From Pseudobdellovibrionaceae bacterium (lineage in GTDB: Bacteria > Bdellovibrionota > Bdellovibrionia > Bdellovibrionales > Bdellovibrionaceae), in assembly GCA_019637955.1 (NCBI GenBank), contig JAHBUS010000008.1, positions 62,001 through 126,000 of the forward strand: a DNA stretch of 64,000 nucleotides. The letters run 5' to 3'. The position numbers were made by a program, and so were the translations under genes. This document shows, one piece after another, positions 1-64,000 of the stretch; the stretch's first letter is position 1; every line of letters begins with the position of its first letter. A model generated the notes under the pieces. It saw only the letters and a list, made by a program, of their open reading frames with translations. It searched no databases and had not been told where the DNA came from.

Positions 1-1174
1 GACCGTGACTGGCTACTTCCAATTTATCGCCCAAAGCGCTTATCTCGAAGATCCCGCGAAAACCGGTCTTCGCCCTCACCCCACCGACGCCAACGGTTTT
101 AAATTCGAAAGTTGGAAACAGATCGGCACCGAGTTCCTGATCCGCGCCAGCTTTTCGGTGGCCGGCGATCAACTCACGCTCGAGACTTACGCCTACCACG
201 TTCCCAAAGCCAATCTCGTGCTGGGAAAGCGCTACAAAGGCACCGTTTCGGGCGCGCGACGGATCGCGCACACCTTTGCGAATGACTTGATGGAAGCGCT
301 CACGGGACAGAAAAGCATGTTCTTGTCGAAAGTCGTCGTGTCTTCGGACCGCGGCGGCAATGCCGGTTCGAAAGAGATCTACGTGATGGACTGGGACGGC
401 GTGAACGTTGAAAAGATCACCAACCACAAGTCGGTTGCGATCTCGCCCGCATGGTCGCCCGATGGAACCAAGGTCGCCTACACCGCGTTCGTGATGCGCG
501 CCAAAACCAAAACGCGCAATGCCGATATGTTCATCTACGAGCTGAACACCGGTAAACGATGGCTCGTTTCTTACCGCCAAGGCATCAACTCGGGAGCCAA
601 CTTTGACCCCGACGGCAAAAATATCTACCTCACGATCTCGCAAGGCGGAAATCCCGACATTTTTAAAATGTCGACCGACGGCGAGCTCGGAAAAAAACTC
701 ACCAACGGACCCGTCGGCGCGATGAACGTGGAGCCCGCGATCAGTCCCGACGGCACGAAGATGGCCTTCTCCTCGGATCGCAGCGGATCGCCGATGATTT
801 ACATCATGAACGCCGACGGCACGAACCCCAAGCGCGTCACGTTCGCGGGCCGTTTCAACGCGACTCCGGCTTGGTCGCCCGACGGCAAGAAGATCGCCTT
901 CTCGGGATGGCAAGACGATCACTTCGATGTTTTCACCATGGACACCGATGGCACCAATATGCAGCGAATCACCCAGGCGAAGAAGCCGAACGGCAAATGG
1001 TCGCGCAATGAAGACCCGGTCTTCTCGCCCGATGGCCGTTTGTTGATGTACACGTCGGACCGTACCGGCTCGAGTCAGGTTTATATCTCGAATCTCGATG
1101 GGTCTGAGGAACGCCGAATCACCAACGACTCGCACAACTACTTCAAACCCAAGTGGTCCAAGAATCTTGAGTGA
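1..1174 (+). CDS. tolB: TolB, periplasmic beta-propeller of the Tol-Pal system (5' end outside window)
   Basis: This is the C-terminal part of TolB, the periplasmic protein that links the inner-membrane TolQRA motor with Pal and helps keep the outer membrane attached during division. The reading frame is open from the first bases, so the signal peptide and true start lie upstream. About 110 residues of the N-terminal domain remain. After them come six TolB/WD40-like PD40 blades, recognised by repeated W/F-SPDG-x-K/R-hydrophobic motifs (for example [33 protein letters not shown]). The protein ends at KWSKNLE. glnE follows with an overlap, so the two are probably cotranscribed. The assignment is firm. 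Only the N-terminus is missing. Confidence 0.93.
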
Positions 1175-3518
1175 TCTGGCGAAGACCCTTCGGCAAGAAA
1201 GGGCCCGCGAGTGGGCCGAGTGCGCTCGGCTCACTTTTGAAAGATCGGTTTCCACGCAAGAGATCTGCAAGCGATGGTCCGACTTTGCCGACCTCTCGTT
1301 AACCCGGGCCTTCGAAGACTGTCAGGCCCAAACGCCCGTGGGCACCAAAATCGCTCTCTTCGCCTACGGCAAGCTCGGCTCGCACGAGCTGAACCTCAGT
1401 TCCGATGTCGATCTTGTCTTGGTCAGCGAGAGCGAGGACCCCTCGCTCAAAGCGTGGCTCCGCCGTTTTCGCGCTCTCTTGCAGGACTTCACCGAAGATG
1501 GTTTTTGCTTTCGACTCGATTTCGATTTGCGGCCTGGCGGTCGCATGGGCTCGATCATCCCAACGCTCTCTCAGTTTGAAGACTACTTTTCGAATTACGG
1601 CGAGGCGTGGGAACGCCTGGCCTTCGTGCGCTTTCGTGGCATCTGCGGCGACGCGGAACTTCTGAAGACCGCGGCGGCCACCGCGCACAAGTTCACGTAC
1701 CGGCGCCATCTTGATTTTGGCCTGATGGAAGACCTCAAAGATCTTCGCCAGCGCATTCATGAGCAGAACTGGCGGCGCTCCGAAAATGGCGCCATCGACT
1801 TGAAGCTCGGACTTGGCGGTATTCGCGATCTCGAACTGTTCGTACACACGCTGCAGGTCATTCACGGCGGACGCGACAAAGAGTTTCGAATCGAATCGAC
1901 GACCGATGCGATCAAAAAACTCGCTCAAGCCGGCTTGATCGGTGCGCCCGACAGTCGATTTCTTCTCGATCATTACTGGACGCTTCGTCATTTTGAAAAT
2001 GCCCTTCAGGGTTCAACCGATCAGCAAATTCAGGTTCTGAAAAAGAACGACTGGACTTCGCTCGTCAGCGTGGCCGAGCGCGAGGGGCTGCGCGCCGACA
2101 TGCAAAAGTGCCGCGATCTCGTAACCGGACTTCTGGGCGCCGTCGATGAGAACGCACGTTCGCTTCCCGAAACCGAGGACGATCAACGTGCGTGGCTCCT
2201 GTCGCTGGGTTTTTCGGCGAGCGTGGTCGAAGACGTGTGGTTTTCGCTCGCGCAGAAGACCGTGCTTTCGCGCCAACCGGAACGCGACGAGCTTTACCGA
2301 AAGCGTTTCTTGTTTGAAATGATCACGCGATTGGCCGAGGCTCGCGGGGGCGATGTCGCGCTCAAGGTCCTTCATGACTTTTTGAGATCCATACGCGCCA
2401 AGTCGTCGTTCTTCCATTTGCTGATCAAGAATCCGCCGCTCATGGACCGGCTCGGACTTTTGTTCTCGCACTCGGCCTATTTGAGCCAGATCCTGATCGG
2501 CCGGCCCGAGCTTCTGGACAGCTTCTTGTACCAGCGTCAGGACGCGGCGGCGCCCGAAGAGTGGGACGAGCTTCTTTCGGAATGCCTCGAAAAAAAACTG
2601 CTCGCGCAGCTGACAGCCGGTCTGGATTTTTTGAAGGACCATGAACTCACGCCACTGCTCGAAAAGGTCACGCGCACCGCCGATCAGATCGTGCAGACCC
2701 TTTTGTCCAAGCTTCGCCGCGAACACGGCGCTCATCTCGAAGTGCTCTGCATGGGCAAGTGGGGCGGCGCCGAGCTGGGGCTGCATTCGGATTTGGATTT
2801 GGTCTTCGTGCGCGCGGGCGCGCCCGATGAAAATGACACCAAAGCCGCGCGGCGCTTGATTTCGAGGCTCACCGAAGTCCAGCGCGGCGGCTCGATTTAC
2901 CAGCTCGATTTCCGTCTCAAACCGCACGGCAAAGGCGGCCTTCTTTTAACCGATAAAAATGATCTCTTGGAGTACCTGCGCACGCAGGCCCATATTTGGG
3001 AGCGCCAGGCCTACTTGCGAACGCGTTCGCTGGAACCATCAGACTTTGACCGCCAGGTCTTTGAGGCCTGCGTTTCGCGTGAAGTGCAACCTGAGGAGTG
3101 GGCGGAGCTCGCCAAGATCCGCACGGCGCTGATCCAAAAATCGAAAAGTCCCTTAGATCTCAAACACCAAGCTGGCGGCTTGATCGACACCGAGTTTGCC
3201 GTGCAGCTCACCCGTCTTCGAGATCAAAAGATTCCGGGGTCGACGGCCACCCGCCAAGAGCTCCTTGAGCTCCAGAAAATCGACGGCCGATGGGGACAAG
3301 TGCTTGGCTTGTACGATGAGCTCCGTCAACTGGAGCAGACGTTACGTTTGGTGAGCTCCCGATCCGCCGCGACGCTCACCGAGAGCTCCTCGGAGCTGGC
3401 GCAGCTCGCTGCCGCTCTGCACCTGAATTCTGAGCAAATGGCGCAGCGCATACGCACTCTTCTCGAACAGAATGCAGCTCTCTTGGCCCCTCTTGACCCT
3501 CGTCGATCTCAGAGCTAA
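1167..3518 (+). CDS. glnE: GlnE, bifunctional glutamine synthetase adenylyl transferase/removase
   Basis: GlnE adds AMP to glutamine synthetase and removes it, tuning nitrogen assimilation. Both nucleotidyltransferase domains are recognisable. The first has [22 protein letters not shown] early in the protein, and the second has [21 protein letters not shown] near the middle. Each keeps the G-K-x-G and S-D-x-D signatures. The GlnE C-terminal helical domain follows. At about 783 residues it is shorter than the 940-990 usual in enterobacteria, mainly at the N-terminus. I chose the TTG at 1167, which overlaps the tolB stop. An ATG at 1098 would add 23 residues that look like out-of-frame tolB. 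The start is therefore uncertain but the identity is not. The 3' end carries a promoter for the next gene. Confidence 0.92.
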
Positions 3519-3521
3519 TTC
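3493..3521 (+). promoter_or_regulatory. Sigma70-like promoter for the cyclophilin gene, probably leaderless
   Basis: TTGACC at 3493-3498, a 17-bp spacer, then TAATTC at 3516-3521. The ATG of the cyclophilin gene is at 3530, eight bases after the -10 hexamer, and no Shine-Dalgarno sequence precedes it. The -35 lies inside the last codons of glnE and the -10 overlaps its stop. Transcription starting 6-8 bases after the -10 would begin at or next to the ATG. Confidence 0.55.
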
Positions 3522-3529
3522 CGATCTCT

Positions 3530-4249
3530 ATGTCTAAAAAGAATGTGATTAAAGTGTTCTGGATCTACATGGCCGCTTTTGTTGTCTTCGTGATTGGTTT
3601 GCAAGCCAAAGCCCAAACCGAAGCCACCCCCACCCCCGCCGCCGTCGAGAAAACGGCCGAGACCTCGGGTGTTAAAAAAGACAAAGAGAAGTCCAAAAAA
3701 TCCGACTCAAAAAAAGACGCAGCAAAGAAAGAGGCAAAAGAGATGATCGCGGTTTTCGAAACCAATCGTGGAACCTTCAAAGCTAAATTGTTCGCCGACA
3801 AAGCTCCCAAAACCGTTGAGAACTTCGTGGGTCTCGCGGAAGGCACCAAGGCTTGGACCGATCCTAAAACCGGCAAAGAAGTGAAAAAACCCTTCTACGA
3901 CGGTCTGATCTTCCACCGCGTGATCCCCAATTTCATGATCCAAGGCGGCTGCCCGTTGAAAAACGGAACCGGCGGCCCTGGTTACAAATTCGAAGACGAG
4001 TTCAGCTCTGGCATGAAGCATGACCGTCCCGGTTTGCTCTCGATGGCCAATGCAGGACCCAACACCAACGGCAGCCAATTCTTCGTGACCACCGTTCCCA
4101 CTCCTTGGCTCGACAACAAACACACCATCTTCGGTGAAGTGATCGAAGGCATGGACGTTGTTCACGCCATCGAAAAAACACGCACCGCCGGCGGCGACCG
4201 CCCCGTCGAAGAAGTCGTGATCAAAACGCTCAAAATTGAGCGCCGGTAA
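3530..4249 (+). CDS. Exported cyclophilin-type peptidyl-prolyl cis-trans isomerase
   Basis: Predicted to catalyse cis-trans isomerisation of X-Pro bonds in the periplasm. Residues 1-29 form a signal peptide or N-terminal anchor (hydrophobic run ending near LQAKAQ). Residues 30-70 are a charged Lys/Ala/Ser-rich linker. The rest is a cyclophilin domain: [16 protein letters not shown] (catalytic Arg, and Phe/Gln of the active site), [17 protein letters not shown] and a [10 protein letters not shown] tail motif, all canonical. It is expressed from its own promoter within the glnE end and is closed by a terminator at 4332. The Lys-rich spacer probably tethers or positions the enzyme. That last point is inference. 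Confidence 0.93.
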
Positions 4250-4331
4250 CGAGTACGTTACCTCCATTTTCCCGTGGCGCCTTCGGCGCCTCTCTATCCG
4301 CAACCTGTCAAAAAAACTGACAGCTGTGTGA

Positions 4332-4363
4332 CAAGCCCCGCCCCGAGCGGGGGTTTGTTTTTT
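4332..4363 (+). terminator. Rho-independent terminator after the cyclophilin gene
   Basis: A GC-rich hairpin (CAAGCCCCGC, loop CCCGA, GCGGGGGTTTG) is followed by a T-run (TTTTTT). It sits 83 bases after the cyclophilin stop and before the next gene's Shine-Dalgarno. Confidence 0.85.
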
Positions 4364-4436
4364 CAGCGCCCTCCATCTCCAATCCATTTGATCCTGGCGG
4401 CATTGGCCTTGCTCAGATCAAAAGGACGGAGGCTTC

Positions 4437-7349
4437 ATGGCTTGGCGTTCTTATTCGGTTAAATTGCTGCTCGCAGTGACGATGCTCATCCCCCCGGTGA
4501 CCGCATCGGCCGCTCCTCCCTTGGTCATTCCCGGGCTTGGCACCTTTTCGATCTCGCGCCTGACCCAAGCCGGCGTGAGCAGCATGAAGCAAGTCCGCAA
4601 CGCCTCGGGCGAAGCCGTTTATCAATTTCTCGATGACTCCGGAAATATTTTGCGCAGCTTTGTCGTCGGTAAAACCAAACCTAGCGATCTCGCCGAATTC
4701 AAACCCTCACGTCTGCGCGAGTACTTCTCTCATTTGCGCCACAACTCGGGCAGCATCGCCGTTCATAAAATCAAAACGTTTCCCTTTGAAGCTTTTACGT
4801 TCTTCGTGGCGATCGGTGCGATCACGACCGCAGACCTCGTCTTTAACTACAACCACAACCCCGTGGCGATGGACCAATTTCTGACCCAGCAAAAGGACCC
4901 CGTGGGACAAATGGGATTTGCCGCCTTCATGGTGGCGAACGGCTTGACCTCGGAGCCCTTGATGGCCGTTGCGCAATCGCGCGGCGCTCGCTTCTTTATT
5001 CCTTACCTCGGGATGTCGGTCGGGATGATCGCCTCCAATATCGTGCACGAGATCGGCCATTTTCCAGGCTTGAAAGAGTGCGCTCTGGGCATGGGCAAAC
5101 GCGCGGTCCAAAAGGCGGGTCAAGCCGTGATGGGCGGCGATCTTGCCGATATGAAAGATTGCGACAAGGCCTTTGAGGCTTGGTCGAAAATGAGTCTCTC
5201 GGAAAAAGGGCATGAGTGGGCTCCCGGCCTGTTCTCGATGGTGGCCTCCACGGCGATGGCCGGCGGAATCGAAGCCGCTCTCACCGGTAGCGTCGCGGTT
5301 GCCGCGCGCATGTCCTCGGCCGTTGCTCTTCGCATGGTTGCGATCGAGATGCTCATCACCGTGGCTCCCGGCGGAATCGTCGTTCGCGGCGCGCGCTGGA
5401 CCTACAAAATTGCCCAGCTCGCAGGCTTCATCTATCTCGACACCGTTTTGCGCGCGCCCATGGTCTTTACCTGGAAGAATGCGGTTCAACTGGGGCCGCA
5501 GCTGCGTGATTCAGATCAACGCATCGGTATTTTGGCGCGACGAAAGCTCTCGAACGGCTGGAATCCCGAGACGGTCTTGAATGCGGCCGGACGCCCCGTG
5601 TGCGTCGATGAGACTTCAACCAATTGCTACAACGATTTGGACCGTGAGCTTCTCGAGATGCAGAAGATTATGGGCAAATGGCGCGAAGCCAATATGGAGT
5701 CGGTCCTAATGGCGCACGCCAACTGGTCGCAGTATCTGCACCAGCTCACATCTCAGTACCGCGTCTCCAAGCAATTCTATTTCGACTTCGTTTCGGATCT
5801 TTGGAAGAAACGCTACGAACTTCCCGAAAATTACGTGGCCCTGATGGACCGTCCGATGCCTTTGTACGGCGTCACGCCCAAAGACCTCCAGCAAGACGAG
5901 CGCGAGAAGTTCTTGCTGCAGCCGAATAAAGTTTTGAACATGCAAATGGAGACCATCGGTGAGGTCGTTCAAGCTCTGCGCGAGAATCCGGCCGACTTGA
6001 GCGCGCTTCGCCCCGACGAGCAAAAAGTCTACAACGAGATCGTGACGGGGCTCGCATCGAATGAACCGAACAAGATCGGTGCGGCTCTTCAGACTTTGCG
6101 CTACTACCTGTGGAAAGATCCGATGCAGCACCTCGCTCCCACGACCTTGAAACTCAAAGCCGTGCTGGAACCCATTTTTGAAAAACTGGGCGATCCCCAG
6201 CCTTTGATGGCCGCAGGTCAAGGCTACCTGAAGCTGATCGCGAAGGATCCGAACAACCCGATTTACGCGAACAACCCTTTTAGCGGCGGAAACTCTCTGT
6301 TTTTGACCCCCACGGTTCCCGAATACCTGGCGGTTCAAATGATCAAGGGACCCGACGTCGAAAAAGGCGAATCGACCGTTTCGAACAACATGGCGGGCTT
6401 TCCGGCGAGCTTTGCGGCTCCCCGCCTGCGCGTGGACGGCGCCCTTCGCACTCAGCGAATGCCTCAGATCCCCGAACTGGGGTTTGACTTGAACCAGTCG
6501 ATCTTCCGTATGCGACTCTGGGTGCAGCGTGACGGTCAAGCCCTGGGCGGCGGCACTCTCTTTGATTTCTTGCGCGGTGATGGCGTTCGCGCCGACATCG
6601 TGGGCGACCAGAGCGGTCACAAGATCGCGCAGTGGTGGGAGCAATATCCCGAGCGTCAGTTCACCAATGCGTTCTTCAACTATGAAATGAAATACGAAGA
6701 CATCATTCAAGACTTGCATCAGAAGCTGTTCCGAACCGACACCAGCTTCACCAACCGTGGTCCGGTCGCGAATGGCGTGCTGAAGAGCATGGCTCAGGAA
6801 CGCGCGATCTACCTTTACATTATCGATAGCTTCTTGAACACGCAGGCCGGTCGCCCTTCGCCGGCGCCGATGGATGACACCGGCTACTCGGCCTTGACCA
6901 CTTCGGGCCAAATCGTGAACTCGCGCAATGAATGGACCCAATCGATGCTGGCGAAATGGGGCGAACTCGAAACCCTGCTCCGAAAGTTGGAGGCCAAGCC
7001 CGTGCGTTCGGGCGATGTCTCGAAAAACTACATCGTTTCGCGCGTCTCGAACGAAGACCTGCAGAAGGTGGCCGCCTCGATGGAAGAGCAGCTGAAACAA
7101 ATTCCGCTCGAGATGGAAAAACTGACCGAGTTCCAAAAGAAGGTTCTCGCGGCGGCCTTGCAAGGTCTGAACGCTTCAGGGCAGGAGCTTCTGAACTTCG
7201 GCCAGATCATCAACAATGTCAGTTATGTGGAAAACTTTGTGGGCGGCTCTGGAGAACCGATGCGCCGTCGTTGTTTGAATGCCCCAGCCGCACGCGGAAC
7301 TCAGCAGTGGCTGGCCGGTCAGTATCAGGGATGCCCGGGCCAGAACTAG
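4437..7349 (+). CDS. Large exported or membrane protein of unknown function with an HEIGH motif
   Basis: I do not recognise this 970-residue protein. It starts at an ATG with a strong Shine-Dalgarno (GGACGGAGG) and has a signal peptide ending near VTASAAPP (residue 26). Residues about 110-330 contain several hydrophobic segments, including FFIPYLGMSVGMIASNIVHEIGH. The HEIGH at residues 204-208 fits the HExxH zinc-protease pattern and sits at the end of a hydrophobic stretch, as in some membrane metalloproteases. No clear third ligand could be picked out. The C-terminal two thirds look soluble, mostly helical and charged, with a few Cys near the end. It is followed 134 bases later by a small exported helical protein. 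A protease role is only a possibility. Confidence 0.8.
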   Translation: MAWRSYSVKLLLAVTMLIPPVTASAAPPLVIPGLGTFSISRLTQAGVSSMKQVRNASGEAVYQFLDDSGNILRSFVVGKTKPSDLAEFKPSRLREYFSHLRHNSGSIAVHKIKTFPFEAFTFFVAIGAITTADLVFNYNHNPVAMDQFLTQQKDPVGQMGFAAFMVANGLTSEPLMAVAQSRGARFFIPYLGMSVGMIASNIVHEIGHFPGLKECALGMGKRAVQKAGQAVMGGDLADMKDCDKAFEAWSKMSLSEKGHEWAPGLFSMVASTAMAGGIEAALTGSVAVAARMSSAVALRMVAIEMLITVAPGGIVVRGARWTYKIAQLAGFIYLDTVLRAPMVFTWKNAVQLGPQLRDSDQRIGILARRKLSNGWNPETVLNAAGRPVCVDETSTNCYNDLDRELLEMQKIMGKWREANMESVLMAHANWSQYLHQLTSQYRVSKQFYFDFVSDLWKKRYELPENYVALMDRPMPLYGVTPKDLQQDEREKFLLQPNKVLNMQMETIGEVVQALRENPADLSALRPDEQKVYNEIVTGLASNEPNKIGAALQTLRYYLWKDPMQHLAPTTLKLKAVLEPIFEKLGDPQPLMAAGQGYLKLIAKDPNNPIYANNPFSGGNSLFLTPTVPEYLAVQMIKGPDVEKGESTVSNNMAGFPASFAAPRLRVDGALRTQRMPQIPELGFDLNQSIFRMRLWVQRDGQALGGGTLFDFLRGDGVRADIVGDQSGHKIAQWWEQYPERQFTNAFFNYEMKYEDIIQDLHQKLFRTDTSFTNRGPVANGVLKSMAQERAIYLYIIDSFLNTQAGRPSPAPMDDTGYSALTTSGQIVNSRNEWTQSMLAKWGELETLLRKLEAKPVRSGDVSKNYIVSRVSNEDLQKVAASMEEQLKQIPLEMEKLTEFQKKVLAAALQGLNASGQELLNFGQIINNVSYVENFVGGSGEPMRRRCLNAPAARGTQQWLAGQYQGCPGQN

Positions 7350-7406
7350 GCACGGAACTTGGAAGATTGTGGATGTGTAAAAGGATAACGAACCAGGTGA
7401 TTTAGA

Positions 7407-7422
7407 GCGCCCCCCGGGGCGC
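7407..7422. repeat. GC-rich perfect inverted repeat, possible weak terminator
   Basis: GCGCCCC-CC-GGGGCGC in the 134-base gap between two exported-protein genes. It is not followed by a T-run, so Rho-independent termination is doubtful. It may instead stabilise the 3' end of the upstream mRNA. Confidence 0.4.
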
Positions 7423-7483
7423 CCCAAATCGTCCGGTGTCAAAAGTCTAAACAGTAAGTGAAAGCTCAATTGAGGGAGAGCAA

Positions 7484-8179
7484 ATGAAAAAGTCGATGTT
7501 GATGACCATGTCCGTTTTAATGGCCCTTTCGGCCTCCACCGCTTTGGCGGCTCCGCTCCGCGTTCAAGAAGTTCGAACGAACTTCGAGCGCACGATCCGT
7601 GAAGGTCAGCGCGCTCTGGAAACCGGAAATAAAGAGACCATCCGCCAAGACCTCACAAAAGATCTGTCGGCGATGACCGGCGGCCGGGTGAACACGCGTG
7701 AAATGAGCGCCGCGCTCAACAAGACTTTCGAACTCAATGAGGGCGGAACCAAAGTTGAAGTCAACATGGTTCAAATTGCCAAAGCTCTCAAAGACGCCAA
7801 AGACGTCACCTCGCAGATCAACCGCAATGAGCTCGATGCTCAAGCAAAAGACTTGATGACTCAAAAAGACCGCGCGATGGAAATCGTCCCCAAGTTCATG
7901 GCTCTGGCCTCGAGCGTTTCGAAAGCCGGCACCAATGCGACCAAGCAAAAAGAAGTCGATGCTTTCGTGAAACAAATGTCGCTCATCAAAGAATCGCTCT
8001 CGACCATGGATATCGCCGAGCTGAAATCACACCTCGACGTGATGGAAATCGCGATCGAGAACAAACTTCGCAATCCTGAGCTCGAAGGCGACCAAGCGTA
8101 CGCGCAGGCTCTGAAAGCGAAATTCGGCGACAAATACGCGCAAAAGCTCGAAGAGATCCTCGGCTGCGCTCGCCAGTAA
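7484..8179 (+). CDS. Small exported alpha-helical protein, unknown function
   Basis: 231 residues. A signal peptide (MKKSMLMTMSVLMALSASTA, cut near ALA-AP) is followed by a charged, predominantly helical mature domain rich in Lys, Glu, Asp and Ala, and a single Cys near the C-terminus (GCARQ). The start follows a good Shine-Dalgarno (GAGGGAGAG, 3 bases before ATG). It lies between the 970-residue exported protein and a strong terminator that also faces motB. I see no catalytic motif. A periplasmic structural, chaperone-like or binding role is possible, but nothing in the sequence selects one. Confidence 0.85.
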   Translation: MKKSMLMTMSVLMALSASTALAAPLRVQEVRTNFERTIREGQRALETGNKETIRQDLTKDLSAMTGGRVNTREMSAALNKTFELNEGGTKVEVNMVQIAKALKDAKDVTSQINRNELDAQAKDLMTQKDRAMEIVPKFMALASSVSKAGTNATKQKEVDAFVKQMSLIKESLSTMDIAELKSHLDVMEIAIENKLRNPELEGDQAYAQALKAKFGDKYAQKLEEILGCARQ

Positions 8180-8215
8180 TCGATTTAAAAACAAATTTGA
8201 TCGTCAAAAAGTATC

Positions 8216-8256
8216 AACGGTCATTGAGAACCCTCTTCTCAATGACCGTTTTTTTA
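8216..8256 (+). terminator. Strong terminator between the convergent exported-protein gene and motB
   Basis: A 15-bp perfect stem (AACGGTCATTGAGAA / TTCTCAATGACCGTT) with the 5-base loop CCCTC is followed by TTTTTT on the plus strand. On the minus strand the same hairpin is followed by a T-rich stretch (GATACTTTTT), so it can also serve motB. Confidence 0.92.
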
Positions 8257-8994
8257 TTGCTCAGGCTCTTGATTGACGATCAGAATTTCGATCCGCCGGT
8301 TTTGCGCACGATTCTCCGGAGAGGAGTTTGGCACCAGCGGTTTGGTGTCGGCGTAGGAAATGGCCGAAAGACGTTTGGGATCGAAACCGTGAACTTTGAC
8401 AAGGTAGCGGATCACCGAGGTGGCGCGGACCGCCCCCAGCTCCCAGTTGCTCTCGAACTCGCCGCCCGCGACCGGAAGATCGTCGGTGTGACCCTCGATC
8501 ACGATTTTATTGGGCGCCGCCTTGAGAAACTTCGCGATTTTATCCAAGGCGCTCAGCGCCGGACGCTTGAGTTTCGCACCGCCCGAAGGAAAAAAAGTCG
8601 AAGCCGCGAGTGAGATGCGCACGCCCATCGTATCGTGGCGAAGGCCGCCGATGGCGAGCTTGCGCTCTTCTTCGGTCATGGATTTTTGCAGAAGCTTTTC
8701 GACATAATCTTGAAGCTCACCGTTTCCGACGTTTTGCCTCTGGAAAACGTCGATGGGTTCAATCACTTGACCCATGATGCCGCCCGAGTTTTCTTGCCCG
8801 GCCCCGCCCGCGCCCATCAACCTCAGTTCGGTCTTGAGCGAGCTCTCAAACTCTTTGCGCTTTTCTTGATTTTGCGTGGAGGTTGCGTAGAGGACGACGA
8901 AAAACGCGAAGAGAAGCGTGATAAAATCCGCGTACGAGACGAGCCAGCGCTCGTGGTTCTCATGCTCTTCGTGTTTTTTTTTGCGTCCGCTCAT
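8254..8994 (-). CDS. motB: MotB-type flagellar stator protein
   Basis: MotB anchors the flagellar stator to peptidoglycan. With MotA it forms the ion channel that drives rotation. The N-terminus is basic, then one membrane helix WLVSYADFITLLFAFFVVLYA carries the essential channel Asp (YAD). The C-terminal half is an OmpA/MotB peptidoglycan-binding domain: IVIEGHTDDLPV, LGAVRATSVIRYLV and NRRIEILI. 246 residues is a normal length. The gene overlaps motA by 4 bases (ATGA), so the pair is translationally coupled. It ends at the strong hairpin at 8216. Confidence 0.93.
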   Translation of the reverse strand: MSGRKKKHEEHENHERWLVSYADFITLLFAFFVVLYATSTQNQEKRKEFESSLKTELRLMGAGGAGQENSGGIMGQVIEPIDVFQRQNVGNGELQDYVEKLLQKSMTEEERKLAIGGLRHDTMGVRISLAASTFFPSGGAKLKRPALSALDKIAKFLKAAPNKIVIEGHTDDLPVAGGEFESNWELGAVRATSVIRYLVKVHGFDPKRLSAISYADTKPLVPNSSPENRAQNRRIEILIVNQEPEQ

Positions 8995-9743
8995 TCGTGT
9001 TCGTCCTCTAAGAACGCCTTCAGTTTGAGCTCAAGAAGGCTGGGCGTGAGACCCGCCTGGATACCGAGCCCCCCTTGCAAGGTCATCTCGCGAACTTTCA
9101 TGTCTTCGTTGACGATCTTTTTGATCTTGTTGGCCAAGGGAATGAAGATCAAGTTGGCGAAGCCCACGCCGTAAATGGTAGCCACGAAGGCCACCGCGAT
9201 CCCGGCGCCTAGTTTGCTCGTGTCGGCCAAGTTGCTCATCACGTGAATCAAACCCAAGACCGCACCGATAATCCCGATGGTTGGAGCAAAACCGCCGGCA
9301 TCCATCCAGACCTTGGCGCCCGCCAGCAGACGCTCCTCTTCGGAGGTCATGCGCGTGTGGAAAACTTCGGTCATCACCTTCTGATCGACGCTGTCGACCA
9401 CCGTGCGCATCACGTCCCGCAAGAACTCATTGCTCAAGTTCGGAATGCGAGGTTCTAGGGACAGAACGCTTTCTTTACGCGCCAGCTTCGCGCAGTCGAG
9501 AATCTCCGCCAGGAGCGGGCCTTTGGCGCGGTTTTGCTTGAGAAACGCGCGCTTGGCTAAACGAAGCGCCATCTTGACGTCCTCAGCTTTGGACGACACG
9601 AGAACCGCGCCGAACGTGCCGGAGACGACGATCATCAGCGCCGCGCCTTGCACGAGTGCCGCTGTGTGTCCCCCCTCGATCATGTTTCCGAGAAGAATAC
9701 CGCCGATGCCGATGATCAGACCCAACAATGTTGCAATTTCCAT
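8991..9743 (-). CDS. motA: MotA-type flagellar stator protein
   Basis: MotA is the four-helix partner of MotB and contacts the rotor protein FliG. The 250-residue protein begins with the helix ATLLGLIIGIGGILLGNMIEGG, which is typical of the family. It has a charged cytoplasmic loop with the conserved motif MRTVVD and two late helices (GGFAPTIGIIGAVLGLIHVM and GIAVAFVATIYGVGFANLIFIPLANKIK). It is the first gene of the motAB pair and is transcribed away from the PAP2 operon across a 106-base gap. No other flagellar genes are in the window, so this is an isolated stator pair. Confidence 0.93.
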   Translation of the reverse strand: MEIATLLGLIIGIGGILLGNMIEGGHTAALVQGAALMIVVSGTFGAVLVSSKAEDVKMALRLAKRAFLKQNRAKGPLLAEILDCAKLARKESVLSLEPRIPNLSNEFLRDVMRTVVDSVDQKVMTEVFHTRMTSEEERLLAGAKVWMDAGGFAPTIGIIGAVLGLIHVMSNLADTSKLGAGIAVAFVATIYGVGFANLIFIPLANKIKKIVNEDMKVREMTLQGGLGIQAGLTPSLLELKLKAFLEDEHE

Positions 9744-9812
9744 AGTGTCTTATCGTCCCACAAGTCCTTGAAAAGCTTGAGCACTCTGGTGAACCCCGGG
9801 CCAAAGACGGGC

Positions 9813-9841
9813 TCGACTTTGGGCACGAGCAATCGTACACT
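9813..9841 (+). promoter_or_regulatory. Candidate promoter of the PAP2/epimerase/transglycosylase operon
   Basis: TCGACT at 9813-9818, a 17-bp spacer, TACACT at 9836-9841, and then only 8 bases before the ATG at 9850. No Shine-Dalgarno is present. This matches the leaderless arrangement seen elsewhere in the window, though the -35 is only a 4/6 match. Confidence 0.45.
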
Positions 9842-9849
9842 CGGACACC

Positions 9850-10449
9850 ATGATTGAGACCCTCGTCGCCTGGGACCATACGGTCTTTCACTATATCAAT
9901 ACGGTCTGGACGCATCCGGCGTTGGACTGGTTTTTTTCGAACTGGACGGATTTGCACAAAACACCCGTCTTTAGATTCGGGATTCTCCCGGTCATTTTGT
10001 TGATCGTGTTCTGGCGCTATCGATGGAAGGGCCTCGCCGCCATTCCGTTTGTCGCGATTGCGGTCGGCTTTAATGATGGGTTTTGCGGAAAAATTCTAAA
10101 AGCTTATTTCGAGCGGGCGCGGCCGCCGCTGGTCGGAATTGAGGCAATAGTTCGCGCGCCTCACTATGGAGGCTATTCCTTTCCGTCGAATCATGCCTCA
10201 AATATGTTCTGTCTGGCCGTTTTTGTCGGGATTTATTTTCCGCGCGCGCGCGGGATTTTTTTGACCATCGCCGCTCTGACCGCTTATTCACGCGTTTACT
10301 GCGGCGTTCATTTTCCTTCGGATGTCATCGCGGGCGCGCTCATTGGATCGTTCGTTGGTTGGGGCGCGGCGCAAGCGCTCAAGCCGCTCTGGCGCAGAGT
10401 TGAGGCCCGCGTCGGCCGCGCGCAAGCTGAGGACGCTCGACATGTCTAA
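9850..10449 (+). CDS. PAP2-superfamily membrane phosphatase
   Basis: An integral membrane lipid or polyprenyl phosphatase of the PAP2 family (199 residues). The three catalytic motifs are visible in order: KAYFERARPP, YSFPSNHASN (catalytic His) and SRVYCGVHFPSDVIAG (catalytic His and Asp). Several hydrophobic helices surround them. Family members dephosphorylate undecaprenyl diphosphate, phosphatidylglycerol phosphate or lipid A. The substrate cannot be read from sequence. It heads an operon with an epimerase (8-base overlap) and a peptidoglycan transglycosylase, so recycling of a polyprenyl carrier for the envelope is a reasonable inference. Confidence 0.92.
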   Translation: MIETLVAWDHTVFHYINTVWTHPALDWFFSNWTDLHKTPVFRFGILPVILLIVFWRYRWKGLAAIPFVAIAVGFNDGFCGKILKAYFERARPPLVGIEAIVRAPHYGGYSFPSNHASNMFCLAVFVGIYFPRARGIFLTIAALTAYSRVYCGVHFPSDVIAGALIGSFVGWGAAQALKPLWRRVEARVGRAQAEDARHV

Positions 10450-11434
10450 AGTTTTAGTCACGGGCGCCAACGGTTTTTTGGGAAGCTGGGTCGTTCGTAA
10501 ACTGAGCGAACAGGGTCATGACGTTTCGATTTTGGCTCGCAAAAGTAGCGACCTTTCCGAACTCGAAGGTTTGGACTACCGGACCCACTATGGCGACGTC
10601 ACTCAGCCCGAGACTTTGGCGGCGGCTTTCAAGGGCCACGAGACGGTCTTTCACCTGGCGGGCGTGATTGCCTACAAAAAAGCCGACCGCGCGTTGATGG
10701 AAAAAGTGAACGTCGGGGGAACGCAAAACGTTTTGGACGCCATTCCTCAAAGCGACGTCTCTAAACTCGTTTATCTGAGTTCGGTGGTCGCCATCGGGGC
10801 CGGCCTCGAAAAAGGTCAAATTCTCAATGAAAAGGCCCCCTTCAATATCCACCATCTGGATCTTGGTTACTTCGAGACCAAACACGAAGCTGAAAAACGT
10901 GTGAAGGCGGCTTGCGATGCCAAAACCGTCGATGCCGTCATGCTCAACCCGAGCACGATTTACGGGCCGGGCGATGCTAAAAAAGGCAGTCGGAAGACTC
11001 AGCTCAAAGTCGCGCAAGGAAAGTTTCCCTTCTACACGGAAGGCGGCGTTAATGTTGTCGACGTTGAAGACTGCGTCGCGGGAATTCTGTCCGCTTGGAA
11101 AAAGGGCCGCACCGGAGAACGTTATATTTTGGCGGGCGAAAATCTCACCATTCAAGACCTCTTCAAACTGATCGCCGAGCGCGCGGGAGTTCCCGCGCCG
11201 ACCAAACGCCTTCCGCCCTGGGCCCTTTACACTTTGGGTTGGATCGGCGACCGCATGACTGACGTCGGCCTGAAGGGTCCCGTGAGCCTCGAGAACGCGT
11301 ACACATCGCAGATGTACCATTGGTTTGACAACTCCAAGGCCAAGGCGGAGTTGGGCTTTGAAGCCCGGCCGGCGCGCGAGGCGATCGCCAAGAGCGTGGA
11401 CTGGATGCGTGAGAAAGGCCTTTTAAATACATGA
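10442..11434 (+). CDS. NAD(P)-dependent epimerase/dehydratase (extended SDR family)
   Basis: An extended short-chain dehydrogenase. The N-terminus MSKVLVTGANGFLGSWVVRKL is the Rossmann nucleotide-binding motif (TGANGFLG). The catalytic region has YLSSVVAIG followed by a YFETKHEAE motif (Tyr-x3-Lys) and NPSTIYGPGD. The family includes dihydroflavonol-4-reductase-like and sugar-nucleotide enzymes. The exact substrate is not determined. The start is the ATG at 10442, which overlaps the phosphatase stop by 8 bases. Upstream in-frame codons would only translate the phosphatase gene in the wrong frame. The stop overlaps the transglycosylase start (ATGA). 330 residues is the usual length. Confidence 0.9.
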   Translation: MSKVLVTGANGFLGSWVVRKLSEQGHDVSILARKSSDLSELEGLDYRTHYGDVTQPETLAAAFKGHETVFHLAGVIAYKKADRALMEKVNVGGTQNVLDAIPQSDVSKLVYLSSVVAIGAGLEKGQILNEKAPFNIHHLDLGYFETKHEAEKRVKAACDAKTVDAVMLNPSTIYGPGDAKKGSRKTQLKVAQGKFPFYTEGGVNVVDVEDCVAGILSAWKKGRTGERYILAGENLTIQDLFKLIAERAGVPAPTKRLPPWALYTLGWIGDRMTDVGLKGPVSLENAYTSQMYHWFDNSKAKAELGFEARPAREAIAKSVDWMREKGLLNT

Positions 11435-12285
11435 AGGTGGTCGGCCGCACGCTCAAAATGCTTTTTCTCATCGCGGGCTGCGTGGCGCTGCTGTTTTTAT
11501 TCGTGGCTTCGGTGTTCTTGGGTCAAATTCCTTCAGATAAAGAAATCCGGTCCTGCCTCACGACCAAGCTCTATCAGGTCAAACTCTGTCCGGGCTCCTC
11601 CTCTTACGTGAAGTACTCGCAGATCTCTCAGTATCTCGTCAAAGCGGTGGTCTTGACTGAAGACTCCTCTTTTTGGCAACACAACGGTTTTGATTTCGGG
11701 GAATTGCAAAAGAGCCTCGAAACAAACCTAAAAAAAGGCCGCTACGCTCGAGGGGGATCCACCATCACCCAGCAGCTCGCGAAAAATCTTTTTTTGACCA
11801 AAGAAAAAACCATGACCCGAAAGGGTCTTGAGGCCGTGATCACCCTTCGGCTCGAGCGGGTGCTGACCAAGAAAGAAATTTTAGAGCGTTACCTCAACGT
11901 TGTTCAGTTCGGAAAAGATCTCTACGGCGTTAAAGCCGCGGCTCAGTTCTATTTTCAGAAGTCTCCGAGCCAACTCGATGTGGTTGAATCGGCGTTCTTG
12001 GCGTTTCTCTTGCCGAGCCCCGAAAATTATTCGAAGTCTTTTTTTCGCAAGCAGCTGACGCCTTTCGCAAGGGCGCGTCTGAATCAGATCGTCGAACGTC
12101 TTTACGAGTACGAGCGGATCAACGGCGACGAATACGAAACGGCCCGGGCTAAAATCGCGCATCTTTGGGGACCGCCGCCGGCGACGATCGAAGAGGATCC
12201 GGCGGTTGAGGCGATCGACGAAGAAAGAATCGAACAACAAATCCAAGAGTTTGGCGAAGAGCTCGAGCCCACGACCGAAAATTAG
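11431..12285 (+). CDS. mtgA: Monofunctional peptidoglycan glycosyltransferase (GT51, MtgA-like)
   Basis: Polymerises lipid II into glycan strands at the outer face of the inner membrane. One N-terminal membrane helix is present (residues about 8-32). The GT51 domain shows VVLTEDSSFWQHNGFD (catalytic Glu of the ED-x2-F motif), RGGSTITQQLAKNLFLT, and KKEILERYLNVVQFGKDLYGVKAAAQFYF. No transpeptidase domain follows, so it is a monofunctional enzyme of 284 residues with a Glu-rich tail. It is the last gene of the PAP2/epimerase operon (ATGA overlap) and converges on the ABC permease with a 4-base overlap of stop codons. Confidence 0.93.
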   Translation: MKVVGRTLKMLFLIAGCVALLFLFVASVFLGQIPSDKEIRSCLTTKLYQVKLCPGSSSYVKYSQISQYLVKAVVLTEDSSFWQHNGFDFGELQKSLETNLKKGRYARGGSTITQQLAKNLFLTKEKTMTRKGLEAVITLRLERVLTKKEILERYLNVVQFGKDLYGVKAAAQFYFQKSPSQLDVVESAFLAFLLPSPENYSKSFFRKQLTPFARARLNQIVERLYEYERINGDEYETARAKIAHLWGPPPATIEEDPAVEAIDEERIEQQIQEFGEELEPTTEN

Positions 12286-13061
12286 TCGATCAGGCGGCGC
12301 TCAAAGCTGCGCGCGGTGATACGGCTTAATCCCACCAGCAACAAAATCAAGAAAGCGATATTGATCACGAGCATCGCCGAGAACTGACCCTGTTGGATCG
12401 CGCGCGTCGCCGAGACCGCATGCGTGAGCGGAGACAGGTAAGCAATCACCTGCAAGGCTTTCGGCATCGCTTCGAGCGGAAAGTACGTTCCGCTAAAGAG
12501 CGAAAGCGGCACGATCAAACCCGAGCTGGGATAAATGATTTGATCGTAGTTCTTCACCAGCGACGTGAAGAGCATTCCGAGCATCGCGAAAAAGCACGAC
12601 GACAAGAAGATCACCGGCAAAGCCAGGATGATTTTGGCCGAACCGACGGCCCCGAGCGCGAGCGCGATGATCAAGACGCCGACGGCGCTGAACATCGCTT
12701 TCGAGGCTCCCCACAGAATTTCGCCGCCCAAGAGATGATTGGGCATCATCGGCGTGTAAAGAGCGGTATGGTAAAGCTTGGTGTGCGAGAGCTTCGTGAA
12801 GTTCGCGTAGGTGCACTCAAAAAAGGCGACCAGCATCGTGGTGTTGCATAAGAGCGCCGGAAAGAAGAACTCCAAATAACTCGTGCCATGCACCTGAGGC
12901 ACGTAAGAACCCAACCCATACCCCAAAGCACCCAGGACAAAAAGCGGCTCGAGCACAATCCAGAAAATCGAGACGAGCCATGTCTTTCGGAATTGCAAAA
13001 AGTTTCGCGACCAAACTGATCGCATCGATTCCCAAGTCGTCGGCAGAGAGAGGGACTTCAT
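12282..13061 (-). CDS. ABC-2 type transporter permease (NodJ-like)
   Basis: The membrane subunit of an ABC-2 exporter, 259 residues with about six hydrophobic segments (for example WLVSIFWIVLEPLFVLGALGYG, IILALPVIFLSSCFFAMLGMLF and MLVINIAFLILLLVGLSRI). A motif typical of the family, GLIVPLSLFSGTYFPLEAMP, is present near the C-terminus. It overlaps the ATPase gene by 4 bases. NodIJ-like pairs export lipo-oligosaccharides, other lipids or small molecules. The cargo here is unknown. Confidence 0.9.
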   Translation of the reverse strand: MKSLSLPTTWESMRSVWSRNFLQFRKTWLVSIFWIVLEPLFVLGALGYGLGSYVPQVHGTSYLEFFFPALLCNTTMLVAFFECTYANFTKLSHTKLYHTALYTPMMPNHLLGGEILWGASKAMFSAVGVLIIALALGAVGSAKIILALPVIFLSSCFFAMLGMLFTSLVKNYDQIIYPSSGLIVPLSLFSGTYFPLEAMPKALQVIAYLSPLTHAVSATRAIQQGQFSAMLVINIAFLILLLVGLSRITARSFERRLID

Positions 13062-13987
13062 ATGCTCTCTCCCTCTTGCAGACCGGTGCCGGTAAGCTTC
13101 AGGAAGACATCATTCAAATTGGGTTTTCGCACCGCCATCAATGGACTTTTGAAACCCTTGAAAAGATCCCCTTGCGTGAATTCGGGCGTCGTCTTCGCCA
13201 AGATGGAATCGCCAAAAACTTGATATTCAACTTTGCGTTCACGGAGGCGGTTGGAGTAGTAACCGATGTCCGTGCGGTTCATTTTCAGCTCGATGACCTC
13301 GGGACCCCAGTATTTCTCGATTAAATTTTTCGGCGTCTCGAGATCAATCAAACGGCCCTTACTAATCAGAGCCACGCGGTCGCATAAGAGCTCGGCTTCG
13401 GTCATGTCGTGGGTCGTGATGATGATGGTACGCCCACGCTCCCGTTCGCCCCGCAAAAAATCCCAGGTCCAATTTCGGGCCTGAGGATCCAATTGCGCGG
13501 TCGGTTCGTCCAAAATCAAAAGTTCGGGGTCGGCCAGCAAAGCGCGGATAAAGGCCAAGCGCCTTTTCAGGCCTCCGCTCAAAGTGTCGACCAGTTGTTC
13601 GGCGCGATCATCGAGGGCGACGGACTTGAGAAGTTCGTGGATACGATCCTCCGCGCCGAGACCTTGAAATCCCAAGTAGCGGCTGTAGATCAGAAGATTT
13701 TCAAACACGGTCAACTCGGGATCGAGACCGTCGCCTTGCGGAACAACGCCGATGCGGCTTTTGATCTCGCGCAAAGAGGACTGAATCGACAAGCCCAGCA
13801 TGAAGAGTTCGCCTTCTTGAACGCGAGTGGATCCAGAGAGCATCCGAAGAATTGTGGTTTTGCCGGCGCCGTTCGGTCCCAAGAGACCGAAGCACTCACC
13901 TTTCGGAACATCGAAGGTCACGCCGTTCACAACGCTGCGGCCGCCGAAAGATTTTTTGAGATTGCGGATTTCGATCGCCAGTTCCAT
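13058..13987 (-). CDS. ABC transporter ATP-binding protein (NodI-like)
   Basis: The ATPase subunit of the ABC-2 exporter. It has Walker A GPNGAGKTT, a Q-loop region VVPQGDGLDPELT, the signature DTLSGGLKRR, Walker B LLILDEPTAQLDP and the switch His in ITTHDMTEAE. The C-terminal ~80 residues form the accessory domain seen in NodI and DRA-type ATPases. I took the ATG at 13987 (MELAIEIRN). An in-frame TTG at 14011 would add eight residues. The gene is transcribed with the permease. Confidence 0.92.
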   Translation of the reverse strand: MELAIEIRNLKKSFGGRSVVNGVTFDVPKGECFGLLGPNGAGKTTILRMLSGSTRVQEGELFMLGLSIQSSLREIKSRIGVVPQGDGLDPELTVFENLLIYSRYLGFQGLGAEDRIHELLKSVALDDRAEQLVDTLSGGLKRRLAFIRALLADPELLILDEPTAQLDPQARNWTWDFLRGERERGRTIIITTHDMTEAELLCDRVALISKGRLIDLETPKNLIEKYWGPEVIELKMNRTDIGYYSNRLRERKVEYQVFGDSILAKTTPEFTQGDLFKGFKSPLMAVRKPNLNDVFLKLTGTGLQEGESI

Positions 13988-14038
13988 GAATTCATTCTGG
14001 CGGTAAAACAAGAGGCCGACAACAAACGTCGAAAGTTG

Positions 14039-14055
14039 CGGGCCTTCTTGGCCCG
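14039..14055 (-). repeat. Inverted repeat downstream of the lipoprotein gene
   Basis: CGGGCC-TTCTT-GGCCCG, 30 bases beyond the lipoprotein stop and upstream of the ABC ATPase gene. It is hairpin-forming but has no clean T-run, so it is at best a weak terminator. Confidence 0.35.
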
Positions 14056-14084
14056 ACCATTGTCCGAGCGGAGGGTCTTAAGTA

Positions 14085-14750
14085 TTACCGACGGCGCTCA
14101 TGATCACGATAATCGTCGCGGAACCGAGGCGCGAGCTGGCTCTCGATTTGGCAGGCCATATAGGTGGCCACCATCGTTACCGATCCTCGTCCGTCGAGCA
14201 CGCGCTCAACGCTGTTTTCGAGAATCACGGGAACTCGCTCGTACCAGAGCGCGCGCGGAAGACCGCCGGTTTTGATGTCTGAAGAACCGCCACGGCTCAT
14301 CACAGACAACCGGTGACTGGTCGAGACTTCAAGCGCCACCGAGTTCCGCAGCTGAAGGAAGCGGCCGTTCGCGAGCGGCCCCACGGAGCCATTGACGACT
14401 TGGGCGCCGTCGATTTGCACGAACGCGGCCACACCGGCCTCGCGGCTTCGGCCCTGCAGATGTAGGCGTTTATTCAAAGCTTGTCCGTCGCGCTTGATAT
14501 CCAAACGAAATTCATCGGAGGGGCGGCGGCTCAAGTCCACCCGCGGTCCATCTTGAATCCAGACCGAACAAGCCAAGACGTAATGATTGTATTTGGTCTC
14601 TAAAAGATCGCGCACCGATTTGCCATCGAGGCTCGCCCCACCACCATTCGAATGAACGCCCGGTGTCGCGGCCGGGTCTGAACTTTTATCACCGCAACCC
14701 GCAGTCAAAAGAAACAGAAGCAAAGCGGTCATCAGAATTTGTTTTTTCAT
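14085..14750 (-). CDS. Putative lipoprotein, unknown function
   Basis: 221 residues beginning MKKQILMTALLLFLLTAGCGD, a lipoprotein signal peptide with the lipobox LTAGC. The ATG at 14750 follows a good Shine-Dalgarno (GGGGAGGGAAT). The mature protein is rich in beta-prone segments, has two Cys (ACSVWI and MACQIE), and ends in a very basic/acidic tail (RFRDDYRDHERRR). I see no known domain. It lies between the ABC exporter and typA on the same strand, but the gaps suggest separate transcription. Confidence 0.85.
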   Translation of the reverse strand: MKKQILMTALLLFLLTAGCGDKSSDPAATPGVHSNGGGASLDGKSVRDLLETKYNHYVLACSVWIQDGPRVDLSRRPSDEFRLDIKRDGQALNKRLHLQGRSREAGVAAFVQIDGAQVVNGSVGPLANGRFLQLRNSVALEVSTSHRLSVMSRGGSSDIKTGGLPRALWYERVPVILENSVERVLDGRGSVTMVATYMACQIESQLAPRFRDDYRDHERRR

Positions 14751-14822
14751 ATTCCCTCCCCAGAGAATGCAGCCGATGTACCACGGCTCCCGAAAAACAC
14801 CGCGACGACAATTTTCGGCTAC

Positions 14823-14854
14823 AAAAAAAAGAAAGGCCCCCTCGCGGGAGCCTT
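14823..14854 (-). terminator. Rho-independent terminator after typA
   Basis: Read on the minus strand: AAGGCTCCC, loop GCGA, GGGGGCCTT, then TCTTTTTTTT. It begins about 27 bases after the typA stop and separates typA from the lipoprotein gene. Confidence 0.88.
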
Positions 14855-14880
14855 CTCTCTTCGTTCTGAGGTGACAATTT

Positions 14881-16713
14881 TCAGTCTTCCGCGGACGCGG
14901 CGGCCGCATTGCGCTTGCGCTTGTGCGGGTCGAGCTCACGGCAACGGATGCGGATGAAGTTGGGTGTCGCTTCGACGAGATCGTCGTCGGTGATCCACTC
15001 GATGGCCTGATCCAGACCCATTTTTTGAATGGGGATCAAGGTCATTTTTTCTTCCGCTCCTGACGAGCGAACGTTGGTGAGTTTTTTCTCACGGACCGCG
15101 TTCACCTCGAGATCGTTCTCTTTGGCGTGCTCGCCGATGATCATGCCGCCGTAAACTTCGACGCCGGCATCAACCAACAGACGGCCGCGCTCCTGCAAAT
15201 TGAACAAAGCGTAAGCCGTTGTCACACCCTGACGGTCCGAAATCATCGAACCGTTTCGACGCGCGACGATCTCACCACGGAAATCGTCCCAACCGTCGAA
15301 CTGGGTGTTGAGCAAACCGGTTCCGCGAGTGTCCGTCATGAACTCCGAGCGGTAACCGATCAGGCCGCGCGCGGGGATGCGGAACTCGAGACGCGTGCGT
15401 CCCGAACCTTTGGACATCATATTGGTCATGACGCCTTTGCGGATACCGAGCTTCTCGGTGACCACGCCCACGTAAGCGTCCGCCACGTCGATAACCACGA
15501 GTTCGAAGGGTTCTTTTTTCTGGCCGTTTTCTTCTTTGAAAAGAACTTGGGGCTTCGAAGCCAAGAGCTCGAAACCTTCACGGCGCATCTGCTCGATCAA
15601 AACGCCCAGCTGGAGTTCGCCGCGGCCGATGACCTTGAAGGCCTCATTCGAAGGCGTTTTTTCGAGGCGGATCGCCACGTTGCTCAAAAGTTCGCGCTCG
15701 AGACGCTCGAGGATCTGACGAGACGTGACTTTTTTGCCATCGCGGCCCGCGAAGGGACCGTCGTTGACCGAGAAGATCATCGCCACGGTGGGCTCTTCAA
15801 CACGGATACGAGGCAAGGGTTTGGGACTTGCGACCGACGTCAAGGTGTCACCGATTTGGAAGTCTTCAAGACCCGCGACGATCGCGATGTCACCCGCGCC
15901 GATTTCATTCACGGGCGCCGGAGCATTGACTTCGTATTGGTACAAAGCGGTCACTTTGAACTTCTTGTTGCCGCCCTCTTGAGCGCACACCAATTCGTCG
16001 CCGACTTTGACTTTACCGGCGCGAACACGGCCGATGGCCAAGCGACCAACGAACGAGCTGTACGACAGATTCGAAACCATGATTTGCAGCGACGTTTCTT
16101 CTTTGTCGACTTTCGGCGGCGGAACTTCGTTGATGATTTTTTCGTAGAGAACTTCGAGCGAGTTGGTTTTGACTTTGGGATCCAAAGTCGCCATTCCCTC
16201 GCGCGCGATCGCGTAGACCGGTTGGAAATCAAGCGCTTCGTTCGGCGCATCGAGATCGACCATCAAGTCGAAAACTTCGTTCAAGACTTCGTCCGCGCGG
16301 GCATCCGAGCGGTCGATTTTGTTGATACAAACCAAAACTTTGAGATTTTGCTCGAGGGCTTTGCGCAAAACGAAACGTGTTTGCGGGAGCGGACCTTCGG
16401 AAGCATCGCAAAGCAGAATCGCACCATCGACCATGTTCAAGACGCGCTCAACCTCACCGCCGAAGTCGCTGTGCCCGGGAGTGTCGACGATGTTGATTTT
16501 ATAGTCTTTGTAGCGGAACGAGGCGTTCTTCGCCGCGATCGTGATCCCGCGCTCGCGCTCAAGATCCATCGAGTCCATCAAACGCTCGGCCACCTGTTCG
16601 TTGTCGCGGAACGTGCCCGCTTGTTTGATCAAGTGATCGACGAGAGTTGTCTTCCCGTGATCGACGTGCGCGATGATCGCGATATTTCGGATTTTTTCGG
16701 GGTTCATGACCAT
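14881..16713 (-). CDS. typA: TypA/BipA, ribosome-associated translational GTPase
   Basis: A GTPase of the elongation-factor family that acts on the 50S ribosome, helping ribosome assembly and stress adaptation. G1 AHVDHGKTT, the switch region [11 protein letters not shown]3 [11 protein letters not shown] and G4 NKIDR are all present near the N-terminus. They are followed by the EF-Tu/EF-G-like beta-barrel domain, the EF-G domain V-like region and the TypA-specific C-terminal domain ([25 protein letters not shown] and [16 protein letters not shown]). 610 residues matches the family. The first two Met codons (MVM) are both possible starts. dusB is immediately upstream (18-base gap), so the two are likely one transcript. 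Confidence 0.96.
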
Positions 16714-16731
16714 GCGGATTCTTCCTTTGTC

Positions 16732-17787
16732 TTAACCATGTCCGCCCATGAGAAACGCCTCGCTTGACGTGTCTTCTTGGACGATGTCGTTTAATGTTTT
16801 AAAATAGTTCAATGCCAGGTCGGTGACTTCGTCGGTCGTCTTGGCTTGAAAAATCTGTTTTCTAAATTGGGCGGCGCCAGGATACCCTGTCGCGAACCAA
16901 GCCGCAAATTTCTTCAGCTGAATCTGAGTGATCCGGTCTTCACAACGCGCCACAATGGCCTCTTTGAGCGCCATGAACAAGGTCCCGAAATCGCGTTTCA
17001 GGGTTTTGTCAGGCTCCTCGCCGCGGTAAATCGCGAGGGCGTCCCGGAAAATATAGGGGTTTTTAAGCGCTCCCCGGCCGATCATGACCCCATCACACCC
17101 CGATTGCGTGAGCCTTTCAACGGCTTGGCGAGCAAACAAGATGTCCCCATTGCCAAGAATCGGGAGCTTCGCCTTGGACTTCACCTCGGCGATGTAGTCC
17201 CAATCCGACAGACCCGAGTAGGCTTGGGCGCGGGTGCGGCCGTGGATGGCCACCCACGAAATCCCCTCATTGTACGCGATCTTAACCACTTCGTCGGCGT
17301 TGCGAGTCCCCGAATCCCACCCGGTTCGGATTTTGATCGTGACCGGGATTTTGACGGCTGACACAACCGCCTTGAGAAGTTCGGTCATCGCCGGAAGGTC
17401 TTTGAGCATCGCGGAGCCCGCGCCTTTTTTGACGACCTTAGGAACCGGGCAGCCAAAATTCAAGTCCACGAAATCCGCGCCCATCTCTTCGACCATCTGG
17501 GCACCACGAGCGACGTGAGAAATCTCTTCGCCAAAAAGCTGAATCCCCACGGGGCGCTGGCCCTCATCGAAACTCATCAGCGACATCGTGCGCTCGGACT
17601 TGTACTCAATCCCCGTCGCCGACACAAGTTCGGTCACGACGATGCCCGTTCCCATTTTTCGCATGAAGCTGCGAAAAGGGTGATCCGTGATCCCCGCCAT
17701 GGGGGCGAGAACAAAGGGATTTTGCCGGAGGGCTTGGACAGGATCCACCCTGAAGGGATGGCTTGAATTGAGACGAGCGTAGGCCAT
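16732..17787 (-). CDS. dusB: tRNA-dihydrouridine synthase (DusB-like)
   Basis: Reduces uridine to dihydrouridine in the tRNA D-loop using FMN. The TIM-barrel motifs are clear: LAPMAGITDHPFR, VDLNFGCPVPKVVKKGAGSAML (catalytic Cys in the FGCP motif), VAIHGRTRAQAYSG, LGNGDI and GCDGVMIGRGALKNP. At 351 residues it matches DusB rather than the shorter DusC. It lies directly upstream of typA on the minus strand and is divergent from the 903-residue exported protein gene. Confidence 0.94.
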   Translation of the reverse strand: MAYARLNSSHPFRVDPVQALRQNPFVLAPMAGITDHPFRSFMRKMGTGIVVTELVSATGIEYKSERTMSLMSFDEGQRPVGIQLFGEEISHVARGAQMVEEMGADFVDLNFGCPVPKVVKKGAGSAMLKDLPAMTELLKAVVSAVKIPVTIKIRTGWDSGTRNADEVVKIAYNEGISWVAIHGRTRAQAYSGLSDWDYIAEVKSKAKLPILGNGDILFARQAVERLTQSGCDGVMIGRGALKNPYIFRDALAIYRGEEPDKTLKRDFGTLFMALKEAIVARCEDRITQIQLKKFAAWFATGYPGAAQFRKQIFQAKTTDEVTDLALNYFKTLNDIVQEDTSSEAFLMGGHG

Positions 17788-17913
17788 GAGTTCGAGGGGT
17801 CTACCAGACCTTTGGCGGGAAGGGAAAGAAAAGACGGTGATTAAGGGACTTAACCCCTCAAAATCGGGAAGTTTTTCGTAAAAAATGCCGGAAAAATTAC
17901 CGATGCAAGGGGT

Positions 17914-20625
17914 ATGCGCTCAAGCCGGGGTCTTTGGACCCTGATTTTCACCTTTGTCCTGCTTCTCACCACGGCGGTCTCGGCGGCCGAACCCCATTGC
18001 TCTCCACGGGCGGGCGACCCCACTCAAATTCAAGAAGCCGGTCTCGCGGCCTGCGTGAACATGTGCCAGCAGGTGTCCCAGCGCCAAGAAAAAGAAATGA
18101 CCCGTTATTTTGGCGATCGCTGCCAAGAGGAGCTCGAAAGGCAGAGCCGCAGCGGCATCCGAGGCGCCGCCAACAACGGTCGAGAAATTTTTGAAGACGC
18201 GATTTTGCGCTGTCTTCCGCTCGCGGCAAAAAATGCGGTCATGGGGCCCATTCACTTGGCGATGGCACTGCCGCAAATGATGTCCCAGCTTGGGGAGCGC
18301 CTCACCGAAGCCGCGGCGAAGAATCAACTCCCCGAAGGATTCTCGTTCCGTGAGTGTGACGAGAGCGCGGACTGCAAACGCGCGCTCGCGCGGCAGTTGA
18401 TCAACTACCAAGGGCGCAGCCCCCAAGGCGAGTGGCTCGTGAGCGATCAGACCGTCGATCAGCAAACGCGCGGCATGCGCGTGACCGACATGCTCGCGAT
18501 GATTCCCGAGCACCGCCGCAAGTCTCGTGACGAATGCTCGCGCGATCTCGCCTCGATCCGCCGGCGGGTCAACGGTGGCGGCGACGACTGGACGCTCGAA
18601 AAGCATCGCGAGGTCTACGACACCTTGGGGACACAACAGCCGCACTGCCTTGGAATTCTCAAACTCTCGCCGCCTGAGTTGGACCCTCAAATTCAGCAGC
18701 CTTCGACACCAAAGCCTTCCACGCCTGTGCCCGCAGGAACAAAGTCGATCATCGACGAACTTTCTTTTGCCGACACCATCGGGGTGGGACGCACCTGCGT
18801 GGGCCGAGATTTCGGCGTTGAGCTTTGCGGTGAGATCGCCTCGGTGATCGTGCCCATTCCGGGAATCAAAGGCGCTTCGCTCGCCTTTAAAGCCGCGAAG
18901 GCCGGGATCGCCGGGCGCCTGGCGCGAAGCTTTGATGCCGTGGCCGCACGCACGATCACCGCCGCCAATCAAGAATCACGCGCTTTGCGCATGGACCGCG
19001 AACTTGAGCGCCGTACGGGCGTGACGCCGGCCGCGCGTGAAGCCCGAGAGACCGCACCCGCGGCGCGCGACACCGCCCCTTCGAGCGAGCCCCGGCCGCC
19101 CGCCTCCGTCCCGACGGCCTCACGCACGCAGTTTATTTCGCGCCACGAGATGGTGGACATCACCACCGAGGCACAAAACCGCAAATGGATGGAGCTCGCC
19201 AAACAGACCAAGCCCGATGGGCGCACGCTCTTCGTGGACATCGAAAATTCGAAGATGAAATTTTTGAACGATTCGCTTCGCGACAAGTCGCTCGTCACGG
19301 CGATGACCAATCGGCACAAGCAAATCGTGATGGAAAAAATGGAAAAGCTCGGCAAGGATTTCCCGAACGTCGAGATCCTTCCGTACAGCGATTTCAAAGC
19401 CTTGCGTTTTGCGATCCGCGAGCCGATTCCACCCGCGCTGCGCGGACGTTTGAACGATCTGTTCCGCGAAGCCAACAAAGAATTTCGCGATGAATTGGTC
19501 AAAAATAAACTCGTGCGCGCCGAAGATCTCTCGGAAAACTGGTTCCGTGCGGGCGTGGGCCGCACGGCCGATCAGGCGAACTTGGCCTCGCGCTACGCCC
19601 GGCAGGCTCCCGGAGAAAACATCGTCCGGGATTACGCCGATTCCGCCCTGCACGGAAACTTAGGCCAGACTTTGCAAAACGTCGAACAAATGCGCGATCA
19701 AGTCCAATCGGGCCTGGGTCCCGGTTCAAATTTGCTCGAAGCTCTGCCGGGCTCGAACAATCGGATGATTCCGCGATTGGATGTCATGGACGTGGTTCGA
19801 AAAGAAAAAACACCCGAGGCGATCCGGACGGCTTTGAATCAACGCTATGGCGGCAATGTCACCACCGAACAGGCCACGCACCTTCGCGACTACCTGGGCA
19901 GTGTCGACGAGTTTTCTCCGGGCATTCATGTCGCACGCCGCGAAGTGCCGACTCTCTCGGACGCCACCGCAGGTGGTCTCTCCGCGGACTTCGCCGGCAT
20001 GGGGTCGCACAACATGCGCGAAACGGCTCGGGCCTTGGCGCGATCGCGCACGCTGGACGAAGCGTTGATCGCGACCCGCGAAGGCGAGCGCACGGTCACC
20101 TCGCTCTTTCAGAAGCGCATGCGCGACCGGCAAGCGATTATTCGCAATTACCTGGAAGATAAACGCGGCATGAAGGGTCTTCAGATTACCTGCTCGGGCG
20201 ACGACTGCGTCGCCGCGGTTCCGAAAGCTCTGAACTCGCGTCAGCGCGACGACCTTGTGCAACGTCTGTCCCGCACCGATGAACCGGCGGGCATGCGACT
20301 GGCTTTCATTCGAGAAAATGTGACCAATGCAACCGAGCGCAACGTGCTTGCGGCGCATGGCGAAGGGATCGAAAAGGCTCTGCGCAAAGAGCTCGCGGGG
20401 AAAGTTCCTGAAGACACGCTTCGAAATGTTCTTTTCGCTGTCGAAATGAATGGCACCACCACCGGCCAGGGTTCGGTGCGTTTGATCACCGGAAATTCAC
20501 GGGTGAAGCTCGGCGTGGCCGAACGTGCACGCATCCAAGAGGCCTTTAGTCGAGCCGTGAACGGCTTTAACGAGGCCGCCGCTAAATCGGGGGGAACTCC
20601 TGCCCGGTACATCGTCCAGCCGTAA
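17914..20625 (+). CDS. Large exported Cys-containing protein, unknown function
   Basis: A 903-residue protein I cannot assign. Residues 1-25 are a signal peptide ending near VSAAEP. Residues 26-320 contain about a dozen Cys (for example AACVNMC, FRECDESADC, RTCVG, VELCGE), suggesting disulphide-bonded folding in the periplasm or outside the cell. A Pro/Ser/Thr-rich linker (about 250-275) and a second low-complexity Ala/Arg/Pro linker (about 370-405) divide the protein into domains. The C-terminal half is mostly helical, Arg-rich and poor in Cys. ATG 17914 was chosen for the signal peptide directly after it. It has AAGGGG three bases upstream. It stands alone, divergent from dusB. Confidence 0.82.
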   Translation: MRSSRGLWTLIFTFVLLLTTAVSAAEPHCSPRAGDPTQIQEAGLAACVNMCQQVSQRQEKEMTRYFGDRCQEELERQSRSGIRGAANNGREIFEDAILRCLPLAAKNAVMGPIHLAMALPQMMSQLGERLTEAAAKNQLPEGFSFRECDESADCKRALARQLINYQGRSPQGEWLVSDQTVDQQTRGMRVTDMLAMIPEHRRKSRDECSRDLASIRRRVNGGGDDWTLEKHREVYDTLGTQQPHCLGILKLSPPELDPQIQQPSTPKPSTPVPAGTKSIIDELSFADTIGVGRTCVGRDFGVELCGEIASVIVPIPGIKGASLAFKAAKAGIAGRLARSFDAVAARTITAANQESRALRMDRELERRTGVTPAAREARETAPAARDTAPSSEPRPPASVPTASRTQFISRHEMVDITTEAQNRKWMELAKQTKPDGRTLFVDIENSKMKFLNDSLRDKSLVTAMTNRHKQIVMEKMEKLGKDFPNVEILPYSDFKALRFAIREPIPPALRGRLNDLFREANKEFRDELVKNKLVRAEDLSENWFRAGVGRTADQANLASRYARQAPGENIVRDYADSALHGNLGQTLQNVEQMRDQVQSGLGPGSNLLEALPGSNNRMIPRLDVMDVVRKEKTPEAIRTALNQRYGGNVTTEQATHLRDYLGSVDEFSPGIHVARREVPTLSDATAGGLSADFAGMGSHNMRETARALARSRTLDEALIATREGERTVTSLFQKRMRDRQAIIRNYLEDKRGMKGLQITCSGDDCVAAVPKALNSRQRDDLVQRLSRTDEPAGMRLAFIRENVTNATERNVLAAHGEGIEKALRKELAGKVPEDTLRNVLFAVEMNGTTTGQGSVRLITGNSRVKLGVAERARIQEAFSRAVNGFNEAAAKSGGTPARYIVQP

Positions 20626-20691
20626 AGTCTCACTTCGAGACGACCGCTCTTTTTTTTAAGATGGCCCTGTCGTATTCCGATAAGACATTTG

Positions 20692-21276
20692 ATGAGAAAC
20701 CAGGTTTTGCAATTCATTTCAAGGTGTTCCGCGATTTTCGCGGCCCTGAGCTTTGTCGGTTGCACCAAGGGTGAACCGACCATCGAATCGGTGAGCGCGC
20801 AAACCGCGATCTCATTGAATCAAACTTATTTTTCATCCAAAAATTTGTCGGCCTTCGTTTTGAACCTGACTGGGACATGTCAAAAAGGCATTACCGGTTT
20901 TGAGATCTCCGGTGATGGCGGCGGCTCATGGCAATCGGTCTCCAACGCGGGAACCTTCTCTCAAGACTGCGACACCAACGGCACATTTTCGATGTCGGTT
21001 CCTTCGCTCTCGCAGCGCGTGCCCGGACTGACCAGTCTTTATAATGGAGAGGGCCGAAATGTTTTGGTTCGCGGCACCAATATTTTTGGCGCGACCGATC
21101 CCGCCTCGGTCCTGATCGTCAGTCTCGCTTCGCCCTACAAAACAAAAGGCTACTTGCAGCAGGCCGACCGCACGATTTCGAATCACAACTACTCGAACTA
21201 CACGTTCCAAAACACGCACAATTTTTCCGAGCGCACACTGAGCGGCGGATATAAAGCGCGGGGGGCGGTCCGATGA
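20692..21276 (+). CDS. Putative lipoprotein, first gene of the fibre cassette
   Basis: 194 residues beginning MRNQVLQFISRCSAIFAALSFVGCTKGEP, a lipoprotein signal peptide with the lipobox SFVGC. The mature part is Ser/Thr/Asn/Gly-rich and beta-prone, resembling an Ig-like or bacterial adhesin-type domain (TGFEISGDGGGSWQSV and RNVLVRGTNIFGATDP). Its stop overlaps the start of the fibre gene (ATGA), so the two are translationally coupled. A role as the surface-anchored partner of the fibre is inference from gene order. I recognise no defined family. Confidence 0.82.
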   Translation: MRNQVLQFISRCSAIFAALSFVGCTKGEPTIESVSAQTAISLNQTYFSSKNLSAFVLNLTGTCQKGITGFEISGDGGGSWQSVSNAGTFSQDCDTNGTFSMSVPSLSQRVPGLTSLYNGEGRNVLVRGTNIFGATDPASVLIVSLASPYKTKGYLQQADRTISNHNYSNYTFQNTHNFSERTLSGGYKARGAVR

Positions 21277-23021
21277 TGAAACTCCTCTTCTTCGCTTTCG
21301 TCACGATGACGCTGACTTTCGCCAATGCGGGCGAATTGCTCACGTACGAAGGCCAAATCATTAAACCCGATAGCAATCCACTCGAAGCCGGATCGGTGAA
21401 CTTCCGCATCAAGATTTACAACCAGGCGAAGACCTGCTTGCTCTGGCAAGAAATCCAGAATTTGAACATGAATAACAGCGGCGGCGACTTCAGACTCGAA
21501 ATCGGCGGCGGCCCCAACACCGCGACTCCCGTGACCCAGTTCCGCAACATTTTTCAAAACGCGGGATCGTTGCAATGTAACGGCGGCAGCACCTATTCTC
21601 CGCCCGTGAATGAGCAACGAACTCTCTCGATCGAGTTTGATGACGATCTTGATACCACGTACGTGATCCTGGATGAAGTTCCGGTCAGTTTCGCTCCCTA
21701 CGCTTTTCACGCAACGACGGTGGGTGGTTACACGTCAAGCTACTTGTTCCGCACCGATGCGCCCTTTGCTTCCAACTTCCCTCTTGCGGGCGTGACCGAA
21801 ATGTACAATTTCGCTTCGAAAACGAACCTTGACGGCTCGATCTCGGCCCTTGGCGCACCGACCGCGTTTGGCGATGGAAACAATATTCCCGTCGTCACGG
21901 TAAATGAGTACGGTCGCGTGACCAAAGTGGCCACCGTGCCCGCGTCTTTGAGCGCATCGAACTTGGCTTCAGGCTCGGTGACCAACGCCAAGCTTGCGAC
22001 GAACTCGGTGACGAGCGACAAGATCCAGGACGGAACCATCGTGGACGCCGACATTTCGGCGGCCGCCGCGATCGCCGACACCAAGCTCGCCACGATCAGC
22101 TCTTCCGGAAAAGTTTCAAACAGTGCCACCACCGCGACCTCCGCCAATACCAACAGCGCCATCGTCGCGCGTGATGGCTCCGGTCACATCTCGGTCTCGC
22201 GAATCAACATGAGCGAAGGCCGCTTTGACAACGGCGCGGGCGGCTTGATTTCGATTTTCTCGCCCATGGGAGCTTCAACCTACTCTCTCAATCTGCCTCC
22301 GAACATGGGAGCAACCGGTCAGTTCTTGCAAACCGATGGCACCAATCAAGTCAACTGGGTGACCCTGGTTGGTCTCCCGACGTGCACCTCGAATCAAATC
22401 GCGTATTTTGACGGCTCGATTTGGCAGTGTAAGTCCTGGTCGATCGCGAGCGCGGCGAACGCCCTGGTCGCCCGCGATGGTTCTGGTAACGCCGAACTCA
22501 ATCAAGTCAATGTGATCACGGGCGTGCAGTACGCGCACGGCTCGGGCGGATCTGCCGTTTTGCGCGGAGCTTCGACCGGCACGAACTACACGGTTCGTCT
22601 CCCCGGGTCGGCTCCGGTTGCCACAGGTGACGCTCTTGTGCATTCGACGACCTCGGGCCAGCTCGCTTGGTCGAGCGCGACCAATCAAAGGATGAAAGTC
22701 GGCGGTCAATTGATCACCACGCAGACCGATTTTGGTGCTTCGGCGGCGCTCGATTTCGATGCCGGTAACACCCAGTATTCGAACACGCTCACGAGCTGCA
22801 GCAACTTGATCTTGAACAATATGATGGACGGCACGACTTACACCATCATTCTCGACAATCTGTCCGTGAGCGTGACTTGCACGTTCTCGATCGGCGGCGT
22901 TTCGAACATCCTCTACTCGCCCAGCAATCGCTCCACTGTCGCCAACTCGACCTCCATCTATCGCCTCACGAAAATCGGAGCGAGAGTCTTTGTCGAGTGG
23001 ACGACAGGAATCATCGAATGA
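21273..23021 (+). CDS. Exported fibre protein resembling Bdellovibrio mosaic adhesive trimer (MAT) and phage tail-fibre proteins
   Basis: 582 residues with a signal peptide (cut near NAGEL). The N-terminal domain (about 20-150) has the pattern LTYEGQIIKPDSNPLEAGSVNFRIKIYN through SFAPYAFHA, a layout I associate with Bdellovibrio MAT-type fibre proteins. The central part is low-complexity and tail-fibre-like: SGSVTNAKLATNSVTSDKI, SATTATSANT, and two near-repeats AIVARDGSGHISVSRIN (from residue 296) and ALVARDGSGNAELNQVN (from 397). The last ~110 residues form a distinct, beta-rich tip-like domain with two Cys. MAT fibres are established as prey-recognition proteins in Bdellovibrio. Trimerisation and adhesion here are inference. 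It is coupled to genes on both sides by ATGA overlaps. Confidence 0.8.
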   Translation: MMKLLFFAFVTMTLTFANAGELLTYEGQIIKPDSNPLEAGSVNFRIKIYNQAKTCLLWQEIQNLNMNNSGGDFRLEIGGGPNTATPVTQFRNIFQNAGSLQCNGGSTYSPPVNEQRTLSIEFDDDLDTTYVILDEVPVSFAPYAFHATTVGGYTSSYLFRTDAPFASNFPLAGVTEMYNFASKTNLDGSISALGAPTAFGDGNNIPVVTVNEYGRVTKVATVPASLSASNLASGSVTNAKLATNSVTSDKIQDGTIVDADISAAAAIADTKLATISSSGKVSNSATTATSANTNSAIVARDGSGHISVSRINMSEGRFDNGAGGLISIFSPMGASTYSLNLPPNMGATGQFLQTDGTNQVNWVTLVGLPTCTSNQIAYFDGSIWQCKSWSIASAANALVARDGSGNAELNQVNVITGVQYAHGSGGSAVLRGASTGTNYTVRLPGSAPVATGDALVHSTTSGQLAWSSATNQRMKVGGQLITTQTDFGASAALDFDAGNTQYSNTLTSCSNLILNNMMDGTTYTIILDNLSVSVTCTFSIGGVSNILYSPSNRSTVANSTSIYRLTKIGARVFVEWTTGIIE

Positions 23022-24283
23022 TGTCTCGCCTTCTTTGCCGTTTCTTGATCATCGGATCGCTGATCGCGGCTTCGTCCGCGAGCCAGGCGTTCTTGAATCA
23101 AGGGCGCCTGCCCCCCTTCGCGGGTGCGGAAGACACGACATTCTTCGGATCGAACGGACGCGATGCTGCGGTTTCGGATCATGGCTTCGATGCCACCGTT
23201 CGAGCTATCGTTTACCATCCCGGCAGCAACAGCTTGATCGTTGGCGGCGACTTCACGAAGTACAACGGGGTGTTCGTCAATGGACTGGCCAAAATCAGTC
23301 TTGACGGTCAGCTAGACACGACCTTCAACGCCAATATCGGCGCGGGTTTTACGGGTTCTGTCTACACCATCGCGGTCGATAACAACAACCGGATCGTCGT
23401 GGGCGGAACGTTTGTAAACGCCGGCGGTTACTCCAATCTCGACTACATCGCTCGTTTGCAGCCCGACGGAAGCTACGATTCTTTCTTCCAGCCGGACGCC
23501 ATTGCCGGCGAGATCAAGTCGATCGCGATCGATGGATCGAACCGCATCGTGATCGGCTGCAACTGCCATGATGACGTGCCCTTGCCCTATAATTACCAGC
23601 TTCTGGCACGCCTTCGCGCCTCCGACGGAAAATTCGACAGCACCTTCGCGCAGACGGCGCTGACTTACGACGGCAGCGCCTCGGTCAATTCGGTCGCGCT
23701 CACTTCGGACGGGTCGATCGTTGCGGGCGGAAGCTTCGTGATCAGCGGAACCAAGAACAACGTGATGAAATTTCAAACCAACGGCAACGTCGACAATTCG
23801 TTCCTGGTGAACATCGGAACGGCGACGACCGCTTCGAGTTTCGTCTATGCCGTTCGCGTCCAAGCCGACGATAAAATTCTGGTGGGCGGAACCTTCACGA
23901 CGTTCGATGGCTTCGCCGCGCCGAAACTCGTGCGTTTGCAAGCCAACGGCATCCGGGACACCGGCTTTGCCTTGTCGTCGCAACTCGGAACCGTTTACGG
24001 CATTTTTCTTGATTCCGCGGCCAAGCTTCTCGTCGTCGGCACTCAGTTCGGAAATGTGGGACCCAATCCGGGCTACCAGCAAATCCGCCGCTACGGCACT
24101 GCCGGCGGAGCGACGGACTTGAGCCTGAATCCCGGCGCCGGTTTCGGCCCACTCGCCTCCAACATCGTCTACTCCATGGCTTATCACAAAGGCTATCTCT
24201 ACGCGGTCGGCGACTTCTCCTCCTACAACGCCCACAACGTCCCCCGAATCACCAAAATCTACGTCGGCCCCTACGACCCCTAA
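23018..24283 (+). CDS. Exported delta-60-repeat (beta-propeller-like) protein
   Basis: 421 residues with a signal peptide (cut near SQAFLNQ). The mature protein is built of delta-60 repeats, a repeat class known from deltaproteobacteria-like genomes. Each unit reads roughly hydrophobic-x-VGG-x-F, then (A/V)RL-x-x-(D/N)G-x-x-D-x-x-F (for example RIVVGGTFVNAGG with IARLQPDGSYDSFF, and ILVGGTFTTFDGFA with LVRLQANGIRDTGF). About seven units suggest a beta-propeller. I took the ATG at 23018 overlapping the fibre stop. The TAA stop lies inside a REP-like palindrome at 24278. The position downstream of the fibre suggests a secreted partner or ligand-binding protein. That is inference. Confidence 0.88.
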   Translation: MMSRLLCRFLIIGSLIAASSASQAFLNQGRLPPFAGAEDTTFFGSNGRDAAVSDHGFDATVRAIVYHPGSNSLIVGGDFTKYNGVFVNGLAKISLDGQLDTTFNANIGAGFTGSVYTIAVDNNNRIVVGGTFVNAGGYSNLDYIARLQPDGSYDSFFQPDAIAGEIKSIAIDGSNRIVIGCNCHDDVPLPYNYQLLARLRASDGKFDSTFAQTALTYDGSASVNSVALTSDGSIVAGGSFVISGTKNNVMKFQTNGNVDNSFLVNIGTATTASSFVYAVRVQADDKILVGGTFTTFDGFAAPKLVRLQANGIRDTGFALSSQLGTVYGIFLDSAAKLLVVGTQFGNVGPNPGYQQIRRYGTAGGATDLSLNPGAGFGPLASNIVYSMAYHKGYLYAVGDFSSYNAHNVPRITKIYVGPYDP

Positions 24284-24306
24284 AAGGTGCCTGGCACCTT
24301 TTAGGG
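24278..24306. repeat. REP-like palindrome, left copy
   Basis: A perfect palindrome with arms CCCTAAAAGGTGCC and GGCACCTTTTAGGG around one central T. It contains the stop codon of the delta-60 gene and lies 14 bases from the stop of the RAYT gene. The same core recurs at 25045. Confidence 0.85.
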
Positions 24307-24319
24307 ACCCAGCGCGGCA

Positions 24320-24955
24320 TCAAAGAAGGTCATGACATAGGTGATGTGAGAATCCTGTCTCCTGATTTTTCGAGATCGAGAAGACCTGATGTTTAAGCGC
24401 CAGTCGAATTGCGTGCTCATCCTGAAGATCAGGTGGGGTTCTCAGCCACCTGAGGGTGGAATCAAAACTTTCGAAAAGCGTAAGGTCCTCTTGCAGTGGA
24501 ATGTGAAGCTTCTCGAGTCCAACGAGTCCGCGTAATGTCGAAAATGGATAGTCCTCCGGAGCCGCGCAAATACCAGCACGCACGGGATTTCGATAAACGT
24601 ATTTGTAGGCGTTCTTATAGTAATGAAATGATGTGATTTCGGAACGATGAAATCTCGAGCCATAACGTTGGTTCTCCGAGTTCTCCATTTGCGATATCGC
24701 GCGACTTGTTCCTTGCATGAAGTACTGCATCGCAGTGGATGCATTTGCATGGGGAAAGTTTGCGAGGCAATGAAAATGGTTCGACATCAAGACAAAGCTA
24801 AAAATGCGAACTCCGTAAAAGTGATGCAGTCCGAACAAATGATTTTCCATTTCAGTCCAGACTAAGGGCATTGAGACAAAAGGAATGCGGCTGTTGGTTC
24901 GTGCGGTCAAATGGTAGATTGATGTCGGATTGCAGAGAAAATGAGCTCGTGGCAT
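24320..24955 (-). CDS. REP-associated tyrosine transposase (RAYT, Y1/IS200-like)
   Basis: A 211-residue RAYT. The N-terminus MPRAHFLCNPTSIYHLTART, the HUH-type motif MSNHFHCLANF and the catalytic-Tyr region KNAYKYVYRNPVRAGI are characteristic of the Y1 transposase fold. A C-terminal extension is also present. RAYTs are domesticated IS200-like enzymes linked to the spread of REP palindromes. Here the gene is bracketed by two copies of one palindrome. Base composition is visibly more AT-rich than neighbouring genes, consistent with acquisition. There is no convincing Shine-Dalgarno before the ATG. The gene looks intact. Confidence 0.9.
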   Translation of the reverse strand: MPRAHFLCNPTSIYHLTARTNSRIPFVSMPLVWTEMENHLFGLHHFYGVRIFSFVLMSNHFHCLANFPHANASTAMQYFMQGTSRAISQMENSENQRYGSRFHRSEITSFHYYKNAYKYVYRNPVRAGICAAPEDYPFSTLRGLVGLEKLHIPLQEDLTLFESFDSTLRWLRTPPDLQDEHAIRLALKHQVFSISKNQETGFSHHLCHDLL

Positions 24956-25044
24956 TTTCAGTTAAAAGAGCAATGGAAGATCCAACACCAGTTCCAAACC
25001 TATGTTAGATGAGGTCCTGGACTATCCGAATTACCGCACCGTTC

Positions 25045-25072
25045 CCCTAAAAGGTGCCTGGCACCTTAGAGG
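25045..25072. repeat. REP-like palindrome, right copy
   Basis: CCCTAAAAGGTGCC-T-GGCACCTTAGAGG, identical to the left copy in the left arm and core, with changes in the right arm. It contains the stop codon (TAA on the minus strand, 25066-25068) of the nitroreductase gene. Confidence 0.85.
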
Positions 25073-25662
25073 TAGGTGATGCGGTTTTCGAGTTGGCGGG
25101 GGGCTTTTGGGGGATTGTGGTCGGGGTAGCCGAGGACGAGACCGCAGAGGAGTTCGAGTTCGCCGGCTTTGTACTCGGGCAGTTGGTCCACGCCGAGGAA
25201 GGCGTCGACTTCGCTCTTGATTTCGAGCGGAGCGCCCATCGTGCAGCAGCCGAGACCTTCGACCACGCACGCCAAGTTGATGTTCTCGACCGCCATGTAA
25301 ACGCTGCCGATGCTGGTGTGGTAGCGCTCTTCGCTGGAATTGTGCGAGTAGCAGAAAATCAGAACGGGGGCGTCGCCCAACGTGAAGAAGAAACGCTCGG
25401 TAAAGTCATAGAGCGAAGGTTTCAATCTTTTTTGTAAAACGTCTTTGATGCCGAGCCATGATTTTTGCGAGTACTTCAGATACTCCTCACGCTTTTTGCC
25501 GGTGACGACGAAGAAGCGCCAGTTTTGACGGTTTTTTCCGCTCGGCGCCTGCAGACCGGCGTTCAAAATGCGGTCGAGGACCTCGCGCGGAGGCATTTCT
25601 GTTTTAAATTTTCGAATCGATTTTCGCGATTCGATGAGGCGGTAAAACTCTTCTTTGTCCAT
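25066..25662 (-). CDS. Nitroreductase-family FMN oxidoreductase
   Basis: A 198-residue flavoprotein of the nitroreductase family. It shows the N-terminal RKSIRKFKTEMPPREVLDRIL motif that binds FMN phosphate, GLQAPSGKNRQNWRF, and the C-terminal GLVLGYPDHNPPKAPR motif. A run EGLGCCTMGAPLEIK lies at the predicted dimer/cofactor region. The physiological substrate is not evident. The start chosen is ATG 25662 (MDKEEFYRLI). An upstream in-frame extension has no similarity to the family. Its stop codon is part of the right REP-like palindrome. Confidence 0.9.
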   Translation of the reverse strand: MDKEEFYRLIESRKSIRKFKTEMPPREVLDRILNAGLQAPSGKNRQNWRFFVVTGKKREEYLKYSQKSWLGIKDVLQKRLKPSLYDFTERFFFTLGDAPVLIFCYSHNSSEERYHTSIGSVYMAVENINLACVVEGLGCCTMGAPLEIKSEVDAFLGVDQLPEYKAGELELLCGLVLGYPDHNPPKAPRQLENRITYL

Positions 25663-25697
25663 CGGGCAAAATCTTCTTTCATCGCTAGCAGCCGCAG

Positions 25698-25703
25698 TAT
25701 AAT
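25698..25703 (+). promoter_or_regulatory. Consensus -10 box 9 bases before a GTG start
   Basis: A perfect TATAAT lies in the gap between divergent genes, nine bases before the GTG at 25713. No clear -35 and no Shine-Dalgarno are present. Transcription would start within a few bases of the GTG, so the mRNA is probably leaderless. Confidence 0.5.
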
Positions 25704-25712
25704 GTCGATTCT

Positions 25713-26222
25713 GTGCAATTACCAAAGAAACTGGATCTCTGGGTTCTGTTTAGCCTGCTGATCGTGCTCATCGCCGTGACGGCGGCGAGCATTCATCCCG
25801 CGGCCCGTCAGTGGCTGCGGGACCATCTGATTTCTGACAACCGCGTCGTGCTGGCCAAGGTTGAGGGCGATCTCACGGGCCAGGGCGATTTCGTGTCGGT
25901 CGTCAAGGTGAAGACCCGGAACGAGTTGGTCGTCGAAGTTTACACGCTCGAGCCCAAAAAGAACGAGACGAGCCTGCGAGCCCGGCTCGTTTTGCCTGAG
26001 CGCCGCGACGGATTTTTTCAGTTCAGGGGACATCCCACCAACTTGGCGCTGGTGGATCTCAACGATGACGGCACACTCGAGATCGCGGTGCCCACGTTCG
26101 ATGATAACTTGATTCCCCGTCTTCATGTGTACCGGTATGATCCGGCCGCTCAGGTGTTTATTCTGACCGGACCGGATTTTTTGCCGATGGACCCGAAGTC
26201 CTCAACGTCCGGCGGGGGCTGA
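25713..26222 (+). CDS. Membrane-anchored protein with an FG-GAP/VCBS-like segment
   Basis: 169 residues starting at GTG. Residues 8-28 form a membrane anchor (LWVLFSLLIVLIAVTAASI). The outer part contains LALVDLNDDGTLEIAVPTFDD, an FG-GAP/VCBS-type calcium-binding-like unit (DLNDDG). The tail is Pro/Ser/Gly-rich. It converges on mltG with a 21-base overlap of the 3' ends. Function unknown. Confidence 0.78.
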   Translation: MQLPKKLDLWVLFSLLIVLIAVTAASIHPAARQWLRDHLISDNRVVLAKVEGDLTGQGDFVSVVKVKTRNELVVEVYTLEPKKNETSLRARLVLPERRDGFFQFRGHPTNLALVDLNDDGTLEIAVPTFDDNLIPRLHVYRYDPAAQVFILTGPDFLPMDPKSSTSGGG

Positions 26223-27302
26223 GGGCGCCTGAAGGTTCTTGCCTTCACGGGTCTTCTTCAAATCGCGCCAGCTCTTGCCTTCACGATTTTTCGCGTCCAA
26301 CTGAAAGCGGTTCACCGCTGCCTGGTGGTCTTTGTATTCTTTCGAAAAAATATGCGTTCCGTCGTTCTGACTCACAAAGAACAGGAACTCGGAGGCCTGC
26401 GGGTTCAAAGCCGCGCGCAGCGCCTCGGCGCCCGGGTTGGCGATCGGCCCCGGCGGAAGTCCTTTGCGAAAGTACGTGTTGTAGTCGTCTTCCATGCGCA
26501 AATCCGCACGGGTGATGCTGATCTCAATCATCGTCCCGGCTTTGCGGGCCTTGGCGTAGAGAACGGTGGGATCCGTTTGCAGCAACATGCCTTTGCGAAG
26601 ACGGTTGTGAAAAACGCTCGAAATCAAAGGCCGCTCCTCGGGAGCACCCGTCTCTTTTTCGATGATGCTCGCGAGCGTCACCACTTGATGTCGAGTCCAA
26701 CCGAGCGACTGCGCTTGCGCATCCAGAGGACGGTACGCATCGTGAAATTTGGCCACCATCGCCTGAATCAGATCGCGAACTGTTGAGTATTTGGTGATTT
26801 GGTACGTCTCGGGAAACAGGTAACCTTCGAGCGATCCAGCCTTCACGCCCAGGACCGACTCGGCAAACTTGGGATCGCGGGCCAGCTTGAGAAACTCGCC
26901 TTTCGCGCCAAGCCCGGCACGCTCCACCAAATCTGCGATCTCAAAGATATTCAGTCCTTCGGAAACGGTGAAATTGCGCCCCACCGATTTTCCGGACAGC
27001 AAAACGCTCAAGACTTCGGCGGGAGTCATATTCAACCGGAACAAATACTCGCCAGCCTTCATCTTGTTCGCTTCGCCGCGAATGCGCGCGAAAATCGAGA
27101 ACAAAGCGGCATTGCGAATCACTTCGCGCTCTTCGAGATCTTTGGCGACCGCCGAGAACGTGCGTCCCGGAACGACTTCGTAAACCACGTCAAGATCGCG
27201 CTTGGAGGCGGGACTTTGCACGAAGCTGGTCCACAGCCAGGCGGCCGCGCCGGTGACCGTAACGAAAATCAAAACGATCCCGTAAAGAACGACTTTCTTC
27301 AT
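26202..27302 (-). CDS. mltG: MltG-like endolytic murein transglycosylase
   Basis: Cleaves nascent glycan strands at the inner membrane and is thought to terminate peptidoglycan elongation. One N-terminal membrane helix is present (residues about 5-25). A LysM-like region follows (VVPGRTFSAVAKDLEEREVI), then the YceG domain with LEGYLFPETYQI, the catalytic-Glu motif LASIIEKETGAPEERPLISSVFHNRL, LQTDPTV, and PPGPIANPG. 366 residues is normal. It is the last gene of the ast-like operon, overlapping astD by 4 bases, which is an unusual neighbour for a cell-wall enzyme. Confidence 0.95.
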   Translation of the reverse strand: MKKVVLYGIVLIFVTVTGAAAWLWTSFVQSPASKRDLDVVYEVVPGRTFSAVAKDLEEREVIRNAALFSIFARIRGEANKMKAGEYLFRLNMTPAEVLSVLLSGKSVGRNFTVSEGLNIFEIADLVERAGLGAKGEFLKLARDPKFAESVLGVKAGSLEGYLFPETYQITKYSTVRDLIQAMVAKFHDAYRPLDAQAQSLGWTRHQVVTLASIIEKETGAPEERPLISSVFHNRLRKGMLLQTDPTVLYAKARKAGTMIEISITRADLRMEDDYNTYFRKGLPPGPIANPGAEALRAALNPQASEFLFFVSQNDGTHIFSKEYKDHQAAVNRFQLDAKNREGKSWRDLKKTREGKNLQAPSAPAGR

Positions 27303-28786
27303 AAGTTCATGCCCGGCAAGGTTTTGGTGGGGTCAAAGGGCGTGGGATCTTCGAGGCTCGCCACCGGAACCGCGCAGTACTGGATCGCGAAGTGCGCCGA
27401 AGGACGGTCGTTGCCGGATTTTCCCATGCCCCCGAACGGAAGACGCGAACTCGCGCCGTTGGTCGTTCGGTTCCAATTCAGCAGACCCACTTTGCATTCC
27501 AGCAAAGCCTTTTCATACAGGGCGCGGTTCTGCGTGAACAGGGCCGCGACCAAACCGAAACCGGTCGAATTGACCATCTCGAGCATCTGATCGGCGTCAC
27601 TCACGCGGTAAACGGCGACGTTGGGGCCAAAAATTTCGGATTTTTGGTACATCGAGTTCGGATCAAATTTTTGCACGAGGTTGATGCTGGGCGTGACGTA
27701 GTGGCCTTTGTACTTGAGTCCCTCGAGAACTTTTCCGCGCATCATGTTGTCGCAGTTCTCACGCTTGGCGATCTCTTGAAAGCGCAGATACTTCTCGACC
27801 GCTTGCTCATTGATCAAAGGGCCCATGAACGGATTTTCGGACCAGTGACCGATCGAAAGTTTTTTGGCGGCTTGGTAGAATTTTTCGGTGAACTCGTCGG
27901 CGATTTTCTCGTGAACGAAAATGCGCGAGGTGCAGGCACAGCGTTGTCCCGTGCTCATGAACGCGCCCACGAGCGTCTCGTAAACGGCTTTGTCCATGTT
28001 GGCGTCTTCCCAGATCATGGTGGCGTTTTTTCCGCCCATCTCGAGCGCCAGAATTTTCCAGTAGTGGGTCATGGTTTCTTGCTTGATGCGAAGACCGACT
28101 TCGTAGGAGCCGGTGAACAAAATGCCGTCCACGGTCTCGTGCGCCACCAGGCGGCGGCCCGATTCGCCATCACCTTGAACCATATTGAAGACGCCCGCCG
28201 GAAAGCCTGCTTTTTCAAAGCAGGACGCGTAGATTTCGCCGGTGTAAGGCGTTTGCTCTGAAGGTTTAAAGACCACGGTGTTTCCCGAGAGGAGCGACGG
28301 CACGATGTGGCCGTTCGGCAAATGCGCGGGGAAGTTAAATGGTCCCACCACGGCCATCACGCCACGGGGCTTGAAGCGGATCACGCCCTCAACGCCCGGA
28401 AGCGCATTGGGGAGATGCTCCTCGGCGATCAACTTCGAAGAGAAATTCACGGTGATGTCGATTTTATTGGCGAGATTGCCCGCTTCTTGGATCGATTCCC
28501 ACAAAGGCTTGCCCGTGTCGCGCGCGATGGCCTTTCCCATCTCTTCTTTGTGCGCTTCAAATTGTTCGCGCAGCTTCATCAGGTAGGACTTGCGCTCGTC
28601 CATCGACAGGCGCGCCCAAGGCAAAAAGGCTTTCCGGGCCGCTTCGCAGGCTTCGTCGATGTGCACGCGCGCGAACGGAGCCGTCATGATCACGTCGTTC
28701 AGATCCGCGGGACTGATGTCTTTGATATGACCATCGGGCTTGGTCACCGCGACGAATTTTCCGTTGATGAAATCACCTCGGCTCAT
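27299..28786 (-). CDS. astD: N-succinylglutamate 5-semialdehyde dehydrogenase (AstD)
   Basis: An NAD-dependent aldehyde dehydrogenase that oxidises N-succinylglutamate semialdehyde to succinylglutamate in the arginine succinyltransferase (AST) pathway. Family signatures: GPFNFPAHLPNGHIVPSLLSGN, LEMGGKNATMI (catalytic Glu) and STGQRCACTSR (catalytic Cys). The C-terminal LPFGGMGKSGNDRPSAH is typical of AstD. 495 residues is normal. It overlaps astA upstream and mltG downstream by 4 bases each. Confidence 0.92.
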   Translation of the reverse strand: MSRGDFINGKFVAVTKPDGHIKDISPADLNDVIMTAPFARVHIDEACEAARKAFLPWARLSMDERKSYLMKLREQFEAHKEEMGKAIARDTGKPLWESIQEAGNLANKIDITVNFSSKLIAEEHLPNALPGVEGVIRFKPRGVMAVVGPFNFPAHLPNGHIVPSLLSGNTVVFKPSEQTPYTGEIYASCFEKAGFPAGVFNMVQGDGESGRRLVAHETVDGILFTGSYEVGLRIKQETMTHYWKILALEMGGKNATMIWEDANMDKAVYETLVGAFMSTGQRCACTSRIFVHEKIADEFTEKFYQAAKKLSIGHWSENPFMGPLINEQAVEKYLRFQEIAKRENCDNMMRGKVLEGLKYKGHYVTPSINLVQKFDPNSMYQKSEIFGPNVAVYRVSDADQMLEMVNSTGFGLVAALFTQNRALYEKALLECKVGLLNWNRTTNGASSRLPFGGMGKSGNDRPSAHFAIQYCAVPVASLEDPTPFDPTKTLPGMNL

Positions 28787-29826
28787 GTTTGCTCCTTACC
28801 AGTTTTTTTATAGAAAAAAGGCGCCAGAAAAACGTTTTGATCCAACTCCACACCCAGCAGCTGACGGTTTTTTGCCGGAATCGCGATCTCGTCGCCGCGA
28901 CGGTCGTAGCTGGCCAAGACGCAGCGGAACTCCCCGTCGATCATCGCGCTCACGAGACCCTGTTCTTTAAAAGTCGCATCGCCGAACTCGGCGACGCGCA
29001 TAAAGCGCCCTTGCTGAATCGGACCGATCTCGGTCGTCTTGCAACCGAAGTGCGGCCCGCCGTCGAAGGGATCCACCTCTTCGAGGTACTCAAAACCGAT
29101 ACTTTCCAGCAAGTGCTGCGCCGGCTTGGTTTGCTCACCGACGCGGCCCAAAACGGTGCGCGCCTTCGCGTCCAAAAGACAAAGATAAATGTCCTCTTCC
29201 GGAAACAGAGACCGGATGAACTCTTTGTGCGACTGACTCAAAAGATCGGCCTCTTGATACGGAAGACCGGTAAAGCGGCGGCCCAACGCCTCCCAGAATT
29301 CGGAGCGGCCTTCGTCGGTCAGCGGGGGCGTGAGTTCGCAGAGGATCCGGTCTTCGAAGCGATCAGGATGCATGGCCACGTACAAAAACCGGCTGAGCGA
29401 GATTTGCTTTCCGAGCTTTTCGGGACGGCGTCGGTAGATTTTATCGACGAGCAAGCCGCCGATTTCGGTCGGACCGTCGACATCGAGCTGAAAGCGCAAA
29501 ACTTGGTGGATAAATCCGATGCCCAAGTCCTCACTGAAATGGTTGCGCTTCAAAATTTTGAAAAAGCTATGGGGAACTTCCTCATTTCCATGTTTCGCCA
29601 TGATCAGCGAACTGCCGACCACCAGTTTTTCTTCGACGTCTTCGAGAACGAAGAGGTACTCGGCATCGTGTTTGGGAAGCTCATTGGCGAACGAACGGAC
29701 GCTGCGCTCGATCTTGTCGGCCAGAACTTTTTTATCGGCGGGAAGATTGAGCAGTCCGAACTGGCGGGCCAGATCGTGCAATTGATTCAAATCATCATGA
29801 CGGACGTTACGAACCACGAAACTCAT
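28783..29826 (-). CDS. astA: Arginine N-succinyltransferase (AstA family)
   Basis: Transfers succinyl from succinyl-CoA to the alpha-amino group of arginine (or ornithine in AruG-type homologues), the first step of the AST pathway. AstA signatures are clear: the N-terminal VRNVRHDDLNQLHDLA GNAT-like start, GLPYQEADLLS, VGEQTKPAQHLLESIGF and VDPFDGGPHFGCKT. 347 residues is normal. It is coupled to the M20 hydrolase gene upstream and to astD downstream by ATGA overlaps. Confidence 0.93.
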   Translation of the reverse strand: MSFVVRNVRHDDLNQLHDLARQFGLLNLPADKKVLADKIERSVRSFANELPKHDAEYLFVLEDVEEKLVVGSSLIMAKHGNEEVPHSFFKILKRNHFSEDLGIGFIHQVLRFQLDVDGPTEIGGLLVDKIYRRRPEKLGKQISLSRFLYVAMHPDRFEDRILCELTPPLTDEGRSEFWEALGRRFTGLPYQEADLLSQSHKEFIRSLFPEEDIYLCLLDAKARTVLGRVGEQTKPAQHLLESIGFEYLEEVDPFDGGPHFGCKTTEIGPIQQGRFMRVAEFGDATFKEQGLVSAMIDGEFRCVLASYDRRGDEIAIPAKNRQLLGVELDQNVFLAPFFYKKTGKEQT

Positions 29827-31166
29827 ACGGAAAACCTCTTGATCATTCGAGAATAAAATTCGATCGCCTTGCGCAAATCTTCCACCGCCACGCTCTCGTT
29901 CGGGGTGTGAATGTTTCCTTCACGCTCCCCGGGTCCGAACGACAAGCACTGGATGCCCACGCGCGAGAAGAGACTCGCTTCGTTCGTCGAGGACTGCGTT
30001 CCGAGGGACGAGGCAAGCCCCATGGCTCCCAGCTCGTCCTGGGCGACGCGCACAAAAACGGAACCCTCGTCGGTTTGGTAAGGCTTTTTGTAATCGTGAA
30101 CGCGAAAGACGCCGTTCACGGATTCGCAGACTTTTTTAAGCTTCTCCATCCAGGACTCGTAAGTCTCGGTCGAGATGTTGGGCGGCATCCGGCAGTTGCC
30201 GGTGAGCACCACTTGATCTTCGCTGGTGCGCACGAGTCCCAAGTTGAGCGTGGCCTCGGGCGGGTTGAAGCGCGGATCGGCGTACTGCTTGAACACCGCT
30301 TCCAGCTCGAGAACCGCGCGGTAAATCACGCCCAACTTCTTGGCCATCGGGAGACGAAAGCCCGACACGGGATCGACCTCCAAAAAGGCTTGCGCCGCGA
30401 CCGTATTGGGATTCACGCCGCCATCGATTTCCATGACGACGAGGTCTTCGGGAAGTTGAAGCAGATACTCGAACATTTTTTTGATCGCGTTTTCGCCCTC
30501 GTGCGGAACCGACGAGTGCGCGGACTTGCCGTGGAACAAACGGCTTTGCGTTGAGGTGTTCTCATGCAAGTTGTGCTCGATGCGAAATTTCTTTTCGTCG
30601 TCCTCGAAATCAAGAACGATCTCGACCGAGGCGAACCCCTTACCCGCGGTGAAAATTTGCAGGTTCGTCGGCTCTCCGATCAACGCGAGCTTGGTCGAGA
30701 CTTTATTTTTACGAATCAACTTCAAGGCGCCGGTCATCCCGGATTCTTCGCCGAAAGTGCCGACCAAAACGGGAGGCATTTGCAGCGTCGTTTCTTTGAA
30801 CGCCGCCATTGCCATCATTTTGCACAAGAAATCGAGCTTGGTGTCGGCCGCGCCAAGACCGTAGATACGATTCTCAATGATATGGGCGTCGAACGGATTG
30901 GCGTCCGTTTTTGTCCAGAGACCGAAAGGTCCCGGGTCCGGCGTGTCGAGATGGGTTTGCAACAAAAACTCGAGATCGGCGCGGCGAGCGTGCGGACGCA
31001 CCAAAAGATTGGCCTGCTCAAGCCCGCCCGTGATTTCCTCTTGGAACTCGACGTGCAAACCGAGCGAACGGCAGAGTTCGGCCGCGCACTCGGCCATTCG
31101 ACGGTTGCCCTGGCCTGGAGTGCTGTCGATTGCGATCAGCTTTCGAGCAGACTCAATCAGGTCCAT
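29823..31166 (-). CDS. M20-family zinc amidohydrolase (candidate desuccinylase)
   Basis: An M20/M28-type di-zinc hydrolase related to ArgE, DapE and carboxypeptidase G. The ligand set is visible in order: THLDTPD (His, Asp), GLGAADTKLD (bridging Asp), GTFGEESGMTGA (catalytic Glu plus ligand Glu), GEPTNLQ, HGKSAHSSVPHEGENAI (dimerisation domain) and NIHTPNESV (final His). In this operon it sits between AstA and a class III aminotransferase. AstE and AstB homologues are not in the window, so it may remove the succinyl group. That is inference. Start is the ATG at 31166 with GGAG upstream, overlapping the previous TGA by one base. An in-frame TTG one codon earlier is less likely. Confidence 0.88.
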   Translation of the reverse strand: MDLIESARKLIAIDSTPGQGNRRMAECAAELCRSLGLHVEFQEEITGGLEQANLLVRPHARRADLEFLLQTHLDTPDPGPFGLWTKTDANPFDAHIIENRIYGLGAADTKLDFLCKMMAMAAFKETTLQMPPVLVGTFGEESGMTGALKLIRKNKVSTKLALIGEPTNLQIFTAGKGFASVEIVLDFEDDEKKFRIEHNLHENTSTQSRLFHGKSAHSSVPHEGENAIKKMFEYLLQLPEDLVVMEIDGGVNPNTVAAQAFLEVDPVSGFRLPMAKKLGVIYRAVLELEAVFKQYADPRFNPPEATLNLGLVRTSEDQVVLTGNCRMPPNISTETYESWMEKLKKVCESVNGVFRVHDYKKPYQTDEGSVFVRVAQDELGAMGLASSLGTQSSTNEASLFSRVGIQCLSFGPGEREGNIHTPNESVAVEDLRKAIEFYSRMIKRFSV

Positions 31167-32545
31167 CAAACTCCTTCAATGATCGCTTGTTCGATAATCT
31201 TCACCGCGATCTTGATGTCCTCGTCACGAATGACGGCCGGAACCAAGAAGCGCAAACGAACGGGATCTTTACCGCAGCTGAACGCGATCAAACCTTTGGC
31301 AAAGAGGCTTTTCAAAAGTTTATCGACAGTTTCTTTTTTTCCATCCAAGGGCGTGAACGCGAGCATGAGACCCATCCCGCCGGCATCTTGAACTTTGCCT
31401 TTGCAGGTCGTCTCGTTGAGCGTGTTGAGGGCCGACACGAATTTGCGGTGGATATCCATGATGCGGCCTTGCGACCCCAGGTACCCGCCTTCGGTCAGCA
31501 TGTTCATGATCTCGATCCCCGCCGACAGCGCCGGTGAAGTTCCCGAGAAAGTGCCGGCAATCAAACCAGGAGCGGGGTTCATTTCTTCAGTGTAAAGAGT
31601 TGCGCCGACTTGCGCGGTTTTCGCGATCGTGCAGAGATCGATGTACTGGCCCAGATCCAAAGTCTCGAACGCGAACATCTCGCCCGTGCGGGTGAACGTT
31701 TGAACCTCATCGGCCCAAACGGGAATGTTTTTCGATTTGCAGAAATCCACGAGCGGCAAGAAGAACTCGCGCGGAGCGGGCATGTAGCCGCCCTCTCCCA
31801 ACATCGGTTCGAACACGAACGTGCTGATATTGCCTTCGTGTTTGGCGACGTGCTCTTTCATGATCGTCAGAGTTTTCTCGATGCTGCGGGGATCGTTCTT
31901 ATCGTACCAAGGCAGGCGCAGCATCTCGTTGTACTCCGGAAGTCCGACCTTGTAAGCCGGGTTGTCCGTGAGTTCGGCCATCATCGTCGAACGGCCCGCG
32001 AACGCGTTTTTAAAACAAAGGACCATGCGCGCGGGCGTGCGTTTTTGGCGCGTGATTTTGAGCGCGCTTTCGTTGGCCATTGTTCCGCATGTCGCGAGCC
32101 AGCCGTACTTCAGGCGGCTCTTGCGCGAAGCGACCGCGACGAGCTTATCTAAGAACATCGTGTATTCTTTGTTCGGCTGCAGGTTGCCTTGATTGACAAT
32201 GTCCGAGAGAGCGCCGCGAACCGTCGCCGCCATCACACGGGGGTTGGCATGTCCCATGAGGTGAATTCCGATCCCGTTGATGAGATCGAGTTTCACGCTG
32301 CCGTCTTCAAGCTCGACGTACACGCCAGAGCCCGAACCCGAACCCACATAAGGATAGTTCAAGGGACGGCCACGAACTTTGCCGGTCTGGTCGATGATCG
32401 CCTGACCATGCGTCTTCATTTCGGGGTTCGCCTCGCGAACGCCGGTGATTTGATTGTTGAGCTTGGCGACTTCGTTCACGAGATCGGTGACGAGTTTTTG
32501 GACAACGGGACTTTCCGCGATTTGCTGACCAATCAGTTGCGACAT
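31166..32545 (-). CDS. Class III PLP-dependent aminotransferase (ArgD/AstC type)
   Basis: A fold-type I aminotransferase. It shows WLATCGTMANESALKITRQ (cofactor phosphate site), FVFEPMLGEGGYMPAP, VWADEVQTFTRTG (PLP-binding Asp), and TIAKTAQVGATLY, where the Lys is the probable Schiff-base residue. The C-terminus VRLRFLVPAVIRDEDI is typical of the ornithine/GABA group. Operon context suggests succinylornithine (AstC-like) or acetylornithine activity. The start is taken at 32545 (MSQLIGQQ) with AAAGAGG upstream. The earlier ATG at 32593 lies inside the promoter spacer and is unlikely. It is the first gene of the five-gene operon. Confidence 0.9.
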   Translation of the reverse strand: MSQLIGQQIAESPVVQKLVTDLVNEVAKLNNQITGVREANPEMKTHGQAIIDQTGKVRGRPLNYPYVGSGSGSGVYVELEDGSVKLDLINGIGIHLMGHANPRVMAATVRGALSDIVNQGNLQPNKEYTMFLDKLVAVASRKSRLKYGWLATCGTMANESALKITRQKRTPARMVLCFKNAFAGRSTMMAELTDNPAYKVGLPEYNEMLRLPWYDKNDPRSIEKTLTIMKEHVAKHEGNISTFVFEPMLGEGGYMPAPREFFLPLVDFCKSKNIPVWADEVQTFTRTGEMFAFETLDLGQYIDLCTIAKTAQVGATLYTEEMNPAPGLIAGTFSGTSPALSAGIEIMNMLTEGGYLGSQGRIMDIHRKFVSALNTLNETTCKGKVQDAGGMGLMLAFTPLDGKKETVDKLLKSLFAKGLIAFSCGKDPVRLRFLVPAVIRDEDIKIAVKIIEQAIIEGV

Positions 32546-32580
32546 GGGACCTCTTTCGATGGCTGATGAGAGTACGGATG

Positions 32581-32609
32581 AGTCTATCGCCATGCGAAAG
32601 TAATGACAA
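32581..32609 (-). promoter_or_regulatory. Sigma70-like promoter of the ast-like/mltG operon
   Basis: On the minus strand: TTGTCA (32609-32604), 17-bp spacer, TAGACT (32586-32581). The expected start near 32574 gives a leader of about 30 bases with a Shine-Dalgarno before the ATG at 32545. The -35 box overlaps that of the divergent promoter by five bases. Confidence 0.65.
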
Positions 32610-32632
32610 GCTCAGCACCTTCCCCTTAGACT
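32603..32632 (+). promoter_or_regulatory. Divergent promoter of the TPR/SH3 gene, probably leaderless
   Basis: ATGACA at 32603-32608, 18-bp spacer, TAGACT at 32627-32632, then 9 bases to the ATG at 32642. The -35 is the same ATGACAA block that forms the minus-strand -35, so the two promoters share one element. Confidence 0.5.
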
Positions 32633-32641
32633 CACAAAGGC

Positions 32642-33457
32642 ATGATTCAAGCGCGTGTTCGCACCCTTTTTTTTCAAGGACTTTTGCTCTGTGTTTTTCT
32701 CGCATCGGGACCTCTTGCCGGCGCGCAAGAATCCACGGTTCCGCCTTTTCAGGCCGGGATTGAGTCCTACCAGAAGCAAGACTACAGCGCGGCACAAACC
32801 GCTTTCGAAGCCGCGCTGAAAGACCGCCCTTGGGAGGCCTCGGTTTTAACGAATCTGGCGCTTACGCACTACCGTTTGGGACAGCGCGGATGGGCTTTAG
32901 GCTATGCCCGCCGAGCCTTGCACTTTGAACCGGGCCACACCGAGGCGTCGCAACTCATTGCGGCTATCGCTCAAGAGGGCAAGTTGCGAGACCTGCCTCA
33001 CCGGATTGAAGTCTGGGAGCTGCTTCATCACAATGTTTTGACCGCGGCTTCGGCGCCCGCATTCGTCGCCCTTCTCTTGTTGATGACCGTTGCTGCGCTT
33101 TGGGCATGGCTGAGCTTTTTCGGCGCCCGCCGACGTGCGCTGGCTAGCGAGAACGCGCTTCCGGGGTTTCCGTTCTTGCCTGTTCTGTTTTCGATTCTTT
33201 TCGTGACGAGCGCGCTGCTCGCGCTGGCAAAATGGAAAGATGCCAGCGACCTTCGCGGCACCGTCGTCGTTGAGCGCGTGCAAGCCTTGACCGCACCCTC
33301 GGATCAAAGCCCTTCGCTCTTTGAATTGATCGAAGGCCTTGAAGTCGTTGTTCGCAAAACCGAAGGCGATTGGCTGCAAGTGACCTTTCCGGGAGCCATG
33401 ACCGGCTGGGTTCCGAAGTCCGCGCTGCTGCTCACGCAAGGGGATCTCTCGAAATGA
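32642..33457 (+). CDS. Membrane protein with TPR and SH3-like domains (BatE-like)
   Basis: 271 residues: signal peptide or first helix (residues 1-28), two to three TPR-like helices (AGIESYQKQDYSAAQTAFEAAL and LTHYRLGQRGWALGYARRALHFEPG), then two membrane helices (APAFVALLLLMTVAALWAWLSFF and FLPVLFSILFVTSALLALA), and a C-terminal bacterial SH3-like domain (GLEVVVRKTEGDWLQVTFPGAMTGWVP). The layout resembles BatE-type proteins. Exact function is unknown. It starts an operon with the cyclic-nucleotide-fold protein (ATGA overlap) and the AI-2E-family permease. Confidence 0.83.
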   Translation: MIQARVRTLFFQGLLLCVFLASGPLAGAQESTVPPFQAGIESYQKQDYSAAQTAFEAALKDRPWEASVLTNLALTHYRLGQRGWALGYARRALHFEPGHTEASQLIAAIAQEGKLRDLPHRIEVWELLHHNVLTAASAPAFVALLLLMTVAALWAWLSFFGARRRALASENALPGFPFLPVLFSILFVTSALLALAKWKDASDLRGTVVVERVQALTAPSDQSPSLFELIEGLEVVVRKTEGDWLQVTFPGAMTGWVPKSALLLTQGDLSK

Positions 33458-33978
33458 ACTTTCAGTGGGACAATCTTTTTCGCAGTTCGGCCCGTGAGCA
33501 AAAACTGATTTCGAAACTTCGCGAGAACATGTTGTTCAAAGATCTCTCGACTCGCGAGCTGCGTCTTGTGGAAAACATCGTGAATATTCGCACCTACCGA
33601 CCGGGTGAAGTCGTCTTTCGCCAAGGCGACGCGGGCGTCGGCATGTACATCATCTCCAAGGGCATGGTGAACATTTACACCGAGGCCGTCGACGCCGCGA
33701 CCACCGAAGTGAGCACGTCGCAAGTGACCTCTCTACGCGAGGGCGACTTCTTTGGCGATTTGGCCTTGGTCGACCCTGGGAACCGCCGCAGCGCCTCGGC
33801 CGTCGCGGGAGAAGAGACGACGCTGATCGGTTTTTTCAAACCGGATCTCATCGAAATCGCCGACCGCAACCCAACGGCCGGAGTTAAAATTTTGCTCCGT
33901 CTCGGCGAGGTTTTAGGCGTTCGTTTGCGTGAAACCACCCTGAAAATTTCGGAACTCAAAAAGGATCTTCCCGCATGA
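33454..33978 (+). CDS. Cyclic-nucleotide-binding-fold protein without a DNA-binding domain
   Basis: 174 residues with one cNMP-binding (CAP_ED) domain: TYRPGEVVFRQGDAGVGMYIISKGMV, REGDFFGDLALVDPGNRRSASAVAGEETTLIGF. The phosphate-binding cassette (FFGDLAL...RRSASA) is nearly canonical, so ligand binding is plausible. There is no helix-turn-helix after it, so this is not a CRP-type regulator but a possible sensor or scaffold. I took ATG 33454, overlapping the preceding TGA. It is coupled to the AI-2E permease by ATGA. Confidence 0.87.
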   Translation: MNFQWDNLFRSSAREQKLISKLRENMLFKDLSTRELRLVENIVNIRTYRPGEVVFRQGDAGVGMYIISKGMVNIYTEAVDAATTEVSTSQVTSLREGDFFGDLALVDPGNRRSASAVAGEETTLIGFFKPDLIEIADRNPTAGVKILLRLGEVLGVRLRETTLKISELKKDLPA

Positions 33979-35027
33979 CGCCGCTCTTGGCCGCGATCGA
34001 ACGTGAAAGGCGGGCCAAGCTTTTTTTCTTTGTCGGCGCCCTGATACTTTTGCTCGGCGTTCTGTCGCTGGTGCAGAACATGCTCGTCTCTTTTATCTTG
34101 GCCTTCGTGATGTATTACCTGATCGCGCCCGCCGTCGACTTTCTTGAACGTCGCGGCCTGCGGCGCCTGTGGGCCACGGTCATTCCTTTTTTATTGATCT
34201 TGATTTTAGCCACTTCACTGGGCGTTCTGTTCTTTCCGCTTTTTTTGAGCCAGCTGCAAACGTTGGTGAAGGCCGCACCTCAGTACATCGAATCCGCGGC
34301 GGCACTGATGGGCCGGATCGAAAGCCAGATCTCGCGCTACTCTGCGGTTGTTGCCGGTGATGACTTTCATTTGGGTTTGCAGCAGCGGCTGACCGATTGG
34401 GTGTCCACGAATGCCGAACATCTTCCCACGGTGATCTCGGGCTCGCTCACGGTCATTTTACTGGCGCCCTTTTTCGCTTTTTTCATGCTGCTTGATGGGC
34501 GCGATTTCATGCGCCGCTTGTTGGGGCTTGTTCCGAACAGCCTGTTCGAACTGATCTTGAATTTGAACCATCAGATCAGCTCGCAGATGGGCGGGTTTAT
34601 CCGCGCGCGCATGATCGAGAGCCTCGTGGTCGGTTTTATCGTTTGGGTCGGGCTGGTGATGATGGGGTTTCCGTACGCGCTCCTTCTGGCGGTGATCGCG
34701 GCCCTTTTAAATGTCATTCCCTACGTCGGCCCGGTGGTGGGCGCCGCGCCCGCGTTTTTGATTGCCCTTGTCAATGGTGCGACAAACACTGAGCTCTTGA
34801 TATTACTCACGATTTACGGAACTGCTCAGGCCATTGACGCGATGATTCTTGTGCCTTTTTTGGTGGCCAAAATTGTGGACCTGCACCCGGTGACGGTGGT
34901 CCTGGCCATCTTGATGGGAGCTCAGCTGGGCGGCGTGGTCGGTATGATCATCTGCATTCCCGTTTTTAGTGCCCTGAAAGTCACCACCATCGCGATTTAC
35001 CGGCATCTGACCCACTTTCGAAATTGA
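33975..35027 (+). CDS. AI-2E (PerM/YdiK) family transporter
   Basis: A 350-residue polytopic membrane protein of the AI-2 exporter-like family. It begins with helices near residues 15-65, has a large periplasmic segment (about 75-150) and the characteristic C-terminal part: PYALLLAVIAALLNVIPYVGPVVGAAPAFLIALV, GTAQAIDAMILVPFLVAKIVDLHPVTVVLAILMGAQLGGVVGMIICIPVFSALK. The YVGP and DLHP motifs are family hallmarks. Substrates differ within the family (AI-2, Na+/H+, others), so I give only the family. Last gene of the three-gene operon. Confidence 0.92.
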   Translation: MTPLLAAIERERRAKLFFFVGALILLLGVLSLVQNMLVSFILAFVMYYLIAPAVDFLERRGLRRLWATVIPFLLILILATSLGVLFFPLFLSQLQTLVKAAPQYIESAAALMGRIESQISRYSAVVAGDDFHLGLQQRLTDWVSTNAEHLPTVISGSLTVILLAPFFAFFMLLDGRDFMRRLLGLVPNSLFELILNLNHQISSQMGGFIRARMIESLVVGFIVWVGLVMMGFPYALLLAVIAALLNVIPYVGPVVGAAPAFLIALVNGATNTELLILLTIYGTAQAIDAMILVPFLVAKIVDLHPVTVVLAILMGAQLGGVVGMIICIPVFSALKVTTIAIYRHLTHFRN

Positions 35028-35033
35028 TCCTGT

Positions 35034-35063
35034 TTGACTCCCCTCCGAGCGCCGTCCTAAACT
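35034..35063 (+). promoter_or_regulatory. bamD promoter, leaderless arrangement
   Basis: TTGACT at 35034-35039, 18-bp spacer, TAAACT at 35058-35063, then exactly 6 bases to the GTG start of bamD at 35070. No Shine-Dalgarno is present, so the transcript is expected to begin at or next to the GTG. Confidence 0.62.
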
Positions 35064-35069
35064 TGGCCC

Positions 35070-35843
35070 GTGTCAAACTTGCGTCGCTCTTCCACATTAA
35101 AATCGGCCTTAGTCTTCGGAATCCTTCTACATTTCGCGGCTTGGAGCTTGGTGTCCTGTTCGACTGATGACATCAAGTCCGACAGCGCCGAGCACGCCTT
35201 TAAATTGGCGCAAGAGTACGACAAAGAAGAGCGCTACGAAGAGTCTTTGCGACGTTACAACGAAGTGAAGAACAAGTTCCCGTACTCAAAGTACGCGACG
35301 CAAGCCGAACTCGCCGTGGCCGACGTTTACTTCAAGCAAGAGTCGTTTCCCGAGGCGCAAGTCGCTTACCAAAACTTCAAAGAGCTCCATCCCAAGCACC
35401 CGCAAGTCGATTATGTCACATTCCGAACGGCGATGAGCTACTTCAAGCAGCTCCCCAGCACGATCGACCGGGACCTGACGTTGGCCTCCAACGCGATCCT
35501 CTCGTTTGACGAAGTCATCAACCAGTATCCGAATTCGACTTACCTCGCGGAAGCCAAAGAGAAAAAGAACGAGACGCTCAAGATGCTCGCCGAAAAAGAG
35601 GAGTACATCGCGGATTTCTATTTCAAAAAAGAGATCTACGAAAGCGCGCTCGCACGCTACGAGGGGCTTTACCGTCAATATCCTGGATTGGGCTTTGATG
35701 CCAAAGCCCTGAGCCGCGCGGCGATCGCGGCGCAACGTTCGGGCGATCTTGAACGTGCCCGCCGTTACCTGGCACTTTTGAAACAAAAATTTCCCGGCTC
35801 CAGCGAGCTGAGTAGCGCCACCAGCGAAGTGCAGAAGAAGTAA
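35070..35843 (+). CDS. bamD: BamD, outer-membrane protein assembly lipoprotein
   Basis: A TPR lipoprotein of the BAM complex that inserts beta-barrel proteins in the outer membrane. 257 residues: signal peptide with lipobox LVSC, then five TPR-like repeats, with the BamD motifs ERYEESLRRYNEVKNKFPYSKYATQAEL, HPKHPQVDYVTFRTAMSYFKQLPSTIDRDLT and FDEVINQYPNSTYLAEA. The GTG at 35070 lies 6 bases after a -10 box and suits a leaderless start. It is followed by another TPR gene and hpt with small gaps. Confidence 0.93.
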   Translation: MSNLRRSSTLKSALVFGILLHFAAWSLVSCSTDDIKSDSAEHAFKLAQEYDKEERYEESLRRYNEVKNKFPYSKYATQAELAVADVYFKQESFPEAQVAYQNFKELHPKHPQVDYVTFRTAMSYFKQLPSTIDRDLTLASNAILSFDEVINQYPNSTYLAEAKEKKNETLKMLAEKEEYIADFYFKKEIYESALARYEGLYRQYPGLGFDAKALSRAAIAAQRSGDLERARRYLALLKQKFPGSSELSSATSEVQKK

Positions 35844-35853
35844 GGGAGAGTTG

Positions 35854-36579
35854 ATGGCCGACGTTCTTTTCGACGAAATGCTCAGTGAAGCCAAAGAACA
35901 CTTCATCAACGGCAATTACAAAATTGCCGAGCCGCTTCTGAATCAAATGATCATGCAAAACACCCGCAACCCCGAGGTGTTTCAGATGCTCGCGACCATT
36001 TCGTACGACAAAGGCCAATTCAACAAGGCCATCAAAACGTTCAAACGCGCACTTGAGATCGATCCGACCTACACCGATGCCAGCGTCGGCCTTTCGATCA
36101 TTCTGAACGATCTGGGACGCTACGACGAGGGCCGTAAGGTCTTCGAAGAGGCGCAGGCGCTGCTCGACAAGCGCAAGGGCGCCAGCGATCCCTTCTTGGA
36201 CGAGAAGCTCGCGTCCAAACATGAAGAACTCGCCGACTTGTATTTTCAGTACAAACGTTACAACGAATCGCTCGAACAACTTTTCAAGGCGCAAAAACTC
36301 TCGAGCCGCAAAGCCGAGATCACCATGCGCATCACCGAGTGCTTCGTGAAAACCGGCGATCTGGACCGTGCGGTCAAAGATCTCAAAGGTTTGATTCGTG
36401 AATACCCGCAATTTTTGCCCGCCCGCATGAAGCTGGGCGTGCTGTTTTACAATATGAACAACCTGGCCGAGGCGACCGAACAGTGGGAGTCGATCTTGGC
36501 CCGTGACCCGGGGCATGGCGAAGCCAAGCGCTATTTGCGCATGGCTCAGGCCGCGGGCATCACCACGTTGTCGTATTGA
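35854..36579 (+). CDS. Tetratricopeptide repeat protein
   Basis: 241 residues of TPR helices without a signal peptide, hence probably cytoplasmic. Several repeats are clear (FHINGNYKIAEPLL-like, ATISYDKGQFNKAIKTFKRALEIDPTYTDA, LADLYFQYKRYNESLEQLFKAQKL, LGVLFYNMNNLAEATEQWESILARDPG). The ATG at 35854 has GGGAGAG upstream. It lies 10 bases after bamD and about 10 bases before hpt, probably in one transcript. It would act as a protein-protein scaffold. No partner can be named. Confidence 0.87.
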   Translation: MADVLFDEMLSEAKEHFINGNYKIAEPLLNQMIMQNTRNPEVFQMLATISYDKGQFNKAIKTFKRALEIDPTYTDASVGLSIILNDLGRYDEGRKVFEEAQALLDKRKGASDPFLDEKLASKHEELADLYFQYKRYNESLEQLFKAQKLSSRKAEITMRITECFVKTGDLDRAVKDLKGLIREYPQFLPARMKLGVLFYNMNNLAEATEQWESILARDPGHGEAKRYLRMAQAAGITTLSY

Positions 36580-36589
36580 GGAGAAGCGT

Positions 36590-37108
36590 ATGTCGAAACT
36601 GAAAGACGATTTGCTCCCGTTTCTGACCAAAGAAGAGATCAAAAAGCTGGTGAAGGGCCTCGCCCGCCAAATTGAAGCCGACTATGAGGGCAAGGACATC
36701 ATTTTTGTTTGCCCCCTTCGCGGCTCGGTGCATTTGACGGCGGACCTCATGCGCGAAGTTCAACTTTCGCAGCAAGTGGATTTCGTTCATCTTCAAGCCG
36801 TGTCCAAAGGCGGCGCGATTAAGATCATCAAAGATATCAGCGTCAACATCGCGGGCAAACACGTGATTGTGGTCGAAGAAGTCATCGACACGGGCCGCAC
36901 GTTGAGTTTCTTGATCAACCGGCTGTTGGCGTCGTCGCCCGCTTCGCTGCGGATCGTGACGTTGCTGGACAAACCCGCGCGCCGCGAACTTCCGATCCGT
37001 GCCGACTACATCGGACGCACGATCGATGACCGCTACGTCGTCGGCTACGGCATGGACTCCGAAGAGCTCGGCCGCAACTATCCCGATATCTACTCGCTGA
37101 AAAACTAA
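36590..37108 (+). CDS. hpt: Hypoxanthine phosphoribosyltransferase
   Basis: Purine salvage enzyme making IMP (or GMP) from hypoxanthine (guanine) and PRPP. 172 residues: FVCPLRGSVHLTADLMREV (PRPP/metal region), the PRPP-binding loop VIVVEEVIDTGRTLSFL, and DYIGRTIDDRYVVGYGMDSEELGRNYPDIYSL (nucleobase site). ATG 36590 is preceded by GAGGAGAAG. Last full-length gene of the bamD/TPR/hpt group. Confidence 0.92.
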   Translation: MSKLKDDLLPFLTKEEIKKLVKGLARQIEADYEGKDIIFVCPLRGSVHLTADLMREVQLSQQVDFVHLQAVSKGGAIKIIKDISVNIAGKHVIVVEEVIDTGRTLSFLINRLLASSPASLRIVTLLDKPARRELPIRADYIGRTIDDRYVVGYGMDSEELGRNYPDIYSLKN

Positions 37109-37121
37109 GGGGGAAGATCGA

Positions 37122-37199
37122 ATGCTTCCCCGTCCCGTCGTTCTTCTTTTTGTCGCGGCCGTCGTTCTCTTCTTCGTCGTGAACGTCTTTGTCAGCTAA
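37122..37199 (+). CDS. 25-residue single-helix membrane peptide
   Basis: A short open frame encoding MLPRPVVLLFVAAVVLFFVVNVFVS and a stop. It begins after AAGGGGGAA, a good Shine-Dalgarno about 6 bases before the ATG. The product would be one hydrophobic helix with a single Arg near the N-terminus, as in many small regulatory membrane peptides. It lies 13 bases after hpt. There is no homologue I recognise. Whether it is translated is inference from the ribosome-binding site and the all-hydrophobic composition. Confidence 0.5.
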   Translation: MLPRPVVLLFVAAVVLFFVVNVFVS

Positions 37200-37202
37200 T
37201 TC

Positions 37203-37604
37203 TTAGGTGCCTTCAGAAAACACCGAAAGCACCGCGCGCTTGCCGTTGGTGTAGGTGATCTCATACTCACAAGTTTCGCCAGAGTCCGTTTCGACCGAGC
37301 TGCGCAGTTGCAGAAATGATGACTTTAAAGTCTGGCTCACCGGCACCACGTCGCAGGTCACGCCCGCTTCGGAACCGCGGGTTTTAACGGTGTAGTCTTT
37401 ATTGAGCTGGCCTTGGAGCTTGACGGCGTAACCGTCGAATCCGTTTTCGGGGATATCCGCAATCCCGTCGTCCATCTCGTTGAACGTCTGATTCACGAAG
37501 CGGGCGCCGGTCATATCGATGACGTAGTAATTGAGTTGCAGATTCGCCGCCTGCGCGGATGTTGCTAAGATCAGAACCGCTAAAGTCAGAATCATTTGTT
37601 TCAT
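37203..37604 (-). CDS. Small exported protein, unknown
   Basis: 133 residues with a signal peptide (MKQMILTLAVLILATSAQAANL). The mature part is beta-prone and contains two Cys (VTCDVVP and ETCEYEITY) that could pair. It has a perfect Shine-Dalgarno (AAGGAGA). It lies on the minus strand, facing the 25-residue peptide and divergent from the 662-residue exported protein over an AT-rich gap. No family recognised. Confidence 0.83.
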   Translation of the reverse strand: MKQMILTLAVLILATSAQAANLQLNYYVIDMTGARFVNQTFNEMDDGIADIPENGFDGYAVKLQGQLNKDYTVKTRGSEAGVTCDVVPVSQTLKSSFLQLRSSVETDSGETCEYEITYTNGKRAVLSVFSEGT

Positions 37605-37871
37605 GGAAATCTCCTTGATTTGAGAATCAGTTGAGTCGACGCGGAAGATAACGCTTCTGATTAAATCCCAATAGAGATCTTATTTTATTATTTATATCCC
37701 ATTAGTGATATTTCTGGCGTCGTCACGATGCCCATTTTTGGTTCCCGACCAACCTCTCGACATCTCTTTAGCTTTTAAAGCCGTTTAAAGCCCTCCCGGA
37801 GGGGCACGGAATTCGTAAACAGGCCAGCGACACTTCCATCGGCGTCAACTCTTTTGGTTCGGGAGGACCTT
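37605..37871. promoter_or_regulatory. AT-rich divergent intergenic region
   Basis: 267 bases between two divergent exported-protein genes. Positions about 37670-37720 are strikingly AT-rich (TTATTTTATTATTTATATCCC), unlike the rest of the window. The right end has a Shine-Dalgarno for the 37872 gene and a short GC-rich inverted repeat (GCCCTCC / GGAGGGGC near 37788-37804). No unambiguous promoter hexamers were found, but the composition suggests one or two promoters or a protein-binding site. Confidence 0.5.
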
Positions 37872-39860
37872 ATGAAACGACACCTTCTCGCGCTTGCGGC
37901 GATCACCGCGGGCATGACTCTTACGGCGCCGGTTTCGGCTGAGGCTCAAGGCCTCTTCGATATTTTCCGTCCACGCCCACGCTACCAACCCCGATACCAG
38001 CCCCAGTATCAACCACCACCCGAAATCCAGTATGGTGGCCGTGGCGGACGCGTGTACCGCGATCCCTACACGGGCCAGATCATTATCGATGATAACACTC
38101 AGGCTTCTCCCGATGACGCCAATGATCCCAACAAAGCGGCGATCAATGAGTTCCGCCGCCAAGCAAACGTTTATTTTCCGATGACCGTGACGAAAAGCCA
38201 GTGGTCTGCACAGGACGAGGCCGGTTTCGAGTCGTTCGTGACGTCGATCGGAAACGGGATCAAGTCAAAAAAGTGCAACACCGTTAAAAACTGTATGCTC
38301 GACGCCCGCGTGAATCCCTTCGCGCCCACCGATCCCCCGGGATTGATTTTATATTCAGACTGCGCCGATTGGCCTTATTTCTTGCGCTCGTACTACGCCG
38401 CGAAGAACGGTCTTCCGTTTTCGTACGTGACCGGCACCGAAATCTTGAAGGCGCCCGTAGCGTCGCCGGCGGACCGCGATAAAGATTTGGAAACCGCAGG
38501 AACTCACAACAGCCCTTACGGGAACACGATCACGTCGCGCGGTGGATCGAACGTGCCCCGTGCTCGCGGCCAAGAAAAAAACTACGTTCAGTATCTCGAA
38601 AACCTTTTGGATCTCGTTTCGACTCGCTCGTTCCGCGTCGGCCCGCTCACGCCTTCGGCTGAGCTCTCAGATGTCTATCCCGTTCGCATGGACCGTTACG
38701 GCATCCGTTCGGGAACCGTGGTTCACAGCACCGGCCACATCTACATCGTGTTTGACGTGGATGCGAATGGCACGATCCATATGACCGATGCTCACCCCGA
38801 TGGTTCGGTGTCTTATAAAATCATGAAACCCTCGGCGCTGGACCGCTCGCGTCCCGATCAGGGCCTTGGCTTCTTCCGCTTCCGCAATCAGCGCGTGGTT
38901 CAAGCTCAAAGCGCGAACGGCGCCCTTTACGGCGGCCGTATTCAGCTCGAGAGCAATCAAGAGTTGATTCAGCGCGGTTTGTACTCGCTTGAGCAGTACT
39001 ACGGATTGGGTTCGAACGTGGTTCCCGGTCAAGCGATCAGCCAAACTCAATACCGCTCGGCTTTCAATTCGATGAACTTCTTCGATTCGCTGAAGCTGCG
39101 CCTGCGTGACCGCAACAATATCGGTCAAGCCGATGCCGACGTTCGTGAGCTCGCCGACGCTCTCTGCACCGAGATGAAACAGCGTGTGGACGATGTGGCC
39201 AAAGCCATCGAAAAAGGCGGCCCCGGTATGAGCCACCCGAACGAACTGCCCGCGAACATCTACCAAACTTCGGGCTTCTGGGAAGACTACTCAACTCCCG
39301 GCCGCGATGCCCGCATGAAAGCTTCGGTTCTCGACATCTCTCGCGCCGCGGTTCAAAAGTTCCGCCAAGCGAAAACCGGCGGTTTCGGCGTGAAGTACGA
39401 TGGTTCCGCTCAAGACTACCAGGCGGCCATGAAAAACATGGTGGCTTCGTTGAACGCCTCTTGCAAAGTGACCTATAAAAAATCGAACGGTGCTTCGCAG
39501 ACCCTGACGTTCAACCAAGTGCTCTCTCGCTTGAACAAATTGAGCTTCGATCCCTATCACTGCCCCGAGCGTCGTTGGGGCGCGAGCGGTGAAGAAGCCG
39601 CCACTTGCCGCGACAACGACCGCAACGGCGCTTGGTACACGGCTCAGCAGTTCATGCGCAACACCGTTGGCAAGCTGAACGCCAATGAACAGCTCATCAT
39701 CCGCAGCGATTCGCCGATCAGCCTCAGCATGCTCCAGGATTCGAACTTCCTGGACAACAACGAGGCTTCGCCGATCAACTTGGGAACCCGCCGCGTTCCG
39801 TTCATGAACCTCGAGGCGTACTTCTCGTCGCAAGACTTCTTGAACGCCTTGAATCAGTAA
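37872..39860 (+). CDS. Large exported protein with a papain-like Cys/His/Asp pattern
   Basis: 662 residues, signal peptide cut near SAEAQ, then a Pro/Arg/Tyr/Gln-rich segment (residues ~35-60). A possible cysteine-peptidase/transglutaminase-like core follows. The Cys is at 164 in SDCADWPYFLRSYYAAKNGLPF (nucleophile at a helix start). His residues are at 285 and 289 in VVHSTGHIYIVFDV, and Asp 306 lies in TDAHPDG. The spacing resembles papain/NlpC-type folds but no full family match can be claimed. The second half is helical with several Cys. The ATG at 37872 was chosen for GGGAGG 5 bases upstream and the signal peptide. Peptidase or amidase activity in the periplasm or outside is possible but unproven. 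Confidence 0.8.
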   Translation: MKRHLLALAAITAGMTLTAPVSAEAQGLFDIFRPRPRYQPRYQPQYQPPPEIQYGGRGGRVYRDPYTGQIIIDDNTQASPDDANDPNKAAINEFRRQANVYFPMTVTKSQWSAQDEAGFESFVTSIGNGIKSKKCNTVKNCMLDARVNPFAPTDPPGLILYSDCADWPYFLRSYYAAKNGLPFSYVTGTEILKAPVASPADRDKDLETAGTHNSPYGNTITSRGGSNVPRARGQEKNYVQYLENLLDLVSTRSFRVGPLTPSAELSDVYPVRMDRYGIRSGTVVHSTGHIYIVFDVDANGTIHMTDAHPDGSVSYKIMKPSALDRSRPDQGLGFFRFRNQRVVQAQSANGALYGGRIQLESNQELIQRGLYSLEQYYGLGSNVVPGQAISQTQYRSAFNSMNFFDSLKLRLRDRNNIGQADADVRELADALCTEMKQRVDDVAKAIEKGGPGMSHPNELPANIYQTSGFWEDYSTPGRDARMKASVLDISRAAVQKFRQAKTGGFGVKYDGSAQDYQAAMKNMVASLNASCKVTYKKSNGASQTLTFNQVLSRLNKLSFDPYHCPERRWGASGEEAATCRDNDRNGAWYTAQQFMRNTVGKLNANEQLIIRSDSPISLSMLQDSNFLDNNEASPINLGTRRVPFMNLEAYFSSQDFLNALNQ

Positions 39861-39889
39861 CTGACACCTGACAAACTCCGCTTTCTAAG

Positions 39890-39926
39890 AGGGAAATCGT
39901 CGAAAAACTCGACGATTTCCCTTTCC
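39890..39926 (+). terminator. Terminator-like hairpin after the 662-residue protein gene
   Basis: A 14-bp perfect stem (AGGGAAATCGTCGA / TCGACGATTTCCCT) with the 5-base loop AAAAC, followed by only a short T-rich tail (TTCCT). It isolates this gene from the Tad locus. Confidence 0.7.
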
Positions 39927-40072
39927 TACGTCTAGGCCCGTCGTCTTCTTCGACAGGACCCGCGTCTCAAATTGAGAATTCAAGTCCAAAGCCCCAGAAC
40001 CCCTCAAAAAATCCCGAATTCGACCGAAACGTACAACGTGTGCATCAACGCTTTTTTAAGCAAGGGGGATCA

Positions 40073-40264
40073 ATGAAAAAGCTCAATCAATTCGTGAAGA
40101 CACTTTGGAAAGACGAATCCGGTCAGGGTATGGCCGAGTACGTTCTTTTGATCGTCGTCGTACTTAGCGTCGCGTTCCTGTTCAAAGACAAAATCAAAGG
40201 GATGGTTGGCGCGAAACTCGGCGAAGTCGAAAGCTCGATGGGTTCGTTCAACGTCGATAAATAA
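40073..40264 (+). CDS. flp: Flp major pilin
   Basis: A 63-residue type IVb (Flp) prepilin. The leader ends DESG and the mature protein begins QGMAEYVLLIVVVLSVAF. Glu is at +5 and Tyr at +6, the signature recognised by the Tad prepilin peptidase. A single hydrophobic helix follows and then a short charged tail. The ATG at 40073 follows AAGGGGGAT. It is the first gene of the Tad locus and probably the most highly expressed. Confidence 0.93.
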   Translation: MKKLNQFVKTLWKDESGQGMAEYVLLIVVVLSVAFLFKDKIKGMVGAKLGEVESSMGSFNVDK

Positions 40265-40294
40265 TTGGTTGCGCACGCTTAGGGCAGGTGTCCA

Positions 40295-40486
40295 GTGACG
40301 GTCGAATACATATTGCTGATCAGCTTATTTGTTCTGTTCGTCATGAAGGTCACCTACCTCGGCCCGGCCAACGCTTTTCGAAATGCGGGCCCGAAACTCG
40401 GCGCCCGTGTTGAGAAACACCTTATCACCGGAGAAAGGTTCTCGTCGGATGGCAGCAAACCCGCCACCGATTGGGTTGAAAAATGA
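40295..40486 (+). CDS. Short pilin-like protein lacking a normal leader
   Basis: 63 residues starting MTVEYILLISLFVLFVMKV (GTG at 40295), i.e. the E-Y-hydrophobic core of a Flp-type pilin, but at the very N-terminus with no prepilin leader. An in-frame TAG at 40280 prevents an upstream start. A short linker after the helix is followed by a hydrophilic tail. It may be a minor pilin used without processing, a pseudopilin remnant, or start at a non-standard codon. It lies between flp and the prepilin peptidase. Confidence 0.68.
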   Translation: MTVEYILLISLFVLFVMKVTYLGPANAFRNAGPKLGARVEKHLITGERFSSDGSKPATDWVEK

Positions 40487-40490
40487 AACT

Positions 40491-41003
40491 ATGCTTGAAG
40501 GACTTTCTAGCGCTTTCATTCTAACGCTGCTCCTGATCGGAGCGAGCGTGATCGATGATCTTCGATCGCGCAAGGTCCACAATTCCCTTGTCACCTCGAT
40601 CTTCGTCGTGTCCCTCTGGTCGGCCTTCGCGCTCTTCGGAACCGCGGCCGCTCCTCAGATTGCCGTTTCCATCGTCGGCGCTTTTGCTTTCTGCCTTCCC
40701 CTCTACTTGCTTCGCGTGGTGGGCGGCGGCGACGTGAAACTCATTATCGCGATCAGCCCGTTGTGGGCGTGGTCGGACATCGCTTGGACTCTCGCCTACT
40801 CGCTCGTCTGGGGCGCCATCTTGGGCGTGCTCATGGTCTTCTTGCGCAAAGAGGGCCGCGCTTTCTTGCAGAATCTCTTCAGCCTGGCGCTGACGAATCC
40901 CGTCGAGAAAAAGCAGCTTCACAAAATTCCTTACACGATCGCCATCTTCTTTGGTTTCTTGACCCATTGGTCGTTGCTCCAGAAAGGAATCTCTCTTCTA
41001 TGA
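40491..41003 (+). CDS. cpaA: Prepilin peptidase (TadV/CpaA)
   Basis: A 170-residue A24-family aspartic protease that cleaves Flp-type prepilin leaders at the inner membrane. Two catalytic Asp regions are seen: the first in SVIDDLRSRKVHN, the second in the GGGDVKLIIAI motif (GxGD). About five hydrophobic helices surround them. The ATG at 40491 was taken as the start. The in-frame codons upstream translate the pilin gene in another frame. Coupled to the next gene by ATGA. Confidence 0.9.
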   Translation: MLEGLSSAFILTLLLIGASVIDDLRSRKVHNSLVTSIFVVSLWSAFALFGTAAAPQIAVSIVGAFAFCLPLYLLRVVGGGDVKLIIAISPLWAWSDIAWTLAYSLVWGAILGVLMVFLRKEGRAFLQNLFSLALTNPVEKKQLHKIPYTIAIFFGFLTHWSLLQKGISLL

Positions 41004-41272
41004 GACAGCATTCCTCTCTTCGCAACCAACGTGGCCAAGTCATCATCGAGTACATCTTGATGATGGTGGTCATGCTCACGCTCAGTTTCATGATTCAAAA
41101 GTTCTTGAAGAGTTCGGAGTTCATCCAGAAATTGTCGATCCAACCCTGGGGTCGATTGAACGGAATGATTCAGTGTGGAGTTTGGAAGCCTTGCGGCGTC
41201 GAGGTCAAAGTTCCTGGAATGCATCCCAACACGGCGGAGCGGGTCTTATCGCTAGACCCGAAAACTCTATGA
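41000..41272 (+). CDS. TadE-like pseudopilin (90 aa)
   Basis: A small Tad pseudopilin. The leader ends QRG and the mature helix starts QVIIEYILMMVVMLTLSFM with Glu at +5 and Tyr at +6. The short tail contains two Cys (IQCGVWKPCG). Start ATG 41000 overlaps the prepilin-peptidase stop. Such proteins are thought to prime or cap the pilus. Coupled to the next gene by ATGA. Confidence 0.85.
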   Translation: MRQHSSLRNQRGQVIIEYILMMVVMLTLSFMIQKFLKSSEFIQKLSIQPWGRLNGMIQCGVWKPCGVEVKVPGMHPNTAERVLSLDPKTL

Positions 41273-41901
41273 TCCAGAATCAAAACGGGGTCGTAACCAT
41301 GGAGTTCATCTTCGCCTTAGTCATCTCAGCTGGCTTGGCTGTCCTTCTTTTTTCCGTGAGTTACACACTCGCCGTCGTCGAAGTAACTCAGTATGTGGCT
41401 TACTCTACAGCTCGCGCACACTTGGGTTCAAATAAGGATCCTGCTGCACAGAAGAAAGCAGCGATTGATAAATTTAAACATCTCGTGGCAGGAAAGTCGG
41501 CGATCTCATCACTATACGCTGGCAATTGGTTTGAAATAGGAAAACCAGATGAGCTTCCCGTTCGAGGCGGACCCTCGGCAGATGGCAAAACCTTCGGCGA
41601 TGACCTTGCTGGTGGATCCGACGAGGTACAAGGAAGTAAACGAAACTGGTTTATAGGCGTTAGCGTTCCTCTCAAAGCGAAAATACTAACCATGAATCTA
41701 CCGCTATTAGGGCGAACAAACCCTGAAGATGACGACGGTTCTTTCAGTACTCGACTGAACGCGATGTTGATTCGTGAACCTTCTCAGAAAGAGTGCAAAG
41801 ATTTTTTTGAAAAGCGTCGAACCGCTCTAGGCAATTTACCTTCTGGCGCCGGTTTTTATCAACAGAATGCTTACGTGCCAATGGAGGACAACGGATGTTG
41901 A
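41269..41901 (+). CDS. TadE/TadF-like pseudopilin (210 aa)
   Basis: A pseudopilin with the leader MIQNQNG and a helix VVTMEFIFALVISAGLAVLL (Glu at +5). The ~170-residue C-terminal domain is variable and has Cys at KECKDF and at the very end. The start at 41269 overlaps the preceding stop. The base composition of this gene (near 50 % GC by eye) is lower than that of its neighbours, and codon choice differs, hinting at separate ancestry or relaxed selection. Confidence 0.83.
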   Translation: MIQNQNGVVTMEFIFALVISAGLAVLLFSVSYTLAVVEVTQYVAYSTARAHLGSNKDPAAQKKAAIDKFKHLVAGKSAISSLYAGNWFEIGKPDELPVRGGPSADGKTFGDDLAGGSDEVQGSKRNWFIGVSVPLKAKILTMNLPLLGRTNPEDDDGSFSTRLNAMLIREPSQKECKDFFEKRRTALGNLPSGAGFYQQNAYVPMEDNGC

Positions 41902-42428
41902 AAAAGCGACCGTGCCTTCGCAACGAAAAAGGTATCTCGACGATCGAATTGATCCCGGTTTTGCTATTATTCGCATTGATGTTCAATTTCACGCTAGGGT
42001 TTTTTGGCGTCATTCACTCGGGAATCTTGAACTCGATTGCCGCCCGAAACTATGCTTTTGAGACATTTCGAAATCGCGCGAACTTGAACTACATTCGCGA
42101 TATTAACCCGTCGGCAGATACCATGCGCGCGAATTACACAAAAGTTCAGTATCGGTTTCATGGCATCATCATTGAGGGTCGCGGCGAAGAATTGCAGGAT
42201 CGATGGCCGGTCACTTTGCGGCCTATTAAATTTACCGATCTCAACACGGGAGCCGAAGCCGTCGGCAATGCGAGCGACCACAAGCAGTTGGTTCGCCAAG
42301 TCGCCGATGACGGAAAAGCCTCGGATGTTTTTACCGGCAGAACGCCGGACGAGGGACGCAGCGGGGTTTCGCCCGTCTGGATCCAAGTCCTTTACGGAAT
42401 TTGTTTGAACTCGAAATGTACGAAATGA
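41895..42428 (+). CDS. TadE/TadF-like pseudopilin (177 aa)
   Basis: A third pseudopilin: leader NEKG and helix ISTIELIPVLLLFALMFNF (Glu at +5), with a variable C-terminal domain ending in two Cys (YGICLNSKC). Overlaps the previous gene by 7 bases. It is the last pilin-like gene before cpaB and completes a set of four pilin-like proteins beside flp. Confidence 0.85.
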   Translation: MLKKRPCLRNEKGISTIELIPVLLLFALMFNFTLGFFGVIHSGILNSIAARNYAFETFRNRANLNYIRDINPSADTMRANYTKVQYRFHGIIIEGRGEELQDRWPVTLRPIKFTDLNTGAEAVGNASDHKQLVRQVADDGKASDVFTGRTPDEGRSGVSPVWIQVLYGICLNSKCTK

Positions 42429-42452
42429 ACGGCTTAGAAAGCAGGGTGACTT

Positions 42453-43325
42453 ATGAACAACAATGAAACCAGAACGTTATGGATCTCGCTCGGCGCAGGT
42501 CTTTTCGCGGCGTTCCTGCTTTACAGCTACTCGCAAGAAAAAAAGGCCGAGTACGACAAGTCGTACGGCACGATGACCAACGTCGTGATCGCCAAGGCCG
42601 ACATCAGCGAATTGCAAACCTTGGATGATACGCTCATCGAAATCGCGCAAAAGCCCGCCAACTACGTTGAGCCCGGCGCCGTGGTCGACCCCGAATCGAT
42701 CATCGGCCATATCGCCGCCGCCCCTATCAAAAAAGGGGAGCAAATTCTGGCCAATAAACTTTTGCAGCCCGGCCCCGAAACCGGGATCTCGCTCCAGATC
42801 TCGCCCACGAAGCGCGCGCTCACGCTTCCCGTGGACGAGGTTCGCGGCGTCGCGAAGTTGATCCGTCCTGGCGACCGCGTGGATATCGTCACCGCGATCG
42901 ATTCGGGTAAAGGTATGAATGCCCGACGCGAGGTCGTCACCATGCTGACGGACGTCCCCGTTTTGGCGACCGGCGTGAGCGTCGTGAATAACATTCCGCG
43001 CACGTTCGATATGGATTCAAATTCGAAGAATATCGTTCAGACAAGTTTGATCGGCGACACCAAATACTCATCGATCACGCTCGAGGTGAGTCCTCGCGAA
43101 GCCCAGGATCTGATCTACATCCTTTCGACCGCGCCCGGAAACATTTTCTTCACTCTGCGAAATCCGAACGACAAGCAGAATATGCAGCGCATGCCCTCGG
43201 CCACTTCGGACACGATCTTGGGCCGTCCGGCCGTGGTCGAAGCTCCCATCACGAGCCCGGCCAGTGGCAATCCTCTGCTCCCGAGACCGGCTCAAACACA
43301 GCCGCCGCCGCGAAGGACTTACTAA
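42453..43325 (+). CDS. cpaB: CpaB/RcpC, Tad periplasmic assembly protein
   Basis: A 290-residue inner-membrane-anchored periplasmic protein with an SAF-type domain. N-terminal helix (residues ~8-26), then the SAF/CpaB core (TNVVIAKADISELQTLDDTLIE, PGAVVDPESIIGHIAAAPIKKGEQILANKL, GISLQISPTKRALTLPVDEV, LIRPGDRVDIVTAI). It stabilises the secretin in the Tad system. The C-terminus is Pro-rich. It starts 24 bases after the last pseudopilin gene. Confidence 0.92.
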   Translation: MNNNETRTLWISLGAGLFAAFLLYSYSQEKKAEYDKSYGTMTNVVIAKADISELQTLDDTLIEIAQKPANYVEPGAVVDPESIIGHIAAAPIKKGEQILANKLLQPGPETGISLQISPTKRALTLPVDEVRGVAKLIRPGDRVDIVTAIDSGKGMNARREVVTMLTDVPVLATGVSVVNNIPRTFDMDSNSKNIVQTSLIGDTKYSSITLEVSPREAQDLIYILSTAPGNIFFTLRNPNDKQNMQRMPSATSDTILGRPAVVEAPITSPASGNPLLPRPAQTQPPPRRTY

Positions 43326-43326
43326 T

Positions 43327-45015
43327 ATGAAGAACCACTTTAAACATTTTCTTCTGCTCCCGGTTCTCGGCTCGCTCATTTTGAGCGGCGCCGCCCCGGC
43401 ATGGGCGCAGGCGCCGAATGACGGCACCCCCCAAGCCGAAGACGGCGAAAAGAAACCGATGACCGAAGTTGAAAAACAAATTTTCGGCGATCCCGAGACT
43501 CAACCTCGCGTCGCTCCCGCCCCGGTTGACAACGACCCCGGCGCGAACGCGACATCTCCTTTTGCCCGCGTCGCACGCGAAAACGAGGAGCTCGAAAAGC
43601 GTAAACCCGCGCGGCCTCGTAAGTTCATCACGCTCACCATGGGCGTCGAGTATGATGAAAAGCTTCCGCCCATGCCCAAGTCGCTTTCTTTCAAAGGCGA
43701 TTTCCGCAAGATCACGGCGGCCGCTTACGCGAAGGAGATCAACTCCATCCGCTTCCGTCCCACCAAAGAGGGAATCGGGACGTTGACCATTCACGATTCG
43801 CGCGGATTGGCTGTGGCCGAGTACCGCATTGAAGTTCGCAAAAGTCGTCTCGACACCGTCATGCGCGAGATGCAAGGTCTTCTGGGCGACATCGAAGGTC
43901 TGCAAATCAAGGTCGTCAATAACAAGGTGGTCGTCGACGGACAGATCCTGCTCCCTCGCGACATGAACCGCATTTACAACGTGATCTCGCAGTACCCGGA
44001 TTTGGCGACCTCGTTCGTTTCAATTTCGCCGATGGCGCAGAAGAAGATCGCCGAGTTCATCGCCCGCGATATCAACAATCCCGAGATCGAAGTCCGCGCG
44101 GTGAACGATAAGTTCGTTCTCACCGGCCAAGCCAATAGCGAAGACGAGGCCAAGCGTGCCGAGGTGATCGCGAAGCTTTACGTCCCGCCGGTGATCGTCG
44201 AGAAGGCCGAAGCCGAACAGATCGTTCGCCGTAAAGCCGCGGCCAACGACGGCGTCATCAACATGATCACGATCAAACCGCAAGCGGCGCCCCCGCCCGG
44301 AAAGATCGTGCAGCTCGTGATCCACTACGTGGAACTCGCGAAGAACTACAACAAAGCATTCCGTTTCCAGTTCATGCCCAACTTGAAAGACGGCTCGGGA
44401 ATCACCTTCTCGGCCGGCGACAATGGCGGCGGGGCCGGAACGTCGATCGCGGGCGTGATCGACAGCCTTTTGCCCAAGCTCAACTGGGCGAAGCAGCACG
44501 GATACGGGCGCATTCTCGAGAGTTCGAGCTTGATCGTTCAGGATGGAAAAAAGGGCGTGCTCAACTCATTCCAAGAGGTTCCTTACCAAACCGCACAAGG
44601 CGGACAGGGAACGCCCGTCACGTCGTTCAAGCGGGTGGGGATGCAGAGCGGAATCACGCCGATTATCTTGGGTGAGCGTTCGGACTCGATCAACTTGACG
44701 ATGGAATTCGAAATTTCGTCGCTGAGCGGTTTCTCGACGGCAGGTCCTTTGACGTCGAACAACCAGCTGCAGACCGACATCGTCGTTCGCAGCGGTCAGA
44801 GCGCGGCGGTCGGGGGCTTGATCACGAACCGTTCGAATACCGATTTCAATAAGCTTCCGGACGGAGTTTCGCCCAATCCGATCATCAGCTTGTACGCTTC
44901 AAGACAGTTCCAACGCGATCAAAGCCAGTTCGTCGTCTTCATCACGCCCATCATCAAGAGCTCGGCGAGCGCAGGGTCGGAGAAGATCAAAAAGAAGTTC
45001 CGCCTTCGCGACTAA
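43327..45015 (+). CDS. cpaC: CpaC/RcpA outer-membrane secretin of the Tad pilus
   Basis: Forms the outer-membrane channel through which the Flp pilus passes. 562 residues with a signal peptide (cut near AWAQA), an acidic linker, a pilus-secretin N-domain with BON-like repeats (QGLLGDIEGLQIKVVNNKVVVDGQIL and PEIEVRAVNDKFVLTGQANSEDEA), and a secretin core. The core carries SSSLIVQDGKKGVLNSFQEVPY, GITPIILGERSDSINLTMEFEISSLSG, and VRSGQSAAVGGLI. Start ATG 43327 directly follows cpaB, with GAAGGA upstream. Confidence 0.93.
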   Translation: MKNHFKHFLLLPVLGSLILSGAAPAWAQAPNDGTPQAEDGEKKPMTEVEKQIFGDPETQPRVAPAPVDNDPGANATSPFARVARENEELEKRKPARPRKFITLTMGVEYDEKLPPMPKSLSFKGDFRKITAAAYAKEINSIRFRPTKEGIGTLTIHDSRGLAVAEYRIEVRKSRLDTVMREMQGLLGDIEGLQIKVVNNKVVVDGQILLPRDMNRIYNVISQYPDLATSFVSISPMAQKKIAEFIARDINNPEIEVRAVNDKFVLTGQANSEDEAKRAEVIAKLYVPPVIVEKAEAEQIVRRKAAANDGVINMITIKPQAAPPPGKIVQLVIHYVELAKNYNKAFRFQFMPNLKDGSGITFSAGDNGGGAGTSIAGVIDSLLPKLNWAKQHGYGRILESSSLIVQDGKKGVLNSFQEVPYQTAQGGQGTPVTSFKRVGMQSGITPIILGERSDSINLTMEFEISSLSGFSTAGPLTSNNQLQTDIVVRSGQSAAVGGLITNRSNTDFNKLPDGVSPNPIISLYASRQFQRDQSQFVVFITPIIKSSASAGSEKIKKKFRLRD

Positions 45016-45067
45016 GGTCGGTCAAGGCGGTCCCTTCTTTTTCCGAAAAGGTTAAGAGGGTGGCCAC

Positions 45068-47320
45068 ATGAACGTAAGTCCCACATGTCATCTCATTGCG
45101 GTTCTCGGCGGAAAAGGCGGAGTCGGTAAATCCGTCTTCGCCGCCAATTTCGCGACCGCTTTGATGCTTGAACTTCGCTCCCAGGTTTTGCTCATCGACG
45201 CCGACGCCAAATCGGCGGGGGATCAAAACGTGATCCTGGGAATTCGCCCTCAAAAAACGATCGGCGAGATCACGCAGTTCCAAGGCGCGCTGAGCCCTCA
45301 AGCGCTGCCCCAGCTCGTCACCGCTCACCCCTCGGGCCTTGCCTATATCGGCGCGGTTCGCGGACCCGAAGAAACGTTTAAAGTCGCGGCCGATACTTTC
45401 TTAAAACCTCTCGAGTTTCTGTCGCGCCATTATAAGTACATCGTCGTCGATCTCGGCAACGACTTGCAGGCTTTCCAGCTGATGATGCTGCAGGAAGCGA
45501 CCGTGGCGATGATGGTCACTGCTCCCGAGGTGCTCGTCATCAATCAAACCCAACGTTTGATTCAGGATTTGCTCACGCAAACGTTTCCGATGGAAATGTT
45601 CCAACTTGTCATCAACAAGGCCGGACCCGGCGCGCTTTCGCCCCAAGCGATCGCGCAATCGCTGCGCCTGAACCCGCTCGGCATGATCCCTCAAGACGAC
45701 ATCACCACGGCGAATAGCCTTTCGAAATCGACGCCCTTCGTTTTGGGCGCGAACAAAACGCCGCTGGCGGCTTCGTATCACGATTTGGTTCGTAAGCTTA
45801 CCGGCGGTCCGTTGCAAAAACTCAAAGCTTTGCAAAAACCCCAAGCCGCACAAAACGCCGCCAAGGCCGAAAGTGCGGCCGCCGGTCCCACCTCTGCCGC
45901 CGCCGCCGCCGCCAACTTGGTTTCGGGTGGCGATGAGGAGCAGGACCCCCGTAATATTCTTAAGATGCGGATCCACCACGAGCTTATCAAGGCCATGGAT
46001 CTCAAAAAAGGGATCGCGGACACCAACGGCGACCGCGCCAAAGAAGAGGCTCTCCGTCAGAAAACGCTGGCGACGATCACGCAGATCATCGACCGCCAGG
46101 CCGCCGGAACGGCACGCGATGAACGTTCGCGCATTATCAAAGAGGTCCTCGAAGAGGCCTTGGGCCTTGGACCGCTCGAAGACCTGCTCGCCGATCCGGC
46201 CGTGACCGAGATCATGGTCAACGGTTACAAAAAAATCTTCGTCGAGCGCCAGGGTAAAATCACCCTCAGTACGACCACGTTTACCTCGAACATGCACCTT
46301 CGCAATGTCATCGAACGTATCGTGACCCCGCTGGGCCGGCGTATCGATGAGAAAACGCCTTACGTCGACGCCCGTCTAAAAGACGGAAGCCGTGTGAATG
46401 CGATCATCGAGCCGCTGTCGATTGATGGACCCGCGCTCACGATTCGTAAGTTTAAAAAGGGCGGGATCTCGGCCGACAAATACGTCGAATACGGATCGAT
46501 CACCAAACCGATGATCGAGTTTCTCCGACTGTGCGTCGAAAACGGATTGAACGTCGTCATCTCGGGCGGTACGGGTTCCGGTAAAACGAGTCTCTTGAAT
46601 ATGATCTCCGGCTTCATCCCGTCCAACGAGCGTATCGTGACGGTCGAGGACGCGGCCGAGCTCCAAATGCAACAAACGCACGTCGTGCGTCTCGAAACCC
46701 GTCCGGCAAACATGGAAGGTACGGGAGCCGTGCACATCCGCGATTTGATCAAGAATGCCCTTCGGATGCGTCCCGACCGAATCGTGGTGGGAGAGACGCG
46801 TGATGGCGCCGCTCTCGACATGCTTCAAGCCATGAACACCGGTCACGACGGCTCGATGACCACCACGCACGCCAACTCGCCACGCGAGTGCATCGCGCGT
46901 CTCGAGACTCTTTGCATGATGGCGGGAATGGAACTTCCCGTTCGCGCCATCCGTGAGCAAATCGCGAGCGCGGTCAACCTGATCGTGCAGATCTCGCGTC
47001 TATCGGACGGAAGCCGTAAAATTATCAGCATCACCGAGGTTTGCGGCATGCAGGGCGAGACCGTGACCTTGCAAGAAATTTTCCGTTTCAAGGAAACCGG
47101 CTTCGACAAGAACCGAAAAATCATCGGCCAATTCCAGGCGATGGGTCTGATTCCCACTTTCATCGAGAAACTCGAGCAAAAGGGCGTCATCATCCCGCGC
47201 GAAATTTTCACGAACGAGCCCCCCAAGACGGCGCCCAAGCCCGGCCCGCAAATCAAGGGGCCCGTCATGCCGGCCGCGATGCCCAATCTTAAGAAAACCG
47301 GAACCGGAGGTTCGACGTGA
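45068..47320 (+). CDS. cpaF: Fused TadZ/CpaE-TadA/CpaF protein (Tad ATPase)
   Basis: 750 residues combining two proteins usually encoded separately. Residues 1-250 are a MinD/ParA-type TadZ (CpaE) domain: deviant Walker A GGKGGVGKS, DADAKSAGDQ, Walker B-like VVDLGND. A ~50-residue Ala-rich linker (AESAAAGPTSAAAAAANL) follows. Residues ~300-700 form the TadA/CpaF secretion ATPase: ADPAVTEIMVNG, GGTGSGKTSLLN (Walker A), VVGETRDGAALDMLQAMNTGHDGSMTTTHANS (Walker B and His box). TadZ localises the machine and TadA powers pilus extension. The fusion would fix them 1:1. No stop or frameshift is seen in the linker. Overlaps tadB by 4 bases. Confidence 0.93.
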   Translation: MNVSPTCHLIAVLGGKGGVGKSVFAANFATALMLELRSQVLLIDADAKSAGDQNVILGIRPQKTIGEITQFQGALSPQALPQLVTAHPSGLAYIGAVRGPEETFKVAADTFLKPLEFLSRHYKYIVVDLGNDLQAFQLMMLQEATVAMMVTAPEVLVINQTQRLIQDLLTQTFPMEMFQLVINKAGPGALSPQAIAQSLRLNPLGMIPQDDITTANSLSKSTPFVLGANKTPLAASYHDLVRKLTGGPLQKLKALQKPQAAQNAAKAESAAAGPTSAAAAAANLVSGGDEEQDPRNILKMRIHHELIKAMDLKKGIADTNGDRAKEEALRQKTLATITQIIDRQAAGTARDERSRIIKEVLEEALGLGPLEDLLADPAVTEIMVNGYKKIFVERQGKITLSTTTFTSNMHLRNVIERIVTPLGRRIDEKTPYVDARLKDGSRVNAIIEPLSIDGPALTIRKFKKGGISADKYVEYGSITKPMIEFLRLCVENGLNVVISGGTGSGKTSLLNMISGFIPSNERIVTVEDAAELQMQQTHVVRLETRPANMEGTGAVHIRDLIKNALRMRPDRIVVGETRDGAALDMLQAMNTGHDGSMTTTHANSPRECIARLETLCMMAGMELPVRAIREQIASAVNLIVQISRLSDGSRKIISITEVCGMQGETVTLQEIFRFKETGFDKNRKIIGQFQAMGLIPTFIEKLEQKGVIIPREIFTNEPPKTAPKPGPQIKGPVMPAAMPNLKKTGTGGST

Positions 47321-48201
47321 GTCTCGAATCGCTTTTTTCCAGCCCGTGGATCGCGCTTCCCGCCTTCGCGGTGTGCGTGACGGTCATTTTTTACTTTGTT
47401 TTCCCGCGCGTCTTTAACACCCTGGCACGCAAGTCTCTCGGAAGCCGCGAAGAGGTTGCCCGTCTTCTTGACCTCATGTTCGTCGAAGTGGATCAAAAGA
47501 AACTGACGATCATGATGTTGCTGGTCAGCTTCGGCCTCGGCATCATCTTCTTCTTGGTTCTTTGGCCTCACGTGGTCATCGGCATTCCGGTCGGCGTCGT
47601 CGTGACATTTGCCATGTGGTCGCTCCCGCTCATGTACGTTCGCAAGCAGTGGGAAAAACGATGCGCGAAGTTCGTCGATCAGATGGTCGACGGTCTCACG
47701 ATCATGGCCAACGGGGTGAAGGCCGGTCTCTCGGTCACGCAGTCCATGGAACGCATCGTGGAGAGCCTCCCCAACCCGATCTCGCAAGAATTCAACCTGG
47801 TTCTCTCGCAAATCCGCCTCGGCCGCAGCGTCGAGGAAGCGCTCATTGATCTGGGAGAACGCATTCCCAAGCCTGACGTCCAGATGTTCGTGACCGCCAT
47901 CAACATCTTAAAAGAAACAGGCGGCAATATGGCCGAGACCTTCTCGACCATCGTCACGGTCATTCGGGAGCGTCAAAAGGTCGAGCGCAAAATCGAAGCG
48001 ATGACCGCGCAAGGAATTATGCAGGGTTTGATCATTTCGATGGTCCCGATCGGGATCATTGTCCTGCTCTACTTCGTCGACCCCGGATTCATCATGCCGA
48101 TGTTCACCACGACTTTAGGCCTTTTCCTGCTCGTCATCATGTTCGCCCTCGTAATTGCCGGTGGCGTAACCGTCCGAAAGATTGTTACAATCAAGGTGTA
48201 A
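47317..48201 (+). CDS. tadB: TadB-like inner-membrane platform protein
   Basis: A 294-residue type II/Tad secretion platform protein. Membrane helices flank a T2SSF domain: FVDQMVDGLTIMANGVKAGLSVTQSMERIVESLPNPISQEF and ALIDLGERIPKPDVQMFVTAINILKETGGNMAETF. A GxSxxQA-like motif is present. It forms the platform on which TadA acts. No tadC homologue follows. The next gene encodes an RHS protein instead, so TadC is either elsewhere or not needed. Confidence 0.9.
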   Translation: MSLESLFSSPWIALPAFAVCVTVIFYFVFPRVFNTLARKSLGSREEVARLLDLMFVEVDQKKLTIMMLLVSFGLGIIFFLVLWPHVVIGIPVGVVVTFAMWSLPLMYVRKQWEKRCAKFVDQMVDGLTIMANGVKAGLSVTQSMERIVESLPNPISQEFNLVLSQIRLGRSVEEALIDLGERIPKPDVQMFVTAINILKETGGNMAETFSTIVTVIRERQKVERKIEAMTAQGIMQGLIISMVPIGIIVLLYFVDPGFIMPMFTTTLGLFLLVIMFALVIAGGVTVRKIVTIKV

Positions 48202-48224
48202 TCGACACCAAACGAGGTTCAAGG

Positions 48225-49883
48225 ATGAAAACGCTCGCTCTCGCCGCCCTGTTCATGGGCGGTCTTCTCGTTTCGACTTCGGCACACGCCATCGTCGATA
48301 TGAAAAATGCCAACTACTCGAATACCTGGGTGGATCTTGAAGTGCCCGGCACCGGCTATGAGCTCAAGATTTCGCGCACGTACAACAGCCGTTCGCTTCT
48401 GAACGGAATTTTCGGTTTTGGTTGGTGCTCGGATTTCGAGACCCGCATCGAAAAGACGGCTGAGGGCAATCTCAAGCTCGTCGAGTGCGGCGCGGGTCAA
48501 GAAACCTACTACTACCCCCGCGAATTCGGCCGCAAAGAAATCGACCGCACGATCGGCTTGATCACCTCCCGCATGCGCGATTCAAAAAAATTCGAGGACC
48601 GCCAGCTGAAATCGCTCGCCGAGCAAATGGTTTCGGATCACGACATGCGCGCGCAGTACGCGGCCGAATTTAAAGTCGCGATTCCCGTCAAAGAAGGCAC
48701 TCAGTTTTTTGCCAACGGCCGTGAGGTTGAAAACATCGTCTTCGCCAAGGGTTACTACACCCGCAACTTGACGGATTCCAGCTCGATGCGCTTTTCGCAC
48801 GAAGGGCGTTTGACCCACCTCTATGACAAAAACGGCAATTTCTTGAAGTTCGATTACGACAAAGACGTCATTCGCGAAGTCGTTGATAACAACGGCCGTC
48901 GCATGAGCTTTAAGTTCTATACCAACAAAAAGGTCAAGTCGATCGTTGGGCCGAACGGGATCAACGCCGAATACAAGTACGCGAATCTTGACGACTTGGC
49001 ATCGGTGAAGAACGGCTGGAACAACACTTACACCTACGAATACGATGAGCTTCACAATTTGACCAAAGCGGGCTATCCCGACAACACGTTTATCGCCCTG
49101 ACTTACGATAAAAAAAATGACTGGGTCACGTCTTTCACCGACCGCCAGAAGTGCGTTGAGAACTACAAATACGAGTTCTCGGACAGCGAACCCAAGATGC
49201 ACTACTGGGCCAATGTTAAAAAAACTTGCGGCAAAGAAGTTGTGAACGAGTCCAAGCATGAGTTCTGGTTTAAGACCCGCAAAGATGGCCAGGTGTTTTT
49301 GCAGCGCGTAGCTTCGACCATCAACGGCAACATCACCGACATCGCTTACCACGAGGTGTTCGGTAAACCGGTGAGCATCCGTCGCAACAACGAGATGTCG
49401 ACGTTTGAATACTTCACGAACGGACAAGTGAAACGAAAAGCCACCAGTCTCGCCGCCTTTGTTTACGACTACGACAAAGCGTCGCGCAAAGTCGCGAGCG
49501 TCGTGGTGTCGTTCATGAACGACAAGGGCAAAGTCGCGCAGACCAAAAAGACCGAGTTCCGCTACGACAAAAAAGGAAATCTGACCTTCGCGACCAACAC
49601 GGATGGACAAAAAGTTCAGATGACTTACGACAACCGCGGCCGTATCGCGTCGATCACCGACCATGCTAAGAAGGTCGTGAAGATCGAGTATGAGGACCGG
49701 TTCGGCAAGCCCTCGGTGGTTCACCGCCCCGGCTTGGGAACAATCAAAGTCGCCTATAAATCGAACGGCGACATCGACAAAGTTTCAAGCAATGAAGGAC
49801 CCACCGTGGCCATGCAGGTTGCCAGCACATTCAATAATCTGCTCGACATTCTCTCTCCGGCTACGGCCGAAGTTTATAACTAA
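48225..49883 (+). CDS. Exported RHS/YD-repeat protein in the Tad operon
   Basis: 552 residues with a signal peptide (cut near AHAIV). The N-terminal part (YSNTWVDLEVPGTGYELKISRTYNSRS and GIFGFGWCSDFETRIE) matches the DUF6531-type domain of RHS proteins. YD repeats follow, such as LYDKNGNFLKFDYDKD, YEYDELHNLTKAGYPDNT and YDKKGNLTFATNTDGQKVQMTYDNRGR. It lacks the conserved RHS core-end motif and any toxin domain, so it is unlikely to be a polymorphic toxin. It lies 23 bases after tadB with its own AGG Shine-Dalgarno. A structural or adhesin role on the cell surface or pilus is inference. Confidence 0.85.
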   Translation: MKTLALAALFMGGLLVSTSAHAIVDMKNANYSNTWVDLEVPGTGYELKISRTYNSRSLLNGIFGFGWCSDFETRIEKTAEGNLKLVECGAGQETYYYPREFGRKEIDRTIGLITSRMRDSKKFEDRQLKSLAEQMVSDHDMRAQYAAEFKVAIPVKEGTQFFANGREVENIVFAKGYYTRNLTDSSSMRFSHEGRLTHLYDKNGNFLKFDYDKDVIREVVDNNGRRMSFKFYTNKKVKSIVGPNGINAEYKYANLDDLASVKNGWNNTYTYEYDELHNLTKAGYPDNTFIALTYDKKNDWVTSFTDRQKCVENYKYEFSDSEPKMHYWANVKKTCGKEVVNESKHEFWFKTRKDGQVFLQRVASTINGNITDIAYHEVFGKPVSIRRNNEMSTFEYFTNGQVKRKATSLAAFVYDYDKASRKVASVVVSFMNDKGKVAQTKKTEFRYDKKGNLTFATNTDGQKVQMTYDNRGRIASITDHAKKVVKIEYEDRFGKPSVVHRPGLGTIKVAYKSNGDIDKVSSNEGPTVAMQVASTFNNLLDILSPATAEVYN

Positions 49884-49895
49884 AAGGGGTTCACA

Positions 49896-50207
49896 ATGAA
49901 GTGGATCAAATTCGCCTTGATGGCCATGACGGTTCTGAGCTTCGGTCAGCTGCACGCCCAAACCTACAACGATCGCGACCCGAACTTGAATACGTTCGAT
50001 GGCCAGTACATCGATCAGTACGCAACGCCCAAATCAAATCCCGAGTTCGCGCAGATCGTTCGCGAGAAACCCGCGAAAGCGGCCGAGTGTTTGGACTGCC
50101 GACGTAGCGCCGCCGACATCCACTCGCAGACCGCGGCACCCGCTCCTGGCGCCGTGCAAACACCCACCGGCACCGGCCGCGGCGGCGGTTTCGAGCAGGG
50201 CAACTAA
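49896..50207 (+). CDS. Small exported protein with a Cys/RRSAA motif
   Basis: 103 residues with a signal peptide (cut near LHAQT). The mature protein has a C-terminal motif CLDCRRSAADIHSQTAAPAPGAV followed by a Thr/Gly-rich tail. AAAGGGG precedes the ATG at 49896. It is 12 bases after the RHS gene and ends before the terminator at 50243, so it belongs to the extended Tad operon. The same motif appears in the 56-residue peptide encoded at 50450. Confidence 0.8.
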   Translation: MKWIKFALMAMTVLSFGQLHAQTYNDRDPNLNTFDGQYIDQYATPKSNPEFAQIVREKPAKAAECLDCRRSAADIHSQTAAPAPGAVQTPTGTGRGGGFEQGN

Positions 50208-50242
50208 GCTGACAGCCGTCTTAAATTGAGACAGTTCTTCGA

Positions 50243-50270
50243 GAGCCTCGTCAAACGAGGCTCTTTTTTT
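50243..50270 (+). terminator. Terminator of the Tad/RHS operon
   Basis: Hairpin GAGCCTCGT-CAA-ACGAGGCTC followed by TTTTTTT. Lies 36 bases after the 103-residue protein gene and marks the end of the main Tad transcript. Confidence 0.9.
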
Positions 50271-50449
50271 GTCCCTCCACGCTCGACAAGCGATCAGGAT
50301 ATCGACAGCCCAGTTGCAATCTCTTCGAGCTGGGGCTGAAAAGACGTCTTTAAATGAGCCGCCCGCGACGGCGGCCGCTCTCGCCACTCTGGCACACCCC
50401 TCGCAATAAGAACCTCAGAGACCTCCGGGTCTTACGAAAGCGAGGACTT

Positions 50450-50620
50450 ATGAAAAAATTGATTTTGTTGGCTTTCATTCTGACGGCCGCGGTTTCTCAG
50501 GCTAAAGAAGAAAAAGACTGCCCCCGCCGTAGTGCCGCCGGCATGCACGCGAATACGAATCCGGCTCCCGCAAAAGCGGTTCGTCCGGCTGCTCCGCAAA
50601 ATGTTCGCACTCAGCGATAA
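50450..50620 (+). CDS. 56-residue exported peptide with the same RRSAA motif
   Basis: MKKLILLAFILTAAVSQAKEEK is a signal peptide. The mature part, about 37 residues, contains DCPRRSAAGMHANTNPAPAKAV and ends in a basic tail (RTQR). It has GCGAGGA upstream of the ATG at 50450. Its mature sequence aligns with the C-terminus of the 103-residue protein at 49896 (C-x0-1-RRSAA-x-[IM]-H-x-x-T-x-PAP-x-x-AV). It is separated from the Tad operon by the terminator, and the two are probably paralogues. Confidence 0.72.
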   Translation: MKKLILLAFILTAAVSQAKEEKDCPRRSAAGMHANTNPAPAKAVRPAAPQNVRTQR

Positions 50621-50926
50621 TTATTCGCCGGACTCATCCGACTGATGGGTCCGGTGTTTCATTTCGACTTTCCAAGAACGGTCGCTCTTGGTTTCTTTTG
50701 AAGAACCGAGAACCTGCGCCGTGAATTGAGAGACCGCGCGCGTTCCTTGTTTGATCCCCAGAGCGGCCCCGCTCGCCGCGGAATTCAAAAACTGCCCCAC
50801 CGAAGATTCATGAAGCAAGCGATCCGACTTGGTTTCGAGCGTCTCGGATCCCACTTTGACCTGCAAGGCGATCGTGATCACGATCGCGAGAACGAATCCT
50901 TTAAGCACGAACTTCAATTCATCCAT
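50621..50926 (-). CDS. Small membrane-anchored protein downstream of a response regulator
   Basis: 101 residues: MDELKFVLKGFVLAIVITIALQVKV is an N-terminal anchor and the rest is a helical, Ser/Lys-rich region ending KHRTHQSDESGE. Start ATG 50926 overlaps the response-regulator stop (GATGA region), with GAGGT upstream. It converges with the 56-residue peptide gene with no gap. Function unknown, but coupling to the response regulator suggests a shared pathway. Confidence 0.72.
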   Translation of the reverse strand: MDELKFVLKGFVLAIVITIALQVKVGSETLETKSDRLLHESSVGQFLNSAASGAALGIKQGTRAVSQFTAQVLGSSKETKSDRSWKVEMKHRTHQSDESGE

Positions 50927-51305
50927 TTTGCACCTCGAGTCGACGATCAGAAAAACGCGACAATACTTCTTTGAGTTGAGCTTTGGTAAAAGGTTTCGCG
51001 AGCCAGGCATCGAATCCCGCAGCACTGGCTTTTTGTTTCAAAAAGTCTTCTTCGACCGTGGACATGGCGACGAGCGCGCATCCCGGCAATCGCTCGCGAA
51101 TATCGCGGGCCACTTCGACGCCATTTCGCAAGGGAAGAACCAAATCCAACAGAACCAGATCGGGTTTCAATGTCAGCGCTGATTCGAGCGCTTCGGTGCC
51201 GTCACGGGCCTCGCCAACGACGTCATAGCCAAGCTCCATCAAAGCTTGACGAAGGATTTCACGCACGAACCCGGCATCATCACAAATCAGAATTTTACTT
51301 GCCAT
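50919..51305 (-). CDS. Single-domain CheY-like response regulator
   Basis: 128 residues. Receiver-domain hallmarks: acidic pair ICDDAG, phospho-acceptor Asp in DLVLLDLVLP, MSTVEED (Thr/Ser), and Lys in LAKPFTKAQL. There is no output domain, so it acts by protein contact, as CheY does. The start at 51305 is preceded by TAACCT 6 bases upstream, consistent with a leaderless transcript. No histidine kinase is in the window. Confidence 0.92.
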   Translation of the reverse strand: MASKILICDDAGFVREILRQALMELGYDVVGEARDGTEALESALTLKPDLVLLDLVLPLRNGVEVARDIRERLPGCALVAMSTVEEDFLKQKASAAGFDAWLAKPFTKAQLKEVLSRFSDRRLEVQNG

Positions 51306-51311
51306 GTTTTA

Positions 51312-51340
51312 AGGTTAACGCGCGCCGGGGAGAATCCCAA
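51312..51340 (-). promoter_or_regulatory. Response-regulator promoter, probably leaderless
   Basis: Minus strand: TTGGGA (51340-51335), 17-bp spacer, TAACCT (51317-51312), then 6 bases to ATG 51305. No Shine-Dalgarno. The -35 is a 4/6 match. Confidence 0.45.
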
Positions 51341-51360
51341 GTTTTGAATCTGCGCCCCGA

Positions 51361-52506
51361 CTACTGTCCCCAACGGTATCCCAGGAGCAAGAACAGACTG
51401 GAGTTTTGGACCGACACGTTCTTCGCGGGCGCGGTGGTTCCGGGCTCATCGACGTTGCTGGAACCAGAGAATTGATTTTTCTCGAACCGGAAACTCAGGT
51501 CCCAAAAAAGCGCGTTCTCGCGTGAAAGTTTGAAATCACCGCCCAAGAGCAGGTCAACTCGACTCGACTCAGGACTGGAGCCTGACTTCAAATCCAAACC
51601 GGTCGCGGACTCACTGTGCTGAATTCGCGGATAGAAGGACCCGCCGAATCGCCACGTGTACGACGGCGCCGTCGGTAGGCTCATCATGGCCTTGAGCCCC
51701 AGGCCGTTCGATTTCAGGCTCACCCGTGAAGTTTCGTCCGAAGGAACTTTGAAGTCGAAAGACGAGTACGAAAGTCCGTATTCGATCGAGTTCGCTTTTC
51801 GCGAGAGACCGAAGAACTTACGGAAGTTCAGTTCGAGCTCAGACCAATCCTGGTGAGCGACGACGCGACTTGATCGGTCGATCGCCGAGGGAATGTCCGC
51901 CGTCAGAGCCGTCTGAAAACGTCCTGAAACGCCGATAAACGGAGTCATCCAGAACGACCCGCCGACGGACATCAAGGAGCTGGTCGAGGCGAAACTGCGA
52001 TACGCGGAGTTTGACACCGCCTCGAGGTAACCCATGCCGCTCGCGATTTCGATTTCGACGCGGTTCAATCGAGTGTCGTCCGGATGAACACGTTCTCGAT
52101 AAAGTTCAACTTGCGGAATTTCTTCGCCTTTAACCAAACTCTCGACCTGTTGAACCACGCTGGGCTCTGTGAGCGCCGGGGTGGGCTGCAGGACCACGGG
52201 AGTCGGCGTGGGCGACGGCAAGGTGGGGGCGGGGGTTTCAAGCGGGCGGGGCTGAATGGAAATGGTCGAAGCAGCGTCAACCGGGTCGCTTTTCGCCTCT
52301 GCCTTGATCTCGATCTTTTTGGGAGCGGGCGCCTCGGCTTCGGGCTCGCGGTTGATTTCGATTTCGGCTTCCTGTTTCTGGTACCGGCCCGACTCGAGTC
52401 CAGAGGTCACGGCGGCTTTTCCGGGAGAGACCAAAACTCGCGTTGAGAGATCCACTTGAGCGGAAGCGGCGGATGAAATCAGCAAAAACAAGACGAGAAT
52501 TTTCAC
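51361..52506 (-). CDS. Exported outer-membrane beta-barrel candidate
   Basis: 381 residues starting at GTG with a signal peptide (cut near ASAQV). Residues about 45-115 are a Glu/Lys/Pro/Thr-rich linker. Residues about 145-381 alternate hydrophobic and polar residues as in a barrel (for example EIEIASGMGYLEAVS, SSLMSVGGSFWMTPFIGVSGRFQ, LFLLLGYRWGQ at the end). The C-terminal Trp-Gly-Gln is near but not exactly the usual terminal aromatic. Divergent from a second barrel candidate over 77 bases. Confidence 0.78.
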   Translation of the reverse strand: MKILVLFLLISSAASAQVDLSTRVLVSPGKAAVTSGLESGRYQKQEAEIEINREPEAEAPAPKKIEIKAEAKSDPVDAASTISIQPRPLETPAPTLPSPTPTPVVLQPTPALTEPSVVQQVESLVKGEEIPQVELYRERVHPDDTRLNRVEIEIASGMGYLEAVSNSAYRSFASTSSLMSVGGSFWMTPFIGVSGRFQTALTADIPSAIDRSSRVVAHQDWSELELNFRKFFGLSRKANSIEYGLSYSSFDFKVPSDETSRVSLKSNGLGLKAMMSLPTAPSYTWRFGGSFYPRIQHSESATGLDLKSGSSPESSRVDLLLGGDFKLSRENALFWDLSFRFEKNQFSGSSNVDEPGTTAPAKNVSVQNSSLFLLLGYRWGQ

Positions 52507-52547
52507 GTCCTTCTCTTCGGTGAACGGCCAAGTTTTTTGAAGTCGAA

Positions 52548-52576
52548 TTGACCTCTTTTCGCGGGCTCTTTAGACT
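52548..52576 (+). promoter_or_regulatory. Strong promoter, leaderless arrangement
   Basis: TTGACC at 52548-52553, 17-bp spacer, TAGACT at 52571-52576, and 7 bases to the GTG at 52584. The promoter occupies what would otherwise read as an N-terminal extension of the gene, so the GTG at 52584 is the likely start. Confidence 0.65.
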
Positions 52577-52583
52577 CAAAAAT

Positions 52584-54167
52584 GTGAATCACATCATCTT
52601 GATTGCCCTCGTCGTTTTGATCTCGCCCTTCGCCCGAAGTCAGTCCTCGACCTATGTCAGCAGCGTCGACAAAGAGCTGACGATTTCGAAATGGACTCTT
52701 TATCCGCTCGTCGACAATCTCGATGGAATTTACTCGCGTCCGCTGCAAGCCGAATTGCAATCGCTTATGAGCGCCGATCCCGAATTCGAAGTCGTGCCTC
52801 CGGCGGGCACCAAGAAAGTGGCGCCCGAAGAATTTGAAGAAAAGCGCGAACTCGCCGCCCAGTTTATGAAAGAATCAAAAGCCGACTCGTTCATCGCCGG
52901 CCGTATCGCGCGTGGGCCCAGTGGTATCTCGATCCGGCTCGCTCTTTTTTCGGGTGCGCAAGGTTATCCGCTCGCGATCGAAACCCGATCGGACATCCAG
53001 TCTTACGACATCGCCGATCTCAAGGAAGAACTGCGCCGAGTTTACCGAACGGTGAAGTCCAAAATTCCTTACCGCGCGACAATTTTGAGTCGACGTGGGC
53101 AAACCGTCACTTTCAATCTCGGAAAATCCAGTGGATTGAGAGAAGGCCAAGACATCGACTCGATCCAAGTCACGAAGATCCAACGCCATCCGCGTTTTCA
53201 TTTCTTGGTCGGCACCGAAAAAGAAATCATGGGTAAGATCCGCGTGACCAAAGTGGACGAAAAAATCAGCTTTGGTTCGATTACGTCCGAACGCGCGGAA
53301 GGGCAGTTGCAGCCCGGCTCCAAAATTACGTTCGATGAATTCGTTAAGTATCCTGGCGCCGCCACCCTGAAAGATGGCTCCACGGTGGGAGGGCTCACCG
53401 GCCGTCCCGATGCGGATGTCGCGTTCGGCGACAATCCGCGCGAATGGACACCGGTGGCTCCCCCGAGCTTTGGCAAAGTCGGTCTTTTGCTCGGCATGGG
53501 AAGTTACTCGATCAGCAACAATCTGAGCGCGAGCGGCTCCGTCTCGGCCCGCAGCAGCTTCGTTCCCTCGTTTCACGTCGAAGGCGAGATGTGGCTCTCG
53601 GCCAACTGGTTCATGGGTCTTGAGCTTCATCAGTACGTCGCCAAAATGGACAACGGTCTTTCGGGCTCAAGCCCCGGTGCCCTTGAAGTGCAGACGCTCG
53701 AAACCGAACTTGTTGGGGGCTATAACGTCTTGGTTTCGGAAGAGTTCTGGGGGCCCAAACTGCAGTTGATGGCCGGGATCTCGCAAATGGACTCAAAAAT
53801 CGAAGACTCCACGCCCACGGCCTTCACCTCGATGAAATACGGGGGCCTGGCACTGGGGCTTGCGGGCAGCATTCCGCTCGGCGATCAACTCCAGCTGCCC
53901 GTCACGGTTGGCGGAAAGTTCATGTACTATTGGAGCCCGTCCTTGAGCGAAGCGCCTTCGAGTTCGGGCAGCTCCAGTTCGAACCGAATCTCGACATTCT
54001 CGGTCTTTGGCGAATGGCAAACGGGGCCCCGTATCGGACTCCGTGGAGAACTGAGCTTCCGCCAGTACAACACCACCTTCTCGGGAACGGGATCGCGCTT
54101 TGATTCGGCGACGTCCGCGGCCCACTCGTTAACGACGCTCGCGGGCGGCGTGTTGTTCCTATTTTAA
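52584..54167 (+). CDS. Exported protein with a C-terminal outer-membrane barrel
   Basis: 527 residues from GTG 52584 (VNHIILIALVVLISPFARSQ as signal peptide). The N-terminal half (about 20-280) is a mixed alpha/beta periplasmic region containing a domain seen in exported regulatory or curli-type accessory proteins (ADSFIAGRIARGPSGISIRLALF, followed by RVTKVDEKISFGSI). The C-terminal half is barrel-like, with long alternating strands and a final Phe (GGVLFLF), the canonical outer-membrane barrel terminus. It heads a row of secreted enzyme genes on the plus strand. I cannot name a family. Confidence 0.78.
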   Translation: MNHIILIALVVLISPFARSQSSTYVSSVDKELTISKWTLYPLVDNLDGIYSRPLQAELQSLMSADPEFEVVPPAGTKKVAPEEFEEKRELAAQFMKESKADSFIAGRIARGPSGISIRLALFSGAQGYPLAIETRSDIQSYDIADLKEELRRVYRTVKSKIPYRATILSRRGQTVTFNLGKSSGLREGQDIDSIQVTKIQRHPRFHFLVGTEKEIMGKIRVTKVDEKISFGSITSERAEGQLQPGSKITFDEFVKYPGAATLKDGSTVGGLTGRPDADVAFGDNPREWTPVAPPSFGKVGLLLGMGSYSISNNLSASGSVSARSSFVPSFHVEGEMWLSANWFMGLELHQYVAKMDNGLSGSSPGALEVQTLETELVGGYNVLVSEEFWGPKLQLMAGISQMDSKIEDSTPTAFTSMKYGGLALGLAGSIPLGDQLQLPVTVGGKFMYYWSPSLSEAPSSSGSSSSNRISTFSVFGEWQTGPRIGLRGELSFRQYNTTFSGTGSRFDSATSAAHSLTTLAGGVLFLF

Positions 54168-54224
54168 TTGAATTCCACCTCCCCCTGTTGGTAGTCCTGA
54201 ACGCCAACAGCACGGGAGGGGACT

Positions 54225-54728
54225 GTGGCTCGTTTGATTATTTTTGGATTCGTGATCGTGGCGGCGGCTCTGGCCGAAGCCCAAACCTCGCTGATTCCCG
54301 CGCAAAACGTGATCGACGCTCGCGACTGTGTCATGAAGCTCGTCGCCGCGAAAAAGAACATCACTCTGATCGAAACCGTCCCCGCTCCCGAAATCAAACC
54401 CGAAGGTCTTTACTCGCTTGCCGATTTTCAAGATGCGGCCGAAAGTTTTTGGGGTTTCCGCCCTGAGGCTTACCTCAACATGTACAATCCGTTGAAAAAC
54501 GAAATTTTCATCATGACCGGCCGCGAGTACTACGACAAATACGAACGCTCGGTCTTCGATTCGCTCGCCCACGAGATCACGCATTACTTGCAGCATCGCT
54601 ATCAAAACGCGGACTTCACCTCGGGCGATGACTCGTTGGAATGGGACGCGATCGAAACCCAAAGCTGGTTCCGCGAAACCTACAAAGACCAAATGAACGG
54701 CGACATCTTCGTCTGTCCGGCCAACTAA
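54225..54728 (+). CDS. Small exported HExxH metallopeptidase candidate
   Basis: 167 residues starting at GTG, with a signal peptide (cut near AEAQT). HEITH at residues 116-120 (SLAHEITHYLQHRY) is a zinc-protease motif. Downstream Glu 139 and Glu 144 (LEWDAIETQSWF) are positioned like the third ligand of a gluzincin. The domain has about the size of a minimal M48-like or similar peptidase. Two Cys (ARDCVM and FVCPAN) may form a disulphide. GGGAGGGGA precedes the start. A hairpin (54747) follows. Confidence 0.8.
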   Translation: MARLIIFGFVIVAAALAEAQTSLIPAQNVIDARDCVMKLVAAKKNITLIETVPAPEIKPEGLYSLADFQDAAESFWGFRPEAYLNMYNPLKNEIFIMTGREYYDKYERSVFDSLAHEITHYLQHRYQNADFTSGDDSLEWDAIETQSWFRETYKDQMNGDIFVCPAN

Positions 54729-54746
54729 GGTCCCGAAAACACGCAG

Positions 54747-54774
54747 AAAGACCGACTACCGCTTTTCGGTCTTT
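54747..54774 (+). terminator. Possible weak terminator after the HExxH gene
   Basis: An inverted repeat AAAGACCG / CGGTCTTT with a 12-base loop, without a following T-run. Probably a weak terminator or mRNA end. Confidence 0.35.
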
Positions 54775-54875
54775 GACCAAACTTTAGACAGTCAAACCCG
54801 GCTCAATCGAGAAGACTTTTCACGAAACTTGCTCTGTAAGGACCCTAACGGATCCCTGACGGAGGAGTTCTCATT

Positions 54876-57566
54876 ATGAGACAGTTTTCTTATCGATTTG
54901 CGTTGGCCACTTTTGCTTTGATTCTGCCGCTTCAAGCCAGCGCGCAGCTTCTTTGCCGCCAAGCTCTTCTGCCGTCGATCCCGGGCACGGGCAGTCCCGC
55001 AACGGCCCACGAGATTTACAATCAATACCGTGAAGATCTTCTCACTCCCACGTCGCGCGACCGCGTCCGTCTTTCTAACGGCACCGAAGTTCCGATCGTG
55101 CGCTCGTTCGAGAAAGAGGGTCTTTTCTATGAGGAGATCGCAAGCTGGTTCCCCTACATGCGTGCGGAAGCCAAAGCCAAGATGGTCGCCGCTTTTGAAA
55201 AGGAACAAACCGCCGCTCGTAAACCATTGACCGACATGCTCAAGGACTTACCCTATCTGCGTGGGAACAGCACGCCCGGCTGGCGCTCGATGACGCCCAA
55301 ACAGCGCTTGGACGCGATCGTCGCGCTCGAAAATCCGTTCGGTGCGCTCCCGCTGAATTTCAAGAGCCTGCTTTTTGAGAAATCGATCATCAACTTCGAC
55401 GACGTCGCTCCTGGCGCCAACACTCCCCGCAATATCACCGTGGGAGACGATCTCGGATCGTACGAGGTGCGTTCGCGCAACGGAATCACGTCCCAGCGTC
55501 AATTCTTTGAAGAACGTCAGGCCGCCGAGGCCTTCCTCGATGGCAAAGTCGGTCACCAACACTTGTTCCACGCTTGGCCCCGCGATGCGCGTCTGCGCGA
55601 AGAGATGGCGCCTTATTACATCGAACTTCTCGATAGCACGACTTGGTTCCTCTACTGGCGTCAAATGAAGCGCAACCCCGAGGAGGTCAGCTCGGTTCTG
55701 GCGCACCCGTACCTTGGCGTTTACACCCGAGACTCGCTCAACCGCCTGTACTCGGCCGTCATCAAAGATCAGCCCGAGAAATTCAAAGACAAGTTCCGCA
55801 TGGTGGGCGCGCGTTCCTTCAAATCGAGCGCGGAGATCCCCGAGCAGGTCCAGCGCGGAGCGCATGTTCCGGACTGGGAGCTGCGTTCGGGCAACAAAGG
55901 CGCGGCCCGCGATTTCGTCGAGAGCATCTTGCTCTCCCGGCTGGAAACGGGAGACTACACGGCGCTCCGCCAATACAACTCTTACGAATTCAACCCCAGC
56001 GCGCCCGCGCGCGAGCTTTTGACCGGAAAACTTGACGAGGCGGGGATTCGCGCCGTCGAGACGTTCGAAGCCACTTACAAACCGATCGAATACAGCACTC
56101 ACACCCTGGCGAAAAACCACGTTCGCAACAAAGTCATGTCGCCCCTGTTCCCTTGGGCCAACCGCATCCCGCTCGGCGCCAAAACCCCGCTGATCGAAAA
56201 ACTTCAACGTGAGTATGCCGAAGGCCTCGTGCAAGTCGCCAAGGACTTCGCGGTCAAATGGCCCAAGGCCAAAAACACCACCGAAAAAGCCGAGATCAAT
56301 GAAGAGACCATGAGCGCGCTGGAATCGCTGATGTTCGAATTCTCGAGCCGTGCCCGCTTGGACCATGAATTTGAGCGCTACCTCACGCCCGTCCCCAAAG
56401 AACTGCCTTCAATCGTGGTTGAGAGCAAAGGTCCCGTGAACGTCAACCAGCTCAAGTCGGGCTTGGAGTATTCGTTCCGCTTCCCGATCGAGCTCAAACC
56501 TCAATCTAAAGAGTCGGCCGAAAAAGAGATCGGCGCGCTCGCCGAACGCATCGGCCGCTCCCTGGGCGCGGTGTCGGTTGAAAAGGCCGTTGCCCAGCAG
56601 GCTCACGGTCACGGCATCAGCGTGAAGTACACCTTCGCCGATGCTCATGGACGCAAATGGCGCGTGGAGTGGGACGGTATTCAGCGCACGTACGTGCGCG
56701 GTCAAGTTCGCAACGCATGGGGCGGACACGTTGAAATCCCGACGCCCGCAATGAGTCCCGCCGAAATCCAATCAATCCTGCCCCGCCTTTACGGCACCGC
56801 CCGCGATTTCGGCTACACGCCCGACCGCAAATTCGGCGGAGCGCACTACAACTTCGACCTCGCGCCCCTGAAAGCTCTGCCCGTGGCCCAGGGCACGCGC
56901 GCGGTGACCAACCTGATCACCTACTTCGAAACCCGCTCGCCCATCATGATGGCGATCTGGACGCATCCCAAGCGCTACCGAGCCGCTTGGCCGGTCGAGC
57001 CTCGCGCCGAGTTCCTGCGCACCCTCGAGAAATTCTCGGGTGATTGGAAGGACTTGGGCCAAATGCTCTACAACCAGCGCTATTTCAACACGGGCGTGGG
57101 CCGTAAACCCAAGTACGTTCCGCTCAACCTGACCGCCTTGATGGCCGAAATCGTGCCCGCTCAATTCTTCGATCGCAGCGTCGATATCCGCAACCCCGAG
57201 TCGTCTTGGACTCCCGATTTTGCCAACGTCCGTGACCGCGGCGAAGCCCGGTTCTTCGACGCCCCCCGCGACGAAGCCACCGCGTCCCTCCAAATGAAAT
57301 ACTGGCTTGCAGTTCTGAATAAAGGCTTCAATCATCAGGGCGTCATGCCGGTCGAGCGGCCTTTCCGCTACGAAGACCTGCAACAGTGGATTCAAGATCC
57401 CGTGTCGTTCTTGAAGGCGAGCGAAGCGCACTTAAGAGAACTCGGTCTTGATCCGATCGAATTTCAATCCGTCCTTTGGGAGTCGTACACGAATCTCCTG
57501 TCGGGCGAGCGCATGAACTTCCCCGAGAACCGCGTGTTCCCCGAATTTCAAAGAGTGGGCCGGTAA
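54876..57566 (+). CDS. Large exported protein with a C-terminal amidoligase-like domain
   Basis: 896 residues. Signal peptide cut near ASAQL, Shine-Dalgarno GGAGGAG. Residues ~25-510 are helical and unrecognised. Residues ~525-690 show the ordered motifs of the Amidoligase_2 (COOH-NH2 ligase) family: GLEYSFRF (E531), KWRVEWDG (E598, D600), GHVEIPTPAMS (H618, E620) and GGAHYNFDLAP (H657). That family is glutamine-synthetase-like and forms amide or peptide bonds with ATP. I infer the fold from motif order only. An exported ATP-dependent ligase is unusual, so the domain could be catalytically re-purposed. It is followed by a subtilase gene. Confidence 0.82.
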   Translation: MRQFSYRFALATFALILPLQASAQLLCRQALLPSIPGTGSPATAHEIYNQYREDLLTPTSRDRVRLSNGTEVPIVRSFEKEGLFYEEIASWFPYMRAEAKAKMVAAFEKEQTAARKPLTDMLKDLPYLRGNSTPGWRSMTPKQRLDAIVALENPFGALPLNFKSLLFEKSIINFDDVAPGANTPRNITVGDDLGSYEVRSRNGITSQRQFFEERQAAEAFLDGKVGHQHLFHAWPRDARLREEMAPYYIELLDSTTWFLYWRQMKRNPEEVSSVLAHPYLGVYTRDSLNRLYSAVIKDQPEKFKDKFRMVGARSFKSSAEIPEQVQRGAHVPDWELRSGNKGAARDFVESILLSRLETGDYTALRQYNSYEFNPSAPARELLTGKLDEAGIRAVETFEATYKPIEYSTHTLAKNHVRNKVMSPLFPWANRIPLGAKTPLIEKLQREYAEGLVQVAKDFAVKWPKAKNTTEKAEINEETMSALESLMFEFSSRARLDHEFERYLTPVPKELPSIVVESKGPVNVNQLKSGLEYSFRFPIELKPQSKESAEKEIGALAERIGRSLGAVSVEKAVAQQAHGHGISVKYTFADAHGRKWRVEWDGIQRTYVRGQVRNAWGGHVEIPTPAMSPAEIQSILPRLYGTARDFGYTPDRKFGGAHYNFDLAPLKALPVAQGTRAVTNLITYFETRSPIMMAIWTHPKRYRAAWPVEPRAEFLRTLEKFSGDWKDLGQMLYNQRYFNTGVGRKPKYVPLNLTALMAEIVPAQFFDRSVDIRNPESSWTPDFANVRDRGEARFFDAPRDEATASLQMKYWLAVLNKGFNHQGVMPVERPFRYEDLQQWIQDPVSFLKASEAHLRELGLDPIEFQSVLWESYTNLLSGERMNFPENRVFPEFQRVGR

Positions 57567-57576
57567 AAAAATTCGT

Positions 57577-57607
57577 TTGACGTGATTGGCCGGATGGAAG
57601 TTAAAGT
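57577..57607 (+). promoter_or_regulatory. Subtilase promoter, leaderless arrangement
   Basis: TTGACG at 57577-57582, 19-bp spacer, TAAAGT at 57602-57607 and 6 bases to the ATG at 57614. An alternative -10 (TTAAAG) gives an 18-bp spacer. No Shine-Dalgarno. Confidence 0.58.
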
Positions 57608-57613
57608 CCGGTC

Positions 57614-58702
57614 ATGAGCAAAATTTGTTTTCTCGCCTTCGTGTTGATGGGCACCACGGTCTGGGCTTCCAAACCCGTACCGGCTCCCGAGAAAAAGAAG
57701 TATTCACCTCCGGTGTATTCACCGCTCATGCCCACGCACGGCGCCGATCCCATGCGCTCCACGCAGTGGTATCTGGATGCGGTTCGCGCTCCCCAGGCCT
57801 GGTCGCTGCTCCCGCACACGACCGCCCCGGTCGTCGTGGCCGTGATCGATAGCGGCGTCGAGTACCAGCACCCCGATCTGCAGGCCAACCTGGCGTTCAA
57901 TCCTCTCGAGTGGCCCATGAACGGCCTGGACGATGACGGAAACAAACTCAAAGACGATTTTCTGGGTTACAATTTCGCGGACTCGCGGCCCGAGGCTTGG
58001 GATGACAACGGGCACGGGACGCTCATCGCCGGGATCATCGCGAGCGTGCATAATAACGGCGTCGGCGGGCAGGGGACTTGCCCGGTCTGCAAAATCCTTC
58101 CCTACCGCTTTCTGGACGAAAACGGTTACGGCGACACCTCCGACGCGATTCAAGGGATCTACTACGGCGCCAAACGCGGTGTGAAGGTCATGAACCTCTC
58201 CTTCGGCGACGAGGGGAAGGACAAGGATCTTCAGAAAGCGATTGAGTACGCGGGCAAGATGGACGTTTTGGTCGTGATCGCGGCCGGCAACTGGGAGTGG
58301 AACAACGACAGCCACAACGTTTTCCCGGCCAATTTCGATTACGAACACACGATCACCGTGGGCGCGATCAATCAAAAAATGGAACTTTGGGAGGGTTCAG
58401 GCTGGGGCAAAAAACACGTCCACCTGGGCGCCCCCGGAGAGAAAATTTCGGGTCCCTACATCGAGGACCCCTGGGATGAAGGCAACGGCACCTCGCTGGC
58501 CGCTCCGATCGTGGCCGCCATCGGCGGCATGGTTCGCGCCGCTGATCCCTCGCTGGATGCGCCGACCACCAAACGTATTCTGGAAGCCACGATTCAGCCG
58601 CTCCCCGCGCTGAAAGGCAAATTCCGCCATGCCGGAATGGTGAACGCCGAAGCCGCCGTTCGCTGCGCCCTCGACATCACCCACGCCTGCCTGACCAAAT
58701 AA
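57614..58702 (+). CDS. Secreted subtilisin-like serine protease (S8)
   Basis: 362 residues with a signal peptide (cut near VWASK). Catalytic triad motifs are intact: Asp in VVAVIDSGVEYQHPDL, His in DDNGHGTLIAGIIAS and Ser in NGTSLAAPIVAAIGG. The oxyanion Asn lies in VVIAAGNWEWNN. A short N-terminal stretch (residues ~20-50) is too small for a classical pro-domain. The predicted role is extracellular or periplasmic proteolysis, which in a predator could act on prey. Its own promoter suggests separate control. Confidence 0.93.
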   Translation: MSKICFLAFVLMGTTVWASKPVPAPEKKKYSPPVYSPLMPTHGADPMRSTQWYLDAVRAPQAWSLLPHTTAPVVVAVIDSGVEYQHPDLQANLAFNPLEWPMNGLDDDGNKLKDDFLGYNFADSRPEAWDDNGHGTLIAGIIASVHNNGVGGQGTCPVCKILPYRFLDENGYGDTSDAIQGIYYGAKRGVKVMNLSFGDEGKDKDLQKAIEYAGKMDVLVVIAAGNWEWNNDSHNVFPANFDYEHTITVGAINQKMELWEGSGWGKKHVHLGAPGEKISGPYIEDPWDEGNGTSLAAPIVAAIGGMVRAADPSLDAPTTKRILEATIQPLPALKGKFRHAGMVNAEAAVRCALDITHACLTK

Positions 58703-58704
58703 AA

Positions 58705-58730
58705 AAACCCCAGTCTCTCGACCGGGGTTT
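58705..58730. terminator. Bidirectional terminator between the subtilase gene and groEL
   Basis: Stem AAACCCC / GGGGTTT with a 12-base loop. On the minus strand it is followed by TTTTTTTATTT, a good terminator for groEL. On the plus strand the tail is weaker (CTTCAATCTTT). Confidence 0.82.
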
Positions 58731-58786
58731 CTTCAATCTTTCTGAGATTCAAGGGCAAAGCGGGCCGAAGCCCGCCTTGAGTGACA

Positions 58787-60469
<1,683 letters not shown>

Positions 60470-60775
60470 TTAATTGTTAATCACACCAAGGATGTCTTCT
60501 TCGCGCATCATCAAGAGCTCTTCGCCATTGATTTTGAGCTCCGAGCCCGCGAATTTTCCGAACAGAACTTTGTCGCCGATTTTCACTTCGAGGGGCAAAA
60601 CTTTGCCGTCTTCGGTGACGCGGCCTTTGCCGCAAGCAACGATTTCACCGCGCTGAGGCTTTTCTTTAGCAGTGTCAGGGATCAAAAGACCGCCCGCTGT
60701 TTTTTCTTCGCCTTCGGTGCGACGAACCAGGATTCGATCGTGCAAAGGGCGCACGCCGACTTCGTGTTTAGCCAT
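60470..60775 (-). CDS. groS: GroES co-chaperonin
   Basis: The lid of the GroEL chamber, 101 residues: [45 protein letters not shown] includes the mobile loop ([12 protein letters not shown]). [36 protein letters not shown] completes the beta-barrel. The start is preceded by a good GGAGG. First gene of the groESL operon. Confidence 0.97.
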
Positions 60776-60816
60776 GAGAAACCTCCATTGAGAAAACTGT
60801 TAGGTTGGAACCGAGA

Positions 60817-60846
60817 TGAATATGAACCCGGGTGCAAACCTGTCAA
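60817..60846 (-). promoter_or_regulatory. groESL promoter
   Basis: Minus strand: TTGACA (60846-60841), 18-bp spacer, TATTCA (60822-60817), about 35 bases before the groES Shine-Dalgarno and ATG. This is a housekeeping-type promoter. No CIRCE element (TTAGCACTC-N9-GAGTGCTAA) was found around it. Confidence 0.65.
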
Positions 60847-60878
60847 GGAAGGGATGGCATTTTTTATGGGGATTGCTA

Positions 60879-60906
60879 TTCGCCGCGCAGAGTTAAGCGC
60901 GGCGAA
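60879..60906. repeat. GC-rich inverted repeat upstream of the groES promoter
   Basis: TTCGCCGCGC-N8-GCGCGGCGAA, a 10-bp perfect inverted repeat. It lies between the end of the 174-residue exported-protein gene and the groES promoter. It may be a T-less terminator or an operator site. Confidence 0.55.
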
Positions 60907-60943
60907 AATTCAGCGGATTTTTGAATTCGGGCTCAGTTGCAAA

Positions 60944-61468
60944 CTAGCGGTTTTGGATGGCGGCTGAGGGCAGAAGACCCTGGCCATGGTTAGGAACGGC
61001 GTTCATATTGCGCACGTACGCTTCCAGCACCTGGGCCGTTTCATCGGAGGTCAGCTTGCCGGCCGCCTCGTTGAATTTACCCGAAACGTTTTGGCTCGCC
61101 AGGTACAGAACCAGATAGTCCGTCACGGTCAAATCCTGAGCAATTTCAAGGTTCCACTCTTCTTGTGAAAGCTGCTGCTCGACGTTTTCGAGGGCATTTT
61201 TCTGGGCGGGGCTTTGGGCTTTCAGACGCAGATCCTGCACGCGGCGGGTGGTTTGATCGACCTGGGCCAAGGAGGCCTGGATCTTCTCGGACTTCCATTC
61301 ACGGAACGACTTGAGGGTCGACACGGGCTTGGCCTGAGCCTTTAAAGCCACGAGCTTGGCGGCCGCCTGGGGGTTGGATTTGATGGCGTGCACGGGCAAT
61401 GGCGTAAGACCCTTGGCCGACGCGGCGGTCGCGAAAAGCAGTGTCGTGAGCAGAACCAGCTTGAGCAT
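60944..61468 (-). CDS. Exported helical protein, unknown
   Basis: 174 residues with a signal peptide (cut near ASAKG). The mature part is charged and helical, with heptad-like spacing (SLAQVDQTTRRVQDLRLKAQ and ALENVEQQLSQEEWNLEIAQ) suggesting a coiled coil. Start ATG 61468 has TAGGAGA upstream. No family is evident. It lies between groES and rsgA on the same strand but is probably transcribed separately. Confidence 0.83.
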   Translation of the reverse strand: MLKLVLLTTLLFATAASAKGLTPLPVHAIKSNPQAAAKLVALKAQAKPVSTLKSFREWKSEKIQASLAQVDQTTRRVQDLRLKAQSPAQKNALENVEQQLSQEEWNLEIAQDLTVTDYLVLYLASQNVSGKFNEAAGKLTSDETAQVLEAYVRNMNAVPNHGQGLLPSAAIQNR

Positions 61469-61604
61469 GAACGTCTCCTACACCGGTCGCTATTCCAATT
61501 TGAGGGCCACAGGGGGTTTTCGCCGGCTCGAATATAACGAGTTTTGGGACGCCAAAATTGAAAAAAAGCGTCCCTACCGCTCAAAAGGGGCATCCAGGCC
61601 CCCC

Positions 61605-62615
61605 TTACCAATCCCCCCTTTCTCGGTCTTTATAAAGGCGCTTCAGCATCTTGCTCATCTTGCGGCCTCGCTCTTTATCGCGAAGGCGCGTCGTCTTGGC
61701 CTCCCTTGCCCGGGCAAACTCGGCTTCGCGCTTGAGTTTTTGGTACGAGTCCCAGCGGTCCGAATCGAACTCCCCGGCCTCGAAAGCCGACGCCACCGCG
61801 CAGCCCGGTTCGCCCTGGTGCCGGCAATCGGAGAAGCGACAACGCATCTCGAGCTCAGCCAGATCCTCAAAGACCTGCTCGATCCCGTCTTCCGCATCGG
61901 TCAGTCGCACCTCGCGAAGTCCCGGCTGATCGATCAAAAACGCACCCCCTGGAAGCTCGAACAGCTCGCGCGACGTCGTGGTGTGGCGTCCTTTGTCGTC
62001 ATCACCACGGATGTCCTGCGTCTGCTGACGGTTGTCGCCCAAGAGACGGTTGGTGAGCGTCGACTTTCCGACGCCCGAAGATCCCAGCATCGTGACCGTA
62101 AGTCCGGGCTGAAGCGTCGCCTCGAGTTCGGAAACGCCGGCGCCGCTCCAACTTGAAATCAGATGGATCGGCACGCCTTGAAAGCGCGAGCCCAACATGG
62201 ATGTGATGTCGTCCCAATTGGGACAGAGATCCGCCTTGGTCACGACCAAACGGGCGCGGGCCCCCGACGACAAGACCAGCGCCAGCAAACGCTCGAGCCT
62301 TCGCGGATTCAAATCTTGGTTCGCGGACGTGACGATCCAAACGTCATCGACATTCGCCGCGAGTTCTTGATCTTTGCCGCCCCCGGGATCTCGCCGCTTC
62401 AAGAGCGACGTGCGCTCTAAAATCCGATCAATCACCCACGGAACCGTTTGCGGATCGCGAATCACGACTCGATCGCCAACGATCGGATTTAAACTTTTTA
62501 AAAACAAACCGGATTCGATGCGCGAGCCCCACTGAAGGCGCACGAATCCATGCGAGCGAAAAACCACCCGCGCGACGGCAGCGCTCTCGTCGCCGCCGTT
62601 AGAAATAGAATGCAC
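61605..62615 (-). CDS. rsgA: RsgA, ribosome small-subunit assembly GTPase
   Basis: A circularly permuted GTPase acting in late 30S maturation. 336 residues: an N-terminal OB fold (VVFRSHGFVRLQWGSRI), then the G4 motif VVTKADLCPN before G1 (MLGSSGVGKSTLTNRLL) and G3 (FLIDQPGLRE). The C-terminal zinc-binding region includes MRCRFSDCRHQGEPGCAV. The order G4-G1-G3 is diagnostic. It starts with GTG 62615 with AAAGGA 7 bases upstream. Confidence 0.93.
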   Translation of the reverse strand: MHSISNGGDESAAVARVVFRSHGFVRLQWGSRIESGLFLKSLNPIVGDRVVIRDPQTVPWVIDRILERTSLLKRRDPGGGKDQELAANVDDVWIVTSANQDLNPRRLERLLALVLSSGARARLVVTKADLCPNWDDITSMLGSRFQGVPIHLISSWSGAGVSELEATLQPGLTVTMLGSSGVGKSTLTNRLLGDNRQQTQDIRGDDDKGRHTTTSRELFELPGGAFLIDQPGLREVRLTDAEDGIEQVFEDLAELEMRCRFSDCRHQGEPGCAVASAFEAGEFDSDRWDSYQKLKREAEFARAREAKTTRLRDKERGRKMSKMLKRLYKDRERGDW

Positions 62616-62834
62616 TCGAAATTCCTTTACGAAAAAGGTCGTGATTCTCGATGAATGAATTTTTGTTTTAGAGCGGTGACGTGAACGTGATCAGAATCAC
62701 AAAGACACGGCGGCACCGCGGTGAACAATCTCAAATTTCATAGGCGCCTCCGATGTGAAAGAGCTTCATGAACGAAGCTGAGACCAGGATAACAAAGCTC
62801 CGAGCGGGTTTCCAGTCAATTTTTGTTGAAGGCC

Positions 62835-63200
62835 CTAAAAGGGCTTTAAGCGGTGAGGCTCCGCGCACTGGGGACAGCGAAACTCGAGCGGCCACTCAAA
62901 GCTGACCGGCTTCAAGAGAATCTCAGAAGCGCAATTCAGGCACGTCACGCGCACGTCCTGCGTGAGCCGTTCGTTGCGCTTGCCCGCTTTGATTCCGAAA
63001 ATCACTGCGATCAGCAAAAACATCGGCACCAAAACAAAGTGAAAGACGGGAATCAGAACCGACACCAGCGCGAGTCCAAAGAAGAGCCCCCCGGTTTTCA
63101 TCACCTCACGAATTTTTTCGTCGGGACGAAGAGAGCGGACATCGGCCTGCACTTCGCTGGTGAGGTTCAGATTGGAAGGGCGTTCGCACTTGAGTCTCAT
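62835..63200 (-). CDS. Small membrane protein with a C-terminal zinc ribbon
   Basis: 121 residues: a hydrophilic N-terminus, one or two membrane segments (GLFFGLALVSVLIPVFHFVLVPMFLLIAVIFGIKAG), then CLNC and CPQC pairs that look like a zinc ribbon (RVTCLNCASEILLKPV and RCPQCAEPHRLK). Function unknown. Confidence 0.75.
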   Translation of the reverse strand: MRLKCERPSNLNLTSEVQADVRSLRPDEKIREVMKTGGLFFGLALVSVLIPVFHFVLVPMFLLIAVIFGIKAGKRNERLTQDVRVTCLNCASEILLKPVSFEWPLEFRCPQCAEPHRLKPF

Positions 63201-63274
63201 GCCTTAGTCATCGCCGAAGTTCGGATCTGTCGCAAAAACTTTTAATCCTGCACCACATCGAAGCGCCGCGGCAC

Positions 63275-63303
63275 TGGCCATCAACGTGAACCTTGGTTAG
63301 CCT
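63275..63303 (+). promoter_or_regulatory. Candidate leaderless promoter of the nuclease-like gene
   Basis: TGGCCA at 63275-63280, 17-bp spacer, TAGCCT at 63298-63303, then 7 bases to the ATG at 63311. The -35 is a 4/6 match. Confidence 0.4.
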
Positions 63304-63310
63304 TCCAGGC

Positions 63311-63817
63311 ATGAGACGCGTTTTTCTTCTCCTCACTTTCATCGCGGCCACAGCTTGCGGGCAAAACCAAGCCCCCGCACCCGCGCGCGAGACGGCTTCA
63401 ACCTCAAGCGATGCCTGCGCGCATGACGCCACCACGTTTCGCTGCGTGAAATACCTGAAGAACTATGACGCGGACACCGTGACCGTGCAGATCCCGGGCG
63501 TGCATCCGCTCTTGGGCGAAAAAATTTCGGTTCGCGTCCGTCACATCGACGCTCCCGAAATCAAAGGCAAACTGCCTTGCGAGAAAGAAGCGGCGCGGAT
63601 CGCGCAGCGTTTGGTCGAAAATCAATTGAAACGCGCCAAGCGCATCGATTTGAAAAATGTCGATCGGGATAAGTACTTCCGCGTGCTCGCGGACATCGAG
63701 GTCGACGGCAAAGATCTCAAGGCCATCGTCGAAAAAAACCACCTCTCGGTGGCGTACGAAGGAGGCACCAAACAAAAGCTCAACTGGTGCTCGCGCTTGG
63801 GCCAAGTTAAAGAATAA
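63311..63817 (+). CDS. Secreted staphylococcal-nuclease-like protein, probable lipoprotein
   Basis: 168 residues, signal peptide MRRVFLLLTFIAATACGQNQ with a possible lipobox Cys (ATAC). An SNase-like domain follows: KYLKNYDADTVTVQI (metal Asp region), VRVRHIDAPEIKGKLPCEKEAARIAQRLV (catalytic Arg and Glu region) and NVDRDKYFRVLADIEVDGKDLKAIV. The order matches thermonuclease-type enzymes. It would degrade extracellular or periplasmic nucleic acids. Predicted from a leaderless promoter. Confidence 0.87.
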   Translation: MRRVFLLLTFIAATACGQNQAPAPARETASTSSDACAHDATTFRCVKYLKNYDADTVTVQIPGVHPLLGEKISVRVRHIDAPEIKGKLPCEKEAARIAQRLVENQLKRAKRIDLKNVDRDKYFRVLADIEVDGKDLKAIVEKNHLSVAYEGGTKQKLNWCSRLGQVKE

Positions 63818-63883
63818 GCCAAAGCCCGCCGTTTTTATCCAGAAAAGTCTCGGACACTCCGGAGGCAGGCTTCGGCTCAAAAG

Positions 63884-64000
63884 TTATTGCAGTTTCGAAA
63901 GACCGTCTTTCAAAGAGATCAAAGCCAAATTCGCGGCTTTTTCTTCGTCCAAAGTCAGCCCCGTTTTGCCGATCGACTCCTCCATCTCTTTTCCGTCGAG
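63884..64000 (-). CDS. C-terminal end of an unidentified protein (cut by window edge)
   Basis: A 38-codon open end on the minus strand (from LDGKEMEESIGK to SLKDGLSKLQ, TAA at 63886-63884). The sequence is charged and helical. The rest lies beyond the window. No family can be assigned from this fragment. Confidence 0.5.
   Translation of the reverse strand, partial: LDGKEMEESIGKTGLTLDEEKAANLALISLKDGLSKLQ

Follow-up and report, generated by a model that had tools for sequence, protein, structure and literature searches.

Introduction

The closest described relatives of the fibre studied here are the mosaic adhesive trimer (MAT) proteins of Bdellovibrio bacteriovorus, which form the MAT superfamily (Caulton et al. 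2024, PMC10769870). In that work the heads are treated as part of the fibre chain, the surface element holding the MAT base domain is stated to be unidentified, and the main text makes no mention of lipoprotein, propeller or operon partners. A different design is described in T-even phages: in the S16-type long tail fibre, the gp38 adhesin caps the gp37 tip, to which it is attached via conserved tryptophans (PMC6851490).

We analysed a stretch of 64,000 nucleotides from a Pseudobdellovibrionaceae bacterium (the window), in which a fibre gene lies between a lipoprotein gene and a propeller gene. The fibre has the architecture of the MAT superfamily, that is, a signal peptide followed by the N-terminal MAT domain, a fibre-like middle and an exchangeable non-S74 tip. 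With respect to the published MATs, we propose two additions: a partner lipoprotein, and a head encoded by a gene of its own. As in the S16-type gp37/gp38 pair, a separate candidate adhesin gene lies beside the fibre gene. However, the cassette is bacterial, secreted and lipoprotein-paired, and its heads belong to many unrelated folds. Since a search of the PDB with the tip profile gave no relative below E=0.2, and so no sequence relationship of the window tip to the gp37 tip or to gp38, we do not file the cassette as a gp37/gp38 member. It is also similar to lipoprotein-anchored surface adhesins in general, having a signal peptidase II lipobox and an operon of surface proteins. Unlike in those adhesins, otherwise unrelated lipoproteins with a common C-terminal tail are linked to one fibre domain. 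On balance, we favour the view that the products of the three genes make up a single modular adhesin at the surface, with a lipoprotein base, a MAT shaft bearing an adaptor tip, and an exchangeable head supplied in trans.

Gene layout and families

The locus contains three same-strand ORFs that overlap by ATGA, as the first-pass annotation had reported: a lipoprotein gene (20692-21276), a MAT fibre gene (21273-23021) and a delta-60 beta-propeller gene (23018-24283). Both junctions read ATGATG, with the TGA stop of the upstream gene lying within. The features are as follows.

20692..21276, + strand: MAT-partner lipoprotein, class A (194 aa; lipobox, body of about 115 aa, C-terminal tail SGGYKARGAVR)
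21273..21276, + strand: lipoprotein/MAT ATGA start/stop overlap
21273..23021, + strand: MAT fibre protein, non-S74 type (582 aa, signal peptide; NF053851)
21300..21740, + strand: MAT N-terminal base domain, residues 10-156 (NF053851 match)
21942..22190, + strand: phage-tail-fibre-like shaft segment, about residues 224-306 (..TSDKIQDGTIVDADISAAAAIADTKLA..), from sequence matches
22158..22184, + strand: near-repeat 1, AIVARDGSG, residue 296, from sequence
22461..22487, + strand: near-repeat 2, ALVARDGSG, residue 397, from sequence
22665..23018, + strand: C-terminal adaptor-like tip domain, family A3 (about 105 aa), found at the extreme C-terminus of MATs
23018..23021, + strand: MAT/propeller ATGA start/stop overlap, read from sequence
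23018..24283, + strand: exported delta-60 (DUF5122) beta-propeller, proposed in-trans head (421 aa, signal peptide)

For the lipoprotein gene, an alternative start (TTG at 20689) is possible.

The gene calls and family assignments at the locus are beyond chance. The likeness of the second protein to Bdellovibrio MATs, which had been proposed from its sequence, is confirmed by a match to NF053851 (Bdello_MAT_N) of 117.1 bits against a cut-off of 60, over residues 10-156. This is the conserved beta-rich domain of about 130 aa that follows the signal peptide directly in MATs, and the genome of the window contains eight MAT_N loci. The variable C-terminal tip of MATs may be of S74 or non-S74 type. 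Pfam detects no S74 domain in the window fibre, and the distinct tip-like domain noticed earlier proved to be a non-S74 tip family common to other MATs. By analogy with the solved MATs the fibre is probably a trimer, and its signal peptide would be compatible with display on the cell surface.

The third gene was likewise correctly recognised as a delta-60-repeat protein. It matches PF17164 (DUF5122) over four stretches with 113 bits, the Pfam gathering score being 27. TIGR02608 delta-60 repeats are also found, with a whole-protein score of 67.5 bits, just under the cut-off of 76.5. A structure model built from its single sequence matches beta-propellers with low confidence.

The upstream lipoprotein as a recurrent MAT partner

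The first protein is a signal peptidase II lipoprotein, in agreement with the earlier reading, with an n-region, an h-region and the lipobox SAIFAALSFVG|C placing the cysteine at position 24. Its class A relatives sit upstream of MATs in several genera. Under a strict lipobox rule, a lipoprotein gene lies directly upstream in 29 of 98 sampled MATs (about 36 with manual additions) versus 10 of 223 control genes (p=1.9e-9). The exact 4-nt NTGA overlap occurs in 16 of 37 lipoprotein-MAT pairs. The bodies of these lipoproteins differ (class A body, Big_1, fn3), while a C-terminal tail motif is common to them. When 537 ORFs were scored with a model built from class A tails, lipoproteins whose bodies are unrelated had tails that ranked close to the top (p=8e-8). 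None of the Pfam or NCBIfam models searched covers this tail.

The same association was found in the genome taken as B. bacteriovorus HD100. There, a whole-genome profile search returned five full-length lipoprotein matches (E<=3e-6), one of them absent from the search profile. All five adjoin MAT genes, which together with their edges make up about 2.6% of the genome. Moreover, the crystallised MATs Bd3182, Bd2439, Bd2734 and Bd2740, recognised by PDB match, all have a lipoprotein gene directly upstream. Candidates for the holder of the MAT base domain can thus be named, among them the lipoproteins encoded just ahead of these four MATs of solved structure.

The first-pass annotation had suggested that the lipoprotein anchors or exports the fibre. 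As the lipoprotein is a recurrent MAT partner, a role as base or anchor is plausible. Alternatively, it might help to assemble or export MATs without anchoring them stably, a reading that we regard as doubtful. Tight translational coupling to MATs would be expected under either role, and a conserved tail on variable bodies is compatible with an assembly or export function too. However, one export factor could serve all MATs, and bodies as different as class A, Big_1 and fn3 are easier to reconcile with a base at the surface than with a shared secretion machinery.

The association is not universal. About 62 of the 98 MATs, including a 19-member clade of the genus Bdellovibrio, have no adjacent lipoprotein, which rules out that all MATs have one; anchors, if needed, would therefore in some cases have to act in trans. 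Nor is the class A body MAT-specific, as it also forms the N-terminus of large multidomain lipoproteins that do not lie beside MATs. For the lipoprotein, a structure predicted from the single sequence had a pLDDT of 35 and gave no useful information.

The tip and its downstream partners

The tip family was matched in 66 of 197 relative genomes, and the domain occurs at the C-terminus of other MATs. An exported ORF lies directly downstream in 32 of 51 tip loci, versus 7 of 64 other MATs (p=7e-9). What adjoins the tip is, in most cases, an exported protein of unrelated fold, and often a lectin-like one. By Pfam, the partner folds are NHL, RCC1, Kelch, DUF5122, Laminin_G_3, FGE-sulfatase, DUF285 and ALK/LTK glycine-rich; for some partners no fold was recognised. 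Thus, the window propeller, which had been suggested to act together with the fibre, does belong to a recurrent class of partners for MATs with this tip, but the third slot is filled by several unrelated folds, delta-60 being just one among them.

It could be argued that binding to the prey receptor is the task of the tip, with the propeller adding a second, optional specificity. The non-S74 tip of Bd2439 binds glycan directly (PMC10769870), and some tip-bearing MATs (about a third) have no adjacent exported gene. Over many genera, however, this one tip is retained and it is the heads beside it that change. A specificity determinant would show the opposite pattern, and we find this explanation unlikely.

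Many tip partners begin with a common aromatic peptide (..GFWK..). The N-terminal motif [GAS]F[WF] is present in 14 of 31 partners versus 19 of 476 exported controls (p=1.6e-10), and a motif model trained on the NHL and DUF5122 partners placed 6 of the 23 other partners above the 99th percentile of controls. This motif is comparable to the tryptophans of gp38 and may serve a similar docking. It is weak in the window propeller, which scores at the 69th percentile of controls and in which the aromatic peptide is not clearly present. This last point would fit a propeller that is not mounted on the tip and acts as an independent secreted adhesin or as a chaperone for fibre folding, as T4 gp38 does for gp37; T4 gene 38, which adjoins the fibre gene, encodes a chaperone (PMC6851490, PMC6957217). 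We think that such a role is improbable: the partners have the mature N-terminal aromatic motif in common, and they are structurally unrelated and often lectin-like, which is unexpected for the chaperone of one conserved tip.

Complete lipoprotein/MAT/head cassettes were found in the window (delta-60), HD100 (NHL), G031 (RCC1) and G066 (NHL). In HD100 the NHL protein is encoded at 688288-690423, and its fibre is 1959 aa long. The three-gene arrangement, which had been described as fixed, does not hold as such. Besides the many MATs without an adjacent lipoprotein, the fold of the third gene varies, and in G007 a lipoprotein-MAT pair lies beside the same dus gene without a propeller. A delta-60 gene in third position is peculiar to the genome of the window, which contains no other delta-60 gene, and P0003 relatives elsewhere are few; a fixed lipoprotein/MAT/delta-60 cassette is thereby ruled out. 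Homologous fibres without these neighbours, named in advance as evidence against the arrangement, do exist. The strict version consequently falls, while a version conditional on the type of tip and of N-terminal domain stands. The lack of strict conservation, the G007 pair and the many solitary MATs could also mean that the three genes are chance neighbours, merely placed in a common operon of surface proteins. However, each adjacency is enriched statistically and reappears where the lipoprotein bodies or the heads are not homologous, and we consider chance highly improbable.

A proposed three-part adhesin

Directly supported are the gene structure, the families, the lipoprotein-MAT recurrence, the common lipoprotein tail, the recurrent pairing of the tip with neighbouring genes for exported propellers or lectins, and the aromatic N-terminal enrichment. 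In the modular adhesin that we favour, the lipoprotein would sit in the outer membrane, its conserved C-terminal tail binding the N-terminal base domain of the MAT protein and so anchoring it. The MAT protein would form the shaft, presumably trimeric as the solved MATs are, and its tip of about 105 aa would serve as a generic adaptor and would not itself be what finally binds the receptor. The next gene would supply an exchangeable head carried on this tip: here the delta-60 propeller, a clear member of its family, and in relatives NHL, RCC1, Kelch or laminin-G proteins. The fibre bearing this head may bind prey glycans.

It is tempting to extend this proposal, although we place it slightly below an even chance, to Bdellovibrionota MAT fibres at large. 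These could in part be three-part exchangeable devices, in which modular lipoproteins with a common C-terminal docking tail hold the MAT base and a short aromatic N-terminal peptide mounts unrelated propellers and lectins from the next gene on the conserved adaptor tip. If so, prey range would be re-tooled by swapping the neighbouring gene and not the fibre. Our results suggest that predatory bacteria draw their adhesins not from the fibre genes alone but also from the propeller and lectin genes beside them. They also suggest a simple genomic rule by which prey-recognition heads could be located, namely among the genes neighbouring fibre genes.

The fibre shaft

The shaft segment matches the cyanophage fibre 8i4m (E=5e-4) and PHROG tail fibre/tail families (E 5e-5 to 1e-4), and is widespread among bacteria and phages. 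A contig search with the window fibre gave only matches to this shaft motif, in unrelated phyla. The two near-repeats noticed in the first reading are indeed present, as AIVARDGSG and ALVARDGSG.

Genes of the window cassette

The cassette comprises three genes.
20692-21276, + strand: lipoprotein, 194 aa, with a clear lipobox at Cys24
21273-23021, + strand: fibre, 582 aa
23018-24283, + strand: propeller, 421 aa

The first-pass annotation had described three consecutive genes with ATGA overlaps, and the open reading frames bear this out: both junctions read ATGATG and enclose the upstream TGA, so that adjacent genes overlap by the 4 nt ATGA. The fibre, which contains two near-repeats (AIVARDGSG and ALVARDGSG), had been guessed to be a mosaic adhesive trimer (MAT). 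It is one, because it matches the MAT base domain (NCBIfam NF053851, Bdello_MAT_N) with 117 bits against a cut-off of 60. Pfam identifies the third protein as a DUF5122/delta-60 propeller, with a TIGR02608 score slightly below the model cut-off. Simple scans for a promoter and a terminator of the cassette operon yielded nothing informative. A 903-aa exported protein without Pfam match is encoded on the same strand 66 nt upstream (17914-20625), and its gene could be co-transcribed with the cassette.

Lipoprotein-MAT pairing

For 100 MAT genes, drawn from about 40 genomes within the family and order, the gene directly upstream was examined, taxonomic statements being based on the group codes of the genomes. 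Under a strict rule (lipobox, same strand, lipoprotein gene end at most 250 nt from the MAT domain), a lipoprotein preceded 29 of 98 evaluable MATs; for the other genes of this DNA the figure was 10 of 223 (Fisher p=1.9e-9). The control genes came from DNA near MATs rather than whole genomes, gene starts were picked automatically and signal peptides were called by simple rules. Reading the remaining upstream ORFs added seven or eight pairs. An exact NTGA overlap occurs in 16 of 37 pairs, a set that includes locus L118, probably unrelated. In the MAT N-domain tree, paired MATs are scattered over deep branches, and a 19-member clade with no pairing holds most solitary MATs of the genus Bdellovibrio. 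An old origin of pairing is possible, with anchors shared in trans by the large Bdellovibrio MAT expansion.

The window is part of contig C13 of a 3.77-Mb genome with eight MAT_N loci. This genome has a second pair with a lipoprotein of the window's type (class A) on contig C8, a third pair on C1 with a different lipoprotein type, and a single delta-60 gene, that of the cassette. Relative genome G036, a single contig of 3,782,950 bases, is taken as B. bacteriovorus HD100 from its size and from matches of its proteins to the crystallised MATs 8ojn (Bd3182), 8ol4 (Bd2439), 8okw (Bd2734) and 8oks (Bd2740) across the residue ranges published for them. In HD100 and relatives, a short lipoprotein whose tail reads YKVYSSVQGAIVSN stands 3' of tandem solitary-type MATs (locus L113:6720-7070, HD100 3191019-3191369; locus L223, G024:C1:811650-811943); thus, the lipoprotein does not always come before the MAT. 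Two class A pairs lie on G007:C2 (L096, L097). One adjoins the dus gene that also neighbours the window cassette, with the propeller absent; downstream of the other, with a 4-nt overlap, is a gene for an Lcl_C-domain protein, another adhesin-like partner.

The bodies of MAT-paired lipoproteins are of several kinds: class A, very short (about 65-85 mature residues), with Big_1-like or fn3 domains, or of one more family for which Pfam has no match. Many share an ending despite these differences, and a motif resembling GGYKIRGRI or YKVYSSVQGAI is often present there twice. When a weight matrix was derived from class A tails only, it placed the tails of other lipoproteins near the top of 537 ORFs (Mann-Whitney p=8e-8). 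A whole-genome search of HD100 with the short-lipoprotein profile gave five full-length matches (E<=3e-6), all adjoining MAT genes, which with nearby sequence make up about 2.6% of the genome. Four had been in the profile; the fifth, at 2463711, had not, and precedes a 1661-aa MAT new to the sample. In the relative G024, the three matches outside the profile all flank MATs. The class A body is also the N-terminus of some long multidomain lipoproteins away from MATs (Ig-like or Calx-beta domains) and is therefore, on its own, no marker of a MAT partner. Very long lipoproteins with this N-terminus, not adjoining MATs, were seen at L106:11508-15455, L098, L099 and L104; Ig-like, Calx-beta, GLUG or DUF1554 domains are present in some of them. 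By eye, the lipoprotein tail motif (VQGQI, IRGRI) is like the first strand of the MAT N-domain (TYQGRI), a likeness that could hint at strand sharing.

The fibre tip and its partners

A tip family is defined by the C-terminal ~105 residues of the window fibre. Of 197 relative genomes, 66 have matches to it, and by sequence it has no PDB relative. In genes with a visible end, the tip nearly always closes the protein, with 0-2 residues after it, and tip-bearing proteins mostly have the MAT_N domain. Usually a gene for an exported protein adjoins. Among 51 tip loci, 32 have an exported-looking ORF within -45 to +60 nt of the fibre stop; among 64 other MATs, 7 do (p=7e-9, a guide only, because sampling differed between the sets and some orthologues are among them).

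Partner folds at tip loci (Pfam)
DUF5122: window, L243, L251, L257, L271
NHL: HD100, L264, L265
RCC1: G031, G013, L278
Kelch: L254, L260, L279
Laminin_G_3: L267, L268, L284
FGE-sulfatase: L236
DUF285: L269
ALK/LTK glycine-rich domain: L255

Complete cassettes (lipoprotein, tip-bearing MAT, adjacent head)
Window: delta-60 head
HD100, 682166-690423: NHL head
G031, 2725038-2730909: RCC1 head
G066: NHL head

The third genes of the complete cassettes belong to different fold families. For this reason we reject the fixed delta-60 cassette of the first-pass annotation, while its functional picture of a three-gene module is kept.

MATs are trimeric fibres displayed on the surface with exchangeable tips, one of which binds GlcNAc and prey LPS glycans (PMC10769870). 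We propose that, for paired MATs, the co-encoded lipoprotein would be the surface element holding the MAT N-domain, its conserved tail would contact the MAT, and the window tip class would present a separate head. A similar logic, with a separate adhesin on a fibre tip, is found in T-even phage S16, where one gp38 adhesin caps the gp37 trimer via three conserved tryptophans (PMC6851490). In T4, however, gp38 is a chaperone, unlike the head role proposed here. As the cassette is unrelated in sequence to gp37 and gp38, the likeness to S16 is one of analogy, not membership.

In many partners, regardless of fold, the signal peptide is closely followed by a short aromatic motif (FRSNIAFWNQ, FRSTVAFWKG, MFNMGAFWKR, RVNIGFWKP, MPFGFFSQ, PHGLWRK), a candidate docking peptide. 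Within residues 15-52, 14 of 31 partners contain the pattern [GAS]F[WF], which was picked after inspection; among exported control ORFs the count is 19 of 476 (p=1.6e-10). A stricter test used NHL and DUF5122 partners to train a matrix, which placed 6 of 23 other-fold partners above the 99th control percentile (p=1.5e-4). At L266, a convergent neighbour, RCC1-like by eye, has a start peptide of the same aromatic kind. The window propeller (SQA followed by FLNQGRLPPFAG) has no scoring motif in the trained-matrix test; it reached the 69th control percentile, which does not establish an aromatic docking element in the window itself.

Twin-arginine-like signals (SRREFFKRG, SRRDFLKTA, ERRNFLESV, TRRQFLEDL) were seen at the start of the partners at L252, L254 (where Pfam calls TAT_signal), L266 and L278, unlike the ordinary signal peptides of the MATs. 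Such signals suggest that these partners may be exported folded.

A repeat element beside the cassette

The palindrome AAAGGTGCCTGGCACCTTT lies at 24283-24301 and 25050-25068, the first copy beginning inside the propeller stop codon. The two copies bracket one gene.
24320-24955, minus strand: IS200-like transposase (PF01797)

The window genome holds about 29 AAAGGTGCCTGGCACCTTT sites and none of the reversed pattern; palindrome and transposase together resemble a REP/RAYT element.
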